Source: Allobosea lupini (GTDB taxonomy: Bacteria; Pseudomonadota; Alphaproteobacteria; Rhizobiales; Beijerinckiaceae). From it: a stretch of 64,000 nt of DNA. The position numbers and the translations under genes are program-made. The notes below the pieces were generated by a model. The model made no database searches, had not been told where the DNA came from, and saw nothing but the letters and a program-made list of their open reading frames with translations. Location: positions 434,001 through 498,000 of the forward strand of contig NZ_FOAN01000005.1 in NCBI RefSeq assembly GCF_900109525.1, read 5' to 3'. This document shows, piece after piece, positions 1 to 64,000 of the stretch (its first letter is position 1; the number at the start of each line of letters is the position of its first letter).

Positions 1-897
1 GACGTCGAAGCTGGTCCCGCCCATGTCGACGCCGAGCAGGTTCGGTCGCGCCAGCGCCTGCGCCATGCGCAGAGTCGCGAGCGCTCCTCCCGACGGACCG
101 GAGAGCAGTAGCCGCGCCGGCTGGCGCTTCGCCACCTCGGCGCTGCAGACGCCGCCATTGGACTGGACGAGCAGCAATCGCGCCGCGACGCCGGCCTCGG
201 CCAGGCGCGTCCCCAACCGGTCGAGATAGGTGCCGACTACGGGCAGCAGCAGGGCGTTGAGAACGGTTGTCGAGGTCCGCTCGAATTCCCGGATCTCGGG
301 GCTGATATCGGATGAGAGCGAGATCGGGATGTCGGGAAAGCGCTGGCCCAGCCATTCGGCCAGCGCCTTCTCGTGCCGGTCGCTGCGATAGGCGTTGAGC
401 AGCGAAACGGCGATGGCGCCGGGGGCAGCTGCCGCGATCTTCTCCGCCAGCGGCTCCAGCGCCGCAACATCGAGCGGCGTCTCGACGCTGCCATCGGCGC
501 GCATGCGCTCGACGACGCCGAAGCGCCGTTCGCGGCCGACCAGCGGAGCCTGCCGCTTCTGGCGGGCGCTGTAGATGTCGCGGCGATTGTGTCGGCCGAT
601 CTCCAGCACGTCCTCGAAACCGGCCGTGGTCAGCAGAACGCCCTTCGCCAGCTTGCGCTCCAGCACCGCATTGGTCGCGATCGTGGTGCCGTGCAGGAGG
701 ATCCGGATATCGGCCAGCGCGAAACCGTAGCGCTCCCCGGCCTCGCGCAGGCCCGTCAGCAGGCCGATCGAGGGATCCTCGGGCGTGGTCGGGGTCTTGA
801 GGCTGGAGAGGCCTTGGGTCTTTTCGTTCAGGATCTGGAGATCGGTGAAGGTGCCGCCGATGTCGATGCCGATGCGGATGAAAGGAACGGAAGTCAC
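1..897 (-). CDS. Hydantoinase/oxoprolinase family protein, N-terminal part (cut by window edge)
   Basis: Encodes the first 299 residues of a HyuA-type subunit. This family hydrolyses cyclic amides such as hydantoins or 5-oxoproline with ATP, usually together with a HyuB partner. A phosphate-binding GIDIGGTFTDLQ motif lies near residue 10, then HGTTIATNAVLERK. A second glycine-rich VDMGGTSFDV, which opens the hydantoinase_A domain, runs into the window edge, so the C-terminal half lies outside. The start is GTG at 897-895, 52 nt after the TRAP permease stop, so the gene is probably the last visible member of the dctPQM operon. The likely transported and hydrolysed substrate is a cyclic amide or keto acid, by inference only. 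Confidence 0.9.
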   Translation of the reverse strand, partial: MTSVPFIRIGIDIGGTFTDLQILNEKTQGLSSLKTPTTPEDPSIGLLTGLREAGERYGFALADIRILLHGTTIATNAVLERKLAKGVLLTTAGFEDVLEIGRHNRRDIYSARQKRQAPLVGRERRFGVVERMRADGSVETPLDVAALEPLAEKIAAAAPGAIAVSLLNAYRSDRHEKALAEWLGQRFPDIPISLSSDISPEIREFERTSTTVLNALLLPVVGTYLDRLGTRLAEAGVAARLLLVQSNGGVCSAEVAKRQPARLLLSGPSGGALATLRMAQALARPNLLGVDMGGTSFDV

Positions 898-949
898 GAA
901 AGCTCCGGTCGTCGTCTCGAAGGTAGGAAATGTGATGAAGTTCGCGGGC

Positions 950-2308
950 TCAGCGCATCAGGGCCGGCAGCCACAGTGCCGTCTCCGGCCAGAGCAGCAG
1001 CACGCCGACCGCCAGGAGATAGGCGAAGAGGAAGGGCATCACGCCGGCGAAGACGTCGGTGATCGGCCCGCCTTTGGGTCGCATGCCCTGGAGGACATAC
1101 ATCACAGTGCCGTCCGGCGGGCTGATCTGCGCGATCTCGACCAGCATGGTGACGATCACGCCGAACCAGATCGGATCGTAGCCGAGCCCAACGACGATCG
1201 GGAAAACCACCGGCACCGTCGTGATGATCATGGAGAAGCCTTCCATGAAGGTGCCGAGCGCGAAATACATGCCGATGATCGCGAGCATGATCGCCCAGGG
1301 CGGGATCGGCAGATGCGCGATCATCTCCGCCACGGCCTGCGGCACGTTGATCAGCGTCAGCACGTAGTTGAGCAAATAGGCGCCCATGATGATGAGGCCG
1401 AGCAGCGCCGTGTTGCGCGCCGTCGTCAGGGCCGAGGCGTGCAGCATGGCGAGGGAGAAGCGACGCTCGATCACCGCGAAGAGGGCGGACCCGACGACGC
1501 CGAGCGCGGCGGCCTCCGTGGGCGTGGCGAAACCGACATAGATCGAGCCGAGCACGAGCACGATCAGGACGAGCGTCGGCACGAGATCCCACAGCGCCCT
1601 GATCTTGGTCATCAACGGGACCGGCGGAGGCTTCTCCATCGGATGGCGCAGGCCATGCGCCACGATGATCGCAATGAAGAAGGCCGTGACGATGACACTG
1701 GGAATGATCGCAGCGATATAGAGCGCGCCGACAGACGTCTCGGTGATCAGGCCGTAGACGATGAAGGTGATGCCCGGCGGAATCAGATTGCCCATGGCGC
1801 CGCCGGCGGCGAGCGAACCCAGCACCATGCGCTGGTTGTATTTCGTGCCCTCGAAATAGGGCAGCGCGACCGATCCCATCGTCGCGGCGGTGGCGACCGA
1901 CGAGCCGGAGATCGCGGAGAATAGCGCGCAGGAGGCGATGTTGGTGTGTAGCAGCCCGCCCGGCATCCGGTTCAGCCAGACGTTGAGCGCCTTGTAGAGG
2001 CGCTCGGACAGACCCGCCCGCAGCAGGATCTCGCCCATCAGGAGGAAGAGCGGCACCGCGATCAGCACGAAATTGCTGGACGGTCCCCAGAAAGTCTGGC
2101 CGGCGAAGGCCCAGAACGGCCTGTCCGAGAACATGAAGCCGGTGAGCAAGGCGAGGATGCCGAGCACGGCCGCGACATGCACGCCCGCGCCGAAGAACAC
2201 GGCGAAGATCGCGACGAGCGCCAGGATTTCCGCGACGGGGAGCGCCTGGGCTCCGGCCGCGAAGATCACGACGCCCATCATGACGAGGAGGAAGGCGACC
2301 GCGATCAT
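950..2308 (-). CDS. dctM: TRAP transporter large permease subunit (DctM type)
   Basis: 452-residue, very hydrophobic membrane protein of the DctM family, which forms the substrate channel of tripartite ATP-independent periplasmic transporters and uses a sodium or proton gradient. About a dozen membrane segments are visible. The family signatures GEILLRAGLSERLY (about residue 94) and the glycine/serine-rich SAISGSSVATAATMGSVALP and GGAMGNLIPPG stretches are intact. Its ATG overlaps the stop of the small permease gene (ATGA), so the two are translationally coupled. Length is normal for the family. Confidence 0.95.
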   Translation of the reverse strand: MIAVAFLLVMMGVVIFAAGAQALPVAEILALVAIFAVFFGAGVHVAAVLGILALLTGFMFSDRPFWAFAGQTFWGPSSNFVLIAVPLFLLMGEILLRAGLSERLYKALNVWLNRMPGGLLHTNIASCALFSAISGSSVATAATMGSVALPYFEGTKYNQRMVLGSLAAGGAMGNLIPPGITFIVYGLITETSVGALYIAAIIPSVIVTAFFIAIIVAHGLRHPMEKPPPVPLMTKIRALWDLVPTLVLIVLVLGSIYVGFATPTEAAALGVVGSALFAVIERRFSLAMLHASALTTARNTALLGLIIMGAYLLNYVLTLINVPQAVAEMIAHLPIPPWAIMLAIIGMYFALGTFMEGFSMIITTVPVVFPIVVGLGYDPIWFGVIVTMLVEIAQISPPDGTVMYVLQGMRPKGGPITDVFAGVMPFLFAYLLAVGVLLLWPETALWLPALMR

Positions 2309-2880
2309 GCGCCGGTCTCCCGGCGCGCCATGGCGACGGCTTCGAGCGCTTCCTCGGCCTCGTCGTCGATGCTGCGCGAGCCGAGCAGCGCGGCGATCTC
2401 GTCATAGCGGCCGCAGAACAGCCCGAGCAAGGCTTCCAGCAGGAGGGCCGCGATCATCACCAGGAAGGCGCCGAGCCCGAAAGCCCATATGCCCTGCGGC
2501 CATGCCATCGGAATGTGCAGGGCGCTGTTGTCATGGGCGTCGAACATCACGGATTCATCCAGAAGCTGCCACCCTGCCCATGCGAGAAAGGCGGCGAAAA
2601 GCCCGAGCAGAACGAGCGCGAAGAGATGCAGGAACGCGCGGATCTTCAGCGGCATGCGGTTGATCAGCACGTCGACCCTGATATGCGCCCGCTCCGCCAG
2701 CGTATGCGCCAGCGACCAGGAGATGCCGCAGGCGAGCATGTAGCCGCTGATCTCGACGGTGGCGGCGCTGGACACACCGAAGAAGGAGCGGCCGACGATG
2801 TCGGTGGTGATGAAGAGCGCGCAGAGCACGTAGTTCCAGCCCGCCGCATAGGCCATCCAGCTGGCTGCCCCCTCGATCAT
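2305..2880 (-). CDS. dctQ: TRAP transporter small permease subunit (DctQ type)
   Basis: About 191 residues with four predicted membrane helices, ending in an acidic cytoplasmic tail; the expected size and layout for DctQ. It contains the family's first-helix pattern TTDIVGRSFFG and a conserved ERAHIRVDVL loop. DctQ pairs with DctM in the TRAP membrane complex. I chose the ATG at 2880. A GTG at 2934 in the same frame would add 18 residues and place the upstream stem-loop inside the coding region. Neither start has a convincing ribosome binding site, so the N-terminus is uncertain. Confidence 0.88.
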   Translation of the reverse strand: MIEGAASWMAYAAGWNYVLCALFITTDIVGRSFFGVSSAATVEISGYMLACGISWSLAHTLAERAHIRVDVLINRMPLKIRAFLHLFALVLLGLFAAFLAWAGWQLLDESVMFDAHDNSALHIPMAWPQGIWAFGLGAFLVMIAALLLEALLGLFCGRYDEIAALLGSRSIDDEAEEALEAVAMARRETGA

Positions 2881-2911
2881 CCGGCGCAGTGTCCGGGCGA
2901 TCTGCAGCGCA

Positions 2912-2931
2912 GCCGGGGCGTCGGCCCCGGC
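2912..2931. repeat. Perfect stem-loop between dctP and dctQ
   Basis: Two 8-base arms, GCCGGGGC and GCCCCGGC, separated by a 4-base loop, lie 9 nt downstream of the dctP stop. There is no T-run, so it is not a classical terminator. Such intercistronic hairpins commonly protect the upstream binding-protein mRNA from 3' decay or cause partial termination, giving more binding protein than permease. This role is inferred. Confidence 0.6.
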
Positions 2932-2939
2932 CACGGGGC

Positions 2940-4004
2940 TCAAGGCTTGAACTCCACCTTGGAGATCGGCGCGATGACGTCGTTGTAGACCGTGCCGCAG
3001 CGCGCGCCGCAGCGCTTGACGAAGCCAGGCAGCACCGTGCTCTGCATGATCTGCCGCACCAGCGCCTTGTCGGCCTCGGTCGCCTTGACCTCGGTCATCG
3101 GCTTGGCGGCGAGCGAGTGGATCTTGCAGGCGTCCTTTGCCCCGATATTGCAGTCGATGCCATCGCGCGTCGCGGCGTCGCCGAGCGTCCAAAGCGCATC
3201 GGTCATGTCGGCGAAGGTCTTCTCCAGCAGGCCCTTGGTGCCGGCATCGAGCTTGTTCCACCAGCCGAGGTTGACCATGTAGCCGGCGACCGCCCAGGAG
3301 AGCGGCAGGTCGGAGATGTGGCTCGCCACTTCCGGCCAGCGCGCTGCCGCGCCCGAACCCGTGCCGGTGACGGCACAGTCGACGACACCGCGTTCCAAGG
3401 CACTGTAGACCTCCGGGAAGCCGATCGAGACCGGCTGGCCGCCGATGGTCTGGACGAGATCGACCAGCGAATTGCCGAAGGTGCGGATCTTGCGGCCCTT
3501 GAGATCGGACAGGCTGGCGAAGGGCTGGCGGCAGAACAGCACCTGCGCCGGGAACGGGTAGGTGACGACGAGGCGGGTGTTGAAGCGCTCGAGTTCCTTG
3601 TTGGCGACCGGCAACATCGCATCGGCGATCTTGCGGGCCATGCCGATGTCGGGGCTCAGGCCCGAAAGGTCGATGCCGTCTAGCAGCGGTACGTCGCCCG
3701 ACAATGTCGAGAGCGTGCCGGCGCCGATATCGACCTGACCGGAGCGGACGAGGCGGACGATCTCGTTGCCGCCGAGATTGCGCTCGCTGTGAGAGCTGAG
3801 CTGGACGGTGATCTGCCCGTTGGAGGCTTTCGGCAGGCCCTCGCGGAGAAACGGAACGTCGACGAGCGTGAACTGGGCGCTGGTCGGCAGCGGCTGCGTC
3901 ACCGCCGAGATGGTCTGCTTCGGGATCGGCGCCTGCGCGGACGCGACACCGGATGCGGCCAGTGCTGCAAGCAGCGCCGTGCCGGCCGTAATGCACTTGA
4001 TCAT
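2940..4004 (-). CDS. dctP: TRAP transporter solute-binding protein (DctP type)
   Basis: 354-residue periplasmic binding protein with a typical Sec signal peptide: MIK, then a hydrophobic stretch ending ASGVASAQA. The mature part resembles the DctP family: an RFNTRLV segment, then DLKGRKIRTFGN, where family members carry an arginine that binds the substrate carboxylate, and a VYSALERGVVD hinge motif. It should deliver an organic acid-like ligand to DctQM. The start at 4004 fits the signal peptide; an upstream in-frame extension would displace it. The 145 nt between lysR and this gene probably hold the operon promoter. Confidence 0.93.
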   Translation of the reverse strand: MIKCITAGTALLAALAASGVASAQAPIPKQTISAVTQPLPTSAQFTLVDVPFLREGLPKASNGQITVQLSSHSERNLGGNEIVRLVRSGQVDIGAGTLSTLSGDVPLLDGIDLSGLSPDIGMARKIADAMLPVANKELERFNTRLVVTYPFPAQVLFCRQPFASLSDLKGRKIRTFGNSLVDLVQTIGGQPVSIGFPEVYSALERGVVDCAVTGTGSGAAARWPEVASHISDLPLSWAVAGYMVNLGWWNKLDAGTKGLLEKTFADMTDALWTLGDAATRDGIDCNIGAKDACKIHSLAAKPMTEVKATEADKALVRQIMQSTVLPGFVKRCGARCGTVYNDVIAPISKVEFKP

Positions 4005-4149
4005 CGCTTTGAGCCTCGGTTGTTCGTGTTCCCCTTGGTGGCCCTCGCGTTGCGGCTGTTTCCTCCGTCCGCCGTGATCGACGGCTTCTATCGTTTCTCG
4101 ACACTCCTTCTGACGTCTTTTCCTGCGACAGGCCTTTGGCCGCCGGCCT

Positions 4150-5130
4150 TCAGGGCTGAAATTCAAGGCGATCGGGCGCCCGCTGTCGAATTGTGTTTTT
4201 GGATCGGGCCGATCGGGATTCCTGATCGGGCCGCGCCTCGTGTTCGAGCACCCTGCCGATTTGGCAGGCATGGCGCGCGACCAGCGCCGCGAGGAAATTG
4301 TTCGATTTTCGCAGATATGAGATCTGGAAGCCGTTGGGGGGCAACGTCACCCCTTCGACCGAAAGCCGCCGCAGGCGCCCGCAAGCCAGATCCTCCCGCA
4401 CGAGCGCCAGCGGTAGAATGCAGCTTCCCATACCGTCGAGGGCCATGCGGGTCATGATCGTCAGCGAAGCGCTGCCCCAGAGGCGGACTTGCTCGCGCCC
4501 CTCTCCCCCGAGCGCGCGCTTGATCTCCTCCGCCAGCGGGCTGCCATGAGAGAAGCTGATGATTGGCCACTGTGCCAGCCGGGCCAGCGTCAGCGGCTCA
4601 TCGCCCAGCGGCAGCTCCGGGCTCGCAACCCAGCCGAGCGGCAGGTGACACAGGCGCTGGTTGACCGCGCGCGGATCGGCGACAGGGCCAACCTGCATGC
4701 CGACATCGATCTGCCCGCGCAGCAGATGCTCGGTCAGGACGTTCGTCGTATCGACGATCATGTCGACCACGAGGTCGGGATAGCTGGTGTTGATGACCTC
4801 GATCAGCCGCGGCATCAGGCTGTGCACCAGCGTCTCGGCCACGCCGAGCCGCAGCACGCCGCGCACCGCATCGGCCCGCGAGACGACGGTGCGCGCCTCC
4901 GTCATCGTCGCGAGGATGCGCTCGGCGTATTCGAGAAGGACGGTGCCTTCGCGGGTCAGCGTGCTGCGCTTCAGAGGCGGGCCAAACAGCGTCACGCCAA
5001 AATGCTGCTCAAGCTGGTCGATGCGGGCGGAGATTGAGGGCTGCGTCGTGTTGAGTTGGGCGGCGGCGGCCCGGAACCCGCCCAGCCGCGCCACCCACAC
5101 GAAGGTCTCCAGGCATTTCAGATCGTTCAA
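4150..5130 (-). CDS. LysR-family transcriptional regulator
   Basis: 326-residue LysR-type regulator: an N-terminal winged helix-turn-helix (about residues 1-60, LNTTQPSISARIDQLEQHFG recognition region) and a two-lobe effector-binding domain. No ATG is in frame near the start. A TTG at 5130-5128 is preceded by GGAG with 6 nt spacing, and gives the normal LysR N-terminus (NDLKCLETFVWVA), so I take TTG as the start. It is co-oriented with and immediately upstream of the TRAP operon, so it probably controls dctPQM and the hydantoinase gene in response to the transported compound. The last 25 residues are unusually charged. Confidence 0.92.
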   Translation of the reverse strand: MNDLKCLETFVWVARLGGFRAAAAQLNTTQPSISARIDQLEQHFGVTLFGPPLKRSTLTREGTVLLEYAERILATMTEARTVVSRADAVRGVLRLGVAETLVHSLMPRLIEVINTSYPDLVVDMIVDTTNVLTEHLLRGQIDVGMQVGPVADPRAVNQRLCHLPLGWVASPELPLGDEPLTLARLAQWPIISFSHGSPLAEEIKRALGGEGREQVRLWGSASLTIMTRMALDGMGSCILPLALVREDLACGRLRRLSVEGVTLPPNGFQISYLRKSNNFLAALVARHACQIGRVLEHEARPDQESRSARSKNTIRQRAPDRLEFQP

Positions 5131-5652
5131 ACGCCGCTCCGTCGCCCCAACACTGTCATGCGCACCGAAGACCTCGGACGAACGCGGCCGCCGGAACGAG
5201 CGAGATCTGTGATATGTCGGCACCGTTATGCAGGATCCGGCAAGCATCAACCGTGCCGCTGCTGACTCAGACGGCCGCAATGGCCTTTGCGGTCTTCGGG
5301 CCGTTGAACTTGGCTGAGCGCCAAGACCGCTGGTCAGCCCATCATCGCCATGTCTGCTTCCTGGCCATCGACCAGAGTCGGCTTCTGGCGCCGAGGGGAC
5401 GAGGCCGGTCGATGGCGATGCGCCTCGGTCACGCAGAGATGGAAAGCCCATAGACGCTGGCAACTTGCTCGGACGAGTTATCGGCGCGTTTGGTGCAACC
5501 GGGACCAACCAGCGCGGCTGACCAAACTATTCCCGAGCCTTTGGCGATTGCTCTGAACTGACAGGGCGATGGCGGACGCCGTCTGACGTGTTGACAGGCC
5601 TGCCGCCTCGGATCAGGATTATTACATAAAGTAAAAATAGGAGTGCGGGGAC
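5131..5652. other. 522-bp divergent intergenic region, no gene seen
   Basis: Lies between the divergent lysR and ROK regulator genes. Short open frames here have no family-like sequence. The half next to the ROK gene carries a perfect TTGACA (5591-5596), an AT-rich stretch and a dyad listed separately. The half next to lysR has no recognisable element. Confidence 0.5.
5618..5638 (+). promoter_or_regulatory. Candidate ROK operator overlapping the ROK gene leader
   Basis: ATTATTAC, five bases, then GTAAAAAT: the arms match at 7 of 8 positions as an inverted repeat. It ends 14 nt before the GTG start of the ROK regulator and lies in the only AT-rich island of the region. A TTGACA -35 hexamer at 5591-5596 is upstream, with GATTAT at 5617-5622 as a weak -10 inside the dyad. 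Known ROK repressors (NagC, XylR, Mlc) bind AT-rich dyads of this kind, so autoregulation of this operon is likely. Confidence 0.5.
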
Positions 5653-6840
5653 GTGGGAGCACCAAGAAGTCGGCGGGAGACGCGATCAGCGATCCTGCGC
5701 CATCTCTGGTGCACCGGCGGCTCATTTCGTCCGACTTTGTCCAGCAAAACGGGCCTTACGGATGCGAGCATCTCGCGCATCGTCGCGGACCTGAAAGCCG
5801 AAAATCTGGTCCAGGAGACGAGACTTACGGCGCCCTATCAAGGCGGACCGAGCGCATTTCTGACTCTTAGCAAAGATCGCCATGTCGGCGCGGTCGAGTT
5901 CTCCAGCGGCCGGGTGCATGTCGGCGTCGGATCGCTGACCGGCGAGATCCGTTTCTCCGAATGGTTGGATCTGCGCGACGATGCCGACCTCGAAACCGTC
6001 AGGGCTACCTATCGCCGCGCCCTGCACCAACTCACTGACTATGTTCATCGGACTGGGATTCAGCTTCGCCAGATTGCGGTATCGATCCCGGGCTATCACG
6101 AGGATCTCCGGATCAACCCGATCATCGCCATTGATCCGGCGAACATCCTCGCGGATATCCAGACGGCACAGCCGGGCGTTGCGCTGCTCGCCGCCAATTC
6201 GATCATGACTAGGGCCGTCGCCCACCAGCTGAAACTGGGCGTCGCCCTTGCCGATGGCCCCTATCTCTACGTCTTCGTCGGTCACGGCGTTGCCGCGGCT
6301 CTGATTGACGACTTCGCCGCGAGCGGCGACGTCTCGCCCTGCGAGATCGGCCATATGGTGCTTGATCCGCGCGGGCCTCGCTGCCGGTGCGGCCATTCGG
6401 GTTGCCTCGAGGCCTATGTCTCGACGGCGGCCGTCGCGCAGGCCATCGGCGTACGCGAGCAGGATCTGCTGTCGATGGGCGGGCGGCAGGCGGGCCGGCT
6501 CAAGCTGTCGGCGCGCGGCCGTGGCGACCTCGCGACACGCCTGGTCAGATTGGGGCACGCGCTTGGCAATGCCCTGAACTTCACGCCGGTCCGGCGCGTG
6601 GTGGTGGCCGGCTGGCCGGCCGAGCTCGGCGACCAGGCGCATGGCGCGGTTCTCGGCGGGATCGACGCCAGCCTGTTCGGCGGGGCGTCGACGGTGAACC
6701 TCGCCTTCTCGAACGCGGAATTGGGACGCGAACCCGCCGCCGGCCTGGCGCTCGCCACCTACGCCTACCTGCAACGGGGTGCGATGCGAGCAGAGGAGCT
6801 GGCCGCAGACATCGTCACAGACAACCCAGCCCAACGATAA
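5653..6840 (+). CDS. ROK-family transcriptional regulator
   Basis: 395 residues starting at GTG. The N-terminal winged helix is at about residues 5-65 (LTDASISRIVADLKAENLV as recognition segment), followed by an actin-fold ROK domain. The zinc-binding signature CRCGHSGCLE near residue 240 is intact. The sugar-kinase phosphate loops are degraded, as usual for ROK regulators rather than kinases. ROK repressors typically sense a sugar or sugar phosphate. The next gene starts 12 nt downstream, so this is the first gene of an operon with a solute-binding protein and an esterase, which it probably controls from the dyad in its leader. Confidence 0.92.
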   Translation: MGAPRSRRETRSAILRHLWCTGGSFRPTLSSKTGLTDASISRIVADLKAENLVQETRLTAPYQGGPSAFLTLSKDRHVGAVEFSSGRVHVGVGSLTGEIRFSEWLDLRDDADLETVRATYRRALHQLTDYVHRTGIQLRQIAVSIPGYHEDLRINPIIAIDPANILADIQTAQPGVALLAANSIMTRAVAHQLKLGVALADGPYLYVFVGHGVAAALIDDFAASGDVSPCEIGHMVLDPRGPRCRCGHSGCLEAYVSTAAVAQAIGVREQDLLSMGGRQAGRLKLSARGRGDLATRLVRLGHALGNALNFTPVRRVVVAGWPAELGDQAHGAVLGGIDASLFGGASTVNLAFSNAELGREPAAGLALATYAYLQRGAMRAEELAADIVTDNPAQR

Positions 6841-6852
6841 AAGGGAGGAATC

Positions 6853-8418
6853 ATGGATATCAGAGCAATTGCGGCAGCGCTTCTGGGTGGTGCCATGCTC
6901 GTCGCCGCCGGGCCGGCCAAAGCCGAGAGCGTGCTCAAGGTCAAGCCGTCTGGGGACGTCAAGATTCTGGATCCGATGCTCGGCTCGGATTCGATGGCCC
7001 GCAATTTCGGCTACATGATCTACGATACGCTGTTCGCGGTCGACGATAAGCTGGCGATCAAGCCGCAGATGGTCGAGGCGTGGGAGACGTCGGCGGACGG
7101 CAAGGTCTGGACCTTCGTGCTTCGCGGCGGGCTCACCTTCAGCGACGGCCAGCCCCTGACGGCGGACGACGTGATCGCCTCGCTGAAGCGCTGGAGCGTC
7201 AATGACAGCCTTGGACAGCAACTCAACCAGCGCGGCGCCGCCTGGCAGGCGGTGGATGCCAGGACGTTCCGCCTGACGCTGACATCGCCTTGGGGAATGG
7301 TGCTCGATGCTCTCGGCAAGCCTGGCGCTCCGGTGCCGTTCATCATGCCCGCACGCATCGCCTCGACAACGCCACCCAACCAGCCTGTCACCGACCACAC
7401 CGGCTCTGGACCCTTCGTCTTCAAGAAGGACGAATGGATGGCAGGCGCGCGACTGGTCTTCACCAAGAACCCCGCCTATGTCCCGCGCGCCGAGGCGCCC
7501 GCCGGATTCTCTGGCGGCAAGGTCGCCAAGGTCGACCGCGTCGAATGGCTGATCATTCCGGACCAGCAAACGGCGCTCAACGCGCTGATGAAGGGCGAGA
7601 TCGACATCAGCGAGGAGCTGTCCGGCGATCTCATTCCGCTTGCCAAGAAGTCGAAGGAGATCGTGCTCGCTCGCCAGGACGAGATCGGCGTGGCCCAGCA
7701 AATCCGGATCAACTCGATCCAGCCGCCGTTCGACAACCCGAAGCTGCGGCAGGCCCTGCTCCACGCTGTGGACGGTGCGGATTTCCTCGCCGCCGTCATC
7801 GATGATCCAGACCTCGGCAGACCATGCCGCTCGTTCTATGTCTGCTCGTCGCCCTATTTCACCGAGGCCGGATTCCCCAAATTCGACCTCGCCAAAGCCA
7901 AGGCACTCTTAAGGGAGGCCGGCTATGACGGAACGCCGGTGGTGCTGCTCGATGCTGCCGAGAACCCGAACATCCATGCCTTCACGACCGTCGCCGACGA
8001 ACTGCTGAAGAGCATCGGCTTCAAGACCGATCTGCAGGCGATGGACTGGGCAACGGTCGTCGCCCGTCGGGCCAGCAAAGAGCCGGTCGGCAAGGGTGGC
8101 TGGTCCATCTTCATCTCGGGCCCCGGCGGCCTCGATATGATGGAGCCGGTAAGCCATCTCGGCCTGCGCTCGAATTGCGAGAAGGCCTGGTTCGGCTGGC
8201 CCTGCGATGCGGAGATCGAGACGATGCGCACAGCCTTCGCCGACCTTTCCGACAAGGAGCAACGGCAGGCGCTTGCAGCGAAGATCCAGGCCCGCGCCGC
8301 GGAGACCGTGCCCTATGTGCCGATCGGCGTGCAGTACCAGATCCGCGCCCATCAGGCGAACCTGACCGGGCTGCTCACGCCCCCGGCGCCCGTCTATTGG
8401 AACATCGCACGCCGGTGA
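6853..8418 (+). CDS. ABC transporter substrate-binding protein, family 5 (peptide/opine type)
   Basis: 521-residue periplasmic binding protein with a signal peptide ending GPAKA. SBP family 5 hallmarks are present: DPMLGSDSMARNFGYMIYDTL, W-FVLRGGLTFSDGQPLTADDVIASL and GSGPFVFKK. GGGAGGAATC just before the ATG is a strong ribosome binding site. Family members bind oligopeptides, glutathione, opines, nickel or oligosaccharides. No permease or ATPase gene is adjacent, so it either works with a transporter encoded elsewhere or has lost its partners. Its operon partners are a ROK regulator and a carboxylesterase. Confidence 0.92.
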   Translation: MDIRAIAAALLGGAMLVAAGPAKAESVLKVKPSGDVKILDPMLGSDSMARNFGYMIYDTLFAVDDKLAIKPQMVEAWETSADGKVWTFVLRGGLTFSDGQPLTADDVIASLKRWSVNDSLGQQLNQRGAAWQAVDARTFRLTLTSPWGMVLDALGKPGAPVPFIMPARIASTTPPNQPVTDHTGSGPFVFKKDEWMAGARLVFTKNPAYVPRAEAPAGFSGGKVAKVDRVEWLIIPDQQTALNALMKGEIDISEELSGDLIPLAKKSKEIVLARQDEIGVAQQIRINSIQPPFDNPKLRQALLHAVDGADFLAAVIDDPDLGRPCRSFYVCSSPYFTEAGFPKFDLAKAKALLREAGYDGTPVVLLDAAENPNIHAFTTVADELLKSIGFKTDLQAMDWATVVARRASKEPVGKGGWSIFISGPGGLDMMEPVSHLGLRSNCEKAWFGWPCDAEIETMRTAFADLSDKEQRQALAAKIQARAAETVPYVPIGVQYQIRAHQANLTGLLTPPAPVYWNIARR

Positions 8419-8420
8419 CT

Positions 8421-8447
8421 GAGCGACGGCTGCGCGTGCCGCCGCTC
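8421..8447. repeat. Stem-loop directly after the family 5 binding-protein gene
   Basis: Arms GAGCGACGGC and GCCGCCGCTC pair over 10 bases with a single A-C mismatch, around a 7-base loop, starting 2 nt after the stop codon. No T-run follows. Similar hairpins follow three other solute-binding-protein genes in this window. A role in mRNA stabilisation or attenuation between the binding protein and the esterase is inferred. Confidence 0.45.
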
Positions 8448-8525
8448 CCGGCTCTGCCCGCGTAGCCGACGCGATCGCGGGCGCTCCGACCGGAGCCGGA
8501 CCCGTTATCCTCGAGACCGTACCTG

Positions 8526-10016
8526 ATGTTCCACAATGCGTCCCGCAACGCGGCGCCCAACGAGCCCATTATCGTGGACACGCCTTTTGGGCGGCTGCGT
8601 GGTGTGCGCGTGGGCGACCTCCGGTGCTTCAAGGGCGTTCCCTACGCCGCCCCGCCGGTCGGCGCGCTGCGCTTCCGCCCGCCACAGCCGCTACCGCCAT
8701 GGGCTGGAACGCGCGAGGCGCTGGGTTTTGCGCCGGTCGCGCCGCAACCGGCTGATCCGGGCTTCTATCCCGGTGATCCCGACGCCATGCCGCGGGTCCC
8801 GGCAAGCGAGGATTGTCTGTACCTCAACGTGTGGACGCCGGCGGCAGCCGGACCTCATCCGGTACTCGTCTGGCTCCATGGCGGCAGCCAGATCGTCGGC
8901 GGCACCAGCCGCCCGGTCTATGACGGCGCAGCCTTCGCGCGTGCCGGCATCACATGCGTTACGGTCGGCCATCGGCTCGGGCTGCTCGGGTTTCTCGAAG
9001 GCGGGCGCATCTTCGGCGAGCGTTTCCGCGGCAGCGGCAACAACGCGTTGCGCGACGTCGTGGCGGCGCTGTGCTGGGTTCGGCAGGCGATCGCTGCCTT
9101 TGGCGGCGATCCCGGTCGGGTCACGATCGGCGGCGAGTCGGCCGGGGCAAAGAATGTCGCCGCGCTTCTGGCTGCGCCGTCGGCGACAGGCCTTTTCCAT
9201 GCGGCGTTCTCGAGCTCCGGCGGCGGCGACACGATCGATGCGCTGGATGATGCGGACGCCGTCGCCTGGCGCGCCCTGGCGCTCGCGGGCGGCGACGGAC
9301 AGCGTCTCCTGACGATGCCGGTTGCCGACCTCATCGCCCTGCAGACGCAGCTGCGCGGCGAAGAGGTGCGGCGGCAGCCTTTTCGGGCCGTGCTGGACGG
9401 CGCATTCCTGCCCGAGACGCCGCAGCGACTGCTACCCCGCCAGCCGGTCCCGCTGCTGATCGGCACCGCGCGCGATGAGATGGCCGCCTTTTTCGGCAGC
9501 TTCCAGGGCGGAAGCGCGATAGCGCCGCAAGACTGGGACGGTCGACAGCTGACGCATCTGTCGGCCAGCCTCATGGCGGAAGCGGAAGCGCGTGCCTTGC
9601 GCGTTTGGCCTGCCCTGCCTGCAGACACTCGCCGCCAGCGGCTGCTGACGGCGGAGGAATACGAATGGCCCTCGATCCGACTGGCCGAAGCTCATGCCGC
9701 GGCCGGAGGGCCGAGCTGGGTCTACCGCAATGACCGCCCCCTTGCCGCCGGCCCTTTCGCCGGCCTCGCGCCTCATGTCGCCGATCTCGGCCTCATCTGG
9801 AACCAGCCGGGGCCGTATGGCACGCCAACCGCACTCGGCAGCAGCAATATGCACGACGCCGTAGCGACCTTCGTCCGGACCGGATCCGCTCCCTGGACGC
9901 AATACGATGCCGAGAGGCGAGCGACGCAGGTCTTCGGCCTTGGCGGCAGCGCGCAGCTTCAAATGGACCCGTCAAACGACCTGCGCCGCATCTTCGATGG
10001 CTTGTTCCATCGTTAG
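8526..10016 (+). CDS. Carboxylesterase/lipase family protein (type B)
   Basis: 496-residue alpha/beta hydrolase of the PnbA/type B carboxylesterase family, which hydrolyses carboxylic esters with a Ser-Glu-His triad. Visible motifs: FKGVPYAAPPVGALRF near the N-terminus, SEDCLYLNVWTP, the oxyanion-hole WLHGGS near residue 117, and the nucleophile elbow GGESAG with Ser about 205. The Glu is probably in TARDEMAAFFG and the His in APHVADLGLIWN. No signal peptide is seen, so it is probably cytosolic. It shares a transcript with a ROK regulator and a binding protein, suggesting that an imported ester is hydrolysed here. Confidence 0.92.
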   Translation: MFHNASRNAAPNEPIIVDTPFGRLRGVRVGDLRCFKGVPYAAPPVGALRFRPPQPLPPWAGTREALGFAPVAPQPADPGFYPGDPDAMPRVPASEDCLYLNVWTPAAAGPHPVLVWLHGGSQIVGGTSRPVYDGAAFARAGITCVTVGHRLGLLGFLEGGRIFGERFRGSGNNALRDVVAALCWVRQAIAAFGGDPGRVTIGGESAGAKNVAALLAAPSATGLFHAAFSSSGGGDTIDALDDADAVAWRALALAGGDGQRLLTMPVADLIALQTQLRGEEVRRQPFRAVLDGAFLPETPQRLLPRQPVPLLIGTARDEMAAFFGSFQGGSAIAPQDWDGRQLTHLSASLMAEAEARALRVWPALPADTRRQRLLTAEEYEWPSIRLAEAHAAAGGPSWVYRNDRPLAAGPFAGLAPHVADLGLIWNQPGPYGTPTALGSSNMHDAVATFVRTGSAPWTQYDAERRATQVFGLGGSAQLQMDPSNDLRRIFDGLFHR

Positions 10017-10291
10017 CGACCGGTCTCCCCGCTCCTTCAAATCCGGAACGTCAGCCTTCAGGCAAGGTCCCAACGTCCGTTAATGGCGGGATCGGGCCAT
10101 CCAAGAGAGAGCGAAAAACCTCGCAGCCTTAAGCTTTGCAATTCGGTGGACGGCAACGACCGCCAGCACTGGTCCAATAACGACTTGGGCGCTAATTCTC
10201 GGCTCGCTGAGAGCTTGCTGGCAGCACGCGATCACGGGTATCAGGTTGGTATACTCAGACGCTGAGGCCCAGAAGTCGGAGCCACGACCGG

Positions 10292-11302
10292 ATGACCCAT
10301 GCTCCGCTCTATATCGATTACCTGAATGCGCTGGACGTCGAAGCTCTGGCGCTGACCGACGCCGAGATCATCGCCGCCGTCGAGGCTGGACTTTCCGCGC
10401 AAGGCCGCAAGCAGACCGAGATCGAACCGCGTGTGCACTTGATGCCGAAGGCCGGCGCCGACGGCCATTTCAACGTGCTGCGCGGCGCCTTTCGAGCGCC
10501 GATCGAGCGGGCTGGCGTCAAGGTCATCGGCGACTTTGTCGACAACTACAAGCTTGGCCTGCCCTCCGAGATGGGCCTGCTGCTGCTGATGGACCCGATG
10601 ACCGGTGTCCCGACAGCCATAGTCGATGGCAGCCACCTCACCGATATGCGTACCGGCGCAATCACCGCGATCGGCGCGAAATATCTCGCGTCCAAGAACT
10701 CCAGGGTGCTCGGCCATATCGGAGCGCGCGGCACGGCCTACTGGAACGTCCGCCTGCTCGATTCTCTGTTCGATTTCGATGAGATCCGGGTTCATTCACG
10801 CCGGCCCGAAAGCCGTGAGGCCTTTGGCGCGAAGCTCTCCGCCGATCTCGGCAAGAAGATCGTCGTGACCGAGGACTGGCAGAGTTGCGTCGAGGGCGCA
10901 GACATCGTCGTCGAGGCCTCGCGTCTGAACGAGCCGGCCCCGATGCTGAAGACGAGCTGGATCAAGCCGGGCGCCTTCGTCGTACCTTATGGCACGATGA
11001 GCGCCGTCGAGCTCTCGCTGACCGACATCATGAGCAAGCTCGTGGTCGATGACTGGGGCCAGTGCAAGGGCGGCCCTTTCGGCTCGCTGCGCGCCCATGT
11101 CGAGGCTGGAAAGCTCTCGGAGGAAACGCTGCACGCCGAGATGGGCGAAATCGTCGCGGGGCTGAAACCCGGCCGCGAACGAGAGGATGAGACGATCCTG
11201 TTCTGGCATCGCGGCCTCTCGCTCTCGGATATCGCGCTGGGCCATTTCATGCTGGAGAAGGCGAAGACCATGGGCCTCGGCCAGCGGCTGCGCTACGCGT
11301 GA
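10292..11302 (+). CDS. Ornithine cyclodeaminase / mu-crystallin family protein
   Basis: 336-residue NAD(P)-binding protein of the OCD/mu-crystallin superfamily, whose members cyclise ornithine, reduce imines or make unusual amino acids. The N-terminal part has the family's DYLNALDVEALALTDAEII start. The Rossmann region carries LGHIGARGTAYWNVRLLDS, where the usual GxGxQA loop is altered to GARGTA. Its GTGA end overlaps the next gene's start, so the two are coupled. It is only distantly similar to the eutC product at 47-48 kb, so it is not a recent duplicate. Substrate unknown. Confidence 0.88.
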   Translation: MTHAPLYIDYLNALDVEALALTDAEIIAAVEAGLSAQGRKQTEIEPRVHLMPKAGADGHFNVLRGAFRAPIERAGVKVIGDFVDNYKLGLPSEMGLLLLMDPMTGVPTAIVDGSHLTDMRTGAITAIGAKYLASKNSRVLGHIGARGTAYWNVRLLDSLFDFDEIRVHSRRPESREAFGAKLSADLGKKIVVTEDWQSCVEGADIVVEASRLNEPAPMLKTSWIKPGAFVVPYGTMSAVELSLTDIMSKLVVDDWGQCKGGPFGSLRAHVEAGKLSEETLHAEMGEIVAGLKPGREREDETILFWHRGLSLSDIALGHFMLEKAKTMGLGQRLRYA

Positions 11303-12102
11303 ACCTCGTTGCCAGCGCGCGCATGTATGCCGTCGATAATGCGACGAGCGCCGCGTGGTCAGCCCTGTTTTCCCGGATCGCGGCGCTGAGCGGCGTTCCG
11401 CTCGACATCATCGCCCATGCCGCACCGGCGCCGCTCGAAGATCTCTGGCGGCGCGACGATCTGGGGCTCGCCTTCATGTGCGGTTACCCCTTTGCAAGCG
11501 GTCCTTTCAGCGTGAGGCCGGTCGCCGCACCCGTTCCGGCCTCCGGCGATGGCATGCCGTTTTACGCGACGCATCTGGTCGTCAGGGCCAGCAGCGACAT
11601 AGCGACCCTGCAGGACAGTTTCGGCCACCGCATCGGCTGGACGGTGGCGCATTCGCAATCGGGCTTCAACGCCATCCGGACGCATCTGCTAGGCGATTGG
11701 CGTGAACGCGGACTGCTTTATCGCGAGAGCATCGGCCCGCTGCTGACGCCGCGTCGCGTCGTGGAGGCGTTGCTCGCTGAGCGGATCGATATCGGCCCAC
11801 TCGATTCCTATTTCTACGATCTGTTGCTGGTGGCCGAACCCGAGACGGCGGCACGCCTGCGCATCGTTGCGACGACGACACCCAGGCCGATGCCGCTGCT
11901 GGTCGCCTCGCAAGCGGTCGCGAACGAGGTGGTCACGAGCTTGCAGCAGGCCCTGCTGGCCATCGCCGACGATCCGGCCGGACGCAGAATCCTGGCGCAT
12001 CTGCGGCTGACAGGCTTCCAGGTGGTCGAGGCGGAAAGCTATCGGATACTGGTCCGCGAGGCGCAGGCTGCGGACGCTGCGGGCTACATGCAGCCCGGGT
12101 GA
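11299..12102 (+). CDS. PhnD-like phosphate/phosphonate-type binding domain protein, no signal peptide
   Basis: 267-residue protein resembling the PhnD-like periplasmic binding domain. LGLAFMCGYPFASGPFSVRPVAAPV matches the family region that contacts ligand, followed by SQSGFNAIRTHLL and IGPLDSYFYDLL. Its GTG start overlaps the stop of the cyclodeaminase homologue by 4 nt. The N-terminus (MNLVASARMYAVDNATS) has no signal peptide or lipobox, so it should stay in the cytosol unless the start is misplaced; the overlap leaves no room upstream. It could be a cytosolic sensor or enzyme derived from a binding protein. Confidence 0.75.
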   Translation: MNLVASARMYAVDNATSAAWSALFSRIAALSGVPLDIIAHAAPAPLEDLWRRDDLGLAFMCGYPFASGPFSVRPVAAPVPASGDGMPFYATHLVVRASSDIATLQDSFGHRIGWTVAHSQSGFNAIRTHLLGDWRERGLLYRESIGPLLTPRRVVEALLAERIDIGPLDSYFYDLLLVAEPETAARLRIVATTTPRPMPLLVASQAVANEVVTSLQQALLAIADDPAGRRILAHLRLTGFQVVEAESYRILVREAQAADAAGYMQPG

Positions 12103-12122
12103 CAGGCCGCTCTTGGTGACCA

Positions 12123-13076
12123 TCAGGAGACGGCAGTCCCGGCGCCTCTGACCCTGATCGCTGCCAGCGTGATCCGGCCGAGCGGCTGGCCATCCTCACT
12201 CAGGATGGTCGCGGCTTCGCGGCCTTCGGCGAGCAGAGCCGACAGGACGGAACGCATGGAAAGGCTTCCGGGCAGGCTGAAGCCATCGCTCGCGCCACCG
12301 GGCTCGACGGCATCCGCCGCCCGCACCAACGAGAGCCGGCGCAGTGCCCGGTCGGCGCCGACGAAATCGGCGACGAATTCGTTGGCAGGCGCGGCGAGTA
12401 TTCGGTCGGGCGTATCGTATTGCACGAGCTTGCCGTCGCGCATGATCGCGACGACGTCGCCCATATGGATCGCCTCGTCGATGTCGTGCGTCACCAGGAT
12501 GACGGTTTTGCTCAGCCGCTTCAGGATGCTGAGGAATTCCTCCTGCAGCCGCCCCCGCACGATCGGATCGACTGCGCCGAAGGGCTCGTCCATCAGCATC
12601 ACCGGCGGGTCGGCTGCGAGTGCGCGGGCCACCCCGATGCGCTGGCGCTGTCCGCCCGAGAGATGGCGTGGATAGCGTGAAAGATAGAGTTTTGGATCCA
12701 GCCCCACCAGATCAAGCATCTCTTCGCTGCGGGCCTTGATCCGCGCGACATCCCAGCCAAGCAGCTTCGGCACTGTCGCGACGTTCTGCGCGATCGTCAT
12801 GTGGGGGAATAAGCCGATCTGCTGGATGACGTAACCGATGTGGCGGCGCAGCTCGACCGGATCGGCCTTGGTCACATCCCTCTCACCGACGAAGATGCGT
12901 CCCGATGTCGGCTCGATCAGCCGGTTGACCATGCGCATCGTCGTGGTCTTGCCGCAGCCCGATGGCCCGATCAGCACGCAGACCTGCCCTTTCTCGATCG
13001 TCAGGTCGAGCGCATCGACGGCCGGGCGTGCGACGCCGGAAAAGACCTTGGTCACGGCTTCCAGGCGGATCGTCAT
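12123..13076 (-). CDS. ABC transporter ATP-binding protein (OpuC/Osm quaternary-amine type)
   Basis: 317-residue ATPase: Walker A GPSGCGKTT near residue 37, Q-loop VIQQIGLFPH, signature LSGGQRQR, Walker B VMLMDEPFGAVD and the switch His in THDIDEAIH. About 75 residues follow the ATPase core, the size expected for the degenerate regulatory tail in glycine-betaine-type ATPases. It powers the two permeases encoded just upstream, with an ATGA overlap. The family imports glycine betaine, choline, carnitine or proline betaine. The lyase homologue in the operon hints at a different amine substrate. Confidence 0.92.
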   Translation of the reverse strand: MTIRLEAVTKVFSGVARPAVDALDLTIEKGQVCVLIGPSGCGKTTTMRMVNRLIEPTSGRIFVGERDVTKADPVELRRHIGYVIQQIGLFPHMTIAQNVATVPKLLGWDVARIKARSEEMLDLVGLDPKLYLSRYPRHLSGGQRQRIGVARALAADPPVMLMDEPFGAVDPIVRGRLQEEFLSILKRLSKTVILVTHDIDEAIHMGDVVAIMRDGKLVQYDTPDRILAAPANEFVADFVGADRALRRLSLVRAADAVEPGGASDGFSLPGSLSMRSVLSALLAEGREAATILSEDGQPLGRITLAAIRVRGAGTAVS

Positions 13077-13708
13077 GCTGCACCCATCCGCACTTGCCGT
13101 GTCAGAAGTCGCTCGACCGCGGCAAAGCCGACCTCGACGACGAGCGCCAGGGCCGCGACCGCGACCGCCCCCGCGACGAGTTGCGGGAAGTTGAAATTCG
13201 CCATGCCGGCCGTGATGAGCTCGCCTAGCCCTCCACCTCCGATGAAGGCCGCGAGAGTCGCGGCCGAAACGATCTGTACGGCAGCCGTGCGGATGCCAGC
13301 GAAGATCACCGGCAGCGCCAGAGGGATTTCGATTTTCATCATCACCTGGCGATCGGAAAAGCCCTGGCCGCGCGCAGCTTCGACGATGTCGGCGTCGACC
13401 TGGGTAAGGCCGGTATAGGTATTGAGCAGCAGCGCCGGCAGGCCATAGAGCGTCAACGCCACCACGGAGGGCAGGAAGCCCGTGCCGAGCAGCGGCAGCA
13501 TGATCACGAGCAGAGCCAGCGAGGGCACCGTTCGCAGAATGTTGACGATCGCGATGGCCGCATTGGCGAGGCCGCGTTGACGAGTCAGGACGAGGCCCAG
13601 CGGCAGCGCGATCAGCAGAACGGCCACCAGCGCGATGCCGCTGAGCCAGAGATGGTTCTGCAGCGCCACGACGAAGATCTGGGGATTGGCGGCGATCCAT
13701 CCGGCCAT
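13073..13708 (-). CDS. ABC transporter permease (OpuC/OsmW-like)
   Basis: 211-residue integral membrane protein with about five helices and the permease cytoplasmic loop EAARGQGFSDRQVMMKIEIPLALP that contacts the ATPase. The C-terminal half has the conserved AAFIGGGGLGELITAG motif of the quaternary-amine permeases. It overlaps the ATPase start (ATGA) and the preceding permease stop by one base. With the neighbouring permease it should form a heterodimeric channel. Confidence 0.92.
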   Translation of the reverse strand: MAGWIAANPQIFVVALQNHLWLSGIALVAVLLIALPLGLVLTRQRGLANAAIAIVNILRTVPSLALLVIMLPLLGTGFLPSVVALTLYGLPALLLNTYTGLTQVDADIVEAARGQGFSDRQVMMKIEIPLALPVIFAGIRTAAVQIVSAATLAAFIGGGGLGELITAGMANFNFPQLVAGAVAVAALALVVEVGFAAVERLLTRQVRMGAA

Positions 13709-14337
13709 CAGGCGTGCTCCGCCTGGTTCGCGCGCATCCAGTTCTCGACCCGGCGCAAGCTCTCGTCGCAGAAGACGGCGAGCGCCGAGGTCACCACCGC
13801 GCCAACCACGACCTTCTCGCCGAAATCCTGGGTGATGCCTTGGAAAATGATATCGCCGAGCCCGCCCGCATTGATGAACGCGGCCACCGTCGCGACCGAG
13901 ACTTGCGTGACCACCGCGATGCGGACGCCAGCGATGATCACCGGCAGCGCCAGCGGCAGCTCGATGGCGAACAGCCGGCGCCAACTGCCATAACCCATGC
14001 CGTTGGCGGCATCGAGGATATCCGGAGAGATTTCGCGCAAGCCGGTCGCCACATTGCGGATAATGATCAGCAGCGCATAGGCGACGAGCGCGACAATCGC
14101 CGGCCAGAAGCCAAGGCCGAGATAGGGGATCAGCAGAGCGAAGATCGCCAGAGCCGGCACAGTGTAGAGCGCCCCCGAAACCAGTAGCACGACGAGCGCA
14201 AAGCGCGGGCGCCTTGCCGAAAGCACACCGAGCGGCACGCCGATCACAAGCGCGATCAGCAGGCCGACGCAGACGAGCTGGATGTGCTCCCACAGCGCCA
14301 GCAGCAACCGGTCGTAGTTCTCGATCGCCCAGGTCAC
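13708..14337 (-). CDS. ABC transporter permease (OpuC/OsmY-like)
   Basis: 209-residue membrane protein paralogous to its downstream neighbour. DAANGMGYGSWRRLFAIELPLALPV is the ATPase-coupling loop, followed by AAFINAGGLGDIIFQG. Its start overlaps the lyase-homologue stop, so the lyase sits between binding protein and permeases within one transcript. Confidence 0.92.
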   Translation of the reverse strand: MTWAIENYDRLLLALWEHIQLVCVGLLIALVIGVPLGVLSARRPRFALVVLLVSGALYTVPALAIFALLIPYLGLGFWPAIVALVAYALLIIIRNVATGLREISPDILDAANGMGYGSWRRLFAIELPLALPVIIAGVRIAVVTQVSVATVAAFINAGGLGDIIFQGITQDFGEKVVVGAVVTSALAVFCDESLRRVENWMRANQAEHA

Positions 14338-15881
14338 GGGGCGACACCGTTGTCGGCCGCGATGTCTGTCGGCATGAGATCGCCAGCCTCGATCGCGCGC
14401 GCCAGCGCCTCGTATTCACGGCCCATCGGCCGGTCGTCGCCGAGGCGCGGAACGAGACTGCGAACAAACGCATGCGCGGCACCGGTGCCGCTCCCTAGCC
14501 TGATGGGGCCGCGCAGATCGACGGCTTCTGCCGCCACGACCAACTCGATCGCAGCCAATCGCGTCAGGCGCCTGGCGATGGCATGCGTCTTCTCGACGAT
14601 ACGCGGCGTCATCGGCGCATAATCCTCGACGCCGTCGGCAACCGGCAGCGTCGGTGCCCCGAGCGGCAAGGCGAGATGCCGAATTTCGGCTTCCAGCGCG
14701 GAGGCCGTCTTCTGGCTCGTCGCAAAACCGGAATGCGACCCGCCATGTCGGGTGAGGAAGCGAGGCAGGTCGCTGGCCGCCGGCGACATCAGCTTCACGA
14801 TCCGCGCCGCCGAGATCGCTGCCACATGCGACATGGCGAGGCCCGCGGCTTCGAGCGTCAGCGCCAGCTCTGTGGTGTCAAAATTGACGCTGGAGAGCAT
14901 CGCATCGCGCTCGATCAGCACCATCGGGCTGTCGGGTGCGCTCGCCAGCTCCGCCTCGACGGCCAACCGCACGGCGGAACTGGCGCGGGCGGCGTGACCC
15001 GCGACCGGAGCCAGGCAGCGGAACGACAGTGGATCCTGCACCCGCCGGGCCGCGCCAGGCGCCCAGAGATCACTACCGGCGAGCACGGCCGTCAGTTGCC
15101 TGACGCCTTCGGCATGGCCCGACGTTCCGCGCAACCGATCGAGCTCGGCATCAAGCGGTGAGAGATTGGCGCGGAAGGCTTCAAGTGACAGGGCGCCTGC
15201 GAGCAAAGCGGAATCGAGGGCTCGCTGCATGTCGGCGACCGCCAGCGCTGCCAGGCCGATGCTCTGGGCGTTGGCATTGAGGAGAGCAAGACCGTCCTTC
15301 GGGCCAAGTGCCGGCAGGGCGATGCCAGCTGCGGCCAGCGCGTCGCCGCCGGGCATCGTGCGGCCCCCGATCTGCGCCTCGCCGGCACCGACGAGCGGCA
15401 GGAACGCCTGCGCCAGCGGCGACAGGTCGGCCTCGCCGAGCGAGCCGATCCGTCGCACGACCGGATGAACGCCTGCGTTGAGCATGGCGGCGATAGCCTC
15501 GGCCAAATCGGGCGAAATCCCTGAGGTGCCATGGCAGATCGCGGCGAGTCTCGCCGCCAGCATTGCCCGAACCTCCTCCGTCGTCATGATATCGCCGACG
15601 CCGACCGCCCGCGCCTGAATCGCGCGCGCCTGGAAGGCCAGGATCGCCTCGTCGGCAAGTCGGGTGTCGACGGCCGCGCCGAGCCCGGTGGTCAGGCCAT
15701 AGACGGTGTCGCCGCGTGCGAGAGCGCGCATGACCACCGCCCGCGCCGCTTCCAGTCGCGGGCGGACCGACCCGTGCAGCCGAGCCGGCGTCATGTCCCG
15801 TGCAATGGCGACAATCGCCTCGATCCCGACTGCGCCTTGGCCCAGGACGACGTTTCCGTCGGGTATCTTCGCTGCCCGCAC
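14334..15881 (-). CDS. HAL/PAL-family aromatic amino acid lyase homologue lacking the MIO triad
   Basis: 515 residues, the normal length of histidine/phenylalanine ammonia-lyases, which deaminate amino acids using the MIO cofactor formed from an internal Ala-Ser-Gly. General family features remain: the catalytic-loop VYGLTTGLGA with Tyr61, HGTSGISPDLAEAIAAMLNAGVHPVV, LLNANAQSIGLAAL and QDPLSFRCLAPVAGHA. At the cofactor site, however, the sequence reads GSLGEADLSPLAQ (residues 146-158) where active enzymes have GSVGASGDLAPLAH. One residue is deleted and the ASG triad is absent, so MIO cannot form there. It may be a non-lyase enzyme, a binding protein or a regulator. It is co-transcribed with a quaternary-amine-type importer. 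Confidence 0.85.
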   Translation of the reverse strand: MRAAKIPDGNVVLGQGAVGIEAIVAIARDMTPARLHGSVRPRLEAARAVVMRALARGDTVYGLTTGLGAAVDTRLADEAILAFQARAIQARAVGVGDIMTTEEVRAMLAARLAAICHGTSGISPDLAEAIAAMLNAGVHPVVRRIGSLGEADLSPLAQAFLPLVGAGEAQIGGRTMPGGDALAAAGIALPALGPKDGLALLNANAQSIGLAALAVADMQRALDSALLAGALSLEAFRANLSPLDAELDRLRGTSGHAEGVRQLTAVLAGSDLWAPGAARRVQDPLSFRCLAPVAGHAARASSAVRLAVEAELASAPDSPMVLIERDAMLSSVNFDTTELALTLEAAGLAMSHVAAISAARIVKLMSPAASDLPRFLTRHGGSHSGFATSQKTASALEAEIRHLALPLGAPTLPVADGVEDYAPMTPRIVEKTHAIARRLTRLAAIELVVAAEAVDLRGPIRLGSGTGAAHAFVRSLVPRLGDDRPMGREYEALARAIEAGDLMPTDIAADNGVAP

Positions 15882-15903
15882 CGGCGCGGTCGCGACGTTC
15901 AGC

Positions 15904-16782
15904 TCAGAGACCCTTCGCCTTAAGGAAGTTCACCGCGACGGTACGCGGCTCCTTCTTGTCGACCTCGACCTGACGGTTGAGCTCCTGCATGGTCGGATTG
16001 TCGAGCGCAGCGCCAACCTTCTCCAGGATCGCGACGATCTTGGCGTCGTTGGCTATTTCGGGACGCACGACCGGGCACAGGTAATAGGGCGGGAACAACG
16101 ATTTATCGTCGTCGAGCGCGACGAACTTCTCGGCCGCGATCTGCCAGTCGGTCGAGAAGCCGTTGGCGACCTCGATCTGCTTCTGGTTCAGGGCTTCGTA
16201 ACGCAGTCTCAAGGCTGCAAACTGCTTGAACTCGGCGAATTGCGCGCCGTAGACCTCTTTCAAGCCGGCGATGCCGTCGCGGCGATCGACGAACTCGGTG
16301 CCGGCGCCGAGCCGGAGCTTGGACGAGGCCTTGCCGAGATCGCTCAGGGTCTTGAGGTTGAATTCTTTGGCGGTCTCCGGCCTGACCACGATCGCATAGC
16401 CGTTATTGATGTTGGATGCCTTCAGCCAAGTCAGGTTGAACTCCTTCTCATAGAAGGCCTTGACCATGCCGCGGACCTTTTCGGGATCGGTCTCGGTGAC
16501 ACCTTGCGCCTTCATGACTGCGTTGAGGCCGGTGCCGGTGTATTCCGGATAGAGATCGATCGCGCCGCTCTTCAGCGCCTCATGCGCAACGAGGGTACCG
16601 CCGAGATTGATTTTGCGCTCAACCTTGAAGCCGGCCTGTTCCAGCGCGGCGGCATAGAGTTCCGCCACCACGAACTGCTCGGTGAAGTTCTTGGAGCCGA
16701 TCTTGATGGTCTGGGCCGAGGCGGAGGAAAGACTGACCGCCAACATCGCGGCAGCTGCGAAGACCGTTCTGATAAGGTGCAT
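15904..16782 (-). CDS. Glycine betaine/choline-type ABC substrate-binding protein (OsmF/OpuCC-like)
   Basis: 292-residue periplasmic protein with a signal peptide ending SSASA. The OpuAC-type domain shows KIGSKNFTEQFVVAELYAAALEQAG at the start of the mature protein, then LYPEYTGTGL, both diagnostic for the OsmF/OpuCC branch. First gene of a five-gene minus-strand operon: binding protein, lyase homologue, two permeases, ATPase. GAGGAGCC lies 8 nt upstream of the ATG as ribosome binding site. Confidence 0.92.
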   Translation of the reverse strand: MHLIRTVFAAAAMLAVSLSSASAQTIKIGSKNFTEQFVVAELYAAALEQAGFKVERKINLGGTLVAHEALKSGAIDLYPEYTGTGLNAVMKAQGVTETDPEKVRGMVKAFYEKEFNLTWLKASNINNGYAIVVRPETAKEFNLKTLSDLGKASSKLRLGAGTEFVDRRDGIAGLKEVYGAQFAEFKQFAALRLRYEALNQKQIEVANGFSTDWQIAAEKFVALDDDKSLFPPYYLCPVVRPEIANDAKIVAILEKVGAALDNPTMQELNRQVEVDKKEPRTVAVNFLKAKGL

Positions 16783-16909
16783 GGATGGGGCTCCTCGAGG
16801 TCCGATGAGAAAGGCTAGCAAGTAGGGGCGCCGATGCAAGGAGCCGACCACACAAAGATCAGTGAAGCGCCATAGCCCGCGCGTTCTGCTGAGATGGAAT
16901 GCAGTGCTT

Positions 16910-17578
16910 TTAGGGTATGGCGTTGCGCTCACCGCCCCGGATCGGCACCGGCAGCCTGTTTTCCGTCGGTGCAAGCGGACAGACCCATGCTTCTGAGTAG
17001 GCGCAGGAGGGATAATAGGCGAAGTTGAAATCGAGGATCAGCTCGCCGTCGTCACTGCTGCCGAGATCCGCGCTCTTGATCGTGTCGAGCAGATAGCGCC
17101 CGCCAGCAAAACTCTCCTGACCATTCGTCAGGTCGCCAAAGGGCAGGAAGACGCCGCCGCCATAGCCTTCGATCCAGTAGAGCGTCAGTTCCTTGCCCAG
17201 CGGGGAATCGAGCCCCTGGGTGATCGCAAAGGGGACAAGTGTCATCAGACCATCTTTACCCGCTTCGAGCCTGATGATCTCCCGATCGATGGCGGCGCCC
17301 AAGCCAACCTTGAATCGCATGGCTGGATCGTAGGGAAAATAATCAATCCCGCGAAATTGCGCGCGGCGCGCGGAGGCAAGCGGAGATTGCAGATGTTCCC
17401 GGAAGAGCCTGTCGCGAGCGCTTCGCCAGTACATCCAGCCGTCGCGACCGGGCATGGCCCGCACAGCGGCATAGAGATCGGCGACCTGGCAGCGCCAATT
17501 ATGCAAGCTCGAATATTTCTCTAACGCCGTGCTCTGGGCGAGCGTCGCCTCGTCACGCTTCAAGATCTGATCAGCCAT
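16910..17578 (-). CDS. DUF1684 domain protein
   Basis: 222-residue protein matching the DUF1684 family, which has no assigned reaction. Diagnostic features are WRCQVADLYAAVR near the N-terminus, FFPYDP-like FPYDPAMRFK, and the C-terminal signature LDFNFAYYPSCAYSEAWVCPLAPTENRLPVPIR split around two conserved cysteines. I start at the ATG at 17578 because this matches the usual family N-terminus; an ATG at 17614 in frame would add 12 residues. No signal peptide is apparent. Neighbours are stress-related (DUF427, photolyase). Confidence 0.88.
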   Translation of the reverse strand: MADQILKRDEATLAQSTALEKYSSLHNWRCQVADLYAAVRAMPGRDGWMYWRSARDRLFREHLQSPLASARRAQFRGIDYFPYDPAMRFKVGLGAAIDREIIRLEAGKDGLMTLVPFAITQGLDSPLGKELTLYWIEGYGGGVFLPFGDLTNGQESFAGGRYLLDTIKSADLGSSDDGELILDFNFAYYPSCAYSEAWVCPLAPTENRLPVPIRGGERNAIP

Positions 17579-17627
17579 GGTATTTCGCCCGAGCGATCTC
17601 GTGAGGAGGGACATGGTCGAGTGCGTC

Positions 17628-17652
17628 AACGCACCAACCCTCTCCGGGTTGC
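17628..17652 (-). promoter_or_regulatory. Weak candidate EcfG-type promoter upstream of the DUF1684 gene
   Basis: On the minus strand: GCAAC, 16 nt, CGTT. The general-stress consensus in alphaproteobacteria is GGAAC-N16/17-CGTT, so one base of the -35 element deviates. It ends 50 nt before the chosen start. Listed because a perfect copy serves the neighbouring photolyase genes; alone it would not be convincing. Confidence 0.25.
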
Positions 17653-17735
17653 AACGGTGAGTGATCGTCACCTTTCGGGCAGTCAGTCGATGTCAGCAGC
17701 GACCGAGCTCCCAGCAACCACCGACCAGTTCGGCT

Positions 17736-18116
17736 TCAGATCGGGCGTTGCTCGATCGCATCGACACGATCCGGATAGAAGGCGACGTAGGCTTTTATCG
17801 CGTCCACGGCATCGTAAGGCGTCTCGTACGTCCAAACCGCGTCAACCGCGCGTCCTCCCCCATTCGGGATGCTGAAATACGACGCCTCACCCTTATAGGG
17901 GCAGTACGAATGGGTTTCCGATCGGGTGAGCGCTGTCATGTCGACATCGGCGCGTGGAATATAGTGGACTGCCGGATATGCAGCCTCTTGAAGTATCAGG
18001 GCGTTGACGCTGTCGGCGACAACCCGTCCGCCAACGCTCACGACGATGCGGCTGTGGCTGGGCGAGATCGTGATCGGATGGTGGGGGCCGGGAATTTTTA
18101 CGATCCTCGGATCCAT
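17736..18116 (-). CDS. DUF427 domain protein
   Basis: 126-residue protein of the DUF427 family, a small beta-rich fold of unknown activity. Typical elements: ITISPSHSRIVVSVGGRVVADS, YIPRADVDMTALTRSETHSYCPYKGEASY split across the central strand pair, and VWTYETPYDAVDAIKAYVAFYPDRV. Conserved Cys and Lys of the SYCPYKG motif are present. I start at the ATG at 18116, preceded by AAGGA with good spacing; an in-frame ATG at 18131 would add five residues. Members of this family often sit near stress and photolyase genes, as here. Confidence 0.9.
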   Translation of the reverse strand: MDPRIVKIPGPHHPITISPSHSRIVVSVGGRVVADSVNALILQEAAYPAVHYIPRADVDMTALTRSETHSYCPYKGEASYFSIPNGGGRAVDAVWTYETPYDAVDAIKAYVAFYPDRVDAIEQRPI

Positions 18117-18486
18117 TTCCGTTTCCTTCATCCCAGTCTTGGGGGGGCAGCGATTGTCGAACACGGGCACTCCGCTGACCGAATTGGCTATGGCCGCCTA
18201 GTCCTGCAAGACGTGCCAATGCTCAGCCAATCGGGCGGCCCCATTTCGCAGGATATCGACGGCGATCGATCGAGACGGCCGGGCTTGGATCGAACAAGCC
18301 GTCTTGACCCAGCGGATTTGAGCGCTGTTCTGGATGTCCTCATCGGCCGGAGAGCCGACGGCGGGCAAGCGCCTGCATGTGAGCCTTGAAACGTTCGCGA
18401 TAGCTCAGGGCGGCTTGCAGCGCCATCGCTGTTCCCCGCGCGCGGGCCTCGCACACGGCACGCCCGAAATGCGACCCGTCAGCCGA

Positions 18487-18678
18487 CTAAGGGACAGGCT
18501 TCAAGTCTCCTGGAACGGTCGGGATCAGTTCCGAGACGGTCGGGTGGATCGGAACCGCCCCTTGCAGCATGGGATAGGATGCTCCGGCATGCATCATGTC
18601 CAGGATGATCACGATGTTGTCGAAGAACTGTGTCATGGCAAAGGGCTCCGCGATGAGCGCAACACCGGGCAACTGCAT
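18487..18678 (-). pseudogene. Remnant of a pyridine-nucleotide-disulfide oxidoreductase (C-terminal end only)
   Basis: The reading frame ending at 18487 encodes ILDMMHAGASYPMLQGAVPIHPTVSELIPTVPGDLKP in two conserved blocks (not a continuous known motif). This matches the end of the dimerisation domain of mercuric/glutathione-reductase-like flavoproteins (consensus HPTxSELIPT). Nothing resembling the FAD or NAD domains lies upstream, where the frame decays into unrelated sequence. The stretch 18117-18850 otherwise holds no convincing gene, so it looks like the scar of a deleted oxidoreductase gene. Confidence 0.5.
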
Positions 18679-18849
18679 CGACCGCCAGACTGGATTTCGT
18701 CATGCTTCCGAGCGACCGCGGAGCGCCGCCAGCGGGCTGGCGAAATGCTCGGCTGGCTGCTGCTTTCGGGCTTCGCAGCGCCGCCGGCCGCGTTCGCGAC
18801 TTCTGGCTCCGGCCACGTCTGTCCAGTCGGTATGGGCTTCGCTCATGCG

Positions 18850-18874
18850 GGAACCTAAGGAGGCCGCCGCCGTT
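18850..18874 (+). promoter_or_regulatory. EcfG-type general stress promoter
   Basis: GGAAC at 18850-18854, exactly 16 nt, then CGTT at 18871-18874. This fits the alphaproteobacterial sigma-EcfG consensus without a mismatch. It lies 30 nt upstream of the small-protein gene that heads the DUF2256-photolyase gene row, a sensible distance for a promoter. General-stress control of photolyase genes is biologically expected. Confidence 0.65.
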
Positions 18875-18904
18875 TGAGGCCGAGTGAACCAGAGAGGCGA
18901 CGAC

Positions 18905-19033
18905 ATGATCAGGCTTATTCTTGCGGGTGCAGCAGGCTACATGTTGTGGCGCAGGCCGGAGTTGCGAGAACGCGTTTTCGGATTGACGCGAGATGTTCTC
19001 GACCGTCTTACGGCGTCACCCCCGCGCAGGTGA
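18905..19033 (+). CDS. 42-residue hypothetical protein with N-terminal hydrophobic stretch
   Basis: A short gene starting ATG with AGAGG 8 nt upstream: residues MIRLILAGAAGYMLWRRP form a short hydrophobic segment followed by a basic, amphipathic helix-like part (ELRERVFGLTRDVLDRL) and a PPRR end. This layout suggests a small membrane-associated protein. It directly follows a good stress promoter and precedes DUF2256 and the photolyase on the same strand. I do not recognise a family. Confidence 0.55.
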   Translation: MIRLILAGAAGYMLWRRPELRERVFGLTRDVLDRLTASPPRR

Positions 19034-19091
19034 CACAGGGAAGATGCGCTCACGGCGCGCGCTGAGAACCTGATTTCGTCCGTGCGCGACG

Positions 19092-19274
19092 ATGGAAGCG
19101 AAATTGCGAATGCCGAAGATGCGACGGAAGGCCGATCTGCCGACGAAGATCTGCGTGTCCTGTGGCCGGCCGTTCGCATGGCGCAAGAAATGGGAGCGTG
19201 TTTGGGAGACGATCGCGACATGCTCGGACCGCTGCCGCGAAGCGGCACGGCGGGACCGTCGACGCGCGGATTGA
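19092..19274 (+). CDS. DUF2256 small zinc-ribbon-like protein
   Basis: 60 residues with the DUF2256 pattern [16 protein letters not shown], then CSDRCREA: four cysteines in two CxxC-type pairs, probably binding zinc. The family is around 50 residues long and is characteristically encoded next to cryptochrome/photolyase-related genes, as here. An internal ATG at 19110 would give a length closer to the family norm. Its stop region overlaps the photolyase gene in another frame. Confidence 0.82.
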
Positions 19275-20836
19275 CCCTCGTTTTCGTCCTGGGCGATCAG
19301 CTCACCCGCGATTTGTCCGCGCTGGATGGCCTGGCGCCTGGCGACATCGTTCTGATAGTCGAGGTCGCCGACGAAACGACCTATGTCCGTCACCAAAAGC
19401 AGAAGATCGCGCTCGTCCTGTCAGCCATGCGGCATTTCGCGGCGGAACTGCGAGCCGAGGGGATCACCGTCGACTATGTCGAGCTCGACGCGACAGGGAA
19501 TACGGGTGCGTTTGGCACCGAACTCGTCCGAGCCGTAGCGAGGCATCGGCCCGACAGGATCGTCGTCACCGAGCCGGGCGAATGGCGCGTGCGCCGCATG
19601 ATGGACGATTGGCCGGCGCTGACCGGTGTCCCCGTCGAGATCCGCGACGATGACCGCTTCCTCTGTTCTCGCGCCGAATTTCGGCACTGGGCTGGCGATC
19701 GGCGCAGCTATCGGATGGAGTTCTTCTATCGCGAGATGCGCCGCCGGACCGGCATTCTGATGGATGGAGAAGAGCCCGCTGGAGGACGCTGGAATTTTGA
19801 TGCCGAGAACCGGAAGCGGTTGCCGAAGGGGATGCGCTCGCCGCCACGGCCGGTGTTCGAGCGTGACGCGATCACGAGCCGCGTGCTTGACCTGGTAGCG
19901 TCGCGTTTCGCGGATCATTTCGGCGATCTGGACGCATTCGACTGGCCTGTCACGCGCAGGGAAGCTCTGAGCGCGCTCGACTGGTTCATTGCGCAGGCGC
20001 TGCCGCGCTTCGGCGACTATCAGGACGCCATGGCAGAAGACGATCCACGTCTTTTCCACGCGCTTCTCTCGCCTTCTCTCAATCTCGGCCTGCTGACGGC
20101 GCGAGAGGTCTGCGTCGCGGCCGAGCAGGCCTATCGGAGAGGCGATGCTCCACTGAATGCTGCTGAGGGCTTCATCCGGCAGATCCTCGGCTGGCGCGAA
20201 TATGTGCGCGGCGTCTATTGGCTGGAGATGCCGGCCTATGCCCAGACCAACGCGCTTGAGGCGGAGCGGCCTTTGCCATGGTTCTACTGGTCTGGCGACA
20301 CCGAGATGAACTGCCTGGCCCGCGCGATCATGGACACGCGGCGCCACGCCTATGCCCATCATATCCAGCGGCTGATGGTGACGGGCAATTTCGCGCTGCT
20401 CGCCGGCATCAGACCAGCCGAGATCGAGGAATGGTATCTGATCGTCTATGCCGATGCCTATGACTGGGTCGAGCTGCCGAACGTTCACGGCATGGTCGCC
20501 TTCGCGGATGGCGGCATGCTGGCCTCCAAGCCCTACGCCGCCTCTGGCGCCTATATCGATCGGATGTCCGATTACTGCAGCCGCTGCGTCTACAGCCCGC
20601 AGATCAAGACCGGCAAGGGCGCCTGCCCGTTCAACCTGCTGTACTGGGATTTCCTGATGAGGAACCGCCGAAAGCTGGAACAGCTGCCCAGAATGGCGAT
20701 GCCCTACCGCACCCTCGATCGCATGGACTCGTCCCGCCGCGAGACGATTCGCAGCGAGGCGCGTGCTTTCCTCGAAGGCTTGGCAGAGCCTGGCACGAAG
20801 ATGCATGTCGCGACACAGGGTGACCTGTTCGGCTGA
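19220..20836 (+). CDS. Iron-sulfur bacterial cryptochrome/photolyase-related protein (FeS-BCP)
   Basis: About 538 residues. The family repairs (6-4) photoproducts or senses blue light with FAD, a lumazine antenna and a [4Fe-4S] cluster. Seen here: the N-terminal [12 protein letters not shown] antenna-domain start, [34 protein letters not shown]-like [19 protein letters not shown] for FAD binding, and the C-terminal [11 protein letters not shown] plus GACPFN cysteines. With MNCLARA these give the four cluster ligands. The ATG at 19220 follows GGGAG. A TTG at 19271, overlapping the DUF2256 stop by 4 nt, gives the N-terminus most like other members, so the start is open. Confidence 0.93.
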
Positions 20837-20860
20837 AGGCTGCATCCCCGCACCCAGGCA

Positions 20861-21577
20861 TCAATATGGAATTCGCGCGCCATCCCAGGCCAGCAATGCG
20901 CCGGATTGCTCGCTGGTCGCGTTCTCCAGCACATTGAGCAGGTTCGCCGCGGCATCCTCGGGCGCGAACAACCCGGCATGGGCCTCATTGCTCCGGAAGG
21001 GCTTCGACAGGCGCGTCGTGACCGTGCCGGGGTGCAGCGACAGCGCTATGGCCTCGGGGCGCGTCCGCTTCAGCTCGATCGCGAGCGTCCGGATCACCTG
21101 ATTGAGCGCTGCCTTTGAGGCGCGATAGGCGTACCAGCCGCCCAGCCGGTTGTCCTCGATCGATCCCACGCGCGCCGACAATACGGCGAAGATCGATCGG
21201 CCCTGTCGCGGCAGCAGCGGAATGAAATGCTTGGCGATGACGGCAGGTCCGATGGCGTTGACCGCAAAGAGTCGCGCCATCGCGGCCGGATCGATCATCT
21301 TCAGCGCCTTCTCGGGATGGATGTCGGTGTCGTGGAGAAGGCCGCTCGCAACGACGACCAGGCTGACCGGTCCTGCCGACCCGATCGATCCCGCGATCCG
21401 TTCGATGCTGGCCTCGTCGGTGATGTCCGCGGTGTGAAAACGGATGACCTCGTGAGGCGCGCAGGACGTCCGCGAAATCCCGTGGACCATCGAATACCGG
21501 CCCGACGCGGCGATAGCCTCGGCGAGCGCGCCGCCGATCCCGCCAGAGGCACCGATGATCACCGCTGCATCTGGCAC
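20861..21577 (-). CDS. Short-chain dehydrogenase/reductase (SDR) family protein
   Basis: 238-residue Rossmann-fold oxidoreductase: nucleotide loop IGASGGIGGALA at residue 8, NAIGP of the NAG-type motif near residue 108, Ser of VLSARVGS, and catalytic YRASK around residue 153. The order resembles the CsgA-like SDR group. Substrate unknown. It converges on the photolyase gene with 24 bp between them and precedes nothing else in its direction, so it may be transcribed with the 2H phosphoesterase gene 37 nt upstream. Confidence 0.9.
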   Translation of the reverse strand: MPDAAVIIGASGGIGGALAEAIAASGRYSMVHGISRTSCAPHEVIRFHTADITDEASIERIAGSIGSAGPVSLVVVASGLLHDTDIHPEKALKMIDPAAMARLFAVNAIGPAVIAKHFIPLLPRQGRSIFAVLSARVGSIEDNRLGGWYAYRASKAALNQVIRTLAIELKRTRPEAIALSLHPGTVTTRLSKPFRSNEAHAGLFAPEDAAANLLNVLENATSEQSGALLAWDGARIPY

Positions 21578-21613
21578 GGGCGGATGCCTCCCACACGATC
21601 TGTCACGACGGCG

Positions 21614-22129
21614 TCATCCCTCGAACCCGAATTCACCGGCTGCTTCCCACGGACCTCCACGATAGCGCCAGAGTTGCAGGGCTGTCCCAGTCACGTCGAA
21701 TGGTTTGAACGCCTCCGACAACCGTCGGTAAAGCGCTTTGGCGGCATCGGCGGGCACCTTGTTCTGGATCGTCACATGCGGGCGGAAGGCCTGCGCATCT
21801 TGTGGTGTCAGATGAGCAGACCAGCGTCGCGCGATCATCTCCCTAACGTCGATCAGCTCGCTGCCGCTGACATTGTAGGCCACGCCGTTGCCCAGGAACC
21901 GAAGTGAAGGAATCGATAGCTTCAGCGGGCCGGTTCGGCCTGCCACCGATGCCAATTGCCCAGCGATTTCACTGCAGTGATCGCCCGGCAGATGATGGAA
22001 CATCGTCAAATGTGCCGGAACGAGATTGCGGCTCGGCGGAAAGTGACGTTCACGCTCGGAATTGAATCGCACAAAGCTCTGCTGATCCAGACGCAACGTC
22101 ACGATAAGTGGCGAATCGTCCCTGACCAT
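21614..22129 (-). CDS. 2'-5' RNA ligase family (2H phosphoesterase) protein
   Basis: 171-residue protein of the 2H superfamily, which opens 2',3'-cyclic or 2'-5' phosphodiester bonds. Both catalytic HxTx motifs are present: HLTM near residue 40 and HVTI near residue 116. I start at the ATG at 22129 because GGGGAG lies 6 nt upstream. Longer in-frame extensions to 22273 would overlap the GH2 gene and add a disordered proline-rich N-terminus. It sits with the SDR and photolyase genes in a small damage-response neighbourhood. Confidence 0.88.
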   Translation of the reverse strand: MVRDDSPLIVTLRLDQQSFVRFNSERERHFPPSRNLVPAHLTMFHHLPGDHCSEIAGQLASVAGRTGPLKLSIPSLRFLGNGVAYNVSGSELIDVREMIARRWSAHLTPQDAQAFRPHVTIQNKVPADAAKALYRRLSEAFKPFDVTGTALQLWRYRGGPWEAAGEFGFEG

Positions 22130-22259
22130 CCAGGTCTCCCCTACGCCAAGCGCCATCGGTTTTTTTGGAGGCTGAGGGTCCGGCAGCATCAGATGCAATG
22201 GCCTCGATTCCGAGGACAGGCAACCCTCTCCTGTTGGCGCCTTGCGGTGCTGGTCCGGC

Positions 22260-24026
22260 TCACCATTCGGCAAAGAGCTCCGTGAGCACTGCGAAGGCCA
22301 GCTTTCGGGTCGTCTTGTCCTCGGCGATCAGGCCTTTCCGGTTGAAGCCCTTCTGAAAGCTGGTCTGGCGGCGCTCGGTCCGGAAATCGTAGAGCAGCCA
22401 GGCGGCGATCCCGGCGACGTAAGGTGTCGCTGCCAGCCTTCTCACCTGCTGACGATAGAACTCGGCCTGCCAGTCCTCCGTGAACAGGACACGGCCAGCC
22501 CCCCGGTGGCCGGGCAACGCATCGGCGCCGGTTTCCGAGACGATCACCGGCTTGCCGGGGGCCGAATTGGCGAGCAGGCGGTCGAGCCCGGAGAAATCCG
22601 GTTCGTACCACCCGAAATACTCGTTGAGGCCGATGACATCGAGATGCTCGGCAAGCCGATCCTCGATGGCGAAAGTCTCGCGGTTGATCAGGCAGGCGGC
22701 GCCGATCAGCCGGGTCGGGTCCGCCTTCCTGGCAACCTGCGCGAGCCGCGCCATGAAGGACAGGCGCGCATCGGTGTCGGCATTCTCGTTGCCGACCCCC
22801 CAGAGGATGACGCTGGCCCGGTTGATGTCGCGGGCGATCAGCTCGCGCAACTGGTTCTCGGCATCGGCATAGGTATCGGGGTTGTCGAAGGCGATCGCCC
22901 AGTAGACCGGGATCTCGGCCCAGAGCAGCAGGCCCATCTCGTCGGCGATCCGCGCGACGTGCGCATGGTGTGGATAGTGAGACAGGCGCAGGAAGTTGCC
23001 GCCGAGTTCCTTGACGTGGCGGAGGCGGCGGCGGACATCGTCTTCCGTCGAGACCTTGCCGAGCACCAGATCGTCCTCATGGACGCAGACGCCCTTGAGC
23101 CAGATCTTCTCGCCATTGAGCAGGATGTCGGTGCCACGGGCCTCGATCGTGCGAAAGCCGAGGCGCTCGGTGATGCGATCCTCGCCGCAGGAAAACACGG
23201 CATCGTAGAGCCGGGGCGCTTCTGGAGACCATGCTTGTCCCGTGAATGGCGTCGTCACCTCGCCTTCGCCATCCCTGACGGCAATGGAGAGCGACAGGCC
23301 GAGCTCGGGGATGTCGACCCTGGCGGTCGCGTCGACCGTCTCGGATAGTGCGATCGAGAACCGAATCTGTCGCCCACCGGGCAGCAACGCGGCGCGTGCC
23401 TCGCGGATGAACACCGCCGGCAGGCGCATCAGCGAGATCTCGCGGTAAAGCCCGCCATAGTTGAACCAGTCGATATGCTGCATCGGCACGCGGACTGGGG
23501 AGCGCCGGTTCTCGACCATGACCTGCAGGCGATTGCGGCCATTCCGCAAGGCATCGGTCACATCGAGGCTGAACGGCGTCGAGCCGCCGCGATGGCCGCC
23601 GACATGGATGCCGTTGACGAACACGAGCGCCGCATAATTCGCCGCTCCGATATTGAGGATCGCCCTTTCGCCGGCGTGGCCGCTTTGCCAGTCGAGATGG
23701 CGCGTGTACCAGGCGGCGCCCTCGAAATAGGTCCATTCCGGCTTCAGCAGGTTCCAGCACGACGGAACGGGCACAAGCTCCCCCGCCTCGATCTCGTAAT
23801 CGCGCGGCTGCGACCATTGCGACGGCGGCGTCTCGTCGAGCGCAAACCATTTTTGCCGCAGGCCCTCGTCGAAGAGGTCGAGCGTCAATCGCCAGTCGCC
23901 GGCCAGCGACAGCACCGGCCGGCCGTTGACCGGCACATAGGTCGCGGCGCCGGCGAGCCCGGCAAGATAGGGCCGGGCGTAGTCCTCGTCATGGAGATGA
24001 TGGAAAGGATCGTCGGCCGCCATCAT
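22260..24026 (-). CDS. Glycoside hydrolase family 2 (beta-glucuronidase/beta-galactosidase type)
   Basis: 588 residues: N-terminal jelly-roll sugar-binding domain (about 40-200), immunoglobulin-like domain (about 205-295) and TIM barrel (about 300-588). Catalytic residues are visible as acid/base Glu414 in WGVGNENAD and nucleophile Glu498 in VIVSETGAD. LRLSHYPHH matches the family signature. No signal peptide, so it acts on an imported oligosaccharide or glycoside. Last gene of the LacI-linked sugar operon, overlapping its neighbour by 4 nt. The size and motif spacing favour a glucuronidase-like enzyme, but the exact sugar is unknown. Confidence 0.92.
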   Translation of the reverse strand: MMAADDPFHHLHDEDYARPYLAGLAGAATYVPVNGRPVLSLAGDWRLTLDLFDEGLRQKWFALDETPPSQWSQPRDYEIEAGELVPVPSCWNLLKPEWTYFEGAAWYTRHLDWQSGHAGERAILNIGAANYAALVFVNGIHVGGHRGGSTPFSLDVTDALRNGRNRLQVMVENRRSPVRVPMQHIDWFNYGGLYREISLMRLPAVFIREARAALLPGGRQIRFSIALSETVDATARVDIPELGLSLSIAVRDGEGEVTTPFTGQAWSPEAPRLYDAVFSCGEDRITERLGFRTIEARGTDILLNGEKIWLKGVCVHEDDLVLGKVSTEDDVRRRLRHVKELGGNFLRLSHYPHHAHVARIADEMGLLLWAEIPVYWAIAFDNPDTYADAENQLRELIARDINRASVILWGVGNENADTDARLSFMARLAQVARKADPTRLIGAACLINRETFAIEDRLAEHLDVIGLNEYFGWYEPDFSGLDRLLANSAPGKPVIVSETGADALPGHRGAGRVLFTEDWQAEFYRQQVRRLAATPYVAGIAAWLLYDFRTERRQTSFQKGFNRKGLIAEDKTTRKLAFAVLTELFAEW

Positions 24027-25168
24027 CGCGCTCCGAGCCGGTAGCCGATGCCGATCGTCCGGCGGAAGCGCCAGTTCCAGCGGCCGGGGAACAGCATATC
24101 GGCGATCATCGCGATCGCGATCCAGCGGAACCAGGTCGCGAAGCCGTTGGAAATCCCTTGCGGCTCCTCATAGCCCTTGACCCAGCCATCCTGCCGGCGG
24201 ACGCCGGTGCGGACATCGCAGAAGCCGCCATCGGCGTTCTGGTCGGCAAGCAGCGCGTCGAGCAGGGTGGAGAGCCATTGGCGGCTCTCGTCACGGCGAT
24301 GGTCGAGCAAGGCGAGGCCGTGGACGAGGACATCGACCGCGTCCACGTCGATGCAGGCGGAATCGACGCGCGGCGGCAGCGAGAGCACGTAGTCCACCGA
24401 GCGGTCGAAGGCGGCAGGGATGCGGCCTTCGTGATACCAGATATGGAAATTGTGCATCGAGCCGGCGAAGGCGTGCAGCAGGCGCGTCGGGTCGGAGAGC
24501 TGGCCGACGCCCCAGAAGCCGGTGCTGGGCTCGCGGTTGCGGTCGTGCCAGCCATAGAGAATCTCGAGCGCGGCATCGACGCGTGCCCGCATCGCGGCAT
24601 CCCCGTCCCGCCGCAGGAGCAGGAAGAAGCCCGCCAGGTTGACGATGTTGTTGCCCTCCTGCCAGGGGTCGTTGAGGTCGCGATCGGCCAGCCAGGCCTT
24701 GAGTTTCAGCGGATCGAGGAAGGGCTTGGCGAAAGCCAGGTTCGGCCGCCGGCCCGGTTTCAGGGCATCGATGGCGCCGAGCGTGTAATTGGTGACGTGG
24801 AAGTCGATATAGCGCCAGGTCTCGTCCCGATCGGGCTTCTTGAACACGGCTTCGCCGGTCATGCCGGGCACGCGGACGATGCCGTCGAGGCGGCGGTGCC
24901 CTTCAAGCCAGGTGACGAGCGCGGCCCTCTCGCCCTCGGAATAGCCGCCGAGCCCGCCGATCAGGTCGAGGCACATGATGCCGTTATAGGTGCCGTAGAG
25001 GTTGACGCCCGGCCAGTCCGCGGGATCCTGCGCGGCCGAAATGCGCATGACGCCGCGCGGCGCACCCGGCACCTGCATCGTGGCGAACCAGTCGAGCGAG
25101 CGCCGCCTCGCGGCCTCGATCGCGGCCGTGCGGCTGGTCTGCGATATCGCATCGTACATCAGGCTCAT
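24023..25168 (-). CDS. Hypothetical alpha/alpha-barrel-like protein in sugar operon
   Basis: 381 residues without signal peptide. Repeated helical segments with aromatic-rich turns (GVNLYGTYNGIMCLDLIGGLGGYS, WHDRNREPSTGFWGVGQLSD, SMHNFHIWYHEGRIPAAFD, LADQNADGGFCDVRTG) suggest a toroidal alpha/alpha barrel as in unsaturated-glucuronyl hydrolases or terpenoid-cyclase-like folds. The QNADGGF block resembles prenyltransferase/cyclase repeats. ATGA overlap with the permease gene upstream and GH2 downstream points to a role in glycan breakdown, for example as a hydrolase or lyase. Not assigned to a known family by me. Confidence 0.75.
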   Translation of the reverse strand: MSLMYDAISQTSRTAAIEAARRRSLDWFATMQVPGAPRGVMRISAAQDPADWPGVNLYGTYNGIMCLDLIGGLGGYSEGERAALVTWLEGHRRLDGIVRVPGMTGEAVFKKPDRDETWRYIDFHVTNYTLGAIDALKPGRRPNLAFAKPFLDPLKLKAWLADRDLNDPWQEGNNIVNLAGFFLLLRRDGDAAMRARVDAALEILYGWHDRNREPSTGFWGVGQLSDPTRLLHAFAGSMHNFHIWYHEGRIPAAFDRSVDYVLSLPPRVDSACIDVDAVDVLVHGLALLDHRRDESRQWLSTLLDALLADQNADGGFCDVRTGVRRQDGWVKGYEEPQGISNGFATWFRWIAIAMIADMLFPGRWNWRFRRTIGIGYRLGAR

Positions 25169-26019
25169 CCCTTGACTGCCCCGCTCGCCATGCCCGCCAT
25201 CACCCGTTTCTGGGCGAGCAGGAACAGCCCGGCCACCGGCAGCGTGGTGATCACGGCGAGCGCCATGATTCCCTGGAAATTGGCCCCCAACTCGGTGTTC
25301 ATCGACAGGAGCGCCACCGGGAGCGTGTAGGTGTCGGGCGTCTTCGAGATCACCAGCACCGGGAACCACTGGGCCCAGTTGAGCAGGAAGGTGATCAGCG
25401 CGACCGTCGCCGTGATCGAGGACGCCATCGGCAGGACGATGCGGAACAGGATCTGCGTCTCGTTGGCGCCGTCGATGATCGCGGCCTCGATGACCTCGCC
25501 CGGAATCTTCCGGAAGAACTGCTCGAACAGGAAGAACTGGATCGGGCCGAGCGCCAGGAAGAGCACGATGCCGGCATAGGAGCCGAGCAGGCCGAGCTTG
25601 AACATCACCAGATAGACCGGGATCACCAGCAGCATGTAGGGGTACATGATCGTGACGAGGAAGCCGTAGCGCAGCGCGGTGAACCCGGGCAGCTGCGGCT
25701 TGCGCGTCAGCGCATACGCGCCGAGCGCGGTGACGACGACGCTCAGCACCGTCGAGGCCGTGGTGATCGCCAGCGAATTGGCGATGTAGCGCACCAGCGA
25801 GACGCCGCCGAGGCTGGCGATCTCCGTGAAGATCGAGAAGTCCAGCGTCTCGGGCAACAGCCGCAGCGGATCGTCCATGATCGCCCGCGTCGAGCGGAAG
25901 GCGCTGACCAGCATCCACCAGTAGGGGTAGAGGAAAGCCAGGCCGACCAGTCCGGCGAAGACGTAGGCGACGATCTGGAGCGGCCGGCTGACCCGCGTCA
26001 TCTGCACAGCGGCACTCAT
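25165..26019 (-). CDS. Carbohydrate ABC transporter permease (MalG/UgpE type)
   Basis: 284 residues, six membrane helices. The EAA coupling loop reads EAAIIDGANETQILFRIVLPMASS, typical of the CUT1 family of oligosaccharide importers. The N-terminus has the MalG-like YPYWWMLVSAFRS segment. It pairs with the MalF-type permease encoded immediately upstream (4-nt overlap). No ATPase gene lies in the operon, so a shared MsmK/UgpC-type ATPase is probably used. Confidence 0.93.
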   Translation of the reverse strand: MSAAVQMTRVSRPLQIVAYVFAGLVGLAFLYPYWWMLVSAFRSTRAIMDDPLRLLPETLDFSIFTEIASLGGVSLVRYIANSLAITTASTVLSVVVTALGAYALTRKPQLPGFTALRYGFLVTIMYPYMLLVIPVYLVMFKLGLLGSYAGIVLFLALGPIQFFLFEQFFRKIPGEVIEAAIIDGANETQILFRIVLPMASSITATVALITFLLNWAQWFPVLVISKTPDTYTLPVALLSMNTELGANFQGIMALAVITTLPVAGLFLLAQKRVMAGMASGAVKG

Positions 26020-26906
26020 CGCGCGGCCTCCCTGTCACCCAGGCGATAGATCGTCAGCGAGATACCGATCACGATCAGGAAGAGGACGCTCGCCATCGCC
26101 GTCGCCTCGCCATAGCGGCCCTGATCGAAGAGCTGATAGGCGTAGTAGGAGACGAAGTTGGTCGCCTCGTTCGGCCCGCCCTTGGTCATCACCACGACGA
26201 CGGTGAAGGTCTTCAGGAACTGGATCAGCGCATAGACGGTGTTGATGATGAAGGCGGGCTTGAGCTGCGGCAGGATCACATAGCGCCAGCGCTGCCAGGC
26301 CGTGGCGCCGTCGACATGCGCGGCCTCCTCGAGCGCCCGGTCGCGGATGGCGAGGTTGGCGTGGAAGATCAGCATGTAGAAGCCGGCATGGTGCCAGAGC
26401 TCGGCGATCAGGAGGGAGATCATCGCCGTCGGGCCGGTGGTCAGCCCGGCGAAGGCCGGCAGGCCGATGGTGTCGAGCAGCGCGTTGATCGCGCCGAACG
26501 AGCGATCGTAGAGCCAGCGCCAGACGACGTAGCCGGCGACGTCCGGCGTCACCACCGGCAGGAACAGCGCCAGGCGCAGGAGCAGGCCGCCGCGCTTCAG
26601 GAGCGGTGAATCGATCAGCACCGCCATGCCGAAGGCGAAGCCGACATTCGCGGCGACCGCCACCGCCGTATAGAGGAAGGTGCGCAGCAGCGAGGCCAAG
26701 AAGGCCGGATCGGCGAAGATCGCGGCGTAATTGGCGAAGCCGACATAGGTCGGGTTCGGCCGCAGCGCCGTCGCCGATGCGGTGAACGACACCATGATCG
26801 ACAGCACGATCGGCCAGACGCCGAACAGGATCGTGAGCACCGCAAAGGGCAGGACGAAGAGATAGAAGATCCGGTTATGCCAGACCGTTTCAAGGGTCGT
26901 GGTCAT
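26016..26906 (-). CDS. Carbohydrate ABC transporter permease (MalF/UgpA type)
   Basis: 296 residues with six helices and the coupling loop EEAAHVDGATAWQRWRYVILPQLKPA. MTKGGPNEAT is the MalF-type periplasmic loop conserved in CUT1 permeases. Located between the binding-protein gene and the MalG-type permease gene. Confidence 0.93.
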   Translation of the reverse strand: MTTTLETVWHNRIFYLFVLPFAVLTILFGVWPIVLSIMVSFTASATALRPNPTYVGFANYAAIFADPAFLASLLRTFLYTAVAVAANVGFAFGMAVLIDSPLLKRGGLLLRLALFLPVVTPDVAGYVVWRWLYDRSFGAINALLDTIGLPAFAGLTTGPTAMISLLIAELWHHAGFYMLIFHANLAIRDRALEEAAHVDGATAWQRWRYVILPQLKPAFIINTVYALIQFLKTFTVVVVMTKGGPNEATNFVSYYAYQLFDQGRYGEATAMASVLFLIVIGISLTIYRLGDREAAR

Positions 26907-26937
26907 GCTTGTCTGCCCTTCGGAAGGAGGTTCGGCC

Positions 26938-26960
26938 GCGGGCCGCGCGAAGCGGCCCGC
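26938..26960. repeat. Perfect 9-bp stem-loop between sugar-binding-protein and permease genes
   Basis: GCGGGCCGC, five-base loop GCGAA, GCGGCCCGC, in the 74-nt gap between the binding-protein stop and the permease start. No T-run. Probably sets the higher level of binding protein relative to permeases by mRNA stabilisation or partial termination. Confidence 0.6.
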
Positions 26961-26980
26961 AATCGCGAGGTCGGCTAAGG

Positions 26981-28264
26981 CTATTTGGCCTTCAGCTTCG
27001 CCGCGAGCTCTCGCATTTCCTTGGCCGTCTCGGCGATGAACGGCTTCCAGTCCGCCGGCGGCTTGGCGATGCCGGAAAGCAGCTTCTTGTGGAAGGCCGC
27101 CTCCAGCTCCGGATAGAAGGAATGCACCGCCTCGGGGAAATCATAGGCGATGAGCGGCGCCTCGGCCTTGGCGAAGTATTGCGAGCGAGGCGACAGTGCG
27201 GCGACGTCGAGATCGGCACGCACGGCGGCGCCGACATTGTCGAGCGAGGCCTGCTGGGCCGCCTTGGTCAGCATGAACTGCGCGAACTCCTGCGCCAGCG
27301 CCTTGTTGGGCGCGTTCTCGGGGATGGCGATGCCGCGCATGCCGCCGATGACGACGTAGTTGGTCTCGCCGGCTGCGAATTTCGGCCATTTGCCGACGAT
27401 GAAGTCGCCGTTGAGGACCTTCTCCCCGTCCCATTTCTTCACATTCCAGTCGCCCACGCGGAACATGCCGCCGCGGCCGCCCTCGATCACCTGGTACATC
27501 TCGGTGAAGGAGTGGTTGATCGTGTCCGGCGCGACGAACTTGTAGCTCGTATAGGTCTTGAGGAACTCCTCGAGCACCGCCGCATGGCGCGGCTCGTCGA
27601 TGGTGATGTTGCCTGCGGGGTCGATCAGCGTGTGGCGCAGGCCGGTGCCGAAGCTGAAGAGATCGAGGATGTGGATGAGGTCGCGCGGCTTGGCCGCCTC
27701 GAGCGCGAAGCCGAAGGTGTCGGCCTTGCCGTTACCGTCGGGGTCGTTGTCGCGGAACTTGGCCGCGACGCGCTTGGCATCCTCCCAGGTCTCGGGGAAG
27801 GTCTCGCCGAGCTTGTCGAGCCAGCTCTTGCGCACGCCGAAGCCCATCTGCACACGCTGGATCGGGATGATGATCTGCCGGTCCTTGTAGGTCGCGACCT
27901 TGAGATCGTCCTCGGTGAGGAAGGCCTTGTCGGTGATCTTGCCAAGCACCGGCTTGAGGTCCGAGACCTTGCCGGTCTGATCCTGGATGCGAATGACGCG
28001 CTCGTAATTGTTGTAGATCAGGTCCGGCGCCGAATCGGTGTTCAGCGCGCTGATGACGCGGCCGAACCACTGGTCGGTCGGGTAGCTGAGCGACTTCACC
28101 GTCACGCCCGGCCGCTGCTTGGCGAATTCGGCGGACATCGCCTCGAACCATTTCAGGCCGTTGTCGCCGAGATCGTGCCAGACGGTCAGCGTCTGCGCGG
28201 CCGAGGGCAGCGCACCCGCCATCACGATACCCGCGGCGGCGGCAATCCGTTTCAAGAACCTCAT
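26981..28264 (-). CDS. Carbohydrate ABC transporter substrate-binding protein (family 1)
   Basis: 427-residue periplasmic protein with signal peptide ending LPSAAQ. SBP family 1 features: LTVWHDLGDNGLKWFEAMSAEFAKQRPGVTVK at the mature N-terminus, then PDLIYNN and a DPDGNGKADTFGFAL loop with a calcium-like acidic pattern. It binds a sugar or glycoside for the MalFG-type permeases. Its promoter region contains a perfect LacI-type operator shared with the divergent lacI-family gene. Downstream genes (GH2, alpha/alpha protein) suggest an oligosaccharide ligand, perhaps containing uronic acid. Confidence 0.92.
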   Translation of the reverse strand: MRFLKRIAAAAGIVMAGALPSAAQTLTVWHDLGDNGLKWFEAMSAEFAKQRPGVTVKSLSYPTDQWFGRVISALNTDSAPDLIYNNYERVIRIQDQTGKVSDLKPVLGKITDKAFLTEDDLKVATYKDRQIIIPIQRVQMGFGVRKSWLDKLGETFPETWEDAKRVAAKFRDNDPDGNGKADTFGFALEAAKPRDLIHILDLFSFGTGLRHTLIDPAGNITIDEPRHAAVLEEFLKTYTSYKFVAPDTINHSFTEMYQVIEGGRGGMFRVGDWNVKKWDGEKVLNGDFIVGKWPKFAAGETNYVVIGGMRGIAIPENAPNKALAQEFAQFMLTKAAQQASLDNVGAAVRADLDVAALSPRSQYFAKAEAPLIAYDFPEAVHSFYPELEAAFHKKLLSGIAKPPADWKPFIAETAKEMRELAAKLKAK

Positions 28265-28319
28265 CGCTTCCTCCCGTGAACGCTATTTGGCTGCGCTCTT
28301 CTGCAGTGCTGTCTTGTTG

Positions 28320-28337
28320 AGGGTAAACGTTTACCCT
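28320..28337. promoter_or_regulatory. LacI-family operator (18-bp perfect palindrome)
   Basis: AGGGTAAACGTTTACCCT is fully self-complementary, with the central CG that LacI/GalR proteins need for minor-groove insertion and a GTAAACGTTTAC core common to this family. It lies 55 nt upstream of the sugar-binding-protein start and 59 nt upstream of the lacI-type gene, so one site can control both directions. A TATAAAA-like box at 28371-28377 may serve the regulator gene. Confidence 0.8.
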
Positions 28338-28396
28338 TGCCGTACCCTATGACCTCTCGCTATAAAAGCGCAAGTGTTTTTGTGGCCCTGGACCGA

Positions 28397-29431
28397 ATGA
28401 CGGCGATGACGATGCGGCGCACGGCGCTCAAGCCGGCCGATGCCCAGCAGGCATCGATCGCCAATGTGGCCGAGCGGGCCGGTGTCTCGATCGCGACCGT
28501 CTCCCGGGTCCTGAACGGCATCGCGAACAAGGCCTCTGCCGAGACGGTCGCCAGGGTCAGGCAGGCGGTGGCCGAGCTCGACTATCGCCCTTCGAGTGCC
28601 GGCAAATCACTGCGGCAGAGGCAAAGCCGGCTGGTTGCCGTGCTGGCGGCCAACCTCGCCAACCCGACCATGGCGGCGATCGCCGCCTCGACCGAAGTGG
28701 CGCTGCGCGAGCAGGGGCTGGTCATGGTTCTCTGCGACACGCATGACGATCCCATGCTCCAGGACGAATACCTGCGCGAGATGCGGGCGCAGCAGGCTCG
28801 CGCCATCGTTTTCCTAGGAGCAGTTGCGAGTCCGATGCTTGACCTGGTGCGAGGTGGCCCAACGCCCCTCATCTTCGTCAATCGCCGTGACCCCGGCGAG
28901 CCAAATTGCGACTTCGTCGGCATCGACAATGCGCAGGCGGGTCGTGACGTCGCCGCGCATGCGTTGGCGCAGGGTATCAGACGACCGGCACTGATCCACG
29001 CACCGCTTGCCTCATCGGCGACGCGGGCGCGGGTGGAAGCCGTTATCGGGAGTTTCGCCGCGGCAGGCTTTCCGATTCCGCCCTCGCTGGTTCTCGGACC
29101 GGCGGAGAAGGAGCATCTGGCGCTTGGTTATGCTGCTGCCAACCTGTTGGAGCGCGGTGGCGCCGAGCACGACGCGCTGATCTGCACCGGCGACCTGATC
29201 GCCTTTGGCGCGCACCGCTTCATCGAGGAGAGCCCCCATTCGGCTTCCCTGCCCATCTACGGTTTCGACGACAATCCGCTCAACGACTGGGTCGCTCCCT
29301 GGTTGTCCTCAGTTCTCATCCCCTATGGCACCTTCGGCCGGGCGGTAGCCGAACTCATTACGGACGATCGAGAGGGGGCCGACCGCCAGCGCGTGCTGCC
29401 ACACCGACTGATCGAGCGAAGGCGGTCATAG
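28397..29431 (+). CDS. LacI-family transcriptional regulator
   Basis: About 344 residues: helix-turn-helix and hinge (SIANVAERAGVSIATVSRVL, then RVRQAVAELDYRPSSAGKSLR), then a periplasmic-binding-protein-like effector domain ending ..RLIERRR. The first of several in-frame ATGs with the best spacing is at 28397; 28406 and 28412 are alternatives, and upstream extension would run into the operator. It is divergent from the sugar transport operon and should repress it until the sugar binds. Confidence 0.92.
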   Translation: MTAMTMRRTALKPADAQQASIANVAERAGVSIATVSRVLNGIANKASAETVARVRQAVAELDYRPSSAGKSLRQRQSRLVAVLAANLANPTMAAIAASTEVALREQGLVMVLCDTHDDPMLQDEYLREMRAQQARAIVFLGAVASPMLDLVRGGPTPLIFVNRRDPGEPNCDFVGIDNAQAGRDVAAHALAQGIRRPALIHAPLASSATRARVEAVIGSFAAAGFPIPPSLVLGPAEKEHLALGYAAANLLERGGAEHDALICTGDLIAFGAHRFIEESPHSASLPIYGFDDNPLNDWVAPWLSSVLIPYGTFGRAVAELITDDREGADRQRVLPHRLIERRRS

Positions 29432-29623
29432 GTAACGCTTCGCCTTTGTGAATGCAGCCGCGCATTTCACGCCGACATCGCGCCTCATGAAGATGGAAGG
29501 GGATTATCGTGATTGCCGGCGGCGGATGAATTTTCCGAGCGCCTGCCGATTTGATCTTGCACGGCGGTCTCCGCGCAGCTAACTGCGTAACACTATAACG
29601 TTTCATGTAGCGGAGTTGTGCCG

Positions 29624-31129
29624 GTGAAGCTGGTTTCGATCGCCGTCGCGGTGCTAGCCATGACGGGCGTCGCTACGGCGAAGCCACTGAAGGTCGTGGG
29701 CCCCTGGGAGATCGCCGGCATAGACCCGGCGCAGTCCGGCTTTGTTTTCAGTCGCATGCAGGTGGCAGAAACGCTCGTCTCGGTCGATTCCGCTGGCAAC
29801 CTGATCGCCGGCCTCGCGGCCTTCTGGTCAACGAGCGAGGATGGATTGACCTGGCGTTTCCGGCTGCGCGACGGCGCCCGCTTCCATGACGGAAGCGCGG
29901 TGACTGCCGCAATCGCAGCCGAGACCTTGCGCAAGGTTCATGGCGGCGCCGGCGTGTTCAGCCAGGTTCCGGTTGCAGGCGTCGAGGCCGACGGCCAGGA
30001 CGTGGTCCTCCGCCTCTCGAAACCTTTCGCTGCGCTGCCGGCCTATCTCGTCAACTTCACCACCATCATCCTCGCGCCGTCCTCCGTGGGGGCGTCGGGC
30101 AAGGTCGAGCGCATCGTCGGCTCGGGTCCGTATCGCGTGAAGAGCCTGACGCCGCCGCTCAACATGCAGCTGGAAGCGGCTGCGGAATGGACTGGCATGA
30201 AGCCGGGCATCGCCGAGATCGACTATCAGGCGGTCGGCCAGGGCGAGATCCGCGCCCTGATGGCAGAAAGCGGCGAGGCCGACCTCGTCTTCTCGATGCT
30301 GCCGGTTTCGGTCGAGCGCCTCAAGCGCAACCAGAATCTTGATGTCCGCATCGCCACGATCCCGCGCACGCGCTCGCTCAAGGTCAACGCCGCCTCGCCG
30401 CTTTTCAGCGATGTCAGGGTCAGGCGTGCGATCAGCGCCGCACTCGACCGCGAGGGCACGACGCGCGTCATCCTGCGCAACGCCGATCTCGCGGCGACCC
30501 AGCTCTTCCCCAAGGCGTTGGCCGGTTGGAACGACCCGGAGCTTCCTCCGCTGAAGCGCGATCTGGCCGCCGCCAAGGCGCTCCTCGCCGAAGCCGGATG
30601 GACGCCCGGCGCCGACGGCATCCTGCAGAAGGACGGCAGGCCGTTCTCCTTCACGCTGCTGACCTATGCCAGCTGGCCCGAGCTTCCGCCCATCGCCACC
30701 GCGATCCAGGCGCAGCTCAAGCAAGTCGGCATTGACGCCAAGGTCTCGGTCGGCAACAGCTCCGAGATCCCGGCGCGCCATAAGGATGGCACGCTGGAAA
30801 TGGGGCTCGTCTCGCGCCTGTATTCGATCGTTCCCGACGCCATTGGCACGCTCCGAGACGACTACAAGTCCGGGGGCAGCGACTGGGGTGCGACCGGCTG
30901 GTCCAATGACGAACTCAACGCGCTGGTCGAGACAATGGCGCAGACCAGCGACCCCGCCGCACGCGCGCCGATGCAGAAGCGGGCGATCGCGATCCTCCAG
31001 AGCGAGCTGCCGAGCATCCCGGTCACCTGGTCGGAGCTTGCCATCGCCGCCAACAAGCGCGTCACCGGCCTGCGCATCGACCCGCTCGAAGTGAACTACG
31101 GGCTCGCCTCGGTCCGCTGGGTCCAATAG
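29624..31129 (+). CDS. ABC transporter substrate-binding protein, family 5
   Basis: 501-residue periplasmic protein, signal peptide MKLVSIAVAVLAMTGVATA. Family 5 motifs: GLTWRFRLRDGARFHDGSAVTA, GSGPYRVKSL, VRRAISAALDRE. I take the GTG at 29624 because GGAG sits 8 nt upstream; a GTG two codons earlier is too close to it. Followed after 2 nt by two permeases and a fused ATPase, so the importer is complete. The compact domain resembles nickel/peptide-binding members, but the ligand cannot be told. Confidence 0.92.
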   Translation: MKLVSIAVAVLAMTGVATAKPLKVVGPWEIAGIDPAQSGFVFSRMQVAETLVSVDSAGNLIAGLAAFWSTSEDGLTWRFRLRDGARFHDGSAVTAAIAAETLRKVHGGAGVFSQVPVAGVEADGQDVVLRLSKPFAALPAYLVNFTTIILAPSSVGASGKVERIVGSGPYRVKSLTPPLNMQLEAAAEWTGMKPGIAEIDYQAVGQGEIRALMAESGEADLVFSMLPVSVERLKRNQNLDVRIATIPRTRSLKVNAASPLFSDVRVRRAISAALDREGTTRVILRNADLAATQLFPKALAGWNDPELPPLKRDLAAAKALLAEAGWTPGADGILQKDGRPFSFTLLTYASWPELPPIATAIQAQLKQVGIDAKVSVGNSSEIPARHKDGTLEMGLVSRLYSIVPDAIGTLRDDYKSGGSDWGATGWSNDELNALVETMAQTSDPAARAPMQKRAIAILQSELPSIPVTWSELAIAANKRVTGLRIDPLEVNYGLASVRWVQ

Positions 31130-31131
31130 GC

Positions 31132-32067
31132 ATGAAGCGCCTCGTTCTTGCCCGGCTGCTCCAGGCCGGGCTGGTGTTGCTCGTCGTCGGCATCCTCTGC
31201 TTCGTGCTGGTGCGGGCCCTGCCGGGCGATCCTGCCATGCGCATCGCAGCCGGGCGCTATGGGCCCGACGCCAACATCACGGAAGCGGCCGAGGCGGTCC
31301 GGCGCGAACTCGGCCTCGACCGGCCGCTCCTCGTCCAGCTCGGCGCATCGCTCGGGCAGTTGGCGCGGCTCGATCTCGGCCACTCCGTCGTCACCGGCCT
31401 GCCGATCACGAAGGAGTTGCGTATCCAGCTCGGCGCCACCCTCTGGCTCTCGGGATCGGCGCTCATGCTGTCGCTGCTGCTCGGTCCGCCGATCGGGCTG
31501 CTCGCGGGGCTGAGGCGCGGCGGCTGGGTCGACAACGCTTCGCTCGGAGGCGCGATCGTCCTGCGATCGCTGCCACCCTTCGTGCTCGGCCTGGTGCTGA
31601 TCCTGGTGTTCGCCATGCTGCTCGGCCTGTTCCCGCCGGCGGGCTACGGCGCCTGGCGCGATCTGGCGCTGCCGGCGTTCACGCTGGCGCTCGGCCTCGC
31701 GGCGGTCTCCAGCCGTGTCGCCCGCGACGCCGTCGCGGCGGTGGTGCGCACGCCCTATTTCGCCTTCGCGCGGCTGAAGGGACTGCCGGAGCCGGTGGTC
31801 GTGCGCCGGCATGTGCTGCGCAACGCCGCCATTCCCGTTGTCTCCTATCTCGCGTTGCAGGCGATCTACCTGATCGAAGGCGTCGTCGTCGTCGAGACGC
31901 TGTTCGGCATCCCCGGCATCGGCCACGCCCTGGTTCACGCCGTGATCGCGCGTGACATGCCGATGGTGCAGGGCACCGCGCTCGCCATGGGCCTGCTCTT
32001 CGTCGTCATCGCAATGGCAGTCGATCTCGCCTGCCACTGGCTCGATCCCAGGCCGAAACGCGCATGA
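31132..32067 (+). CDS. ABC transporter permease (DppB/NikB type)
   Basis: 311 residues with six helices. Typical N-terminus (LARLLQAGLVLLVVGILCFVLVRALPGDPA), coupling loop AFARLKGLPEPVVVRRHVLRNAAIPV and the C-terminal VETLFGIPGIGHALVHAVIARDMPMVQG, all DppB landmarks. Overlaps the DppC-type gene by 4 nt. Confidence 0.93.
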   Translation: MKRLVLARLLQAGLVLLVVGILCFVLVRALPGDPAMRIAAGRYGPDANITEAAEAVRRELGLDRPLLVQLGASLGQLARLDLGHSVVTGLPITKELRIQLGATLWLSGSALMLSLLLGPPIGLLAGLRRGGWVDNASLGGAIVLRSLPPFVLGLVLILVFAMLLGLFPPAGYGAWRDLALPAFTLALGLAAVSSRVARDAVAAVVRTPYFAFARLKGLPEPVVVRRHVLRNAAIPVVSYLALQAIYLIEGVVVVETLFGIPGIGHALVHAVIARDMPMVQGTALAMGLLFVVIAMAVDLACHWLDPRPKRA

Positions 32068-32891
32068 GCATCGCCGACGCCACCCTCATTCCAACGACGA
32101 AGCGCGCCTGGTTGACGCCGGCCCGGACGACCGGGCTCGTTCTGCTCGGCCTGCTGGCGCTGTTCGCGCTGCTTGGGCCGCTGCTCGTCTCCGTCGATCC
32201 GACCGAACAGGATTTCGCGGCGAGTCTCGCATCGCCCGGCTCCGACTATTGGCTCGGCGCCGATCATTACGGCCGCAGCATGCTCGCGCGGCTCAGCCAT
32301 GGGGCGCGCCTCTCCTTCGGCATGGCGCTGCTCACCGTCGCGACCGCGGCCGTGCCCGGCATCCTGCTCGGCCTGCTCTCCGCCTGGCGCGGCGGCTGGC
32401 TCGAACGGTTGCTCGAACTGGTCTCGACCGTGCTGCTCGCGCTGCCGGGGCTGCTCCTGGTGCTGATCCTGCTAGCCTTCGCGCCCGGCACCTTCGGGCC
32501 GCTCTATCTCGGTCTCGCGCTTACGCTCTGGATCGAGTTCTACCGCGTGACCCGGGTCACGGCTGCCGGCGTGCTGAAGCAGACGCATGTCGAAGCGGCG
32601 CGGCTGCTCGGCTTCGGCACCGGCTATATCCTGCGCAGCCTGGTCCTACCCGAGATCCGGCCGATCCTGATCACGCTCGCCGCCTTCGCCATGTCGACGG
32701 CGATCATCGCAATCTCGACGCTCAGCGCGATCAGCGTGGGCCTGCGCCCGCCGACGCCGGAGCTCGGCGCGATGATCGTGGAGTTGCTGCCCTATTATGC
32801 CGAGGCGCCGCTGCATGTGCTGATGCCCGGCATCCTCATCTTCCTGCTCGTGCTCGGGCTCCAACTCGCGACGCGGAGCGATCTGGGATGA
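32064..32891 (+). CDS. ABC transporter permease (DppC/NikC type)
   Basis: 275 residues. The N-terminal cytoplasmic helix, DYWLGADHYGRSMLARLSHGARLSFG and coupling loop VEAARLLGFGTGYILRSLVLPEIRP identify the DppC family. Forms the channel with the preceding permease. Overlaps the ATPase start (ATGA). Confidence 0.93.
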   Translation: MSIADATLIPTTKRAWLTPARTTGLVLLGLLALFALLGPLLVSVDPTEQDFAASLASPGSDYWLGADHYGRSMLARLSHGARLSFGMALLTVATAAVPGILLGLLSAWRGGWLERLLELVSTVLLALPGLLLVLILLAFAPGTFGPLYLGLALTLWIEFYRVTRVTAAGVLKQTHVEAARLLGFGTGYILRSLVLPEIRPILITLAAFAMSTAIIAISTLSAISVGLRPPTPELGAMIVELLPYYAEAPLHVLMPGILIFLLVLGLQLATRSDLG

Positions 32892-34297
32892 ACGCTCCGG
32901 TCCGCTTCCAGTCGCTGACGGTCTCCGGCCTCGAGATCCGCGCGGGCAACACGACCATCGTTCGCGACGTCGCCTTCACGCTCTCGCACGGCCGGCCCGT
33001 CACCTTGCTCGGCGCCAGCGGCTCCGGAAAATCGCTGGTCGCGCATGCCATCATGGGCAGTCTGCCGAGCGGTCTTTCGGCGCGAGGCATCGTCAAGCTG
33101 GACGACGACGATCTTCTCGCCGGAAGCCCGACACAAACGCGAGCGCGCTGGGGGCGGACGATCGCCATCCTGCCGCAGGAGCCCTGGCTCGCGCTTGATC
33201 CGACCATGCGGATCGAAGGTCAGGTCGGCGAGATCCATCGCTACTTGCACGGCCTCGGTCCAGCGGAAGCCGGCAAGAGCATGCGTGACGACCTGGCCGA
33301 GGTCGGGCTCGGCGACAGGACAAAGGCCTACCCCCACGAGCTCTCGGGCGGCATGTGCCAGCGCGTAGCGATCGCCGCGACGCATGCGGCCGGCGCCTCC
33401 CTCCTGATCGCCGACGAGCCGACCAAGGGCCTCGACGCCGCGCTGCGCGACGGTGTCGTCGACAGGTTGCGCGAAGAGGTGGATCAAGGCCGCCTGCTGC
33501 TGACCATCACACATGACATCGAGGTCGCGGCCGCCCTCGGCGGCATGATCGGCGTCATGCTCGACGGATCACTCGTCGAGTTCGGCCCGGCTGACGAGGT
33601 CCTGGATAACCCCCAGCATGAATACGCCCGCGCGCTAATTGCGGCGAACCCGACGCGCTGGCCAGCGCTCGCCCTGCCGACAGCCGGCGAGCCGATCGTC
33701 TCCGCGACCGGGCTGTCGAAGCGCTTCGGAGAGAGGGTGCTGTTCGACGGCTTCGACATCGCGGTCCGGCGCGGCGAGATCGTCGCGATCGTGGGGCCCA
33801 GCGGTTGCGGCAAGACGACGATCGGAAACATTCTCCTCGGCCTCGTCAGACCCGACAGCGGCGAAGTTCAGCGCTCACCTGGCATTGCGGCGACCCGCTT
33901 CCAGAAGCTTTACCAGGACCCGCCAGCAGCCTTCGCCCCGCATCAGACACTGCGGCAAAGCTTCGGCGACCTGCTGAGGCTGCACTGCCTTGCCTGGGCT
34001 CAGGCCGAGGCCAGCATGCGGCGCTTCGGCCTGGGTCAGGAGCTCCTCGATCGGCGCCCGGGCGAGGTATCCGGCGGCGAACTCCAGCGCTTCGCGATCC
34101 TGCGGGCGCTCCTGCTCGACCCGGTCTTCCTGTTCGCCGACGAAGCCACCTCGCGGCTGGATCCGGTCACCCAGAAGGAGGTGTTCGCAATCCTGATCGA
34201 AGCGGTCCGCGAGCGTGGCCTGGGCCTGCTGATGGTGACGCATGAGGCCGCACTTGCAGAGAAAATTGCATCGCGCATTCTGAAATTGCCGGCCTGA
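32888..34297 (+). CDS. Fused double ABC ATPase (DppD-DppF type)
   Basis: 469 residues carrying two complete ATPase domains in one chain. The first has Walker A GASGSGKS, signature LSGGMCQR, Walker B LLIADEPTKGLD and THDIEVA. The second starts at about residue 275 with Walker A GPSGCGKTT, signature VSGGELQR, Walker B FLFADEATSRLD and THEAAL. It powers the DppBC-like permeases and replaces the usual separate DppD and DppF. The second domain is short (about 195 residues) and lacks the C-terminal oligopeptide-binding extension. Such fusions are known in this family. Confidence 0.93.
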   Translation: MNAPVRFQSLTVSGLEIRAGNTTIVRDVAFTLSHGRPVTLLGASGSGKSLVAHAIMGSLPSGLSARGIVKLDDDDLLAGSPTQTRARWGRTIAILPQEPWLALDPTMRIEGQVGEIHRYLHGLGPAEAGKSMRDDLAEVGLGDRTKAYPHELSGGMCQRVAIAATHAAGASLLIADEPTKGLDAALRDGVVDRLREEVDQGRLLLTITHDIEVAAALGGMIGVMLDGSLVEFGPADEVLDNPQHEYARALIAANPTRWPALALPTAGEPIVSATGLSKRFGERVLFDGFDIAVRRGEIVAIVGPSGCGKTTIGNILLGLVRPDSGEVQRSPGIAATRFQKLYQDPPAAFAPHQTLRQSFGDLLRLHCLAWAQAEASMRRFGLGQELLDRRPGEVSGGELQRFAILRALLLDPVFLFADEATSRLDPVTQKEVFAILIEAVRERGLGLLMVTHEAALAEKIASRILKLPA

Positions 34298-34358
34298 TGG
34301 CTCCTGTGCGGCTCGCGACGATCTCAGTGCCGCGCGGAGGCGTCTTTGACGGCTGTGA

Positions 34359-35207
34359 TCAGAATGGATGGCTTTGAGGCTGCTTGGCTGCGCGAATCTC
34401 GCTCGCGATCGGAAAACGGTTCACAGTGAGGGTGCTTCCCTCGCGACTGATAAAGCCGCTCTCCGCAAACGCATCCAGCCATCCGACCATTGGCCAGAAA
34501 CCCCATCTCGCGTGGAAAATGCGAGCGTTGCGGACGATGTCGTCGAAATGCTGAAGCGGCGGATCGAAGACGTCATGGTGTTGATGGTAGGCGCACGTAC
34601 CACCGAGAAAATATAGATCCAAGCCAACCTCGCGGGCTCGAAAGGCAAAATCGGTATCCTCGGCGCCATAGCCGGTGAAACCTTCGTCGAAGCCAGAAAT
34701 TCTGTCGAAAGCCTCAGCCGATATTCCGAAAGCGAGGGACCAGAACAAGCCGCTATTGGGTTCGGCCACCAAGCCAGCAGCGGGAAACCGCCGCGCGGGA
34801 TGGGGCATCCCTACCGCCCGCAGCGTGGCTTCGCACCATCGCCCGTCATTCGCGGCGCCTTCGGGAAGGTACTGGATCTCGGCGCAGATCAAGCCATCCT
34901 GAGAATTGACCGCGTCCGCCATCGCCGAGATCAGGTCGCTGCTCGGAATGCAGTCGACATCGAGGAAGAGCAGGGACGGCGAAGTAGCCCGAGCAGCGGC
35001 GAGGTTGCGGGCCTGCGCCAAAGGTAAGCCGTGGGTGGCATGTCGGATGACCCGGACAGGGAAATCCGCAACCGGACGTCCCACGGGCTCGTCGCTCATG
35101 TCCACGATGACCAGTTCGAGTGGTGGGATGGTACTGCGTCGCAGGCCCTCCACGAGGTTGCGCAGGTGCGCCACACGGTTCTTTACGATGGTGAGGACGC
35201 TGATCAC
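34359..35207 (-). CDS. Glycosyltransferase family 2
   Basis: 282-residue GT-A-fold transferase: ISVLTIVKNRVAHLRNLVEGL opens the domain, LLFLDVDCIPSSDL carries the DxD metal/nucleotide-sugar motif, and GFDEGFTGYGAEDTDFAFRAREVG is the acceptor-side ED motif. It starts with GTG overlapping the methyltransferase stop (GTGA). Last gene of an eight-gene minus-strand operon. No membrane segment, so it acts on a cytosolic or membrane-surface acceptor. Sugar donor unknown. Confidence 0.9.
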   Translation of the reverse strand: MISVLTIVKNRVAHLRNLVEGLRRSTIPPLELVIVDMSDEPVGRPVADFPVRVIRHATHGLPLAQARNLAAARATSPSLLFLDVDCIPSSDLISAMADAVNSQDGLICAEIQYLPEGAANDGRWCEATLRAVGMPHPARRFPAAGLVAEPNSGLFWSLAFGISAEAFDRISGFDEGFTGYGAEDTDFAFRAREVGLDLYFLGGTCAYHQHHDVFDPPLQHFDDIVRNARIFHARWGFWPMVGWLDAFAESGFISREGSTLTVNRFPIASEIRAAKQPQSHPF

Positions 35208-35794
35208 GATGGCCGCCTGCGCCAAAGGTCGAGCCGGTACATCGTCCGCCGCTCGTGCAGGACCGTCTCGACCTCTGACCCCAGAGCGCCATGCAGGGAC
35301 TCGACCGCGTCGTCGCCGCTCTGGGGATAGTCCGTCTCGCCGCTCCAGTGGACAAGCAGCAGATCCCCGGTCGGTGCAAGCAGATCGAGCAGTTTGCGGC
35401 CGGCGAGCGAAAGGTCGGTCTCGTCCCAATAATAGGCGACCTCTGAAAGGATGATCAGGTCGAAGGAGGTGCCAATTGGCGCTTCTCCGGGAAAGCTTAG
35501 GCGCGTGAGCTGGACGTGATTGTATCGCGCGCACCGGGCCCGCGCGGCACCGAGCGCCGTTTCGCTGACGTCTATCGCCAGCAACTCCTCGCAATGACCC
35601 GCCAGGCGCTCGGTCAGGACGCCGTTTGCGCAACCGATCTCCAGCGCTCGGCGAAACCTGCGTTCACCCAACGCATCCAAGGTGTGCTCGTACTTCGCCG
35701 TCTCGTATGGGCTCGTCTCAAAGTCCCACGGGTCGGGCGTGCCGGCGAACATCCGTTCGAAATACTCCGGCGGCAGGCTTTTAGCCGCGCGCAT
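35204..35794 (-). CDS. SAM-dependent methyltransferase, NodS-like
   Basis: 196-residue class I methyltransferase: SAM-binding loop ALEIGCANGVLTERLAGHC, acidic strand LLAIDVSETAL, LIILSEVAYYW. DPWDFETSPYETAKYEHTL at the N-terminus is the pattern of the NodS-like group, whose namesake N-methylates the free amine of a deacetylated chito-oligosaccharide. Immediately downstream of a PIG-L deacetylase with 14-nt overlap, so deacetylation followed by N-methylation of an amino sugar is an attractive reading. The ATG at 35794 has AAGGA upstream. Confidence 0.88.
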   Translation of the reverse strand: MRAAKSLPPEYFERMFAGTPDPWDFETSPYETAKYEHTLDALGERRFRRALEIGCANGVLTERLAGHCEELLAIDVSETALGAARARCARYNHVQLTRLSFPGEAPIGTSFDLIILSEVAYYWDETDLSLAGRKLLDLLAPTGDLLLVHWSGETDYPQSGDDAVESLHGALGSEVETVLHERRTMYRLDLWRRRPS

Positions 35795-36491
35795 CGGGAC
35801 CGATCCTTTCATAGAGCAGATCGGCCGCGGGCATCCGCTGCTTCGATGGCGAAAGCCGGAAACCCTCGCCGAACTGCGGCGTGATCTGACTGCGATGGGC
35901 GGCGAGCGCCGCGTTGCGCAGACCGAGCGGCATCGCTTGGGTCCGCCACGTGCGATAGCCTTGGCCTGGCGGTTTGGAGGCCCAGACCACGTATTCGAAG
36001 ACCGTGATCGGGCGGATAGCGCTGACGGCGACGGAGCATGCGAGCCGAAAGGCCGCCTCGTGGTCGCAATGGGGCTCGTGCATCGCCGTCACCGCGATCG
36101 CATCCACGCGGCTTTCGCGGCACAAGGCTGCCAGCCTTCGCCTTGAACGTTCGAAGCGGGGCTCGGCGGGCGCGTACGGTTGGGCATCCGGCCATTCCAG
36201 GAACATTGGAGGCGGGTGGCCGCGGCCGGTCAGTATCCGCATAGCCCGTGCCGCCTCGTGGCGACGGGCCGCAATGAGGCGGGCACGTGACGCGGAGCCG
36301 TCATGGGGATGCGAGCCGACGCCATCCGTGAGGATGACCACATGCGCGAGCGCTCCGCGGGAGGCCGCATGCGCAATCAGTGCAGCACAGCCGAGCGTTT
36401 CGTCATCGGCATGAGGCGCAATCACGAGCCAGCGAGCCGATGCCATCTGGCTCGTCGCGAAGGCTCGCGCCGATAGGCTTCGCGTCACCAC
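35781..36491 (-). CDS. PIG-L family deacetylase
   Basis: 236-residue zinc-dependent N-deacetylase of the LmbE/PIG-L family (includes MshB and BshB). Metal motif PHADDETLGC near residue 26 and HCDHEAAF near residue 142 are both intact. Family members remove acetyl groups from GlcNAc-containing small molecules or lipids. Starts at GTG overlapping the stop of the upstream gene; a second GTG one codon later is equally possible. Operon partners are four glycosyltransferases and a NodS-like methyltransferase. Confidence 0.9.
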   Translation of the reverse strand: MVTRSLSARAFATSQMASARWLVIAPHADDETLGCAALIAHAASRGALAHVVILTDGVGSHPHDGSASRARLIAARRHEAARAMRILTGRGHPPPMFLEWPDAQPYAPAEPRFERSRRRLAALCRESRVDAIAVTAMHEPHCDHEAAFRLACSVAVSAIRPITVFEYVVWASKPPGQGYRTWRTQAMPLGLRNAALAAHRSQITPQFGEGFRLSPSKQRMPAADLLYERIGPDARG

Positions 36492-37636
36492 AGGCGGTCG
36501 CCCTCGCCCCAGACGTCATGGTCGAGCCAGGCGATGGCGGCCTGGTCGCGCGCGTAATCCGGGCCAGCCTGACGCAGATACAGGCTGAGGTCCCGGGTGA
36601 TCTTGTCGATCCGCTGGCCATCGAAGGCGCTGCGCGTGCCGACGATCCGGGCCGAGAGCTCCATAACGTCGAGCGCCGCGCGCTCGACGACGCCGCGGGT
36701 CATGCGCACGAAGTCCGGGGCATCCGAGGCATCGTCCGCAGCACGCTGCGCTGCCTCCCGCACCCAGAGATAGGCCGTTCGGGTCGCGGCCACCGCTTCG
36801 GCGAATTTGAGCCGCTGCAGCGGATCGTTGCGCGCGGTCTGCGACATGGCGAGACGTGTTTCTGCGAGCAGGCCCTCGATGCCACCCGATTGGACCGCGA
36901 GAAAGCGCCATGCACCCGCAGTGAAGCGCGGCTCGGCCGTATAGTCTCCAGGATCGCCCAGGAACTGGTCTTCGCTCGGTTGCATGCCCGTGAGATCGTA
37001 ACTTCCGCTGCCGGTCGCACGCATGCCTCGCACGCGCCATCCTGAGAGATCGGTGCGGCCCGCATCGTCCGCAGGGACCACGACGAGCTGCGTATCGCCG
37101 TCCTCCCGTCGTGCGGTGATGATGGCGAAGGCCAAGCCACCCGCCCCTGTCGCAAAGGCTTTGGATCCGGTCAGGAGCCAGTCCGTAACCTCGCGACGGA
37201 CGGTAACACCCGGGGGCGGCTCGGTTGCCCAGACGCCGTAGAACGCTCCGTCGTCGAGCGCCGATGCCAGCCTCGCCCTCTGCTCATCGGAGCCAAGCCA
37301 TGTGAAAAGCTTGAGCGCATTTACATGGCCCTCGAAGATCCGTCCCAAGCTCAGATCGGCGCGACCGATGATCCGGAGCACATCGAGCAACGCCGCGTTC
37401 TCGGCCCGTGAGTCCGCGAAGCTTACACCGCCGCTCGCCGGAGGGGCGAACACGCGCTGCAAACCGGAGCGGCGCAGGATCTCGACACTGTCCAGCGGAA
37501 AGAGCGGGGCGGCATCGTAACGCGCGCCACATTCGACTAGCCGCGAGAACACAGATTGGACGACCGGCCTGAAATCCGGCTGCGGACCACTGGACGCCGC
37601 GCCATCCTCTCGTCGCACTCGACTACGTTGATGCAC
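36485..37636 (-). CDS. Acyl-CoA dehydrogenase-fold protein of unknown activity
   Basis: 383 residues with the three-domain acyl-CoA dehydrogenase layout. The FAD-contacting stretch reads YGVWATEPPPGVTVRREVTDWLLTGSKAFATGAGGLAFAII. The C-terminal helical domain ends in RDLSLYLRQAGPDYARDQAA, and I do not see the usual EGTxEI-type catalytic glutamate there. It may therefore be an oxygenase-like or amine-oxidising relative rather than a beta-oxidation enzyme. Starts with GTG at 37636, with GGGAGG 9 nt upstream, overlapping the preceding glycosyltransferase by 14 nt. Confidence 0.85.
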   Translation of the reverse strand: MHQRSRVRREDGAASSGPQPDFRPVVQSVFSRLVECGARYDAAPLFPLDSVEILRRSGLQRVFAPPASGGVSFADSRAENAALLDVLRIIGRADLSLGRIFEGHVNALKLFTWLGSDEQRARLASALDDGAFYGVWATEPPPGVTVRREVTDWLLTGSKAFATGAGGLAFAIITARREDGDTQLVVVPADDAGRTDLSGWRVRGMRATGSGSYDLTGMQPSEDQFLGDPGDYTAEPRFTAGAWRFLAVQSGGIEGLLAETRLAMSQTARNDPLQRLKFAEAVAATRTAYLWVREAAQRAADDASDAPDFVRMTRGVVERAALDVMELSARIVGTRSAFDGQRIDKITRDLSLYLRQAGPDYARDQAAIAWLDHDVWGEGDRLW

Positions 37637-38681
37637 GAGGCTTGCCCTCCCTGGCGATTGCGATGAGGAAATCGGCTGCGTGGCGCGCGCCGTCCGGGTC
37701 GTGCAGCCTTGCCGCGCCATCAGGGTCGATGTCATTTGCGGCGGCGATCAGTCCCGGCCAATCCGAGGCGTCCGGCCAGCTTTCGAGCACGATCGCGACG
37801 CCGAGCGCGGCAAGACGCCGGGCCTTGGAGATCTGCTCATCGAAAGGCCGTGGCTCGGGAAGGCAGATGAAGCGGCTGCCCGTCGCTATCACCGCGCTGA
37901 CGAGACCATCCCCCGCCGCGCCGACGACGAGCCCGGCGCGCGCGATCTCGCTCCCGGCATCTTGGACCCAGCCGAGAAGCGAGAGATTGTCAGGACACGC
38001 CTTCGGCCGCGAGGCCGGTCCGATGACGCGCCATTGCTGCGAGGGCGTGGCACGGGCCGCCGCCGCGAGCGCATCGCCATCGCCGCCTGCGCCTCCGTTG
38101 CCGAAGACGGCAAGGATAGTGTCCCTTCGCCTTGGCTCGACCGATCGAGCTGAAACCGAAAGCCCGGAGCAGTAGCGGGTCTTGGATCGTACCCAGTCAG
38201 GCATGCCGGGTTCGTCAAGTTCGCGGTGAAAGGGCGCAAGGACAGCGCGGGCTCCGCGGAAGGCGTCGAGGTGGGCGGGATCGTCGCGCAAGCCGCCGAG
38301 CCTGAAGTAGATGGTGGGCGTGGCAGCCAGTCGCGCTAGCATCGCCATCTCGACCGAAACGTCCACGACGAGCAATGCAGGTCGTTCGCGCTCAATCCAA
38401 TCCGTCAGCCGAGCAGCGCGTTTGCGAATGCCTTCGTGATGCACGGGCGCGTAATGCAAGGCGCGCGGCCGATCGCCCATATGATCGTGTCCGTCGAACC
38501 CCAAGCCCTCGGCAAGGCGGTCATCGGGCAGGTCGAGGCAAGGGAGACCCTCGGTGCGACCTGCGAGCCCGGTGCCGATCAAGGTAATCTGTGCCAGCGG
38601 AGCCGAACGGGCTATCGCCAGGGCCCGTTGTCGATGCCCATCTCCGTGATGATGGACGTAGTAGCCGATGCCACCACTCAC
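37623..38681 (-). CDS. Glycosyltransferase, MurG-like GT-B fold
   Basis: 352-residue protein beginning SGGIGYYVHHHGDGHRQRALAIA, an HHHGxGH-type N-terminal motif found in GT28-like transferases. The C-terminal half has LAVFGNGGAGGDG, LSLLGWVQD and GLVVGAAGDGLVSAVIATGSRFICLPEPRPFDEQ, which correspond to the nucleotide-sugar binding site of MurG/GtfB-type enzymes. GTG start overlaps the upstream GT2 stop by 4 nt. Probably transfers a UDP- or dTDP-sugar. The acceptor is unknown. Confidence 0.85.
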   Translation of the reverse strand: MSGGIGYYVHHHGDGHRQRALAIARSAPLAQITLIGTGLAGRTEGLPCLDLPDDRLAEGLGFDGHDHMGDRPRALHYAPVHHEGIRKRAARLTDWIERERPALLVVDVSVEMAMLARLAATPTIYFRLGGLRDDPAHLDAFRGARAVLAPFHRELDEPGMPDWVRSKTRYCSGLSVSARSVEPRRRDTILAVFGNGGAGGDGDALAAAARATPSQQWRVIGPASRPKACPDNLSLLGWVQDAGSEIARAGLVVGAAGDGLVSAVIATGSRFICLPEPRPFDEQISKARRLAALGVAIVLESWPDASDWPGLIAAANDIDPDGAARLHDPDGARHAADFLIAIAREGKPRAST

Positions 38682-39685
38682 CGTATGGTGCCCGCGTCGG
38701 AGCCGCTCGCCCCGACCCAATCGATCTCGGCGAGCACCGCGTCATGGGGCATCGGAGGAAGCGCGTGCTCAGCCGCAATCAAGCGGCTAGCCGAGCAAAT
38801 TGCCCGCCGCGTCTCGCGACGCCACTTCGCACGCTCGCGCCAGTGGCGGAGCGCCGGCACCATCTCGGCAGCGCCGCCGGAGGCTGCATCAATCATGCGC
38901 CTCATCGTCTCGGCCATGCCATGAGTCGCACGGCCATCCAAACGCGCCGAGACCCGCGTCCAGACGTCAAGGGGGTGAACGAGGCGACCACCGCCGACAA
39001 TGGCGGCCTCGACGAGAGCCCGATCCTCGCCCGATGCCATAAGGGGAACGCCGCCTGAGCGGCGGTACATCTCGCACGTGATCGCGAGACTGCCGCCGGT
39101 GTGGTCGCCATGCCGAGGAGGAGGATCCCAGGGACACGGGTCGATCTCATCCTCGATCGCCCTCACGGCAATCCAGTAACGATCCCATAGCTCCCGACTT
39201 GCCGCGATGCCGGGGGGTATCCGCTCGTCCTCGTCGAGAACCAGCCGCCCACCGACGATGTCAGCCCCGGCCGCGATGGCGGCCAGATTGGCCGATACCC
39301 AGTTCGCCGGCGGTCGAGCGTCGGCATCGGTCGTGATCAGTACGCCGTCAGCTGGCACGACGCGCTTCCCGCCGGCCGCCAAGGCGGACGCGCGCGCCGA
39401 CCCAGCATGCGCCAGGTCAGGCGGAAACTCCACCACATCGACGCTGAGACGGAGTCGGCCGCGATAGCGTTCCCCGACGGCCGCAACGACTTCGTTCGAG
39501 GCGTCCGTGGTGTTGTTGATGCAGATCGCGACGGGGACCGACCCTTCGACATCCTGTTCGGCCAGCGCCCGGAGCAGGCGAGGCAATCGCTCTTCCTCGT
39601 TGCGAGCCGGAACGCAGATGCAGAACGGAGCGCCGGCCGTTGGGTCCGCGGCCGCCGGCGCTCGCTCCTTGGCGCGCGACCTCAT
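38678..39685 (-). CDS. Glycosyltransferase family 2
   Basis: 335 residues. CICVPARNEEERLPRLLRALAEQ is the GT2 opening, VLITTDADARPPANWV the DxD site, and HTGGSLAITCEMYRRSGGVPLMASGEDRALVE the acceptor region. Starts at ATG 2 nt after the catalase stop, so translation is likely coupled. The last 80 residues are rich in Arg and Ala and form a helical tail. Confidence 0.88.
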   Translation of the reverse strand: MRSRAKERAPAAADPTAGAPFCICVPARNEEERLPRLLRALAEQDVEGSVPVAICINNTTDASNEVVAAVGERYRGRLRLSVDVVEFPPDLAHAGSARASALAAGGKRVVPADGVLITTDADARPPANWVSANLAAIAAGADIVGGRLVLDEDERIPPGIAASRELWDRYWIAVRAIEDEIDPCPWDPPPRHGDHTGGSLAITCEMYRRSGGVPLMASGEDRALVEAAIVGGGRLVHPLDVWTRVSARLDGRATHGMAETMRRMIDAASGGAAEMVPALRHWRERAKWRRETRRAICSASRLIAAEHALPPMPHDAVLAEIDWVGASGSDAGTIR

Positions 39686-39687
39686 CG

Positions 39688-41784
39688 TCAGGCCAGGATG
39701 CGAACACTGGGCTCCCGGGCCCACTGTCGCGTTCGGGCCGGAGCGAGGAAGGCGTCCTTCGCCTTGCCGAGTGCGACGATGCCGTCGTCGGGCTCGACGC
39801 CAGCCTTGTCGAGCAGCGGCTTGGCTTCCGGGCTGTAACCGATCGCCTTCAGGTGAGCGAAGGCGTCCTTCGTGAAGTCGATCGCGGCGCCTTCCTTCAT
39901 CAGCATTGCGCAACCTTCCTCGGAAAGGATGATGGCGACCGCGTCGAAGATCACGGACGGCGTACCGGCGAGCTGCCCGTCGGCCTTAAGCAGCTTTCCG
40001 TCCTTGAGTTTCACGCCGCCGATCTTGGGCGCGACGATCTTCACGGTGCCGCCTTCGCCTTCGACCGACGACTTGACCGCCGTGACCAAAGCTCCGTCGG
40101 CGCCGTCCGAAACCAGGATCCCGACCGAGCGCCCCTTCAGGGTCTCTGGATACTTGCCGACGATCCGGAGGGCCGGGGACGGCTCCATGTCGATGGCTTC
40201 CACTGCGGCATCCGCCGCCTTCGGGAGCTTCATGGCCAGACCTTCGGCCACGCGCTGAGCCAACGTCTCGTCAACGTTGAGGAGATTGGCCATCACCCGG
40301 TTGCGGACATGTTCGAGCGAAACCTTGGAGAGCTCGAACACGAGCGCGCTGGCCAGATGGGCCTGCTCGATCTCGCTTTGGGAGCGGAAGAACAGTCGCG
40401 CATGGCTATAGTGGTCGGCGAAGCTTTCCGATCGCAGCCGGACCTTTTGCGCCTCGACGGGGACAGCTGTCGTCCGGAATCCCCCGGTGGGATCCTCGCG
40501 AGGGCCCCCGTCTTCGCCCGCTTGTGCAAGGCTATTGGGCTCGTAATTCGCGCGGCCCTTGAACACCTGAGTTTGCATCTGTCCGTCGCGCTGGAAGTTC
40601 TGGAACGGGCAACCTTTCGCCCTGTTGATCGGCAATTGGTGGAAATTCACGGTGCCGAGCCGCGAGAGCTGGGTGTCCTGATAGGAAAACAGGCGACCTT
40701 GCAGCAACGGATCCTCCGAGACGTCGATGCCCGGCGGCATGTTGGTTGGCAAAAACGCCGATTGCTCGGTCTCGGCGAAGAAGTTGTCGGGATTTCGGTT
40801 CAGCACCATCCGGCCGATTACGCGGATCGGCACGAGCTCTTCCGGGATCACCTTCGTCGCGTCGAGGATGTCAAAGGGGAGTGCGTCGGCCTCTTTCTGG
40901 CTAAGCAACTGCACGCCGAACTCCCATTCCGGGAAGTCGCCTTTTTCGATCGCCTCGAACAGATCGCGGCGGTGATAGTCCGGGTCGGCGCCGGCGATCT
41001 TCACGGCCTCGTCCCAGCACGTCGACTGGGTCCCGAGCTTCGGGCGCCAATGGAATTTGACGAAGGTCGGCTCGTCGTCGTCGTTGAGCAGGCGGAACGT
41101 ATTGACGCCGAAGCCCTCGATCATCCGCAGCGAGCGCGGGATCGTCCGGTCCGACATCGCCCACATGATCATGTGGGTCGATTCCGGCATCAGGCCGACG
41201 AAATCCCAGAAAGTGTCGTGGGCGCTGGCGGCCTGGGGGTAGCCGCGGTCCGCCTCCATCTTCACCGCATGGATCAGGTCGGGAAACTTGATTGCGTCCT
41301 GGATGAAAAACACCGGGATATTGTTGCCGACGAGATCCCAGTTGCCCTCCTTCGTATAAAACTTGACCGCGAATCCGCGCACGTCACGCGGGGTGTCGAC
41401 CGAACCGGCGCCACCGGCAACCGTCGAGAAGCGGGTGAACACCTCGGTCTTGACGCCGACCTCGGTGAGGATCTTGGCTCGCGAGAACTCTGCCAGGGAC
41501 TCGGTGAGCTCGAAGAAGCCGTGAGCCGCCGAACCGCGGGCGTGGACGATCCGCTCGGGGATCCGTTCGTGGTCGAAGTGCTGGATCTTTTCCCGCAGCA
41601 CGAAGTCTTCAAGCAGCGTCGGCCCGCGAGTGCCCGCCTTGAGCGAATTCTGATTGTCGCTCACCGGGGTGCCGTGATTGGTCGTGATCCGCGTGTCCGG
41701 CGTCGAGGCCGTTTGGTGCAACTCGCCGCCATTGCCGGGTTTGGCGTCGATCTTCTTGGTGTCGCTTTTTGGAGAAGAGGCCAT
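39688..41784 (-). CDS. katE: Large-subunit catalase (KatE/HPII type)
   Basis: 698-residue clade 2 heme catalase that decomposes hydrogen peroxide. Catalytic His is in IVHARGSAAHGFF, the essential Asn in LVGNNIPVFF and the proximal heme Tyr in LFSYQDTQLSRLG. After about residue 550 a flavodoxin-like/class I glutaminase-like domain (GRSVGILVSDGADG) is present, as in E. coli HPII. AAGGAG lies 7 nt upstream of the ATG. Embedded in an operon of glycosyltransferases rather than alone, which is unusual. Large catalases are often under general-stress control. Confidence 0.95.
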   Translation of the reverse strand: MASSPKSDTKKIDAKPGNGGELHQTASTPDTRITTNHGTPVSDNQNSLKAGTRGPTLLEDFVLREKIQHFDHERIPERIVHARGSAAHGFFELTESLAEFSRAKILTEVGVKTEVFTRFSTVAGGAGSVDTPRDVRGFAVKFYTKEGNWDLVGNNIPVFFIQDAIKFPDLIHAVKMEADRGYPQAASAHDTFWDFVGLMPESTHMIMWAMSDRTIPRSLRMIEGFGVNTFRLLNDDDEPTFVKFHWRPKLGTQSTCWDEAVKIAGADPDYHRRDLFEAIEKGDFPEWEFGVQLLSQKEADALPFDILDATKVIPEELVPIRVIGRMVLNRNPDNFFAETEQSAFLPTNMPPGIDVSEDPLLQGRLFSYQDTQLSRLGTVNFHQLPINRAKGCPFQNFQRDGQMQTQVFKGRANYEPNSLAQAGEDGGPREDPTGGFRTTAVPVEAQKVRLRSESFADHYSHARLFFRSQSEIEQAHLASALVFELSKVSLEHVRNRVMANLLNVDETLAQRVAEGLAMKLPKAADAAVEAIDMEPSPALRIVGKYPETLKGRSVGILVSDGADGALVTAVKSSVEGEGGTVKIVAPKIGGVKLKDGKLLKADGQLAGTPSVIFDAVAIILSEEGCAMLMKEGAAIDFTKDAFAHLKAIGYSPEAKPLLDKAGVEPDDGIVALGKAKDAFLAPARTRQWAREPSVRILA

Positions 41785-41815
41785 GAGAGGGCTCCTTGCG
41801 TGAGCTGGGAATGGT

Positions 41816-42892
41816 TCAGGCGGCGAACTTCGTTCGCGGTGCGGCTGCGATGCGATCGGCGTAGAGCGCCTCGTACTCATCGATCATCCGCGCGGCGTCG
41901 CATCGCTTCACCGCGTGTTCGCGGCAGGCGTGTCGGTCGAGCCGCTCGGCAGCCAGCGCCGCCCGAGACAAGGAATCCGGATCGTCGGGAGTGGCCAGCA
42001 CGCCGGTCGCGGCATTCAGCAATTCCGGGATTGCTCCCCGGCCGAAGGCTGCTACGGGAACACCGCAAGCCAGCGCTTCGGCGACGACGAGGCCGTAAGG
42101 CTCTTCCCAGCAGGGCGTACACAGGAAGGCCCGAGCGCCGCCGATGATGCCGGCGAGTTCGGAATGGGCAAGATGGCCCAGATATCTGACGCGCTCGTCG
42201 AGGCGTGGTGCGACCTCGCGATCGAAATAGTCCTGATCGGAGATCGGGCCGGCGATCAGCAACGTCGCTCCACTCAGCGCGGCGGCCGCGATGGCATGAT
42301 GGAGCCCTTTTTCGGGAACGATCCGACCGTACCAGATCCAATAGGGCTGCACCGCCGGGTCGGAGCGGAAGGCGAAGCGCTCGAGATCAATACCGTTCAA
42401 GACGACACGCTCGATCGGCGCGACCTTGTTCCATTTGCGGCGGATCGACTCGGAGACGGCGACGAACGTCGCGTTCGGGGCATTGCACAACCGAACGCCA
42501 CTTTCGAGCCACGCGAATGGTGGCGTGTGAAGCGTCGTGACGACCGGCATGGGGAGCGCATCGGCCATGGCGACGGGGAGGTAGTGCAACGAGTTGTTAT
42601 GGATCAGATCGAAGTTCCGGTGCCTCAATGCATTCATCAGGGACAGGTAGGCGTGGTGCTCCTGGAAAAAGACCTTGTCGGGGGCCTCGTCGCATCCGAC
42701 CTGCGTGAGCGATGTTTCGTCACAGATGGCTTCAACACAGGCGTCCGGCTCTGATCCCGACGATGCGAAGACTGTCACGTCATGACCGCGGCGGCGGAGC
42801 GCTCCTTGCAGCATGGAGGTGTGCATTTCCAACCCGCCGGCGAATGGCTCGCGGATGGCGTGCTTGAGGTGAGCGATGATCCCGATACGCAA
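41816..42892 (-). CDS. Glycosyltransferase family 4
   Basis: 358-residue GT-B retaining transferase. N-terminal domain MRIGIIAHLKHAIREPFAGGLEMHTSML carries the glycine loop, VVLNGIDLERF starts the donor domain, YGRIVPEKGLHHAI and PCWEEPYGLVVAEALACGVPVAAFGRGAIPEL form the nucleotide-sugar site with the family EX7E pattern. First gene of the eight-gene minus-strand operon, 31 nt before the catalase gene. Overall resembles the MshA/BshA branch of GT4 in layout, but the exact donor cannot be read. Confidence 0.9.
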   Translation of the reverse strand: MRIGIIAHLKHAIREPFAGGLEMHTSMLQGALRRRGHDVTVFASSGSEPDACVEAICDETSLTQVGCDEAPDKVFFQEHHAYLSLMNALRHRNFDLIHNNSLHYLPVAMADALPMPVVTTLHTPPFAWLESGVRLCNAPNATFVAVSESIRRKWNKVAPIERVVLNGIDLERFAFRSDPAVQPYWIWYGRIVPEKGLHHAIAAAALSGATLLIAGPISDQDYFDREVAPRLDERVRYLGHLAHSELAGIIGGARAFLCTPCWEEPYGLVVAEALACGVPVAAFGRGAIPELLNAATGVLATPDDPDSLSRAALAAERLDRHACREHAVKRCDAARMIDEYEALYADRIAAAPRTKFAA

Positions 42893-43003
42893 CGTCCACT
42901 CCGGTCCCTTCGGTCGAGCGCCAACGCTCCGCCGAAGACCTCCGGCGTCGGTTCGAGCCAGTCCAGTTTCTGATGATCCTCCGCCGGAGCGGAACGTTGC
43001 GAG

Positions 43004-43029
43004 AACTAGTTTCGAGCGTCTTTAGTTCC
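43004..43029 (-). promoter_or_regulatory. Candidate EcfG-type promoter of the glycosyltransferase-catalase operon
   Basis: On the minus strand: GGAAC, 17 nt, AGTT. The -35 element and spacing match the general-stress consensus and the -10 element has one mismatch (AGTT for CGTT). It lies about 110 nt upstream of the GT4 start. Catalase genes are frequent members of this regulon. Confidence 0.4.
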
Positions 43030-43075
43030 GGCCAGAACTTCGCCACCGCGCATAAATCTACCAAATCGCGCAGTT

Positions 43076-43530
43076 TTATTTTTCGGCAAGATTGTCTTTT
43101 ATTATTGCCGAAGCTCGCGGCCTCAGTGCGCGCCCGAATTCTATCACGGGAACGATCGCGTCCCTCTCTTGATCGGACGGGCTACCCGCCTCGCTTGACA
43201 GGTCGCTGGATACGATGACCGCGCCTTTGGCGGACGTGCTCATCGCACGCCGACGGCCGTGGAACGCATCGAGGCTCGGGCGGCGGCCGACGCTGATGAG
43301 CGTGGTTGAGCCAAGCTCGTCTTCGAAAAGGGCTAGCAGGGATGCCTGGCTGTCCTCATCCAGGGCCGAGATCGCTTCGTCCATAACGACGATGTCCGGG
43401 CGCTGGACGAGCAGATGGCAAGGCCGAGCGCTGACGCTCGCGTCCGGACCCGAGGCGGTCCCACGGTGCGGTCTCGTCGAGACGAGAAGCGATGTTTCCG
43501 TCGGTCAGTGACCATTCCTGGCGTTGGGCA
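43076..43530 (-). pseudogene. Remnant of an ABC transporter ATPase (SbmA/YddA-like exporter), frameshifted
   Basis: The minus strand encodes VQRPDIVVMDEAISALDEDSQASLL, a Walker B/D-loop, then TTLISVGRRPSLDAFHGRR, an H-loop region where His is replaced by Arg (canonical IGHR). Upstream, RLDETAPWDRLGSGRERQRSA resembles the signature region but lies in another frame, so at least one frameshift separates them. N-terminal membrane domain and Walker A are missing. The fragment is truncated where an IS110-type remnant begins near 43500. Confidence 0.7.
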
Positions 43531-43685
43531 GCCCACCGCACTGGCCTTCACGGCTGCCGTCGATGATCCTGCACGCTTTCGGCGCTCCTCGGCCGCGTCG
43601 CTATCAGTCCGGCGAGATGGACTATGCCAAGGTGGGTGCCCAGCGCATGCGGACGCTGCTCTATGAAGCAGTCAATGTCATGCTC
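43502..43685 (+). mobile_element. IS110-family transposase remnant (degraded)
   Basis: Plus strand shows TIPGVGQPTALAFTAAVDDPARFRRS, then in another frame RRYQSGEMDYAKVGAQRMRTLLYEAVNVML. Both are the C-terminal (transposase_20) hallmarks of IS110/IS1111 elements. A frameshift and a small deletion near 43590 join them, and the N-terminal RuvC-like domain and the end of the protein are absent. It abuts the ABC pseudogene, so the insertion probably caused that gene's loss. No terminal repeats are recognisable. The rest of 43686-43875 holds no convincing gene. Confidence 0.65.
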
Positions 43686-43875
43686 CCCGGGAGATTACAG
43701 TTGCCTCTGCGGTCAGGCACGTCTCAACTGGGTGAGGCGCGCCGAATCCGGACACTAAAGGATCGCCTGAAAGCCGACATCGAGGCCCGATCACGTTTGT
43801 GGTCCGATACCAACAGGCAAGCGAAGCAGCGGATAGCTATGAATGAAGCGGTGTTGGTTGGATTCGTGATCGCCG

Positions 43876-44337
43876 CTATAGGGACAAATGCGCCTTAGTG
43901 ATTGGGATGCTCTTGGTCACGACATAGGTGTAGTATCGCTCGATCCCGATCGCAGGGTCGAGCAGCCGGTCGATCAGGCGCTGATAGCTGTCGATGTCCG
44001 GCACGACCACCCGCATGATGTAGTCGATACCACCGCCGGTGGCATCGCAGGCGACGATGGCAGGCTCCCTGGCCACCGCCTCTTCGAAGCGCCGGAAATC
44101 CGCTTGCTGGTGGCTCTTCAGGCTGATCTCGACGATCACCGTAGTCCGCGGCGCGTCGGGCGCCAGATCGACGATGGCGGTGTAACCCCTAATCACACCG
44201 GCTTCTTCCATCCGGCGCAGCCGCTCCCAGCAGGCAGCCGGCGACAGCGCCACCGTTTCGGCCAGCTTGAGCTTGGTCATGCGGCCATCGCGTTGCAGGG
44301 CCGCGACGATCTTCAGATCGATGGGATCGAGCTTCAT
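43876..44337 (-). CDS. doeX: Lrp/AsnC-family transcriptional regulator of ectoine use
   Basis: 153 residues: helix-turn-helix (KIVAALQRDGRMTKLKLAETVALSPAACWERLRRMEEAGVI split over residues 8-48) and an AsnC/RAM ligand domain with GGGIDYIMRVVVPDIDSYQRLID. AsnC-type regulators (AsnC, DoeX) accompany ectoine degradation genes in proteobacteria, and here it is divergent from the MocR-type enuR with a 60-bp gap. I start at the ATG at 44337; an ATG at 44358 in frame adds seven residues. It likely senses an ectoine breakdown product such as diaminobutyrate. Confidence 0.87.
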   Translation of the reverse strand: MKLDPIDLKIVAALQRDGRMTKLKLAETVALSPAACWERLRRMEEAGVIRGYTAIVDLAPDAPRTTVIVEISLKSHQQADFRRFEEAVAREPAIVACDATGGGIDYIMRVVVPDIDSYQRLIDRLLDPAIGIERYYTYVVTKSIPITKAHLSL

Positions 44338-44356
44338 CTTCGGCGACCACGCGTGC

Positions 44357-44368
44357 ATAATGTCATGA
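44357..44368. promoter_or_regulatory. Single copy of the ectoine-cluster repeat motif between doeX and enuR
   Basis: ATAATGTCATGA resembles the ATAATTGA(n)CATGA repeats in front of eutB. It lies in the 60-bp divergent gap between the two regulator genes, overlapping the alternative doeX start, and may be a second binding site of EnuR or DoeX. Confidence 0.35.
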
Positions 44369-44397
44369 ATTCTGCTTCCTAAGAACGAGACAATCCC

Positions 44398-45852
44398 ATG
44401 TTCCGTCAAGCCGAGAAGCCTTCGGGCGCCAGGCTTTCTCCCATTGTAGAGAAAGCCGTCGAATGGCATCCGGCCCTGACGAAGCAGAAGGGCGCGACCA
44501 AGCACGCCGCGCTGACCGAGCGCATTATCGCCGACATCGACGCCGGCGTCCTGAAGCCGATGGACCGGATGCCGACTCATCGCGACCTCGCCCGCGATCT
44601 CGGCATCTCCGTCCAGACCGTCAGCCTCAGCTACAAGGAGGCCGAGCGCCTCGGCTATCTCAGCGGCGAGGTCGGGCGCGGAACCTTCGTGAAAAGCCGC
44701 GTGACCGAGCAGGCCGGCCGGCTGATGCTCGACCGCAGCCCGACCGAGGTCGTCGACCTCTCGATCGTGCGCGGGGTCTATCTCGATGCGCATGAGGCGG
44801 CTTCGCGCCAGGCGCTGGCGGCATTGGCCGAGGGCGACACCAGTCCCTTCATGCGCCCGTGCCGGCCGATCGCCGGCCTTGATCGCCATCGTGAAGCGGC
44901 GCGCCTCTGGCTTGGGCCGCTCGGCGTCGAGACCTCCGTCGAGCGCGTGCTAATCACCAACGGCGCTGCGCATGCGCTCTTCCTTGCTCTCGCCTGCGTG
45001 GTTCGCGCCGGCGATATCGTGCTGACCGAGAACCTGACCGATCACGGCGTCATCGGCCTCGCCAACGTCCTCGGCTTCAGCCTCAAGGGGCTGCCGACCG
45101 ACGAGGAAGGTATCCGCGCCGAGGCTTTCGAGGCCGCCTGCCGCGCTGGAGGCGTCCGGGCGCTCGTCCTCATTCCGACGCTCAACAATCCGACGAGCCA
45201 TGTCGCCGGCCCAGAGCGCCGCCGTGCCATTGCCGAGATCGCGCAGAGCCATGGCGTCTTCGTGGTCGAGGACGAGGTCTACAAGCCGCTGATCCCCGAG
45301 CCGCTGCCGTCGATCACGGCGATGCTGCCCGAGCTCGGCTTCTTCCTCACCAGCTTCACCAAGACGGTGCTGACCGGCCTGCGCGTCGGTTATCTGGTGG
45401 TGCCGCCGCAATATTCGATCCGTGCCGCCTCGATCCTGCGCGTGACGAGCTGGAGCGGCACCTATCTGCCCGCCGAGATCGCGACACGCTGGGTCGAGGA
45501 CGGCACGGCGCAAAGGCTTCTTGCTGTTCAGCGCGCGGAGGCGACGGCGCGCCAGCGCATCGTCGCGGAGACGCTTGGGGGCCATGTCGCCTCGAGCCAT
45601 CCGCTCTCGCTTTGCGCCTGGCTCAAGGTGCCCGCGTACTGGAGCGAAGACGGCCTGGTGCGCTCGCTCGCCGACCGGCGCGTGGCTGTGACACCGTCCG
45701 ACCCCTTCGTCGCCGGCCCCAATCATGGCGGCGGCATCCGCATCTGCCTGGGCGGGCGGATGAGCCATGAACTGCTGGCCCGGACACTGACGACGATAGG
45801 CCAGACCTTCGAGCAGCTTCCGCCGGTTTTCGACATCGGCGCGATCGGCTGA
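44398..45852 (+). CDS. enuR: MocR/GntR-family regulator of ectoine utilisation
   Basis: 484 residues: an N-terminal GntR winged helix (about 35-105; MPTHRDLARDLGISVQTVSLSYKEAERLGYL) joined to an aminotransferase-like domain. The PLP-binding lysine is Lys322 in SFTKTVLTGLRVGY, with Asp292 and Tyr295 of EDEVYKP. EnuR is a repressor of ectoine genes, released when the PLP-bound regulator reacts with N-acetyl-diaminobutyrate or diaminobutyrate. The gene immediately precedes eutB, so assignment by context and domain order is good. Confidence 0.9.
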   Translation: MFRQAEKPSGARLSPIVEKAVEWHPALTKQKGATKHAALTERIIADIDAGVLKPMDRMPTHRDLARDLGISVQTVSLSYKEAERLGYLSGEVGRGTFVKSRVTEQAGRLMLDRSPTEVVDLSIVRGVYLDAHEAASRQALAALAEGDTSPFMRPCRPIAGLDRHREAARLWLGPLGVETSVERVLITNGAAHALFLALACVVRAGDIVLTENLTDHGVIGLANVLGFSLKGLPTDEEGIRAEAFEAACRAGGVRALVLIPTLNNPTSHVAGPERRRAIAEIAQSHGVFVVEDEVYKPLIPEPLPSITAMLPELGFFLTSFTKTVLTGLRVGYLVVPPQYSIRAASILRVTSWSGTYLPAEIATRWVEDGTAQRLLAVQRAEATARQRIVAETLGGHVASSHPLSLCAWLKVPAYWSEDGLVRSLADRRVAVTPSDPFVAGPNHGGGIRICLGGRMSHELLARTLTTIGQTFEQLPPVFDIGAIG

Positions 45853-45911
45853 GGGCGGCGGCGAAAGAGCCCACTTTGCCGTGTCGTTGCCGCCTTTGGC
45901 CCATGTCCGGC

Positions 45912-45946
45912 ATAATTGAATCATGACAATATAATAATTGACATGA
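45912..45946 (+). promoter_or_regulatory. Direct-repeat operator flanking a TATAAT box upstream of eutB
   Basis: ATAATTGA-AT-CATGA at 45912-45926 and ATAATTGACATGA at 45934-45946 are direct repeats starting 22 bp apart, two helical turns. A perfect TATAAT (45930-45935) lies between and overlaps the second. MocR-type regulators commonly bind direct repeats, so this is the probable EnuR operator and eutB promoter. I see no good -35 element, and a TTGACA at 45938-45943 has no -10 partner. Confidence 0.6.
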
Positions 45947-45988
45947 AATTTTACCCCTCGCAGCATGACAAGCGAGAGGGGAATGCCG

Positions 45989-47011
45989 GTGACCAAACCG
46001 CATCTTGCCACCGCGGAAGCAGAACGAGCGGCCGCGCCGCTGGCCGTCGTCGCACTGCCTGAGATCGAAGCCGCCGCGGCGCATATAGCCGGCCGGGTGG
46101 TGCGTACGCCGCTCGTAACCTCCCCTGCCCTGAGCCGCCTCTGCGGCCAACCTGTCCATCTCAAGCTCGAAACCCGCCAGCCGATCGGCGCCTTCAAGCT
46201 GCGCGGCGCGATGAATGCGGTGCTGGCATTGAGCGACGAGCAGCACCGGCGCGGACTCGTGACCGCGTCGACCGGCAATCATGGCCGTGCCGTCGCCTAC
46301 ACCGCTCGCGAGCTCGGCCTAGCCGCCACCATCTGCATGTCGGCGCTGGTGCCTTCAAACAAGGTCGAGGCGATCCGCGCGCTCGGCGCGCAGGTCCGCA
46401 TCGTCGGCCGCTCCCAGGATGATGCGCAGGCCGAGGTCGAGTGGCTGGTCGCCGAGCACGGGCTCATTCAGATTCCCCCCTTCGATCAGCCTGACGTCGT
46501 CGCCGGCCAGGGCACGATCGGCCTCGAACTGGTTGAGGACCTGCCCGATCTCTCCTGCGTGCTGATCCCGCTCTCGGGCGGCGGCTTGGCCGCCGGCATT
46601 GCCGTCGCGGTCAAGGCGCTGCGGCCGTCCGCGAGGATCGTCGGCATCTCGATGGAGCGCGGCGCCGCGATGGCCGCCGCGATCGCCGCCGGCCGGCCCG
46701 TCGACGTGGTCGAAGAGGAAACGCTGGCGGATTCGCTCGGCGGCGGCATCGGCCTTGCCAACCAAGTCACCTTCGCGCTGTGCCGCGATCTGATCGACGA
46801 GGTCGTGCTGCTCAGCGAAGCCGAGATCGCGGCTGGCATCCGCCATGCCGCTCTTGTCGAGAATGAAGTCGTCGAGGGCGCCGGCGCGGTCGGCATCGCC
46901 GCCTTGCTCGCCGGCAAGGTCAGTCTGCATGGCCCGGCGGCGCTGATCGTCTCCGGCCGCAATATCGACGAGGCCATGCACCGGCGCATTGTCTCCGGAG
47001 CCGCCGCATGA
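45989..47011 (+). CDS. eutB: Hydroxyectoine utilisation dehydratase EutB
   Basis: About 340-residue fold-type II PLP enzyme of the threonine dehydratase family. The PLP lysine is in GAFKLRGA, the phosphate loop is STGNHGRAVA, and SGGGLAAGIA is the glycine loop. EutB takes part in converting hydroxyectoine to ectoine with EutA and EutC. The GTG at 45989 has AGGGG with 7 nt spacing; an ATG at 45965 in frame has none. Overlaps eutC by 4 nt (ATGA). Confidence 0.9.
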   Translation: MTKPHLATAEAERAAAPLAVVALPEIEAAAAHIAGRVVRTPLVTSPALSRLCGQPVHLKLETRQPIGAFKLRGAMNAVLALSDEQHRRGLVTASTGNHGRAVAYTARELGLAATICMSALVPSNKVEAIRALGAQVRIVGRSQDDAQAEVEWLVAEHGLIQIPPFDQPDVVAGQGTIGLELVEDLPDLSCVLIPLSGGGLAAGIAVAVKALRPSARIVGISMERGAAMAAAIAAGRPVDVVEEETLADSLGGGIGLANQVTFALCRDLIDEVVLLSEAEIAAGIRHAALVENEVVEGAGAVGIAALLAGKVSLHGPAALIVSGRNIDEAMHRRIVSGAAA

Positions 47012-48021
47012 GCCGCATGCTCGTCCTCACCGAAGCGGAATTGCGCCGCATCGTCAGGCTCGACCTGAGCGCGATCGATTGTATCGAACAAGCCTTCGCC
47101 GCGCTCGCCACCAGGCCGGTCGCGATGCCGCCGATCCTGCGGCTCGACATTCCCGAGCACCGCGGCGAGGTCGATGTGAAGACCGCCTATGTGCCCGGCT
47201 TCGGCGGTTTCGCGATCAAGGTCAGCCCCGGCTTCTTCGACAATCCCAGGCTTGGTCTGCCCAGCCTCAACGGGCTGATGATCCTGTTCAGCGCCAGGAC
47301 CGGCCTCGTCGAGGCGCTGCTTCTCGACAACGGCTATCTCACCGATGTCAGGACGGCCGCCGCCGGAGCCGTCGCAGCGCGGCATCTCGCCCGGCCGGAT
47401 GCTGCGGTCGCTGCGATCTTCGGCGCCGGCATGCAGGCGAGGCTCCAGCTCGAAGCGCTGGCGCTGGTGCGGCCGCTCCGCGAGGCCCGGATCTGGGCGC
47501 GTGATCCGCGCAAGGCCAATGAGGCCGCACGCGAGCTCTCCCGCAAGCTCGGCTTTGCCGTCGCCGCCGTCGCCGATCCGCAAGCTGCCATGCGAGGGGC
47601 CGATGTCATCGTCACCACCACGCCGGCAGAGCGGCCGATCCTGATGGCGGACTGGCTCGAACCCGGCCAGCACGTCACGGCCATGGGTTCCGACAGCGAG
47701 CACAAGAACGAGGTCGATCCGGCTGCCTTCGCCCGCGTGACCTATGTCACCGATCGCCTCAGCCAGACAAGGCGCCTCGGCGAGCTCGCCTCGGCGATCC
47801 GCGCCGGCCTCGCCGCGGCAGACCAGGTTTTCGCCGAGCTCGGCGAGGTCATAGCCGGCAAGCGTCCGGGCCGCAGGAGCTCCGACGAGATCACCCTCGC
47901 CGACCTGACCGGCACCGGCGTGCAGGACACCGCGATCGCCAATCTTGCCGCCGCCCGCGCCCGCACTGCCGGCGCCGGGCAGACCATCGACACCAAAGCC
48001 GAAGCGGGAGACGCCGCGTGA
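47008..48021 (+). CDS. eutC: Ectoine utilisation protein EutC (ornithine cyclodeaminase family)
   Basis: 337 residues. FGAGMQARLQLEAL is the NAD(P)-binding GxGxQA loop, and PGFFDNPRLGLPSLNGLMILFSARTGLVEALLLDNGYLTDVRTAAAGAVAARHLA (seen in pieces) is the OCD-family catalytic region with the Asp of DVRTAA. With EutB it is proposed to convert hydroxyectoine to ectoine. Overlaps both neighbours by 4 nt. Confidence 0.92.
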   Translation: MSRMLVLTEAELRRIVRLDLSAIDCIEQAFAALATRPVAMPPILRLDIPEHRGEVDVKTAYVPGFGGFAIKVSPGFFDNPRLGLPSLNGLMILFSARTGLVEALLLDNGYLTDVRTAAAGAVAARHLARPDAAVAAIFGAGMQARLQLEALALVRPLREARIWARDPRKANEAARELSRKLGFAVAAVADPQAAMRGADVIVTTTPAERPILMADWLEPGQHVTAMGSDSEHKNEVDPAAFARVTYVTDRLSQTRRLGELASAIRAGLAAADQVFAELGEVIAGKRPGRRSSDEITLADLTGTGVQDTAIANLAAARARTAGAGQTIDTKAEAGDAA

Positions 48022-49196
48022 CCGTGACCCTGAACTTCACCCGCGAGGAATATGCCGAGCGCCTCGCCAAGACCCGCGTTGCCATGGAGCGTGCCGGGAT
48101 CGAGCTGATGATCGTCACCGATCCCTCGAACATGCATTGGCTCACCGGCTATGACGGCTGGTCGTTCTACGTCCACCAATGCGTGCTGGTGCCGCCGACC
48201 GGCGAGCCGATCTGGTATGGCCGCAAGCAGGATGCGAACGGCGCAAAGCGCACCGCTTACATCGGCCACGACAATATCGTCGGCTATCCCGACCACTATG
48301 TGCAGTCGACCGAGCGCCATCCGATGGACCTCCTCGCGCAGATCATCGGGGAGCGCGGCTGGGACAGGCTCTCGATCGCGGTCGAGATGGACAATTACTA
48401 CTTCTCGGCGGCCGCCTTCGCCTCGCTGCAAAAGCATCTGCCGAACGCCCGCTTCAAGGATGCCGGCGGGCTGGTGAACTGGCAGCGCGCGGTCAAGAGC
48501 GCCACCGAGCTCGACTACATGCGCAAGGCCGGCCGCATCGTCGAATTGATGCACCAGCGCATCGTCGATGTCGTCGAGCCCGGCATGCGCAAATGCGATC
48601 TCGTCGCCGAGATCTACGACGCCGGCATCCGCGGCACGGCCGAGTTCGGCGGCGACTATCCGGCGATCGTGCCGCTGCTGCCTTCGGGCGCCGATGCTTC
48701 CGCCCCGCATCTGACTTGGGACGACAAGCCGATGCGTATCGGTGAAGGCACCTTCTTCGAGATCGCCGGTGCCTACAGGCGCTATCATTGCCCGCTTTCG
48801 CGCACCGTCTTCCTCGGCAAGCCGACGCAGGCCTTCCTCGATGCCGAGAAGGCGACGCTCGAAGGCATGGAGGCCGGGCTCACCGCGGCCAAACCGGGCA
48901 ACACCTGCGAGGATATCGCCAACGCCTTCTTCGGCGTGCTGAAAAAGTACGGGATCATCAAGGACAACCGCACCGGCTACCCGATCGGCCTGTCCTATCC
49001 GCCCGATTGGGGCGAGCGTACGATGAGCCTGCGCCCCGGCGACCGGACCGAGCTCAAGCCCGGCATGACCTTCCACTTCATGACCGGCCTCTGGCTCGAG
49101 GATATGGGCCTCGAGATCACCGAGAGCATCGCGATCACCGACACCGGCGTCGAATGCCTGTCGAACGTGCCGCGCCGGCTCTTCGTCAAGGGTTGA
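48018..49196 (+). CDS. doeA: Ectoine hydrolase DoeA (EutD), M24 peptidase fold
   Basis: 392 residues: creatinase-like N-terminal domain, then a pita-bread M24 domain. DoeA opens the ectoine ring to N-acetyl-2,4-diaminobutyrate. NMHWLTGYDGWSFYVHQCVL and GGDYPAIVPLLPSGADASAPHLTWDDKPM are typical of this branch. Metal ligands of true M24 peptidases are partly replaced, as in characterised ectoine hydrolases. Coupled to eutC (4 nt overlap) and 4 nt before doeB. Confidence 0.93.
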   Translation: MTVTLNFTREEYAERLAKTRVAMERAGIELMIVTDPSNMHWLTGYDGWSFYVHQCVLVPPTGEPIWYGRKQDANGAKRTAYIGHDNIVGYPDHYVQSTERHPMDLLAQIIGERGWDRLSIAVEMDNYYFSAAAFASLQKHLPNARFKDAGGLVNWQRAVKSATELDYMRKAGRIVELMHQRIVDVVEPGMRKCDLVAEIYDAGIRGTAEFGGDYPAIVPLLPSGADASAPHLTWDDKPMRIGEGTFFEIAGAYRRYHCPLSRTVFLGKPTQAFLDAEKATLEGMEAGLTAAKPGNTCEDIANAFFGVLKKYGIIKDNRTGYPIGLSYPPDWGERTMSLRPGDRTELKPGMTFHFMTGLWLEDMGLEITESIAITDTGVECLSNVPRRLFVKG

Positions 49197-49200
49197 GCCG

Positions 49201-50214
49201 ATGCTGACCGCTTCGCCCCGTCCGTCGCCAGTGACGCCGACAATCGACCTCTCGGCGCAGGGTGTCCAGCATGGGCACCTGCGCCTGCCCTACAGCCGCG
49301 ACGACAGCGCCTGGGGCTCGGTCATGATCCCGGTCTGCATGATCGCCAATGGCGACGGGCCGACCGCGCTACTGATCGGCGCGAACCATGGCGATGAATA
49401 TGAAGGGCCGGCGGCGCTGTTCGAGCTGGCCCGGACCCTCGACCCGGCCCACGTCACCGGCCGGGTGATCATCCTGCCGGCGCTGAACTATCCGGCCTTC
49501 CGGGCGGGGACGCGCACCTCCCCGATCGACAAGGGCAACATGAACCGCAGCTTTCCGGGCCGCCCGGATGGCAGCGTCACCGAAAAGATCGCCGACTACG
49601 TCACGCGCCATCTCGTCCCGCTGGCCGACATCGTCCTCGACTTCCATTCCGGTGGGAAGACGCTCGACTTCCTGCCCTACGCCGCGGCGCACGAACTGCC
49701 GGACAAGGCGCAGGAGGCGCGCTGCTTTGCGGCGGTCGCCGCCTTCTCCGCGCCCTACTCGATGAAGATGCTGGAGATCGACGCCGTCGGCATGCTCGAC
49801 ACCACCGTCGAGGCGATGGGCAAGGTCTTCGTCACGACCGAGCTTGGCGGCGCGGGAACGGCGAGCGCGCGCAGTATCGGTATCGCCCGGCGCGGCGCCA
49901 GCAACCTGCTCAGGCATGCCGGCATCCTTGCCGGAACGCCCGAGACGACGCCGACAAGCTGGCTCGACATGCCCTCGGCCGATTGCTTCAGCTTCGCGCA
50001 GGACGACGGACTGATCGTCTTCGAGCACGACCTCGGCGAGCCCGTGCGCGCCGGCGAGGTCATCGCCCGGGTCTATCCCGTCGGAAAGACCGGGCTCGCC
50101 CCGGCCGAATACCAGGCCGCGATGGATGGCGTGCTCGCCGCCCGCCACGTCCCCGGGCTGATCAAGGCCGGCGACTGCCTCTCGGTGCTTGCCGTGCTGA
50201 CGGAGGCGCCCTGA
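49201..50214 (+). CDS. doeB: N-alpha-acetyl-L-2,4-diaminobutyrate deacetylase DoeB (EutE)
   Basis: 337 residues of the succinylglutamate desuccinylase/aspartoacylase family. Zinc ligands are visible in GANHGDEYEGP (His, Glu) and LDFHSGG (His), and TTELGGAGT carries the catalytic Glu. It removes acetate from N-alpha-acetyl-diaminobutyrate, the second step of ectoine breakdown. 106 nt separate it from ehuB, enough for a secondary promoter, although none is obvious. Confidence 0.93.
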   Translation: MLTASPRPSPVTPTIDLSAQGVQHGHLRLPYSRDDSAWGSVMIPVCMIANGDGPTALLIGANHGDEYEGPAALFELARTLDPAHVTGRVIILPALNYPAFRAGTRTSPIDKGNMNRSFPGRPDGSVTEKIADYVTRHLVPLADIVLDFHSGGKTLDFLPYAAAHELPDKAQEARCFAAVAAFSAPYSMKMLEIDAVGMLDTTVEAMGKVFVTTELGGAGTASARSIGIARRGASNLLRHAGILAGTPETTPTSWLDMPSADCFSFAQDDGLIVFEHDLGEPVRAGEVIARVYPVGKTGLAPAEYQAAMDGVLAARHVPGLIKAGDCLSVLAVLTEAP

Positions 50215-50320
50215 ACCCGTTCGGCCGGGGGACCGGTCCAAGCCAACCGCCGGCGCGAAGACGCCAGAGAAGCCGAAGCAATCGGCAAGCGGAGAAACAT
50301 CAACCAGAGGAGAATTGTAG

Positions 50321-51172
50321 ATGCTGTTCCTGAAGATCGCGGGTTTCTCCGCCATTGCTCTCGCCGCCGGCCTCGCCGCTGCCGGCGCCACCAGCCTCAA
50401 GGACGTCAAGGACCAGGGCTATATCCGCATCGCCACCGCCAATGAGGTGCCCTATTCCTATATGAAGGATGATGGGACTTCCGCCGGCATCGGCCCCGAC
50501 GTCGCCAACGCCGTGCTGAAGAAGCTCGGCATCGCCGAGGCCAACTGGTCGGTGACGCCCTTCGGCACGCTGATCCCCGGCCTCAAGGCCAAGCGCTTCG
50601 ACTTCGTCGCCGCCGAGCAGAACATCTCGCCCGAGCGCTGCAAGCAGGTCTCCTTCACCGAACCGAACTCCTCCTATGGCGAGGGGCTGCTGGTGAAGAA
50701 GGGCAATCCGAAGAAGCTGACGACCTATGCCGATATCGCCAAGGACCCGTCGCTCAAGGTCGCGGTCGTCTCCGGCGCCAACAATATCGACTTCCTGCGC
50801 GCCGTCGGCGTGAAGGACAGCCAAGTGATCTTCATCACGGCCAATGCCGACGCGCTCGCCACCGTGCAGAGCCGCGCCGACGCCTATGCCGCGACCGAGC
50901 TCACCGTCGCCTCGCTGGCCAAGGGCCAGGCCAATGTCGAGCAGGTCGCGCCGTTCACCGACCCGGTGGTCAACGGCAAGCCGGTCCGCAATTTCGGCGG
51001 CTTCGCCTTTCGGCCGGAGGACAAGGAGCTGCGCGACGCCTTCAATGCCGCGCTCGTCGAGTTCCGCAAGACCGACGACTACAAGAAGATCCTTGGCACC
51101 TATGGCCTCTCGGACGCCAGCATCAAGGCGGCGGCCGAGCGCAAGGTCGAGGATCTCTGCGCCGGCAAATAG
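50321..51172 (+). CDS. ehuB: Ectoine/hydroxyectoine ABC transporter substrate-binding protein EhuB
   Basis: 283-residue periplasmic protein of SBP family 3. Signal peptide ends AAAGA; IRIATANEVPYSYMKDDGTSAGIGPDVANAVLKKLGI starts the binding domain, and AEQNISPERCKQVSFTEPN carries the family ligand residues. AGAGGAGAATTGTAG precedes the ATG. High-affinity capture of ectoine and hydroxyectoine is the known role. Placed with ehuCDA and all degradation genes. Confidence 0.93.
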   Translation: MLFLKIAGFSAIALAAGLAAAGATSLKDVKDQGYIRIATANEVPYSYMKDDGTSAGIGPDVANAVLKKLGIAEANWSVTPFGTLIPGLKAKRFDFVAAEQNISPERCKQVSFTEPNSSYGEGLLVKKGNPKKLTTYADIAKDPSLKVAVVSGANNIDFLRAVGVKDSQVIFITANADALATVQSRADAYAATELTVASLAKGQANVEQVAPFTDPVVNGKPVRNFGGFAFRPEDKELRDAFNAALVEFRKTDDYKKILGTYGLSDASIKAAAERKVEDLCAGK

Positions 51173-51187
51173 TCTCTGACCGACACC

Positions 51188-51216
51188 GCTCTGCCCGCTT
51201 TGGTGGCGGGCGGAGC
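51188..51216. repeat. Stem-loop between ehuB and ehuC
   Basis: Arms GCTCTGCCCGC and GCGGGCGGAGC pair over 11 bases with one T-G wobble and a 7-base loop, 15 nt after the ehuB stop. No T-run follows. Likely raises EhuB abundance over the permeases, by analogy with other binding-protein operons. Confidence 0.55.
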
Positions 51217-51252
51217 TCCACGCCTGTTCAACCTCGTCGCGGAGCCTGCCGG

Positions 51253-51918
51253 ATGGAGTGGCTGTCCTATCTGCCCGCCTTGTCGCGCGGCGCCCTGATC
51301 ACCGCCGGGATCACCTTGTCGGCGATCGCGATCGGCGCCGTCGCGGCCTTCGCGGCCGGTATTGCCCGCGTCGAGGGCGGGCGCGTGCTGTCGCTGGTCG
51401 CGCTCTGCTACACCGAGCTCTTCCGCGGGACGTCGCTTCTCGTCCAGCTGTTCTGGTTCTACTACGCGCTGCCGCTCGTCGGGATCAGCTTCGAGCCGGT
51501 CGCCACCGGCATTCTCGTGCTCTCGCTGCATGTCGGCGCCTATGGCTCCGAGATCGTCCGCGGCGCCCTGCAATCGGTCTCCGTCCAGCAGCACGAGGCG
51601 GCGCGGGCGCTGAATTTCGGCCGCACCCAGACGCTGATCCACATCTCCCTGCCGCAGGCGCTGGTCGAGATGATGCCGGCCTTCGGCAATCTCGCCATCG
51701 AGACCCTGAAACTGTCCTCGCTGGTCTCGCTGATTTCCATCGCCGACCTGACCTTCCGGGCCCAGTCGATCCGAAACCTCACCCTCGACAGCGCCGGCGT
51801 CTACAGCCTGACGCTGGTCGGCTATTTCGCGATGTCGCTGGTGCTGATGCTGGTCATGCGACTGATCGAGCGGCTGGTCCGGCGCGGCGCGGCCTTCCCG
51901 CGCGCGGCACATTCGTGA
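51253..51918 (+). CDS. ehuC: Ectoine/hydroxyectoine ABC transporter permease EhuC
   Basis: 221-residue permease of the polar amino acid (HisMQ) family: five helices, FRGTSLLVQLFWFYYALP near residue 57 and coupling loop QQHEAARALNFGRTQTLIHISLPQAL. Forms a heterodimer with EhuD. 10 nt separate the genes. Confidence 0.92.
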   Translation: MEWLSYLPALSRGALITAGITLSAIAIGAVAAFAAGIARVEGGRVLSLVALCYTELFRGTSLLVQLFWFYYALPLVGISFEPVATGILVLSLHVGAYGSEIVRGALQSVSVQQHEAARALNFGRTQTLIHISLPQALVEMMPAFGNLAIETLKLSSLVSLISIADLTFRAQSIRNLTLDSAGVYSLTLVGYFAMSLVLMLVMRLIERLVRRGAAFPRAAHS

Positions 51919-51928
51919 GGAGCCGCGC

Positions 51929-52621
51929 ATGATGTACGGCTTCGAATGGGATACGACGACGCCGCTGACCTACGCGTCCTCGATCCTGCCGATCATTCTG
52001 ATCGGCCTCTCCGTGACCTTGCAGGCGGCTGCGGCCGGGTTTGCGATCGCGCTCGTGCTCGGCCTGGTCTTCGCGCTGCTGCGGCGCAGCCGCATCACGG
52101 CCGTTTCCTGGACGACGGCCATCGTCGTCGAGTTCCTGCGCGACACGCCGCTGCTGGTGCAGCTCTTCTTCCTCTATTACGTGCTGCCCGACTACGGCAT
52201 CACGCTGCCGGCCTTCCTCACCGGGGCGCTTGCGCTCGGGCTACAATATTCGGCCTACACCTCCGAAGTCTATCGCGGCGGCATCGAGGCCGTGCCGCGC
52301 GGGCAATGGGAGGCGGCGACCGCACTGAACCTCTCCCGCCTGCAGACCTATCGCGACATCGTCGTGCCGCAGATCGTGCCGCGCATCCTGCCGGCGATGG
52401 GCAATTATCTCGTCGCCATGATCAAGGAGACCCCGGTGCTCTCCGTCGTCACCGTCCTCGAGATGATGGGCCTCGCCAACATGATCGGCGAGCGTACCTT
52501 CGAATATCTCGTGCCGCTGACGCTGGTCGGCCTGATCTTCCTTCTCCTCACGCTGATCTGCTCGGCCGGCCTGCACCGGCTGCAGAAGGCGCTGCCGAAA
52601 GCAGGGATCCCGCTGCGATGA
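51929..52621 (+). CDS. ehuD: Ectoine/hydroxyectoine ABC transporter permease EhuD
   Basis: 230-residue HisMQ-type permease: [22 protein letters not shown] and coupling loop [29 protein letters not shown]. Its stop overlaps the ehuA start (ATGA). Confidence 0.92.
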
Positions 52622-53397
52622 CCGAGACCACTCAGGCCCCCATCATCGAGTTCGCCGGCGTGACCAAGCGCTTCGGCGCGCTGACCGTGCTCGACGATTT
52701 CAACTTCAGCGTCGCGCGCGGCGAGAAGGTCACGCTGATCGGCCCGTCTGGCTCGGGCAAGTCGACGGTGCTGCGCATCCTGATGACGCTGGAGCCCTTC
52801 CAGGAAGGCCGCCTGACTCTCGCCGGCATTCCCTATCACGAGCCGAATGCCGGCGGCCCGTTCAAGGCCTCGGACGGGCATCTGCGCCAGATCCGTAGCC
52901 ATGTCGGCATGGTCTTCCAGAGCTTCAACCTGTTCCCGCACATGACCGTTCTGCGCAATGTCGTCGAGGCGCCGGTACGGGTGCTCGGCCTGCCCCGCGG
53001 CGAGGCCGAATGCCGGGCCGTCGACCTGCTCGCCATGGTCGGGCTCGCCGACAAGAAGGACCATTTTCCCGCCCAGCTCTCCGGCGGCCAGCAGCAGCGC
53101 GTCGCCATCGCCCGCGCGCTTGCCATGCGTCCCCGCGTGCTGCTCTTCGACGAGCCGACCTCGGCGCTCGATCCGCAGCTCGTCGGCGAAGTGCTCTCCG
53201 TCATCCGCGGCCTCGCCAGCGAGCATGATCTCACCATGCTGCTCGTCACCCACGAGATGCGTTTCGCCCGCGAGGTCTCCGACCGGGTCTGCTTCTTCGA
53301 CAAGGGCCGCATCTGCGAACAGGGCGAGCCGGAGCGCATATTCAGCGCACCGGAGCAGCCGCGCACCCGCGAATTCCTGGCCTCCGTGCTGGGCTGA
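52618..53397 (+). CDS. ehuA: Ectoine/hydroxyectoine ABC transporter ATP-binding protein EhuA
   Basis: 259 residues: Walker [10 protein letters not shown] near residue 41, Q-loop [14 protein letters not shown], signature LSGGQQQR, Walker [13 protein letters not shown], switch His in THEMRFA. Polar amino acid type ATPase that energises EhuCD. About 125 nt separate it from the aldehyde dehydrogenase gene. Confidence 0.93.
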
Positions 53398-53521
53398 GTG
53401 CGCACCGAAATTCTATCGGCGCCACCCCGAATTTCCGAGACTGCCTCGGCACAGAGCCGGCACTTCGAAGACAGTCTCGCCAGCCTTCCGCCTAGCCTCG
53501 TTCAACCGAGGGAGGATGGTC

Positions 53522-55039
53522 ATGAGCACGATGACGAGCGCGGCAAGACGGGAAGCGACGATCGCCAAGCCGGCAGAGCATCCTGGCTTGGCGCGCCTGA
53601 CCGATCGCCGCTTGCTGCGGCAGCTGTCCTATATCGGTGGGCGCTGGACCGCCGCACCCGACGGCGAGACCTTCCGGGTGACCGATCCTGCGACCGGCGC
53701 CCTCGTCGCGCAGGTCGCAGCGCTGGGTGCCAGCGAAGCGACGCAGGCGATCGACGCGGCTCATGCCGCCTTCCCGGCCTGGAAAGGGCTGCTGCCGCAG
53801 GAGCGCGCCGTGCTGCTGCGACGCTGGCATGCGGCGATGCTGGCGGCAGCCGAGGACCTCGCTTTGCTGATGACGCTCGAACAGGGCAAGCCGCTGGCGG
53901 AATCGCGCGGCGAGATCGCCTATGCCGCCGACTTCATCGCCTACTACGCCGAAGAGGCGATGCGGGTGAACGCCGAAGGCGTTACCAGCCACCTCCCGGG
54001 TGCGCAGATGTCGCTGTCGCGCGAGCCGGTCGGCGTCGCCGCCCTGCTGACACCCTGGAACTTCCCCTCCGCCATGCTGACGCGCAAGGCTGCCGCCGCG
54101 CTCGCCGCCGGCTGCACCGTCGTCGCCCACCCGTCCTCGCATACGCCGCTCTCGGCTCTGGCGCTGGCCGAGCTCGCCGACCGCGCCGGCCTGCCGGCTG
54201 GCGTCTTCAACGTGGTCACCGGCGACGCCGCGCCGATCGCCGAGACCTATTGCGCCGATACGAGGGTGCGCGCCGTCAGCTTCACCGGCTCGACCGAGAT
54301 CGGCCGCATCGTCGCCCGTAATGCGGCCGCGACCGTCAAGCGCACGGTGATGGAACTCGGCGGCCATGCCCCGCTGATCCTCTTCGACGATGCCGATCTC
54401 GACCGCGCCGTGGCGATTGCGATCGACGCCAAATTCGCGACCTCCGGCCAGGACTGCCTCGCCGCCAACCGCATCTATGTCCAGCGCGGCCTCTATGAGC
54501 GCTTCTGCACCGCCTTCGCCGAGAAGACAGCGGCGCTGCGCGTCGGCGCCGGGCTTGAGGACGGCGTCGAGATCGGCCCGCTGATGCATGCCGCCGCCAA
54601 ACGCAAGGCCGAGGCCCAGATCGCCGATGCGCTGGCGCACGGCGCAAGACGGCTGACGCCGGAGCGCGCCATGCCCGGGCCGCTTTTCCTGGCGCCGACC
54701 GTGCTCGCCGACGTGCCGGACCAGGCGCTGATCATGCGCGAGGAAACCTTCGCGCCGGTTGCCGCCATCGCCCCGTTCGACAGCGAGAACGAGGTCATCG
54801 CCCGCGCCAACAACACCGAATATGGCCTCGTCGCCTATGTCGTAACCCGTGACGGCGCCCGCGGAGCCCGCCTTGCCAAGGCGCTCGACTACGGCATGGT
54901 CGCGGTCAACCGCGTCAAGATCACCGGCGCGCCGATCCCCTTCGGCGGCATGAAGCAATCCGGCGTCGGCCGCGAGGGCTCGCGCCACGGCCTCGAGGCC
55001 TTCACCGACCTCAAATATGTCTGCCTCGACCTGAACTGA
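53522..55039 (+). CDS. doeC: Aldehyde dehydrogenase of ectoine catabolism (aspartate-semialdehyde oxidising, DoeC)
   Basis: 505-residue NAD(P)-dependent aldehyde dehydrogenase close to succinate-semialdehyde dehydrogenases. TPWNFPSAMLTRKAAAAL forms the cofactor fold, SFTGSTEIGR the nucleotide loop, Glu in VMELGGHAP and catalytic Cys in SGQDCLAANR. In ectoine catabolism it oxidises aspartate semialdehyde to aspartate. ATG at 53522 has GGGAGG at 6 nt; an ATG two codons earlier sits on the ribosome binding site. Confidence 0.88.
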   Translation: MSTMTSAARREATIAKPAEHPGLARLTDRRLLRQLSYIGGRWTAAPDGETFRVTDPATGALVAQVAALGASEATQAIDAAHAAFPAWKGLLPQERAVLLRRWHAAMLAAAEDLALLMTLEQGKPLAESRGEIAYAADFIAYYAEEAMRVNAEGVTSHLPGAQMSLSREPVGVAALLTPWNFPSAMLTRKAAAALAAGCTVVAHPSSHTPLSALALAELADRAGLPAGVFNVVTGDAAPIAETYCADTRVRAVSFTGSTEIGRIVARNAAATVKRTVMELGGHAPLILFDDADLDRAVAIAIDAKFATSGQDCLAANRIYVQRGLYERFCTAFAEKTAALRVGAGLEDGVEIGPLMHAAAKRKAEAQIADALAHGARRLTPERAMPGPLFLAPTVLADVPDQALIMREETFAPVAAIAPFDSENEVIARANNTEYGLVAYVVTRDGARGARLAKALDYGMVAVNRVKITGAPIPFGGMKQSGVGREGSRHGLEAFTDLKYVCLDLN

Positions 55040-55070
55040 GGCTCCCTCCCCCTTCATCAGGATGATTGCG

Positions 55071-56453
55071 ATGCTCGACCACCCCGCCCGCACCGACAAC
55101 GAACTGGACGCCTGGGACCGCGACCACTTCTTCCACCCTTCGACGCATATGGGCCAGCATGCCCGCGGCGAGACGTCCAATCGCATCATCGCCGGTGGCG
55201 AGGGTGTCTACATCGTCGATCGCGACGGCAAGCGCAGCCTCGACGCCTTCGCCGGGCTCTATTGCGTCAATGTCGGCTATGGCCGCAAAGCGATCACCGA
55301 CGCGATCGCCGAGCAGGCGGCCAGGCTGCCCTATTACCACGCCTATGTCGGCCATGGCTCGGAGCCGTCGATCAGGCTCGCCAAGATGGTGGTGGAGCGG
55401 GCGCCGAAGGGCATGAGCCGGGTCTTCTTCGGGCTCTCCGGCTCCGACGCCAACGAGACCAATCTCAAGCTGGTCTGGTACTACAACAACGTCCTGAAGC
55501 GGCCGGAGAAGAAGAAGATCATCTCGCGCTGGCGCGGCTATCACGGCTCGGGCGTGATGACCGGTAGCCTCACAGGCCTCGCCGCCTTCCACAATCTGTT
55601 CGACCTGCCCAAGGCGCCGGTCCTGCATACCGAGGCGCCCTATTACTACCGCCGCGAGGATCGCAGCCTCAGCGAGGAGCAGTTCTCGCAGCACTGCGCC
55701 GACAAGCTCGAGGAGCTGATCCAGGCCGAGGGCCCGGATACCATCGCCGCCTTCATCGGCGAGCCGGTGCTCGGCACCGGCGGCATCGTGCCGCCGCCGG
55801 CCGGCTACTGGGCGAAGATCCAGGCAGTGCTCAGGAAGCACGACATCCTGCTGATTGCCGACGAGGTGGTTACCGGTTTCGGCCGCCTCGGCAGCATGTT
55901 CGGCTCTGACCATTACGGCATCGAGCCAGACCTCATCACCATCGCCAAGGGGCTGACCTCGGCCTATGCGCCGCTCTCCGGCGTTATCGTCTCGGAAAAG
56001 CTCTGGCGCGTGCTGGAGCAGGGCTCGGACGAATACGGCCCGATCGGCCATGGCTGGACCTATTCCTCGCATCCGCTCTGCGCGGCCGCCGGCGTCGCCA
56101 ATCTCGAACTCGTCGACGAGCTCGATCTCGTGCGCAATGCTGGCGAGGTCGGCGCCTATTTCAATGCGGCGCTGAGGGAGGCCGTCGGCAGCCATCGCCA
56201 TGTCGGCGAGGTCCGCGGCAAGGGCCTGCTGGCAGCGGTCGAATTCGTCCGCGACAGGGATGACCGCGTGTTCTTCGACGCCTCGCAGAAGGTCGGCCCA
56301 CGCATCGCCGCGGCATTGCTCGAACAGGGCGTCATCGCTCGCGCCATGCCGCAGGGCGACATCCTCGGCTTCGCACCGCCGCTGTGCCTGACGAAACAGG
56401 AAGCCGATCTGGTGGTCGACGCGACGCGGCGCGCCGTGGAGGCAGCGCTTTGA
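55071..56453 (+). CDS. doeD: Diaminobutyrate aminotransferase of ectoine catabolism (DoeD)
   Basis: 460-residue class III PLP aminotransferase. GLSGSDANETNLKLVWYYNN, RWRGYHGSG, LLIADEVVTGFGRLG (PLP Asp) and PLP lysine in ITIAKGLTSAY are intact. Expected to convert L-2,4-diaminobutyrate to aspartate semialdehyde for DoeC. I prefer the ATG at 55071, since AGGA lies 8 nt upstream; an ATG at 55062 adds three residues. Last gene of the ectoine cluster, followed by strong hairpins. Confidence 0.9.
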   Translation: MLDHPARTDNELDAWDRDHFFHPSTHMGQHARGETSNRIIAGGEGVYIVDRDGKRSLDAFAGLYCVNVGYGRKAITDAIAEQAARLPYYHAYVGHGSEPSIRLAKMVVERAPKGMSRVFFGLSGSDANETNLKLVWYYNNVLKRPEKKKIISRWRGYHGSGVMTGSLTGLAAFHNLFDLPKAPVLHTEAPYYYRREDRSLSEEQFSQHCADKLEELIQAEGPDTIAAFIGEPVLGTGGIVPPPAGYWAKIQAVLRKHDILLIADEVVTGFGRLGSMFGSDHYGIEPDLITIAKGLTSAYAPLSGVIVSEKLWRVLEQGSDEYGPIGHGWTYSSHPLCAAAGVANLELVDELDLVRNAGEVGAYFNAALREAVGSHRHVGEVRGKGLLAAVEFVRDRDDRVFFDASQKVGPRIAAALLEQGVIARAMPQGDILGFAPPLCLTKQEADLVVDATRRAVEAAL

Positions 56454-56458
56454 CGAAA

Positions 56459-56526
56459 AGAGCCGGCCAAGCGGCCGGCTCTCGCTCATGCTCTAGGGAA
56501 AGCCGGCCTGCCACGGGCCGGCTTTC
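56459..56526. terminator. Back-to-back terminator hairpins between convergent doeD and proX
   Basis: First hairpin (56459-56482): AGAGCCGGCC, loop AAGC, GGCCGGCTCT; on the minus strand it is followed by TTTT. Second hairpin (56498-56526): GAAAGCCGGCC, 7-base loop, GGCCGGCTTTC; on the plus strand it is followed by TTTC. Each therefore works best for the strand that reaches it second, giving a bidirectional stop between convergent operons. Both share the core GCCGGCC, so cross-pairing is possible. Confidence 0.75.
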
Positions 56527-56540
56527 TTTCACGAATGGAC

Positions 56541-57581
56541 TCAGACAGCGTCCCGGCCGCTCTTCACCCAGCTGTCGAAGGTCGCCTTGTTCTGGCTGAT
56601 CCACTCATCGGCCATGCGGTTGACGTTGGCGCTGCTCGCGCCGTTCTTGTTGATGCTGAACTCCCAGCCCGACCAGGTCGGCAGCGGGAATTTCATTTGC
56701 TCGATCAGCACCTTGACGGCGGGGTTGGCGGCGATGAACTGCTTGTTGGCGACAGACGCCCAGTTCCACGACGCCATCGCCATGCGGCAGGGGTCGGCGC
56801 CGCCGGCGCAGCCCTTGACGCCGGGGACGAGGGCCGAGCCGCGATTGGGCACGTTCGGCGGCAGCGCATCCTCGGGCGTCGGCAGCCAGACGACCTCCTC
56901 GCCCGGGATCAGCGCATTGTTCACCCAGGACGGGCTCCAGGCGTAGAAGAAGGCCGGCTCGCCGCGCTTCACCCGCGCCACCGCCTCGACCATCAGCGTC
57001 TCGTACTTGCCGCGCACCGAGCGCACCGTGTCCTTCAGGCCGAACTTGTCGAGCTGGAAATCGACGACGTCGCCGCAGCTCCAGCCGGGATCGCAATTGA
57101 TCAGATCGGCGCGCCCGTCCTTGCCGAACAGCGCGGCGAGCTTGGGGTCCTTCATCTGGGCGAGGCTGGTGATGTTATGTGCCGTCGCCGTCTTCTTGTC
57201 GATCAGGTAGCCGTTGACGCCGCCGCCGACGATCATGCCGCCGCCGATCAGCTCGGCCTGCTTCTCGACGGCGCGGAAGGCCGGCTCGCGTTGGGGCATG
57301 TTGACGTCGGTCGCAAGATCGAGATCGCCCTGCGCCGCGGCCTGGAAGAACAGGGTGGTGTTCAGCGTCGAGATCTTCACGTCGTAGCCGAGTTCCTTCA
57401 GCGCCCGGCTGACGATCTGAGCAGTGACGTAGTTGGCACCGAGGCTGTCGCTCTGGGCGTAGCGCACGGTCTTGCCCTTGCCCGGCAGGGCCTGGGCCAA
57501 GGCCGCGCCTTGCAGGGTGGCGGCGGCGAGCGCGGCCGCGGCAAATGTCTTGACGAGGGTCTTGGCTGACAGGCTGATCAT
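56541..57581 (-). CDS. proX: Glycine betaine/proline ABC transporter substrate-binding protein (ProX type)
   Basis: 346-residue periplasmic protein, signal peptide ending GAALAQA. OpuAC-domain features: TVRYAQSDSLGANYVTAQIVSRALKELGYDVK at the mature N-terminus, and GEPAFFYAWSPSWVNNAL, an aromatic-rich segment of the type that cages quaternary ammonium groups. Two cysteine pairs (CDPGWSC, CAGGADPC) match ProX-type proteins. Last gene of the minus-strand operon, after proV and proW. Confidence 0.92.
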   Translation of the reverse strand: MISLSAKTLVKTFAAAALAAATLQGAALAQALPGKGKTVRYAQSDSLGANYVTAQIVSRALKELGYDVKISTLNTTLFFQAAAQGDLDLATDVNMPQREPAFRAVEKQAELIGGGMIVGGGVNGYLIDKKTATAHNITSLAQMKDPKLAALFGKDGRADLINCDPGWSCGDVVDFQLDKFGLKDTVRSVRGKYETLMVEAVARVKRGEPAFFYAWSPSWVNNALIPGEEVVWLPTPEDALPPNVPNRGSALVPGVKGCAGGADPCRMAMASWNWASVANKQFIAANPAVKVLIEQMKFPLPTWSGWEFSINKNGASSANVNRMADEWISQNKATFDSWVKSGRDAV

Positions 57582-57664
57582 CGCTTTCTCCTCTTTGATT
57601 ATCGCTTTTTGTCGTCCCCACCCGCTTTGTCCGGCGGGATGTCTTGCGCCGCTGGCTGCGGCGT

Positions 57665-58612
57665 CTATGCGCCTTGCCGGGTGGCCTCGCCCGGCGGCAG
57701 GGCGGCGATCTCCTCGCGCCGCCCGCCGCGCAGGAAGCGCATGGCGAGCTGGAACAGCGACGGGCGCTGGCCACTCTTGGCCTCGGCGAGCTTCTGGGTG
57801 ATCCGGTCCAGCATCATCGCAAGCAGGACGATGGCGATGCCGCCGACTGCGGCGCGCCCGACATCGAGCCTCCCCAGCCCCTGAAGAACGACGAGGCCGA
57901 GCCCCTCGGCGCCGATCATCGCGACCACGACCGACATCACCATCGCGGTCAGCACCGTCTGGTTGAGGCCACCGAGGATGGTCGGGATCGCGAGCGGCAG
58001 CTGGATTTCCCAGAGCAGCTGGCGCCGGTCGGCACCGAAGGCGAGGCCGGCCTCGACGATCTCGTGCTCGACCATGCGGATGCCGAGATTGGTGAAGCGG
58101 ATCAGGGGCGGCGCGGCCGCCGTGACGACCGCGACCTCGCCCGGCACCGTGCCGACGCCGAACAGCATCACCACCGGCACGAGATAAACGAAGGTTGGCG
58201 TCGTCTGCATGATGTCGAGGATCGGGCGGACGACGTTCCAGACCCGGTCGCTGCGCGCGCAGAGAATGCCGATCGGAATCCCGATCACGGCGCAGAAGAC
58301 GATCGCCGTCGCGATCAGCGACAGCGTCGTCATCGCCTCGGCCCAGACGCCGAGCATGGCGATCACGACCAGTGACACGACGCTGAAGATCGCGACGCCC
58401 ACGCCGGCGCTACGCCAGGCGATGAGGCCGATCAGCAGCAGCATCGCCGGGAACGGGATGGCGTGCAGCACCCAGTCGTTGAAGCCGAGCAGGCTCTCGA
58501 CCGGCCATTTGATCGCCTGGAAGAGCGGACGCAGGTTGAGCGCGAGCCAGCGCACCCCGTCCTGGATCCACTGGTCGACCGGAAAGATCGCGAGATCGTC
58601 GGCCTTGATCAT
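57665..58612 (-). CDS. proW: Glycine betaine/proline ABC transporter permease (ProW type)
   Basis: 315 residues with seven to eight helices. PILDIMQTTPTFVYLVPVVMLFGVG and the coupling loop EAGLAFGADRRQLLWEIQLPLAIPTILGG are family signatures. N-terminal extension (VDQWIQDGVRWLALNLRPLF) is typical for ProW. Overlaps proV by 4 nt. Confidence 0.93.
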   Translation of the reverse strand: MIKADDLAIFPVDQWIQDGVRWLALNLRPLFQAIKWPVESLLGFNDWVLHAIPFPAMLLLIGLIAWRSAGVGVAIFSVVSLVVIAMLGVWAEAMTTLSLIATAIVFCAVIGIPIGILCARSDRVWNVVRPILDIMQTTPTFVYLVPVVMLFGVGTVPGEVAVVTAAAPPLIRFTNLGIRMVEHEIVEAGLAFGADRRQLLWEIQLPLAIPTILGGLNQTVLTAMVMSVVVAMIGAEGLGLVVLQGLGRLDVGRAAVGGIAIVLLAMMLDRITQKLAEAKSGQRPSLFQLAMRFLRGGRREEIAALPPGEATRQGA

Positions 58613-59778
58613 GGTTCGCGCTCCTGAACCGGCAGGTTGGCGATACGGGCGAGAATCTGCTCGGCGCCCAGCAGGCCGACGAGGCGGCCGGCCTCGTCGA
58701 TCACGCCGACACTCCGGTCGGCGCGGTAGCAGCGCGCGACATCGATGAGCTTGGTTGCCTCCGGGACACAGATCGGAGCGGCCTGTTCGGCTGGCAGCGT
58801 CCCGGTTTCCTGCAGGCGGGCGATCTCGGCGCCGTCAAGCCCGGCGACGACCTGCTCCTCTTGGTCGAGCAGGAAGCCGCCTTCCGGTCCGCCGACGACG
58901 ATGCCGGCCGACCCGCGCCAGAGCACCGCCGGCGCCTTCATCACCGAACGCGCATCGAACAGGCGCGCGCGGTCGACCTCGCGGGTGAAGGCCGCGACAT
59001 AGTCGCTGCCCGGCTCGAGCACGATCGATTGCGGCGTGCCCTCGCGTACCAGCCGCCCCTCCGACATGATCGCGATGCGGGTGCCGAGCTTGAGCGCCTC
59101 CTGGAAATCATGGGTGATGAACAGGATGGTCTTGTTGAGCGTGCGCTGCAGGCGCAACAGCTCGTCCTGCATCTCGGTGCGGATCAAGGGGTCGAGCGCG
59201 CTGAAGGCTTCGTCCATGATCAGGATGTCGGCATCGGTCGCGAGCGCCCGCGCCAGGCCGACGCGCTGGCGCATGCCGCCCGACAGCTCATGCGGCAGAT
59301 GGTAGCCCCAGCGCCCGAGCCCGACGACCGACAGCACCTCCTCGGCGCGGCGGCGGCGCTCGGCCGGTGCGACGCCGCGCAGCTTCAGCCCGAACTCGAC
59401 ATTATCGATCACGCGCTTGTTCGGCAGCAGTGCGAAATGCTGGAACACCATCGAGATGCGCGTGCGCCTGACCTCGCGCAGCGCCTTCTCGTCGAGCGGC
59501 ACGAGATCCTGCCCATCGAGCAGGATGCGGCCGGCGCTGGGCTCGTTCAGGCGGTTGATGCAGCGCGCGAGCGTGGATTTGCCGGAGCCCGACAGCCCCA
59601 TCACCATATACATCGCGCCGGATGGCACCGCGAGCGAGACGTCATCCAGGCCGACGACATGGCCGAGCGTCTCGAAGACGCTGTCCTTCGTGCCGCCCTT
59701 GCGCAGGACCTGCAGGGCAGGTCCGGGATCTTTGGCGAAAACCTTGTAGAGGTTCTCGATACGCAGCCTCTCGCTCAC
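58609..59778 (-). CDS. proV: Glycine betaine/proline ABC transporter ATP-binding protein (ProV type)
   Basis: 389 residues. The insertion before Walker A (RKGGTKDSVFETLGHVVGLDDV) is diagnostic for ProV. Walker A GLSGSGKST, signature LSGGMRQR, Walker B ILIMDEAFSALD, THDFQEA. The C-terminal third holds one recognisable CBS-like unit (DRSVGVIDEAGRLVGLLGAEQIL) and a degenerate one. GTG start at 59778, with GGAGGGG 6 nt upstream. Follows the NIPSNAP gene by 62 nt on the same strand, so it may share its transcript. Confidence 0.93.
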   Translation of the reverse strand: MSERLRIENLYKVFAKDPGPALQVLRKGGTKDSVFETLGHVVGLDDVSLAVPSGAMYMVMGLSGSGKSTLARCINRLNEPSAGRILLDGQDLVPLDEKALREVRRTRISMVFQHFALLPNKRVIDNVEFGLKLRGVAPAERRRRAEEVLSVVGLGRWGYHLPHELSGGMRQRVGLARALATDADILIMDEAFSALDPLIRTEMQDELLRLQRTLNKTILFITHDFQEALKLGTRIAIMSEGRLVREGTPQSIVLEPGSDYVAAFTREVDRARLFDARSVMKAPAVLWRGSAGIVVGGPEGGFLLDQEEQVVAGLDGAEIARLQETGTLPAEQAAPICVPEATKLIDVARCYRADRSVGVIDEAGRLVGLLGAEQILARIANLPVQEREP

Positions 59779-59840
59779 TGCACTCCCCTCCTGTGATCGT
59801 GCGGGGCGGCGATTGCGCCTGTCACCCGCGCATGCTGCGC

Positions 59841-60155
59841 TCAGCGCAGCGGCGAAAAATCCGTCGGCAGCAGAATGCGGTTCTCGGCCTGCTCGATGTT
59901 CTCGACCAGCTTGGGCAGGAAGGCCTGCCAGCGCGGATCGTCGGCGAGCTGCTGGCGCCGCACGCGACGGTCTTCGAGATCGGCATAGGCCCACATGTGA
60001 GTGACCTGGCTCAGCGCCCCGATCTCGGTGGTGAAGTAGCCGACGAGCTGCCCGAGAATGGGCTGCTGGATGGCAAGGCCCTCCTCGCGCACGAGTTGGA
60101 GGTAGCGGTTCATCCGTCCGTTGCGGATGCGGTAAATGCGCTCCTCGACGATCAC
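59841..60155 (-). CDS. NIPSNAP family protein
   Basis: 104-residue dimeric alpha/beta-barrel-like protein: MIVEERIYRIRNGRMNRYLQLVREEGLAIQ, LGQLVGYFTTEIGALSQVTHMWAYADLEDR, WQAFLPKL. NIPSNAP proteins are of uncertain function but often sit in catabolic operons beside oxygenases. ATGA overlap with the hydrolase gene upstream. Confidence 0.9.
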   Translation of the reverse strand: MIVEERIYRIRNGRMNRYLQLVREEGLAIQQPILGQLVGYFTTEIGALSQVTHMWAYADLEDRRVRRQQLADDPRWQAFLPKLVENIEQAENRILLPTDFSPLR

Positions 60156-60991
60156 GCCATATCCTCCGTGAGAAACTCGTCCATCAGCGCCGCGACGCGG
60201 TCGGGCGCCTCGTTGAGTAGGGAATGGCGCAGCCCCGGCAGGATATGCAGGCGCGAGCCGGCGATGCGCTCATGCATGAAGCGTGACATGCGCGGGTTCG
60301 AGCCCTGGTCGTGCTCGCCGGTGGCGATCAGCGTCGGCAGGCGGATCTGGTCGATCAGCCCGCCGAAATCGGTTTCCGCCAGGACGCGATAGGCGGCGGC
60401 ATAGCAATCCGGATCGTTCTCGGCGTTGCGCCGCCGCAGTTCCGCGATCAGCTCGGGATTGCGTTCCTGGAATTCCTCGGTCAGCCAGCGCGACAGCGAG
60501 GCATCGTAATGCGAGCCGCGATCGCCGGCCTTGAGCGCCGCGAGCCTGGCGAGCACGCGCTCGCGCTCCTCCGGCGTCCGGCCGGATACGGTCGATAGAA
60601 GGACGAGCCGCCGCAGCCGCTCGGGATGGGTCAGGGCGAGGCGCTGTGCGATCAGCCCACCAAGCGAGAATCCAGCAAGGTCGAAGCTGGCGAAGCCGAC
60701 GTGATCGGCGAGGCCGAGCACGTCCCCGGTGAAATCGTCGATCTCGTAGCGCCCCCTGACATGCTCCGAATGGCCATGGCCGCGCAGATCGAAGCTCAGC
60801 ATCCGGAAGCGATCGGAGAGCCGCGCGATCACCCCGTCCCAGGCCTCCTGGTAGGAGCCGACGCCGTGGATCAGGACCAGGGGCCGCGGCCCCTGCCCGC
60901 TCAGCCGGTAGTTCAGCGCGACACCATCGCGCATGAAGGTCCCGGCGATATCCGGCTCGGTCACTGCGGCGAGACCAGCCATGCCCGTCAC
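60152..60991 (-). CDS. Alpha/beta hydrolase
   Basis: 279 residues. Oxyanion-hole motif HGVGSYQEAWDGV near residue 42, nucleophile elbow FSLGG (GFSLGGLIAQ, Ser about 110), Asp in TLIATGEHDQGS and His in LPGLRHSLLNE. Resembles the 3-oxoadipate enol-lactonase/BioH-like group. In this operon it may open a lactone or ester produced by the flavin monooxygenase. Overlaps both neighbours by 4 nt. Confidence 0.91.
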   Translation of the reverse strand: MTGMAGLAAVTEPDIAGTFMRDGVALNYRLSGQGPRPLVLIHGVGSYQEAWDGVIARLSDRFRMLSFDLRGHGHSEHVRGRYEIDDFTGDVLGLADHVGFASFDLAGFSLGGLIAQRLALTHPERLRRLVLLSTVSGRTPEERERVLARLAALKAGDRGSHYDASLSRWLTEEFQERNPELIAELRRRNAENDPDCYAAAYRVLAETDFGGLIDQIRLPTLIATGEHDQGSNPRMSRFMHERIAGSRLHILPGLRHSLLNEAPDRVAALMDEFLTEDMA

Positions 60992-62073
60992 GCTCCAGCG
61001 GCGGCGAAGAGAGGCTTCGCCGCGTCGCGCCCGCGAGCCGCGAAATGCGGCATCACCTGGTCGATGAACAGCCTGAGCGTCTTCATCTGCAGCTCGAAGG
61101 GCAGATTATACGACAGGCCGAGGCAGAATTGGTCGACGCCGGCGGCCTCATAGACCTCGAGCTTCGGGATGACCTCGTCGGGCGTGCCGAAGACCAGGTT
61201 GTCGCGGATGGCGCGCGGGTCGTAATTGCCGCGATTGGCGACGGTCTCGAACGGCACCGCCTGCGGAAAGCCGTTGGTCACCGTGCCGATGTTCTGCATC
61301 AGGTTCTCGAAATAGCGGCCGTAATCGACGCTGTAGCGGACGATCTGCTCCCAATCCTGCGAGCGCTCGTAGACGCAGGAGCGGCGCTGCATCATGAATT
61401 TCGGCCGCGGACGCTCGGGATGGTCGGCGCAGGCCTTGCGGAATTTCTCCGCCAGCACGCCGATCTCGGCGACCGGGGCGGAGAGCGGCGTCGAGAGGAT
61501 GCTGGCGCCGATGCCGACCGCCCAGTCGAAGGTGCCGGGATCGCGCGCCGCCACCCAGATGCGTGGATGGGGGTTCTGCAGCGGCTTCGGTACGGAGGTT
61601 GCGAGCGGGAACTGCCAGTACTGGCCGTCATGCGCATAGTCGCCGGCCCAGAGCTTCTGCACCGCCGGCACGAGTTCCTTCATATAGGCGACGCCTTCCT
61701 GCTGAGGCATGCCGCCGGCCATGCGGTCGAACTCGTACTGATAGGCACCGCGCGCGATGCCGAATTCGAGGCGCCCGCCGGTCAGGTGATCGCAGAGCGC
61801 CGCCTCGCCGGCCAGCCGGATCGGCGACCAGTAGGGCGCCACCAGCGTCGCCGTGCCGAGCCTGATGCGATCTGTGTGCTGGGCGAGCCAGGTCAGCGTC
61901 TGGAAGGGATTGGGCGAGATCGTGCATTCGATCGTGTGGTGCTCTGCCGTCCACAGCGTCTCGAAGCCGCCCTCATCCGCCACGCGGGCGAGCGCCAGCA
62001 TCTGCGACATGGCGTCCTGCATCGACGCCTCTGGCGAAAAGCGCTCCAGATTGATCGAGAGAGCGAACTTCAT
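60988..62073 (-). CDS. LLM-class flavin-dependent monooxygenase
   Basis: 361-residue bacterial-luciferase-like TIM barrel that oxidises a substrate with reduced flavin and O2. WTAEHHTIECTISPNPFQTLTWLAQHT, RLGTATLVAPYWSPIRLAGEAALCDHLTGGRLEFGIARGAYQYEFDRMAGG (in pieces) and LVFGTPDEVIPKLEVYEAAGVDQF are typical. A flavin reductase is not seen nearby and must come from elsewhere or beyond the edge. Coupled to the hydrolase. Confidence 0.93.
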   Translation of the reverse strand: MKFALSINLERFSPEASMQDAMSQMLALARVADEGGFETLWTAEHHTIECTISPNPFQTLTWLAQHTDRIRLGTATLVAPYWSPIRLAGEAALCDHLTGGRLEFGIARGAYQYEFDRMAGGMPQQEGVAYMKELVPAVQKLWAGDYAHDGQYWQFPLATSVPKPLQNPHPRIWVAARDPGTFDWAVGIGASILSTPLSAPVAEIGVLAEKFRKACADHPERPRPKFMMQRRSCVYERSQDWEQIVRYSVDYGRYFENLMQNIGTVTNGFPQAVPFETVANRGNYDPRAIRDNLVFGTPDEVIPKLEVYEAAGVDQFCLGLSYNLPFELQMKTLRLFIDQVMPHFAARGRDAAKPLFAAAGA

Positions 62074-62105
62074 GGATGCCTCCGTGGAGCGAGCGGGACA
62101 GCGCG

Positions 62106-63617
62106 TCAGCGCAGCCGGATGACGAACGGGTCCTGCATGGCGCCCGAGTAGTCGATGACGACGTTCTTCAGCCGCGAGAATTCGCGCATGACCTCGAAGC
62201 CGCCGCGGCGGCCGTAGCCGCTCTTCTTCGTGCCGCCATTGGCGGACATGAAGGCGGCCGAGCGGTAGGTGTTGATCCAGACCGTGCCGGCCTCGACATT
62301 GCGGGCGAAGCGCATGGCGCGGTCGATGTCGCGGGTCCAGATGCCGGAAGCGAGGCCGTATTCGGTGTCGTTGGCGAGCGCGATCATCTCGTCTTCGCTC
62401 GAGAAGGGCACGACCCCGACCACCGGCCCGAAGATCTCGTGGCGCATGAAGCTCATCTCATTGCGCGCATCGGCCAGCACCGTCGGCTCGTAGTACCAGC
62501 CGCGCGCCAGGGCCTCGTCCTGCGGCTTGCGCCCGCCGACCGCGACCTTGGCGCCCTCACGCACGCCGGAGCCGACGAAATGCTCGACCTTCTCGAGCTG
62601 TGCCGCCAGCGCCAGCGGCCCGATATCGGTGTCCTCGGCCATCGGATGACCGACCTTGACCCGCCGGGTGCGCTCGACCAGCGCCTCGACGAAGCGTTCG
62701 TAGACCGGTGCCTCGACGAAGCAGCGCGAGCCGGCGACGCAGGTCTGGCCCGCCGCGGCGAAGATGCCGGAGACGACGCCGTTGACGGCGCGCTCGATAT
62801 CGACGTCGGAGAAGACGACGTGGGGCGACTTGCCGCCGAGCTCCATCTGGCAGGGCACGAGGTTGTCCGCGGCATTGCCGGCGATCTTGCGGCCGGTGTC
62901 GGTCGAGCCGGTGAAGACGTATTTGGCGATGCCGGGATGGCGCGTCAGCGCATCGCCCGTGGTCGCGCCGTCGCCGGTGACGACGTTGACGACACCGGCG
63001 GGGATGCCGGCCTCGATGACGAGTTCCGCCAATGCCAGCGCCGACGCCGTCGCATGCTCGGAGGGCTTGACCACGATCGTGTTGCCGATGGCGAGGCACG
63101 GCGCCAGCGTGCCGGTCAGCATCATCAGCGGCGAGTTCCACGGGATGATCATGCCGACCACGCCGATCGGCTCGCGCAGGTTGAAGTTGAGCGTATCGAG
63201 CTTGTTGACCGGGATCGTGTCGCCCTGGAGCTTGTCGGCCATGCCGGCGAAGTAGCCGTAGGAATCCGGGATCGCCCGCATTTGGGCGCGCATTTCCTTG
63301 ATCAGCTTGCCGTTGTCGCGGCATTCGAGCTGCGCCAGCTCCTCGGCATGGGCGAGCACCAGTTCGCCGAGCCGGCGCACCAGCTTGCCGCGATCGGTCT
63401 GCGTCAGCCGGCGCCAGGCCGGGTTCAGCAATGCCGCCTTCGCCGAGCGCACCGCCGCATCGACATCCCGGGCATCACCAAGCGCGAATTCATACCAGGG
63501 CTCGGCCGTGGTCGGGTCGTAGCTCGGCGCATAGACGCCGTCTTGCGGCGCGACGAAGGCGCCGTCGATGAAATGCCCGATGCGGGAGCCCTGAAGTGTC
63601 TGGACCGTCGTCTTCAT
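62106..63617 (-). CDS. Aldehyde dehydrogenase family protein
   Basis: 503 residues. IPWNSPLMMLTGTLAPCLAIGNTIVVKPSEHA, FTGSTDTGRKIA, catalytic Glu in QMELGGKSPH and Cys in AAGQTCVAGSR are intact. Close to the betaine-aldehyde/5-carboxymethyl-2-hydroxymuconate semialdehyde dehydrogenase group. Start at ATG 63617 overlaps the stop of the upstream gene (ATGA). Likely oxidises an aldehyde arising from the monooxygenase step, or betaine aldehyde given the ProVWX importer. Confidence 0.92.
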   Translation of the reverse strand: MKTTVQTLQGSRIGHFIDGAFVAPQDGVYAPSYDPTTAEPWYEFALGDARDVDAAVRSAKAALLNPAWRRLTQTDRGKLVRRLGELVLAHAEELAQLECRDNGKLIKEMRAQMRAIPDSYGYFAGMADKLQGDTIPVNKLDTLNFNLREPIGVVGMIIPWNSPLMMLTGTLAPCLAIGNTIVVKPSEHATASALALAELVIEAGIPAGVVNVVTGDGATTGDALTRHPGIAKYVFTGSTDTGRKIAGNAADNLVPCQMELGGKSPHVVFSDVDIERAVNGVVSGIFAAAGQTCVAGSRCFVEAPVYERFVEALVERTRRVKVGHPMAEDTDIGPLALAAQLEKVEHFVGSGVREGAKVAVGGRKPQDEALARGWYYEPTVLADARNEMSFMRHEIFGPVVGVVPFSSEDEMIALANDTEYGLASGIWTRDIDRAMRFARNVEAGTVWINTYRSAAFMSANGGTKKSGYGRRGGFEVMREFSRLKNVVIDYSGAMQDPFVIRLR

Positions 63618-64000
63618 GCCGCGCCACCGCGCTCCCATTGTTGCGGGACCCCGTCCCAGGGCTGGGTGTCCTCGACCATCGCGAAGCGCCCGCCATCATG
63701 GGAATCGACGTAGATGCCGAAGCGCCGCCGGCTGCTTTCGCTGACATAGCGGCGCAGCATCGTGCGGGTTTCGCGGGTGAGGATCTGCTCGTAGGGCAGT
63801 TCGTCGAAGCCGAAGAAGCGCACCCCGTCCGGCAGCGCCAGGCCGGCGGCATCGCCCGCCAGCCGCGCCCGATAGACGAGATGACCGGGATCGCCGTCGG
63901 CGATGTCGAAGACCGAGTAGAGGAAGGTCGTCTCCGGCAGCAGCGGCAGCCCCTCGCCGCCGGGAACCGGGAGCCGGCCATCGACGATCCGACGCGCGGC
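63614..64000 (-). CDS. C-terminal part of a Nudix-like protein (cut by window edge)
   Basis: 129 codons of an open frame entering from the right edge. LLPETTFLYSVFDIADGDPGHLVYRARLAG and VRFFGFDELPYEQILTRETRTMLRRYV look like the second half of a Nudix hydrolase domain, with the Nudix box itself presumably outside the window. The stop overlaps the aldehyde dehydrogenase start, so it is in the same operon. Assignment is tentative. Confidence 0.45.
   Translation of the reverse strand, partial: AARRIVDGRLPVPGGEGLPLLPETTFLYSVFDIADGDPGHLVYRARLAGDAAGLALPDGVRFFGFDELPYEQILTRETRTMLRRYVSESSRRRFGIYVDSHDGGRFAMVEDTQPWDGVPQQWERGGAA

Follow-up and report, generated by a model that had tools for sequence, protein, structure and literature searches.

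The eight-gene operon analyzed here has as its conserved heart a quartet of genes that encode a soluble family-2 glycosyltransferase (GT2a), a flavoenzyme of the acyl-CoA dehydrogenase (ACAD) fold, a PIG-L family de-N-acetylase and a NodS-like SAM methyltransferase. The pairing of a GT4-type glycosyltransferase with PIG-L, pointed out in a reading made from the sequence alone, is not that core, as GT4 is missing from most loci beyond one alphaproteobacterial group. The quartet occurs in Pseudomonadota, Deinococcota, Cyanobacteriota and Actinomycetota, frequently with stress genes as neighbors, and almost certainly represents one functional unit. Our best reading, to which we assign a probability of roughly 55%, is that the operon directs the cytosolic synthesis, under stress control, of a small amino-sugar glycoside or oligosaccharide that is N-methylated.

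Layout of the Operon

All eight genes lie on the minus strand of the window (the whole 64-kb stretch of DNA that was analyzed), at positions 34359..42892, and Pfam, NCBIfam and fold searches back each of the eight gene calls, with fold assignments taken from among the matches listed (Table 1). The starts of KatE, GT2a, the MurG-like glycosyltransferase, the ACAD-fold protein and GT2b are predictions picked by comparison with relatives, and with these starts neighboring genes overlap by at most about 32 nt or sit no more than 31 nt apart, so that the cluster is indeed as tightly spaced as first described. The TTG start of GT4 is identical in the Bosea-clade relatives displayed. None of the eight proteins is predicted to have a membrane segment, and no KD19 peak exceeds 1.73 (the maximum being 1.42 for GT2a and 1.30 for GT2b).

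Table 1. Features of the operon and its upstream region in the window
Feature	Position	Strand	Basis or remark
GT4-type glycosyltransferase, alphaproteobacterial extension	41816..42892	-	PF13439/PF00534; TTG start
Large-subunit (HPII-type) catalase, KatE	39688..~41784, ORF extendable to 41880	-	PF00199, 588.7 bits
GT2a, soluble family-2 glycosyltransferase, quartet member	38678..39685	-	PF00535, 33.5 bits
MurG-like GT-B glycosyltransferase, alphaproteobacterial extension	37623..~38678	-	AlphaFold2 and Foldseek
ACAD-fold flavoenzyme lacking the catalytic base, quartet member	36485..~37636, ORF extendable to 37735	-	
PIG-L family de-N-acetylase, quartet member	35781..36491	-	PF02585, 75.7 bits
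NodS-like SAM methyltransferase, quartet member	35204..35812	-	PF05401, 71.9 bits; trees
GT2b, soluble family-2 glycosyltransferase, alphaproteobacterial extension	34359..~35207	-	PF00535, 45 bits
EcfG-like promoter motif GGAAC-N18-GTT	43004..43029	-	137 nt upstream of the GT4 start
ABC transporter C-terminal relic	43076..43384	-	Not part of the pathway

The gene order is beyond chance. The neighbors are conserved in relatives, as the sequence-only reading needed them to be, but patchily so: the order of the seven non-catalase genes is kept in most of the 80 relatives retained, and in 5 of 36 same-genus genomes.

A Conserved Four-Gene Core

Among 299 Pseudomonadota genomes drawn together, at least 22, the genome of the window included, carry a quartet-type NodS-like methyltransferase. 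At E ≤ 1e-35, a cut set post hoc from a gap in the scores, quartet-type PIG-L was found in at least 21 of these 22 genomes compared to at least 3 of the 277 others (Fisher 4.7e-28), and at the preset cut of 1e-20 in at least 21 of 22 compared to at least 19 of 277 (Fisher 2.9e-20). The corresponding counts for GT2a are at least 20 of 22 and at least 1 of 277 at a post hoc cut of E ≤ 1e-44, and at least 21 of 22 and at least 25 of 277 at the preset 1e-20. An ACAD gene lies within 4.5 kb of a NodS-like gene in all 21 quartet-type genomes besides that of the window, and a class-level ACAD search returned at least 3 of 240 genomes, that of the window among them. The NodS, PIG-L, GT2a and ACAD genome searches scored only some first-look candidates, and the counts are therefore lower bounds.

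The draw gave 36 matching places, 31 of which were examined; the remaining five are the window itself and G407, G453, G554 and G533:C81, whose open frames of 753 to 1,218 residues were put aside as trifunctional on length alone. G557, in which PIG-L and ACAD matches are adjacent, was left out of the quartet-type count because no NodS match passed. The quartet is split into two pairs in two genomes: in G434, NodS and ACAD share one contig while PIG-L and GT2a lie about 1 kb apart on another, and in G321 the pairs are about 280 kb apart, with 2.8 kb between PIG-L and GT2a. We found no paper on the quartet in the open-access full text searched, a coverage outside which subscription journals mostly fall.

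GT4, the MurG-like enzyme and GT2b are an alphaproteobacterial extension of this core, with GT2b after NodS in most of the 80 relative loci. The MurG-like protein has no Pfam or NCBIfam match; its AlphaFold2 model (pLDDT 86.2) matches GT-B enzymes in Foldseek, with CalG1 the best (E 3.5e-15) and a MurG (7d1i) at 3.1e-13. D-x-D and E-D are the motifs of GT2 glycosyltransferases, and in GT2a both T-D-x-D and E-D are invariant in 12 aligned rows, placing it in that family.

Probable Deacetylation and Methylation Steps

The PIG-L protein scores well above the 28.2-bit PF02585 cut-off, and its zinc motif (P-H-x-D-D-E and H-x-D-H) is invariant in 7 rows. When its profile was compared with solved structures, it gave 81.6 bits for 3wl4 (labelled uncharacterized), 80.1 for the diacetylchitobiose deacetylase 8bgn, 55.3 for BshB1 and 38.6 for MshB, making the archaeal diacetylchitobiose deacetylase, with which it has the metal motif in common, the nearest named solved relative. 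A Rubrobacter locus has no PIG-L match nearby and carries a CE4 deacetylase (PF01522, 92 bits) instead, which supports a de-N-acetylation step. The NodS-like protein has PDB 4isc and NodS (3ofj) among its structure matches. Taken together, amino-sugar de-N-acetylation plus methylation is probable, in support of the coupling of these two steps that had been suggested from the sequence.

In an unrooted tree, true NodS branches among the quartet methyltransferases, where it forms one branch with trifunctional proteins that combine GT2, SAM-methyltransferase and CE4 polysaccharide deacetylase domains (the careful version of the tree omitted 6 of 74 rows, all close relatives of retained ones). The methyltransferases of NodS and of these proteins are homologous to that of the window, and the trifunctional proteins and the window operon each unite a GT2, a de-N-acetylase and a methyltransferase.

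The ACAD-Fold Flavoenzyme

The position of the catalytic Glu of acyl-CoA dehydrogenases, E376 in MCAD or E254 in IVD, was transferred by sequence alignment onto 127 ACAD rows, near-identical relatives included. No row carries an acid (D or E) at either position: the first is filled by A/P/S/G/H/N/C (5 gaps) and the second by W/A/L/I/V/G (2 gaps). Judged by this alignment, the window protein appears to fall outside the acyl-CoA dehydrogenases. The family has an invariant Gln of its own (122 of 122 filled rows) and a nearly invariant Trp, which set it apart from DszC/TdsC/MsuC and KijD3/DnmZ, with about 20% identity between these enzymes and the window flavoenzyme. By profile, it seems slightly nearer to flavin monooxygenases than to dehydrogenases (DszC 82.7 bits; best labelled ACAD 74.3), and its matches also include KijD3, DnmZ and a nitrososynthase. 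ACAD-fold flavin monooxygenases insert oxygen with reduced flavin drawn from a reductase. The window operon holds no reductase, and we consider the chances that its flavoenzyme performs a flavin oxygenation to be evenly balanced.

An apparent GT2a-ACAD fusion in Methylobacterium aquaticum (L030) was rejected because the stretch between the domains looks out of frame. In Deinococcus radiodurans (L120), the open frame of ACAD also encodes a 400-residue N-terminal part, which is not GT2a by profile and has no Pfam match. Judged by eye, this part resembles a glycoside hydrolase.

Stress-Gene Neighbors and the Promoter Region

The window catalase scores 934.8 bits against NF008422, under the 1102-bit cut-off. 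A catalase flanks 41 of 115 loci (query loci included), in several positions, and is thus a recurrent but optional, movable neighbor; since most loci lack it and its place varies, the idea that it belongs to the pathway proper is weakened. Ku lies in the flanks of 7 and LigD of 8 of the same 115 loci. Trehalose or sucrose genes border some further loci: in G565 and G517 the quartet stands behind MalQ-TreY-GlgX, Legionella lytica has otsB and GH65 at its quartet locus, and G422 and G489 have a sucrose-phosphate synthase/phosphatase-like gene nearby. A Kitasatospora locus holds a ferritin-like gene, spore photoproduct lyase and ppk2. The proposed link to stress is supported, but with an optional and movable catalase "oxidative" is too narrow a term.

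Following the motif definition in PMC6599016, an EcfG-like GGAAC-N17-20-GTT precedes the first gene at 6 of 7 Bosea-clade loci (the window and L037-L041, not L042), as counted directly from the GT4 starts. Among three loci inspected outside this clade, L049 carries the motif and L044 and L068 do not. NepR is present in the window's own genome. Over all loci the motif occurs in 8 of 89 upstream regions, compared to a mean of 1.18 and a maximum of 5 in shuffles, a count in which first genes were misassigned in the window, L037 and some others (ten begin at MurG) because a filter dropped overlapping genes. Random windows gave a mean of 1.41 and a maximum of 5, and the reverse strand 11 of 89. A scan for sigma-70 promoters and terminators found nothing above its shuffles.

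Proposed Pathway and Alternatives

We infer the substrates, step order, flavoenzyme reaction, product and product role as follows. GT2a would move an N-acetylamino sugar, most simply GlcNAc, onto a soluble acceptor; PIG-L would strip the acetyl group; and the NodS-like enzyme would methylate the freed amine. The ACAD-fold flavoenzyme, presumably no longer a dehydrogenase, could work as a two-component flavin monooxygenase that oxygenates the same or a neighboring nitrogen or carbon. GT4, the MurG-like enzyme and GT2b would attach further sugars in alphaproteobacteria. The product would be retained inside cells, where it would protect against stress or desiccation, with catalase and other stress genes as companions; for such an intracellular protectant we see even odds.

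We regard it as rather unlikely that the operon instead makes a cell-envelope glycolipid or modifies LPS or capsule, with soluble glycosyltransferases working on the inner side of the membrane and the product finished elsewhere. The four glycosyltransferases of the alphaproteobacterial version would fit such a role, as would faint likenesses of GT4 to the lipid-glycosylating model NF053787 (49.6 bits, cut-off 480) and of GT2a to HpnB (26.9/379.25) and CruG (24.5/600). However, none of the eight proteins has a transmembrane peak or is a flippase, polymerase, acyltransferase, Wzx/Wzy or ABC exporter, and many loci outside the alphaproteobacterial group consist of the core quartet with a single glycosyltransferase. 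Four Bosea-clade loci do have stretches matching an ABC transporter end upstream of GT4, and in a relative (L025) the matching part sits within a 604-residue open frame, but in the window this transporter is a relic, and its matches were confined to the Bosea clade. The annotated records and open-access papers searched hold no assignment of these genes to a known surface polysaccharide. A secreted specialized metabolite, such as an antibiotic-like nitro or N-oxygenated amino sugar, is improbable: the amino-sugar N-oxygenases among the ACAD relatives and the natural-product glycosyltransferases nearest to the MurG-like protein speak for it, while export, resistance and scaffold genes are absent among the eight, and conservation in different phyla and the stress genes next to several loci speak against it.

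A Nod-factor locus has the acyltransferase NodA and the membrane synthase NodC beside NodS. Despite the NodS homology, the shared methyltransferase tree and the logic of deacetylation followed by methylation, an N-methylated lipo-chitooligosaccharide signal is very improbable: no acyltransferase is found among the eight window proteins, GT2a and GT2b lack the membrane peak of NodC, the NodS-like protein scores 85.5 bits against the NodS equivalog NF041650 (cut-off 300), and neither ACAD or PIG-L nor a GT2a match lies near any of nine nod-type or trifunctional loci examined. Least credible of all is a low-molecular-weight thiol or other redox cofactor. Mycothiol and bacillithiol pathways likewise place a GT4 and a PIG-L in one operon, the catalase adds to the superficial likeness, and PIG-L weakly matches BshB1 (42.8 bits, cut-off 182.5). 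Yet the eight proteins include no cysteine ligase, GT4 falls far below the cut-offs for BshA (45.5/273.7) and MshA (28.7/462.5), and it stands outside the conserved core, so that the sequence-only reading was right to set both thiols aside.

Conclusions

The four-gene unit is found in at least 21 of 298 Pseudomonadota genomes besides that of the window. It also occurs in three other phyla, which include some bacteria known to tolerate radiation or desiccation, and this distribution points to a common stress metabolite, one not named in the open-access full text searched. The quartet also marks a subfamily of ACAD-fold flavoenzymes labelled acyl-CoA dehydrogenase in database records. Tentatively, the quartet may be an ancient, so far undescribed module, horizontally mobile, with which bacteria under stress make a protective amino-sugar compound that is N-methylated and perhaps also N-oxygenated. 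Rhizobial NodS would then have been recruited from the methyltransferase of this module, with the Rubrobacter form (CE4, NodS-like, GT2 and ACAD) resembling an intermediate. The quartet thereby gives one Nod-factor enzyme an ancestry that can be tested.

The Operon and Its Closest Relatives

The eight-gene operon described in the sequence-only reading holds: its genes, overlapping or almost abutting, encode three glycosyltransferases (GT4, MurG-like, and the GT2-family GT2b), a large catalase, and a quartet consisting of the soluble glycosyltransferase GT2a, an acyl-CoA-dehydrogenase-fold (ACAD) flavoenzyme, a PIG-L deacetylase, and a NodS-like methyltransferase. An Lrp/AsnC-type regulator also lies upstream, and a peptide ABC-transporter operon downstream is oriented towards the cluster. 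At four Bosea-clade loci (L037-L040), stretches homologous to the upstream ABC-transporter relic precede GT4; for the relic's counterpart at a further locus, L025, a 604-residue open frame was seen.

Within the genus, the cluster is patchy but intact wherever it is found: the ACAD-fold gene is present at E < 1e-150 in 5/36 genomes, and all five carriers keep the order of the seven noncatalase genes, with the catalase present in three of them. When public genomes were scanned with ACAD, 569 relatives were obtained, the closest named records being Bosea sp. Root381 and its kin, which mark the genome around the window as Bosea-like. Among the best 80 of these 569, matches to ACAD, PIG-L, and the NodS-like protein lie together in 80/80, usually with GT4, GT2a, and the MurG-like gene before them and GT2b after. 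A reduced form, ACAD-PIG-L-NodS with GT2a on the opposite strand, occurs in some Sphingomonas genomes and one Caulobacter genome.

Coordinates of the operon and of related features (G000, own genome; other G numbers, sampled genomes; L numbers, fetched loci)
Feature	Position	Strand	Context
Eight-gene operon	42892 to 34359 (window)	-	
ABC-transporter relic, decayed C-terminal end	43076-43384 (window)	-	Upstream of operon
Second PIG-L gene of own genome	G000:C12:308844-309230		~160 kb off; only 36 bits with quartet profile
Adjacent quartet-type PIG-L and ACAD matches	G557:C12:15654-16861		No NodS match
Second ACAD-family gene and luciferase-like monooxygenase gene	L146 3803-6320	+	G434; directly before ACAD-NodS pair
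ACAD behind a 400-residue domain without Pfam match	L120 1196-3532	+	D. radiodurans; domain glycoside hydrolase-like by eye
Second PIG-L gene	L153 6023-6787		Adjoins quartet; same family as L156
Second PIG-L gene	L156 8245-9120		Adjoins quartet; same family as L153

A Quartet Shared across Bacteria

The common part of the loci is GT2a, ACAD, PIG-L, and the NodS-like gene, such that the true unit is smaller than the eight genes originally proposed, and far more widespread than could be seen from the window. Plasmid records and further genomes place this quartet in Deinococcus sp. NW-56, Komagataeibacter, Bradyrhizobium, Sulfitobacter, Methylobacterium, Acinetobacter baumannii, Legionella lytica, Pandoraea, and Nostoc (the single record representing Cyanobacteriota); it also occurs in Streptomyces, Embleya, and Kitasatospora, and the complete eight-gene form is found in Novosphingobium. 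The A. baumannii record (NZ_CP077849.1, 3.66 Mb) is listed as a plasmid and looks like a chromosome or cointegrate.

There are exceptions. Roseomonas has the trio with GT2a not nearby. In D. radiodurans, a helicase gene interrupts the set of ACAD, PIG-L, and NodS, and the stretch lacks GT2a. Only NodS and GT2a are present in Paraburkholderia; these two also lie together in D. proteolyticus, where the ACAD match is elsewhere on the plasmid. Cupriavidus carries ACAD, NodS, and GT2a without PIG-L, and in Rubrobacter the same three genes have a CE4 polysaccharide deacetylase immediately upstream in place of PIG-L.

Co-occurrence in Pseudomonadota

As an unbiased test, four profiles were run against a single draw of 299 Pseudomonadota genomes. 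With the NodS profile (E <= 1e-20), matches were obtained at 36 places in 31 genomes, which by neighborhood comprise 22 of quartet type (the window's own included) and nine of nod type or with trifunctional GT2/methyltransferase/polysaccharide deacetylase proteins. Setting aside the window's own genome, each of the remaining 21 quartet-type genomes carries an ACAD no more than 4.5 kb from a NodS-like gene (in G551, beside the second copy, the first being isolated). At the preset cut of 1e-20, PIG-L was found in 21/22 quartet-type genomes vs 19/277 others (Fisher 2.9e-20), and GT2a in 21/22 vs 25/277. At cuts chosen after the scores had been seen, the corresponding values are 21/22 (all except G535) vs 3/277 (G557, G499, and G378) for PIG-L at E <= 1e-35, and 20/22 vs 1/277 (G430) for GT2a at E <= 1e-44, where G422 has no GT2a match and G336 has a local copy at 95 bits. 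ACAD at E <= 1e-35 was found in 15/22 vs one other genome (G557); the seven that fell short of this cut belong to other classes, and in them a broader profile finds ACAD at the locus with 160-200 bits.

In three quartet-type genomes, PIG-L is missing from the locus but present elsewhere: next to GT2a at another site in the split quartets of G434 and G321, and ~11 kb away in G422. That the quartet genes remain within one genome even when they no longer share an operon is strong evidence that they serve one pathway.

The Encoded Proteins

PIG-L retains its metal motif, its nearest named solved relative being diacetylchitobiose deacetylase, while the closest structure to the methyltransferase is 4isc, followed by NodS itself. 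In GT2a, T-D-x-D and E-D are invariant (12/12 rows), and the MurG-like protein has a predicted GT-B fold. No hydrophobic peak above 1.73 was found in any of the eight proteins.

The predicted model of the ACAD-fold protein is mostly good from residue 46 onward. Profile comparison and VIA-align gave DszC, TdsC, and MsuC as best matches, with dehydrogenases close behind, and the top Foldseek match is labeled a putative acyl-CoA dehydrogenase. Both positions that we take to be those of the acyl-CoA dehydrogenase catalytic base are without an acid across 127 rows, and thus this is not a normal acyl-CoA dehydrogenase; Gln is present in 122/122 filled rows and Trp in 122/125. Oxygenation would be its likeliest reaction. 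The chemistry initially envisaged, which would lead to a small N-methylated amino-sugar glycoside, stands in outline.

Stress Context

Large catalases occur in the flanks of 41/115 loci, a count that includes many close relatives and several fragments, in five kinds of position: within the cluster, and upstream or downstream on either strand. In the unbiased draw, a catalase is present at only 2/21 quartet loci. Matches to Ku and LigD were found in 7/115 and 8/115 loci, respectively, counting the query's own locus. MalQ-TreY-GlgX precede the cluster in two genomes (G565 and G517), as do otsB and a GH65 gene in Legionella lytica, and a sucrose-phosphate synthase/phosphatase-like gene lies nearby in G422 and G489. 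The available part of an account of the P. putida trehalose locus names no quartet gene (PMC4636370). We also observed a Crp/Fnr-family regulator near the catalase or cluster at L029 and other sphingomonad loci; matches to this family occur in 37/115 loci, some at only 24-35% identity.

An EcfG-like motif (GGAAC-N17-20-GTT, following the definition in PMC6599016; N18 in the window) lies upstream of GT4 in 6/7 Bosea-clade loci, and NepR is present in the own genome; across the full set of loci the motif is uncommon (8/89 upstream regions). On the reverse strand it is no less frequent (11/89 vs 8/89 forward), as if divergent neighbors were stress genes too. According to the same text, Ku, catalases, and glycogen/trehalose genes are EcfG-dependent in Sphingomonas melonis, as are glycosyltransferases 3505-3508 and exopolysaccharide gene 3509. 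Since the main text of that source contains none of the words acyl-CoA, deacetylase, nodulation, or LmbE, we do not equate 3505-3509 with the cluster.

Evolution of the Methyltransferase

A careful, unrooted tree of 68 methyltransferase rows groups nod-type NodS with the trifunctional proteins in one branch (99/96), placed among quartet sequences within an enclosing 45-row branch (98/96). The Rubrobacter sequence is sister to the nod branch in a quick tree (90), with no such resolution in the careful tree. With the root at any point outside the nod branch, NodS would be derived from a quartet-type enzyme, which is the simpler reading because the quartet is so widely distributed.
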